Assembly (NCBI GenBank): GCA_026001245.1
Contig: BNZR01000068.1
Span: forward strand, 1-7,038
DNA from: Clostridia bacterium
GTDB lineage: Bacteria > Bacillota_A > Clostridia > Oscillospirales > UBA929
Direction of reading: 5' to 3'
Length of the DNA: 7,038 nt
Below the pieces are notes generated by a model. That model was not told the origin of the DNA, did not search any database, and saw only the letters and a program-made list of their open reading frames with translations. The position numbers and the translations under genes were made by a program. Shown here in pieces: positions 1 through 7,038 of the stretch (within the stretch, counting starts at the first letter, position 1; every line of letters starts with the position of its first letter).

Positions 1-154
1 TCAACTTTGCCTTATAAATGTTATTTACTGGCTTAATTAGGATAATATCTTGCTTAGTTTACATAACAACCAAAAATATATGCGACACAGGAGGCTAACC
101 CTTGTCGCATTTATTATATACTTGTACCTCGTAAAAAATAAAATGAAATTCCGC
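1..154. other. AT-rich non-coding left edge
   Basis: No convincing coding region is visible here. All three forward frames hit stops within the first 41 bases, so if a rightward gene ends at the edge only about a dozen codons of it are present and they are not recognisable. The leftward open frame at 37-252 has no recognisable protein character and lies across the rpmE promoter and start. The only structured element is the hairpin at 80-110. Confidence 0.6.
80..110. terminator. Bidirectional terminator-like hairpin
   Basis: ATGCGACA (80-87) pairs perfectly with TGTCGCAT (103-110). The stem can extend by AGG (89-91) pairing with CCT (100-102) around one bulged C, leaving an 8-base loop. On the + strand it is followed by TTATTATATA; on the - strand it is followed by ATATTTTTGG, which has the better U-run. 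It probably ends transcription coming from the left of the window, from rpmE-opposing transcripts, or both. An AGGAGG lies at 89-94 inside the structure. No intact gene ends next to it within the window, so the terminator role is inferred from structure only. Confidence 0.5.
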
Positions 155-183
155 TTGCATTCCGCTTTACTTTGTGCTATAAT
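155..183 (+). promoter_or_regulatory. Extended -10 sigma-A-type promoter of rpmE
   Basis: The -35 element is TTGCAT (155-160). A 17-bp spacer separates it from a perfect -10 TATAAT (178-183). TG at 175-176 followed by one base gives an extended -10 (TGCTATAAT). Transcription should start near 190, leaving an untranslated leader of about 25 bases before the rpmE ATG. That is too short for a structured L31 autoregulatory leader, and none is seen. Confidence 0.8.
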
Positions 184-215
184 GTCTAGGATAGATTGCG
201 AATGAGGTGAAATCC

Positions 216-428
216 ATGAAACAGGGCATACATCCCAACTACGCGCAGACAACCGTCCGTTGCGCGTGCGGTGAGGTTTTTGAAACAGGCTCGACCAAGA
301 AGGACATCCGTATTGAAATTTGTTCTAAGTGCCATCCGTTCTTTACCGGCAAGCAAAAGCTGGTGGATACGGGCGGCCGTGTCGACCGTTTCAAACGTAA
401 GTTTGGCTTGGAACAAGCCGCTGACTAA
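216..428 (+). CDS. rpmE: 50S ribosomal protein L31 (zinc-binding form)
   Basis: This 70-residue protein has the normal length and sequence of bacterial L31, a small protein of the large ribosomal subunit that helps bridge the two subunits. It opens MKQGIHPNY and carries four zinc-ligand cysteines: C16 and C18 (CAC), then C36 and C39 (CSKC). The following HPFFTGKQK and [14 protein letters not shown] stretches are typical of the family. This is the C+ form, unlike the cysteine-free paralogue used under zinc starvation. The ATG at 216 is chosen over the in-frame GTG at 207 because GAGGTGA (204-210) is a good ribosome binding site 5 bases before it and would overlap the GTG. It has its own strong promoter and is followed by a terminator-like hairpin. 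Confidence 0.97.
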
Positions 429-437
429 AACCACCCA

Positions 438-485
438 CCCGCGACTGACGGATAACACTCGTCAATCGCGGGAAATTTATTTTAA
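438..485 (+). terminator. Hairpin after rpmE, probable leaky terminator
   Basis: The arm at 438-450 (CCCGCGACTGACG) pairs with 460-472 (CGTCAATCGCGGG). This gives 12 of 13 base pairs with a single C-A mismatch, across a 9-base loop. AAATTTATTTT follows. The stem is strong but the T-run is interrupted. No clear promoter is visible in the 15 bases before the next ribosome binding site, so the downstream genes probably depend partly on readthrough past this hairpin. It would then act as an attenuator separating high rpmE expression from low downstream expression. It could also protect an RNA 3' end. Confidence 0.7.
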
Positions 486-500
486 GGGGACAAGATTAAC

Positions 501-998
501 ATGATCAAGACTGAAATCGGCGAATTTTCACGGGTTTTTGACACTATCGGCAAGCAATGGATGCTACTGACCGCCACGGTTGGCGATAAAATCAACCCCA
601 TGACCTGCTCTTGGGGCGGGCTTGGGATACTTTGGGGCTTGCCCGTGGCGTACTCGTTCGTGCGGCCGCAACGCTACACGCAGGAGATGTTGCCCCAATG
701 CGACCGCTACACGCTGACGTTTTTTGACGAAAAATACCGCGACGCGCTGAACTACTGCGGCACAAAATCCGGGCGCGACGGCGATAAGGTCTCTGCCGCA
801 GGGCTGACCCCGGTGCGCGATTCGCGTGGGTTCTCCTATTTTGAGGAAGCCGATTGGACGCTGTGCGTCAAAAAACTGTACGTCCAGCAGTTCGACCCCG
901 CGGGCGCGGTGGACCCCGCGCTGTTTGCCAAAAACTATCCGGCCGACGACTTTCATTATATGTATGTCGGCGAAATTGAAGATGTATTACGCAGATAA
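501..998 (+). CDS. Flavin reductase-like, FMN-binding split-barrel protein
   Basis: This 165-residue soluble protein resembles the flavin reductase-like (FMN-binding split barrel, DIM6/NTAB) family. Members bind FMN and reduce flavin or pass electrons from NAD(P)H, often for a partner enzyme. Visible family features are the early barrel strands (MLLTATVGDKINPMTCSWGG, residues 21-40), the N-P-M-T-x-S-W-G phosphate/FMN-binding stretch (32-39), RPQRYT (55-60), and GTKSGRDGDK (87-96) with a closing YVGEIEDVL strand (155-163). The length is usual for the short single-domain form common in Clostridia. AAGGGGA (484-490) is the ribosome binding site, 10 bases before the ATG. The stop codon overlaps the hflX ribosome binding site, implying co-transcription with hflX. 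The electron donor, acceptor and physiological partner cannot be read from the sequence. Confidence 0.85.
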   Translation: MIKTEIGEFSRVFDTIGKQWMLLTATVGDKINPMTCSWGGLGILWGLPVAYSFVRPQRYTQEMLPQCDRYTLTFFDEKYRDALNYCGTKSGRDGDKVSAAGLTPVRDSRGFSYFEEADWTLCVKKLYVQQFDPAGAVDPALFAKNYPADDFHYMYVGEIEDVLRR

Positions 999-1009
999 AA
1001 GGAGATAAT

Positions 1010-2269
1010 ATGTACGATACAGGCACAGAAACGGCGCGGGAACGCGCAATACTCGTCGGATTAAGTTGCAATTTATCCGACTTTGACAACGTGAGCGACA
1101 CAACCATGGACGAACTGGAGGCTTTGCTTGACACGGCGGGGGGCGACACTGTCGCCCGCGTCCTGCAACACAGGCCGTCGCCCGAGCCGCGCACCTTGAT
1201 CGGAGAGGGCAAAGTGGCTGAAATCAAGGCGTTGCTACAGGCGCACGAGCTGGATTTGGTGGTTTTCGACAACGAGCTGTCGCCCTCCCAGACCCGCAAT
1301 CTTGAAAAGGATTTGGGCGCACGTGTCGTTGACCGCAGTTTGCTGATTTTGGACATCTTCGCGTCACGCGCCCTCACGCGGGAAGGGCGGTTACAGGTCG
1401 AAGCCGCGCAGTTGCAGTATATCCTTCCTCGCCTGTCGGGATTGGGGCTGTCGCTATCGCGTCAGGGCGGCGGCGGGCAAAAATCCCCCATCGGCACACG
1501 CGGCCCCGGCGAAACCCAGCTGGAAACCGACCGCCGTCACATTCACCGCCGTATCGAAACTCTGCAATCCGAGCTGAAAGAGGTGCGGCGCGGGCGAGCG
1601 TTGTTGCGGGACCGCCGCGACAAAAACGAGGTGCCAATGGTGTCGCTGGTGGGGTACACCAACGCGGGCAAATCCACTCTGTTCAACGCTTTGACCGACG
1701 CGGGCATCCCCGCCCGCAACCGCCTGTTTGACACGCTGGACACCACCGTCCGCGCCCTGGCGCTGGACGACGTTTTGCAGGTCATGCTGACCGACACTGT
1801 GGGATTTATCCGCAAATTGCCCCACCATTTGGTCGAAGCGTTCCGCGCTACGCTGGACGAGCTGAAATACTCAAAGCTGTTGTTGCACGTCATTGACGCG
1901 TCAAACCCCGAATGGCAGGAGCAGGCGGCGGTTGTGGACAAGCTTTCGGACAGCTTGGCGGACAACATCCCGCGCCTGCGGATTTACAATAAAATCGACC
2001 TCGCGCCCGACGCGTCCTTTGCCGACGGGCTGTGCGTGTCCTCTGTGACGGGCGACGGGTTGGAGGCTCTGCGCGCCAAAATCGCCGAATTGTTGGAATT
2101 GGGCACGCGGCGCGTGGAGTTGCTTCTGCCTTACAACCGTGCGGATTTGCTGGATCTGCTTCACCGCGAGGCGAAAATCAATCGTGAGGAGTACACCCCC
2201 GACGGGATCTCTGTCGCCGCGATATGCGAGGACAAGGTTTTCGGGCAAGTTAAAGAATGGACGCTGTAA
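1010..2269 (+). CDS. hflX: Ribosome-associated GTPase HflX
   Basis: HflX is a GTPase (and ATPase) that binds the 50S subunit and splits stalled 70S ribosomes, for example after heat or antibiotic stress. The 419-residue product has the full family layout. The N-terminal HflX domain spans about 10-150, with RTLIGEGKVAEI at 61-72. The glycine-rich linker GGGGQKSPIGTRGPGETQLE is at 153-172, followed by a helical coiled segment (173-203). The G domain has G1 GYTNAGKS (215-222), the switch-region TLDTTVR (242-248), G3 DTVGF (262-266), G4 NKID (327-330) and a G5-like SSVTG (344-348). A short C-terminal domain follows. All nucleotide-binding motifs are intact, so it should be active. AAAAGGAG (997-1004) overlaps the upstream stop and sits 5 bases before the ATG. 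The 3' end overlaps yigZ by 13 bases. Confidence 0.97.
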   Translation: MYDTGTETARERAILVGLSCNLSDFDNVSDTTMDELEALLDTAGGDTVARVLQHRPSPEPRTLIGEGKVAEIKALLQAHELDLVVFDNELSPSQTRNLEKDLGARVVDRSLLILDIFASRALTREGRLQVEAAQLQYILPRLSGLGLSLSRQGGGGQKSPIGTRGPGETQLETDRRHIHRRIETLQSELKEVRRGRALLRDRRDKNEVPMVSLVGYTNAGKSTLFNALTDAGIPARNRLFDTLDTTVRALALDDVLQVMLTDTVGFIRKLPHHLVEAFRATLDELKYSKLLLHVIDASNPEWQEQAAVVDKLSDSLADNIPRLRIYNKIDLAPDASFADGLCVSSVTGDGLEALRAKIAELLELGTRRVELLLPYNRADLLDLLHREAKINREEYTPDGISVAAICEDKVFGQVKEWTL

Positions 2270-2865
2270 AGGTTCCGCTGAAAGACGCGGAGTTCACGCT
2301 GGTTGAAAAACGCTCGAAATTTATAGGCAGGATTTTTGTCGTAAGCGATGAAAATTCTGCCTTGTCGCGCCTTGCCGAGGTTCGCGCCCGCCATCGCGAC
2401 GCGACGCATAATGTCTATGCCTACCGAATTTTAGAAAATAATCTCACGCGCTACAGCGACGACGGCGAGCCGTCCGGCACGGCGGGGATGCCCGTGCTGG
2501 ACGTGCTTGCGCGGCCAAACATCAGCAACGCGCTGTGCGTGGTCACGCGATACTTCGGCGGGACGCTGTTGGGGACGGGCGGGCTTGTCCGTGCCTACGC
2601 GGCGGCGGCGAAGGGGGTGTTGGAAGCGGCGGGCGTGTCGGAGCTTGTGGAGGTAGCGACCGGCGCGGCAACCGTGCCGTACCCGCTGTGGGAGCAGGTG
2701 CAGCAGCTGGTGGAGTTTCCGGAAAATATTGAATATGGTGAGAGTGTAAAGCTGGTTTTTAGGGTGAAAAACGCGGAGAAAGAGGACTTTGCGGCGCGGG
2801 TTGTGGATTTGACGCATGGGCGGGTTTGCGTTGAGTGGCTTGGGGTTAGGTTGGGGGTGCTGTAG
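2257..2865 (+). CDS. yigZ: YigZ/IMPACT family protein (UPF0029)
   Basis: This 202-residue protein belongs to the YigZ (UPF0029/IMPACT) family. The exact biochemical role is unsettled; the eukaryotic relative IMPACT regulates translation control through GCN1/GCN2. Hallmarks are KRSKFIG (18-24), HRDATHNVYAYR (46-57), SDDGEPSGTAGMP (67-79) and VVTRYFGG...LGTGGLVRAY (95-114). A smaller C-terminal domain (about 135-195) corresponds to the DUF1949 region. The length is at the low end for the family, but both domains appear complete. The ATG lies inside the end of hflX (13-base overlap) with no good ribosome binding site, which suggests translational coupling. Its last 20 bases overlap the 3' end of the opposing STAND gene. 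Confidence 0.93.
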   Translation: MDAVKVPLKDAEFTLVEKRSKFIGRIFVVSDENSALSRLAEVRARHRDATHNVYAYRILENNLTRYSDDGEPSGTAGMPVLDVLARPNISNALCVVTRYFGGTLLGTGGLVRAYAAAAKGVLEAAGVSELVEVATGAATVPYPLWEQVQQLVEFPENIEYGESVKLVFRVKNAEKEDFAARVVDLTHGRVCVEWLGVRLGVL

Positions 2866-5842
2866 GGAGCAATTTATCGCACCATTCCGGGTATGTGGAT
2901 TGGCGCTCGTCAAGCCACGCGACAAAATTTTCGTCTTTGCCTCCCGCTGTCAAATAGGAGTCACACATAGATTCAAACGTATCTTTTGTGTTGGGGTTTT
3001 CCATTAATCCGCGCTTAACTCTTACAATATACGCACGGCAAAACAAATCCCGTGCTTTGGCATATTCACCTTGGTCTCGGAATACGCACGCGATGTTGTT
3101 GTAAGTTGTCGCCGTATCAGGGTGTTCCGTGCCTAAAACTTTCTCTCTGATTTCCAAAGCTTTTTTACACAACTCCAACGCTTTGTCGCAGTCACCTTGG
3201 TCGTGGAATACGCACGCAATGTTGTTGTACATCGTCGCTATATCGGGGTGTTCCGTGCCTGAAACTTTCTCTCTGATTGCCAAAGCCTTATAATGCCACT
3301 CCAATGCTTTGTCGTAGTCACCTTGGTCTTGGAATACGCACGCGATGTTGTTGTATGTTGTCGCCGTAAATGGGTGTTCCGTGCCTAAAACCTTCTCGCT
3401 AATTGCCAACGCCTTTTTATACCATTCCAACGCTTGGTCGTAGTCACCTTGGTCGTGGTATACGCACGCGATGTTGTTGTACGTCATCGCCGTATCAGGG
3501 TGTTCCGTGCCTAAAACTTTCTCTCTGATTCCCAACGCCTTTTTATGCCACTCCAACGCTTTGTCGTAGTCACCTTGGTAGTGGTATAAATTCGCGATAT
3601 TGTTGTAGGTTGTCGCCGTATTGGGGTGTTTCGCGCCGAAAACCTTCTCGCTGATTGCCAAAGCCTTATAACGCAACTCCAACGCTTTGTCGTAATCGCC
3701 TTGGTCGTGGAATACGCACGCGATGTTGTGCAAAAGATGTGCAATTTCCTTATCTTCCTCGTCTTTGAAAAACTTGCTGACAGATATCGCGTGCGGCAAG
3801 ATTGGTAGTTTCGCCGTAAAAATTTCTGTGATTTCCATCTCTAGAGCTTTCCTTAACTGCACCACCAGTGGCTTGCCCTCATCCCACTCAACCGGTTGCT
3901 CCTTGCGCACGACCGCCGCTATTATTGGGTGCATGCTGACGGCATTGTCTACCTCTCTTTTCAGCCAGCCGCGCTTATTCAACTTGTTAACTGCGTCGGG
4001 GTTCGGCAAATCGAGCCACTTTTCTACGTGACTATACGCAATTTTGTCCGGTGCCAGCAACGAAAACAGCCGCAACACGCGTAGCTCCTCGCCCTCAATG
4101 CCGGCCATATCGAAAATTTTGCTCATATGCCCGATAAACCTATCTTCTGCGTCCACCCGTTCAATTTTCCCCCATTTTTCAGAAAGGTCGAACCCTCTCT
4201 CGCTAAGTTCTTTCAACATGTCCTCATCGGATTGCCAGCTTTCATACCGTGTTTTCGCTAAAAGCTCCACCGCCAGCGTGTGGCGGCCGGCTAACTTGAT
4301 TATAGCGTCAATGGTTTTGTCAGGCGCGGCGTTCTCCGCCGCATGGGTGTCTTCGGGGTTCGCGTGACGGCGATATAGCTTTCGGCAATCTTCAAGGGAT
4401 AACTCGTCCACTTTGACGTATTGAATATCTCCCCGTATATCTAATTTATAGCGCGCAGTCACAATAACTCGGCAACTAAGCTCGCTTAACAGACGCAACT
4501 CTTCTTTAGATATTTCGTTCGCGTTGTCCACAAAAAGCAGCAAGCTGTGTCCCTTGTCGTTAAGATATTGCACAACCCTGCTGAAATAGTCCTCTTTGTT
4601 GCCCGTCCCGTCGGCGATGTCCTTAAATTGCCCCATGAACGTGGAGGGTAGATCCCCTTGGAACGTAAGCCAGCCCACCTGCGCAATGCCGTGAACGCCG
4701 TTTTTTTCGCACTCCCAAAATATACTACGGCAAATCTCGGTTTTGCCTATGCCGCCGATACCATTCAGCACAGCTGTTTTGTCTGCGTCCAACGCCTGCC
4801 AAACCTCGTCTATTTTTTTGTCGCGCCCTAAAAACTCCTTAGCGGGGCGTTCCGGCTTTGGGAGGGTTACTATCCTGTTTGACGGCAGGACATTCTCGTC
4901 AAAATCCTTGTAGGCTTCCCACTTGCCGTGGTTATTAAATTTGGACGTTACCCATCTGTGTGCGTTGAATTTCCGCAGTTGCCCGCCAGAAGCAATTTCC
5001 CCGACGGAAAAAACAACCTCCGTATCCTTTTCATATGTCATACAGCCCATAGTAATTTCGTGTACATTGTTTATACGGCGATGCCAATCCTTGTGCGCGT
5101 CTCCGCACAAATACAGCGCGACTTGAGGATATGCGCTAAACCAAGACTCAATCTTTTTGCACTCGTCCGCCCTAAAGGTGTCAAGCGTGTGGTGCGCCAA
5201 AATGATAATCGGTTTCCCGTTTGCAGAGGTTTTCTTCAGCGCCAAATCCAAATCGTTGCAACCGATAACCAACTGGCCGCGCTCGTCGTTGCGATTGCAC
5301 GTGACCGCCGTGTTAAGGTAAATGATGTTGTAGTCGTTGCCGCAACGGTAGGTGTGCAGGGGTAGCAACGTATCGTTCTCCCAAATAGCGGCTTCCGGGT
5401 CGTCGCCGTATAGATTCTTGCTGACAAGTTTATAAAACTCAAATCGGCTTAATAAAGTCTCGACGGGAAGCTCTTTGGTTCCGATAACACCTCTGTTGGG
5501 GTCGTAACTTTTTTGCAGTTCCTTTAGCGTTTCGGCTTTGTCCAGTTTATCGTCAAACCGCGTCAGATCGTGGTTGCCGGGTATGATGTGTATATGGCTA
5601 ACGTCGTTAATGCCGACGCTGTGGGCAATATCCCAAATAAAGTTGACGACATCACGCGCAATCGCGTCTTGATCGTCGTCTTTTTGGTTGGACGCGTGGC
5701 GATAATCGCCGGTAATGAACAACTCATCTACCGCGCCGATTTTGTCTTTAAGGTATTGTGGCAACGCCCCGCGCAGGTCACGAGAGACAATACCGTCGCG
5801 CTTGGGGTCATAGTGCAAATCGGATATGTGTAGCCATTTCAT
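2846..5842 (-). CDS. Metallophosphoesterase / NB-ARC STAND NTPase / TPR fusion, candidate defence protein
   Basis: This 998-residue cytosolic protein has three modules. (1) A calcineurin-like metallophosphoesterase (1 to about 300) has D8-L-H10, G45-D46, G89-N-H-D92, A216-H-H218 and G247-D-A-H250. The last motif is usually G-H-x-H, so one ligand is Asp here. (2) A STAND NTPase of NB-ARC type (about 335-650) has FLGR (337-340), Walker A GIGGIGKT (361-368), Walker B LLLFVDN (434-440), VIVTAR (459-464), GRHTLAVELLA (519-529), and a winged helix ending at MHPII (637-641). (3) Six 42-residue kinesin-light-chain-like TPRs (697-948) precede a short tail. The start at 5842 is preferred over 5914 because AAAGGTGG lies 7 bases upstream and the predicted promoter sits inside the longer reading. 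The family plan suggests that the TPRs sense a trigger, the NTPase oligomerises, and the phosphoesterase cleaves a nucleic acid, nucleotide or phosphoprotein. No signal peptide or membrane segment is seen. The defence role is inference. Confidence 0.9.
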   Translation of the reverse strand: MKWLHISDLHYDPKRDGIVSRDLRGALPQYLKDKIGAVDELFITGDYRHASNQKDDDQDAIARDVVNFIWDIAHSVGINDVSHIHIIPGNHDLTRFDDKLDKAETLKELQKSYDPNRGVIGTKELPVETLLSRFEFYKLVSKNLYGDDPEAAIWENDTLLPLHTYRCGNDYNIIYLNTAVTCNRNDERGQLVIGCNDLDLALKKTSANGKPIIILAHHTLDTFRADECKKIESWFSAYPQVALYLCGDAHKDWHRRINNVHEITMGCMTYEKDTEVVFSVGEIASGGQLRKFNAHRWVTSKFNNHGKWEAYKDFDENVLPSNRIVTLPKPERPAKEFLGRDKKIDEVWQALDADKTAVLNGIGGIGKTEICRSIFWECEKNGVHGIAQVGWLTFQGDLPSTFMGQFKDIADGTGNKEDYFSRVVQYLNDKGHSLLLFVDNANEISKEELRLLSELSCRVIVTARYKLDIRGDIQYVKVDELSLEDCRKLYRRHANPEDTHAAENAAPDKTIDAIIKLAGRHTLAVELLAKTRYESWQSDEDMLKELSERGFDLSEKWGKIERVDAEDRFIGHMSKIFDMAGIEGEELRVLRLFSLLAPDKIAYSHVEKWLDLPNPDAVNKLNKRGWLKREVDNAVSMHPIIAAVVRKEQPVEWDEGKPLVVQLRKALEMEITEIFTAKLPILPHAISVSKFFKDEEDKEIAHLLHNIACVFHDQGDYDKALELRYKALAISEKVFGAKHPNTATTYNNIANLYHYQGDYDKALEWHKKALGIREKVLGTEHPDTAMTYNNIACVYHDQGDYDQALEWYKKALAISEKVLGTEHPFTATTYNNIACVFQDQGDYDKALEWHYKALAIREKVSGTEHPDIATMYNNIACVFHDQGDCDKALELCKKALEIREKVLGTEHPDTATTYNNIACVFRDQGEYAKARDLFCRAYIVRVKRGLMENPNTKDTFESMCDSYLTAGGKDENFVAWLDERQSTYPEWCDKLLPTAPPT
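2999..3754 (-). repeat. 126-bp tandem repeat array encoding six TPRs
   Basis: Six consecutive 42-codon units encode residues 697-948, with repeat starts at residues 697, 739, 781, 823, 865 and 907. The consensus protein unit begins HPDTATTYNNIACVFHDQGD and continues YDKALEWHKKALAIREKVLG. On the + strand the word GGTGTTCCGTGCC recurs at 3121, 3247, 3373 and 3499, with a degenerate copy at 3625, spaced exactly 126 bases apart. A hand comparison of the units at 3121 and 3247 gives about 106 identical bases of 126. The outermost units (2999-3120 and the N-terminal half of the unit near 3754) are more diverged. This is protein-coding repetition, not a CRISPR array or an intergenic repeat. Confidence 0.93.
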
Positions 5843-5849
5843 AGTCTTG

Positions 5850-5857
5850 CCACCTTT
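5850..5857 (-). promoter_or_regulatory. Ribosome binding site fixing the STAND gene start
   Basis: Read on the - strand this is AAAGGTGG, 7 bases before the ATG at 5842. The alternative in-frame ATGs at 5863 and 5914 have no comparable purine-rich site upstream, and the one at 5914 lies upstream of the predicted transcription start. The protein starting at 5842 begins MKWLHISDLH, which places the first phosphoesterase metal motif at the usual distance from the N terminus. Confidence 0.8.
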
Positions 5858-5869
5858 CTGCATAGGTCG

Positions 5870-5879
5870 AACAGCTGTT
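5870..5879. promoter_or_regulatory. Perfect 10-bp palindrome at predicted STAND transcript start
   Basis: AACAGCTGTT is a perfect inverted repeat lying 7-16 bases downstream of the STAND gene's -10 box, which is about where its transcript should begin. That is a classic place for a repressor operator. It could also be chance, since a 10-bp palindrome is short and no second copy is seen in the window. Confidence 0.3.
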
Positions 5880-5885
5880 ATATAA

Positions 5886-5914
5886 ATTATAATGGTTTGC
5901 GGGATATTTTGCAA
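5886..5914 (-). promoter_or_regulatory. Sigma-A-type promoter of the STAND gene
   Basis: On the - strand, TTGCAA (5914-5909) is followed by a 17-bp spacer and a perfect TATAAT (5891-5886). Transcription should begin near 5879, giving a leader of about 37 bases before the ATG at 5842. The near-consensus -10 and ideal spacing predict substantial basal expression unless repressed. Confidence 0.75.
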
Positions 5915-5961
5915 GCTTTTTCAGCAAATATATAACGGCCGCATCCCCACGCAAAAACCTC

Positions 5962-5990
5962 TTGCAATAGTGCGAATTTTGCTGTATAAT
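5962..5990 (+). promoter_or_regulatory. Sigma-A-type promoter of iorA
   Basis: TTGCAA (5962-5967), a 17-bp spacer and TATAAT (5985-5990) precede iorA. The start of transcription should be near 5997, about 23 bases before the ATG. The hexamers and spacing are the same as those of the divergent STAND promoter, with 47 bp between the two -35 boxes. Confidence 0.8.
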
Positions 5991-6019
5991 CGTACTATAC
6001 TAAAGACAAGGAGGCAACT

Positions 6020-7038
6020 ATGCGGCTTTTAATGGGGAACGAGGCGATTGCGCTGGGCGCGCTTGCGGCGGGAATCAGCCTTGCGGCGGGATACCCAGGT
6101 ACGCCTAGTACAGAGGTTCTTGAAGCAATCGCGAAACAGCTTAAAACTGTCGAAAAGTCTAATATTTACGTTGAATGGTCCGTCAACGAGAAAGCCGCAC
6201 TGGAGCTGGCCGCCGGGGCCAGCTACGCCGGGGCGCGGACGCTGGTCACAATGAAGCAGGTCGGGCTGAACGTCGCCGCTGACCCGCTGATGAGCCTTGC
6301 GTACGTCGGCGTAAAGGGCGGAATGGTGGTGCTGGTCGCGGACGACCCTGGGCCGATTTCGTCGCAGACGGAGCAGGATACGCGCACCTTCGCGAAATAT
6401 TCAAAACTGCCGTGCTTTGACCCAAGCTCGCCGGAGGAGGCGTATTTGATGATTCAAGACGCGTTCGAGCTGTCAGAGGAACTGCGCACCCCGGTGATTT
6501 TTCGCCCCACTACGCGATTGTGTCACGCCACCGCGCCGATTGAAGTCGCCGAGGAGTGGAAAGCTCACGCCGTCAGCGGCTTTGTAAAAGACCCGAAGTG
6601 GGTGATTTTCCCGCGCCTGTCCGTCAAGGCTCACGCCGCGATTGAGACGCGAAACCGTGCGCTGTCCGACAGATTTTGCGGCTATAGATTCAACGCGATT
6701 GAGGGACGCGGCGGCGCGCTCGGAATCGCGACGGGCGGCGTGTGCTACGCGTATGTAAAAGAGGCGTTGAAATGTCTTGACGCGGAATGGGTGCGCGTAC
6801 TGAAAATCGCCACGCCGTTCCCGTTCCCGTATAAGCTTGCGCTGAATTTTATGGATAATATAGAGCGCGTACTGGTGTTCGAGGAACTTGACCCGGTAAT
6901 CGAGCGCGAGTTGCTGTACCTTGCGGGCGCGTCCGGGCGAAAAATTGACATTTACGGCACGGAAATAACGCAAAATCTGCCCGCCGCCGGCGAATACTGC
7001 GTAGAAATGATTACGGAGAAAATCGCGGAGTGCTTGGG
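6020..7038 (+). CDS. iorA: Indolepyruvate:ferredoxin oxidoreductase alpha subunit, 5' part
   Basis: IorA with IorB oxidatively decarboxylates arylpyruvates (indolepyruvate, phenylpyruvate) to acyl-CoA, reducing ferredoxin. It is oxygen-sensitive and serves aromatic amino-acid metabolism in anaerobes. The frame stays open for 339 codons to the window edge; the family is about 600 residues, so roughly the second half is outside. Visible are MGNEAIALGA (5-14), AGYPGTPSTEV (23-33), the thiamine-pyrophosphate-activating glutamate in VNEK (55-58, E57), TMKQVGLNVAADP (76-88) and DDPGPISSQTEQDTR (107-121), all typical of the pyrimidine-binding domain. The second domain follows. The C-terminal pyrophosphate-binding domain and the two [4Fe-4S] ferredoxin motifs lie beyond the window. 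AAGGAGG (6008-6014) is an ideal ribosome binding site 5 bases before the ATG. iorB would be expected downstream. Confidence 0.95.
   Translation, partial: MRLLMGNEAIALGALAAGISLAAGYPGTPSTEVLEAIAKQLKTVEKSNIYVEWSVNEKAALELAAGASYAGARTLVTMKQVGLNVAADPLMSLAYVGVKGGMVVLVADDPGPISSQTEQDTRTFAKYSKLPCFDPSSPEEAYLMIQDAFELSEELRTPVIFRPTTRLCHATAPIEVAEEWKAHAVSGFVKDPKWVIFPRLSVKAHAAIETRNRALSDRFCGYRFNAIEGRGGALGIATGGVCYAYVKEALKCLDAEWVRVLKIATPFPFPYKLALNFMDNIERVLVFEELDPVIERELLYLAGASGRKIDIYGTEITQNLPAAGEYCVEMITEKIAECL

Follow-up and report, generated by a model that had tools for sequence, protein, structure and literature searches.

The 7,038-nucleotide stretch of DNA analyzed here (the window), probably of Clostridia origin, contains a gene that probably encodes a single-gene NLR-like anti-phage receptor, in which a metallophosphoesterase (MPE) would serve as the effector, an NB-ARC module as the switch, and a tetratricopeptide repeat (TPR) array as the sensor. 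This reading is based on domains, motifs, predicted folds, the occurrence of the same parts with other partners, and the contexts of some relatives, from which we infer the sensing, nucleotide exchange, oligomerization, substrate, and outcome. As a candidate anti-phage receptor, the protein is well supported by homology to known systems and by analogy with them.

2846..5842, minus strand: MPE/NB-ARC/TPR gene, whole, 998 aa (ORF, Pfam, relatives)
4889..5842, minus strand: calcineurin-like MPE effector, residues 1-318 (motifs D8, H10, D46, N90, H91, H217/H218, and 247-GDAH-250)
3743..4852, minus strand: NB-ARC (AP-ATPase) module, residues 331-700 (FLGR 337-340, P-loop 361-368 with K367, Walker B-like D439 N440, T462/R464, and MHD-like MHP 637-639)
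2996..3751, minus strand: TPR array, residues 698-949, six 42-residue kinesin-light-chain-type units (Pfam, structure match, DNA repeats)

The initial annotation had placed a phosphoesterase, an NB-ARC NTPase, and TPRs in one chain, and this layout is borne out by Pfam matches above cut-off, by conserved motifs, and by the predicted folds of the MPE and the NB-ARC.

The gene, its neighborhood, and its protein family

The reading frame runs uninterrupted for 998 codons from the ATG at 5842 in the ORF 2846-5842 (minus strand). An alternative upstream start, the TTG at 5914, would lengthen the ORF; the ATG at 5842 is favored by the Shine-Dalgarno-like AAAGGTGG closely upstream. The same start methionine is found in the other 30 aligned rows except P0019, which carries 48 extra N-terminal residues, and P0003, in which the first part is missing. 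A chance ORF or frame artifact is ruled out by the three in-frame domains, the 105 other proteins, and the conserved catalytic residues.

5850..5857, minus strand: Shine-Dalgarno-like AAAGGTGG ahead of ATG 5842 (sequence)
5886..5914, minus strand: promoter-like TTGCAA-17-TATAAT for the receptor gene (motif scan)
5962..5990, plus strand: divergent promoter-like TTGCAA-17-TATAAT ahead of iorA (motif scan)
2257..2865, plus strand: yigZ/IMPACT gene, flanking and convergent (ORF and family searches)
6020..7036, plus strand: iorA (indolepyruvate ferredoxin oxidoreductase alpha), flanking, truncated by the window end (ORF and family search)

The promoter that the initial annotation had assigned to the gene is well placed (5914-5886, minus strand), and because promoter-like sites are no commoner in 2700-6100 than in shuffled sequences (4 observed versus 3.5, sd 1.7), its position alone supports it; the same caution applies to the divergent site. 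As had also been stated, the gene runs against its neighbors: rpmE, the flavin-reductase-like gene, hflX, yigZ, and iorA all lie on the plus strand, and the 3' ends of the receptor gene and yigZ overlap by 20 bases. The claim of a differing base composition holds in part. The receptor gene (GC 0.490, GC3 0.591) differs from the flavin-reductase-like gene, hflX, yigZ, and the iorA part (GC 0.554-0.598, GC3 0.690-0.750) but not from rpmE (0.509 and 0.595), whose values are near its own. Housekeeping genes, and no defense island, adjoin the receptor gene, which counts against a defense reading.

The relative search, in which the 7996 candidates sharing the most words were scored, yielded a set of 106 proteins, the window protein included. 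By domain content, 31 combine MPE, NB, and TPR, two have MPE and NB, one has MPE and TPR, 46 have NB and TPR, 21 have the MPE only, and five have the NB only. Two of the 31 three-part proteins are weak members, P0031 having the MPE end only and P0035 a distant NB; the alignment used below (A1) comprises a slightly different 31, namely P0001-P0030 and P0032.

The effector and the switch

Metal ligands in calcineurin-like enzymes lie in the motifs DxH, GD, GNH(D/E), H, and GHxH. The Pfam Metallophos model (PF00149) matches residues 1-251 of the window protein (3.9e-9, 37.6 bits; gathering cut-off 21.5), and D8, H10, D46, N90, H91, and H217 are invariant wherever the residue is present (52-54 of the 55 MPE-bearing proteins). 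Both D46 and K367, which had been numbered correctly from the outset, are the same in all 31 aligned rows, the window protein's among them. At position 248, Asp replaces the first His of GHxH in 53 of the 55 MPE-bearing proteins. The exceptions are P0083 (33% identical) and P0106 (26%); distance alone does not account for them, as P0032 (30%) keeps the Asp. The MPE/NB-ARC/TPR family has a GDxH motif, a distinct putative metal-site signature.

The MPE fold is predicted confidently and is SMPDL3A-like, and the domain is related to the metallophosphatase of DS-8; searched by sequence against solved structures, the MPE gave no convincing match (best E 0.038). A receptor of the same design whose MPE is an Mre11-like nuclease, acting on phage or host nucleic acid and not on small nucleotides, seems doubtful. 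The MPE could also have a control function and degrade a second messenger, like animal SMPDL3A with cGAMP, so that activation alters a signal which another protein reads. TIR domains produce NAD-derived signals, and a relative at locus L019 is fused to a TIR domain and has another TIR gene as its neighbor, which speaks for such a role. The role also accords with the SMPDL3A homology of DS-8, for which its authors refer to a yet-to-be-identified cyclic nucleotide (PMC13092281). Against it, no TIR, cyclase, or second-messenger gene was found among the six window genes examined, and DS-8 functions as a single gene (PMC13092281); a control enzyme is unlikely.

DS-8 (DefensePredictor; NCBIfam NF053861) is among the closest comparisons for the preferred reading, that of an effector within a single-gene receptor. 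In the sections of the source available to us, it appears as one protein that joins an SMPDL3A-homologous metallophosphatase to a NACHT domain and is anti-phage in Escherichia coli; mutating either domain abolishes defense, both active sites being required (PMC13092281). Its authors stress the SMPDL3A homology, describe the substrate as unknown and the cyclic nucleotide as still to be identified, and state that the metallophosphatase domain had no phage-defense validation before DS-8 and DS-9 (PMC13092281). As far as those sections go, DS-8 and the window protein are alike in layout, effector fold, and single-gene organization, and their MPEs are related (NF053861, 3.5e-16 over residues 5-317); however, DS-8 has a NACHT domain, whereas the candidate anti-phage window protein has an NB-ARC and a kinesin-light-chain-type TPR array. 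The match to NF053861 is confined to the MPE and reaches 58.2 bits at full length against a cut-off of 790, and weak matches of this kind are common, seven of the 14 control genomes giving one below cut-off. The phosphoesterase effector, initially regarded as unusual, is not a new effector class: that view has been overtaken by DS-8 (PMC13092281) and by two surveys which, in the parts available, count calcineurin-like domains among the effectors that STAND and related conflict systems can exchange (PMC7159879, PMC8195603). One of these (PMC8195603, eLife 2021) predicts effector-STAND-sensor proteins, with calcineurin-type domains among the effectors, to be counter-invader systems; those described in the part available have NACHT, MNS, and nSTAND1 cores with FGS lectin-like domains, in contrast to the NB-ARC and TPRs found here. 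Within the open-licence literature searched, only PMC13092281 brings together metallophosphatase, NACHT, and anti-phage; no phage phenotype was found reported for the NB-ARC version, and no MPE-NB-ARC-TPR protein was named in titles or abstract openings.

The switch has the P-loop, Walker B, and MHD-like motif of an NB-ARC/AP-ATPase STAND NTPase. The Pfam NB-ARC model matches residues 341-539 (9.8e-6, 25.4 bits; cut-off 23.5), and G364, G366, K367, and D439 are present in 31 of 31 aligned rows. Likewise, H638 is conserved in 29 of the 29 rows with a residue there and P639 in 28 of 29. The fold of the module is predicted confidently, and the Apaf-1 class is its nearest, with about 14% identity between Apaf-1 and the window protein; Apaf-1, CED-4, and plant NB-ARC NLRs have N-terminal and C-terminal parts unlike those of the window protein.

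Avs and bNACHT proteins likewise carry an N-terminal effector, a STAND switch, and C-terminal repeats, a resemblance in how the proteins would work. The NTPase of bNACHT belongs to the NACHT clade, unlike that of the window protein, whose NTPase module alone matched no NACHT model at E up to 1. No Avs model was among the four PADLOC families matched at E up to 1 (PADLOC 2.0.0 only). Of the defense and STAND profiles to which the initial annotation had pointed, the NB-ARC passes its cut-off and NF053861 matches the MPE below its own, with no Avs model matching in PADLOC 2.0.0 and no NACHT model matching the NTPase module at E up to 1. Membership in DS-8, Avs, or bNACHT is not claimed, given a score far below cut-off, an NB-ARC in place of a NACHT, and no Avs model match. 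To our knowledge, YydB has no STAND or TPR part; DUF2326 is the YydD family, and the organism of YydB-YydD is B. subtilis. YydB, which is chain B of 9a6c according to the entry title (9a6c_B), belongs to a two-protein pair, whereas the window protein is single.

Exchange of parts and contexts of relatives

Inside the three-part family, the identity between two MPEs closely tracks that between their NBs (r 0.93; 378 pairs from 28 of the 31 A1 rows, P0003, P0018, and P0030 having been dropped), indicating that the two have mostly evolved in step in a stable architecture and mostly ruling out free effector-switch exchange within it. P0017 and P0019 are a possible case of exchange (NB 62% identical, MPE 41%), although their MPE branches are long. 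Only when wider families are compared does effector-switch exchange become clear. Some core-sharing proteins without the MPE have TIR, nucleoside phosphorylase, or kinase domains according to Pfam, and MPEs lacking the NB-ARC core are succeeded by other AAA/STAND domains in P0036, P0045, and P0053. The window's HflX is 81% identical to its best relative, which is named Clostridia bacterium, whereas receptor residues 1-700 have a 93% relative in another Clostridia bacterium record and a 74% relative in a Bacteroidia bacterium record. This difference hints at lateral transfer, which we do not claim, since the database may lack hflX of those genomes and the names may be wrong.

Neighborhoods of relatives were examined on viral contigs and one plasmid. 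ORFs were taken from eleven of 15 viral-contig loci (L014, L023, L024, and L025 being left out), and family searches covered part of those ORFs. At L012, a core relative with a different N terminus lies immediately upstream of the BREX genes for BrxA, BrxB, a fragmented BrxC, and PglX. At L019, the order is the MPE-TIR protein, the second TIR protein, and a phage integrase, and further on lie amidase, holin, and tail genes; at L026, the direct neighbor of an MPE protein is a phage integrase, and another integrase as well as endolysin, holin, and tail genes lie further on; and at L013, a core relative comes after tape-measure and amidase genes. As the collection is viral by selection, these contexts are examples and show no enrichment. 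The full three-part protein is absent from all 15 loci, and the window protein alone found no relative in the viral-contig collection. Used as a query, it matched 3 of 72,556 plasmid and 1 of 50,697 phage records, each across less than 80% of its length. Like the absence of the three-part protein from the viral loci, these sparse matches count against the receptor reading, as does the joint evolution of MPE and NB within the family. The three-part P0006 matched 4 of the 50,697 phage records, in no case spanning 80% of the query and in three cases in the TPRs only, and P0053 (MPE with another core) matched none of the plasmid or phage records. The genome-contig scan gave a single match, a Lokiarchaeota protein, over residues 672-986 only; in the six genomes around it, all of the matches listed start at residue 672 or later.

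The conflict-protein interpretation of the initial annotation is supported by the motifs and folds, the parts found with other partners, the relatives near BREX and integrase genes, and the same design in DS-8. Several of these observations bear on a non-immune alternative, in which the protein is a signaling STAND protein, such as a MalT-like regulator or one of development, that would use its MPE to adjust the level of a cyclic nucleotide according to a metabolic ligand. This is quite unlikely: no DNA-binding domain was found among 25 of the 27 Pfam families matched, related cores occur with TIR, nucleoside phosphorylase, or kinase domains, BREX and prophage genes lie near relatives, and the number of sensor repeats varies among close relatives.

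The sensor array and a proposed mechanism

The TPRs start at about residue 700 (Pfam TPR_12, 4.7e-107), and the units resemble the TPRs of kinesin light chain (3nf1_A, 6.4e-63). An NN pair in helix A is kept in five of the six units, the first having HN. In KLC1, groove asparagines bind a cargo peptide, according to the portion of the source available (PMC3314626). As DNA, the array consists of 5.4 copies of 126 bases each with 83% matches.

Compared with its closest relative, P0002, the window protein is identical at 188 of 249 positions in the TPR region and at 612 of 650 in residues 1-650. The first and last units best match their own positional counterparts (2 of 2), whereas the inner units do not (0 of 4), the margin of non-positional over positional matches being small (1 to 5 of 42 residues). 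In the cluster of P0006, P0009, P0010, P0011, and P0015, where every MPE shares 87% identity or more with that of the nearest member, the proteins have 2, 7, 9, 7, and 8 units, and P0024 and P0025 (MPE 99% and NB 98% identical) have 7 and 9, counts that are provisional and perhaps too low because metagenome assembly may cut or collapse repeat arrays (P0015 is named 'partial'). Together, the divergence from P0002 and the differing unit counts suggest that the sensor evolves faster than the MPE and the NB-ARC, and phage selection may drive this turnover. Helix A entropy moments in two groups did not place the variable positions significantly on one helical or groove face: in both, they point between N8 and N9, and 475 and 1088 of 5000 shuffles perform as well. 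The variability pattern is partly common to the two groups (Spearman 0.48, or 0.39 without the unit-picking positions).

In the proposed mechanism, the resting receptor would be ADP-bound and closed, and the asparagine-lined groove of the kinesin-light-chain-type TPR superhelix would recognize a phage-borne or phage-altered peptide or protein. After sensing, nucleotide exchange at the NB-ARC and oligomerization of the chain would gather the N-terminal MPEs and switch them on. The activated MPE, as an SMPDL3A-like phosphodiesterase, may then cleave a nucleotide or nucleotide-derived molecule, which would halt the infected cell ahead of phage release. It is also possible, if only tentatively proposed, that this NLR family renews phage recognition by shuffling near-identical TPR units, so that unit number and groove residues vary while effector and switch stay near constant; recombination between the 126-bp repeats would generate specificities, and the effector would be a GDxH-type phosphodiesterase with its own metal site.

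What the analysis adds is a defined MPE/NB-ARC/TPR family, its GDxH motif, and a seemingly fast-changing sensor array. In this family of 31 proteins, the window's included, a DS-8-related effector is set on an Apaf-1-type switch with a simple TPR sensor, and because all three are held in one compact protein, substrate and sensing are testable together. With the turnover of its TPR repeats, the family may be a bacterial example of receptors that diversify through recombination between repeats.

Borders of the receptor gene

The receptor gene and yigZ converge in the window, and their 3′ ends overlap by 20 bases (2846-2865). At the other border, the interval between the receptor gene and iorA holds two identical promoter-like TTGCAA-17-TATAAT sites that point apart (5886-5990).

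Relatives of the NB-ARC core and TPR array

On the viral contig L012 (9443-21288), BREX genes lie directly downstream of an NB-ARC-TPR protein whose N terminus is unrelated. The BrxC homologue at this locus is split across several ORFs, and one overlapping ORF there matches PsyrA. A phage contig, L013 (9935-17819), has its tail and lysis genes upstream of those for a relative of the receptor core and a SEFIR/TIR protein. In addition, the TPR part of the window protein has 10 to 17 matches per genome in six genomes: G001, recorded as Lokiarchaeota, and five related genomes, G002-G006.

Relatives of the metallophosphoesterase

The best structural match of the metallophosphoesterase of the window is an entry of the YydB-YydD pair. 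On the Priestia megaterium plasmid pPmC-142-4 (L027, 5977-9604), a metallophosphoesterase gene and a DUF2326 gene are separated by one small gene, an arrangement that resembles the YydB-YydD pair.

Two relatives of this domain lie near prophage integrases. In L026 (383-2272), the N-terminal part of a 629-residue protein is related to the metallophosphoesterase and contains a GHSH motif; a prophage integrase adjoins the gene, with a second integrase behind the first. In L019 (623-3924), a metallophosphoesterase-TIR fusion protein is followed by a second TIR protein, the pair being flanked by the contig end and the serine integrase of a prophage. These two genes are a candidate for a separate two-gene defense module.
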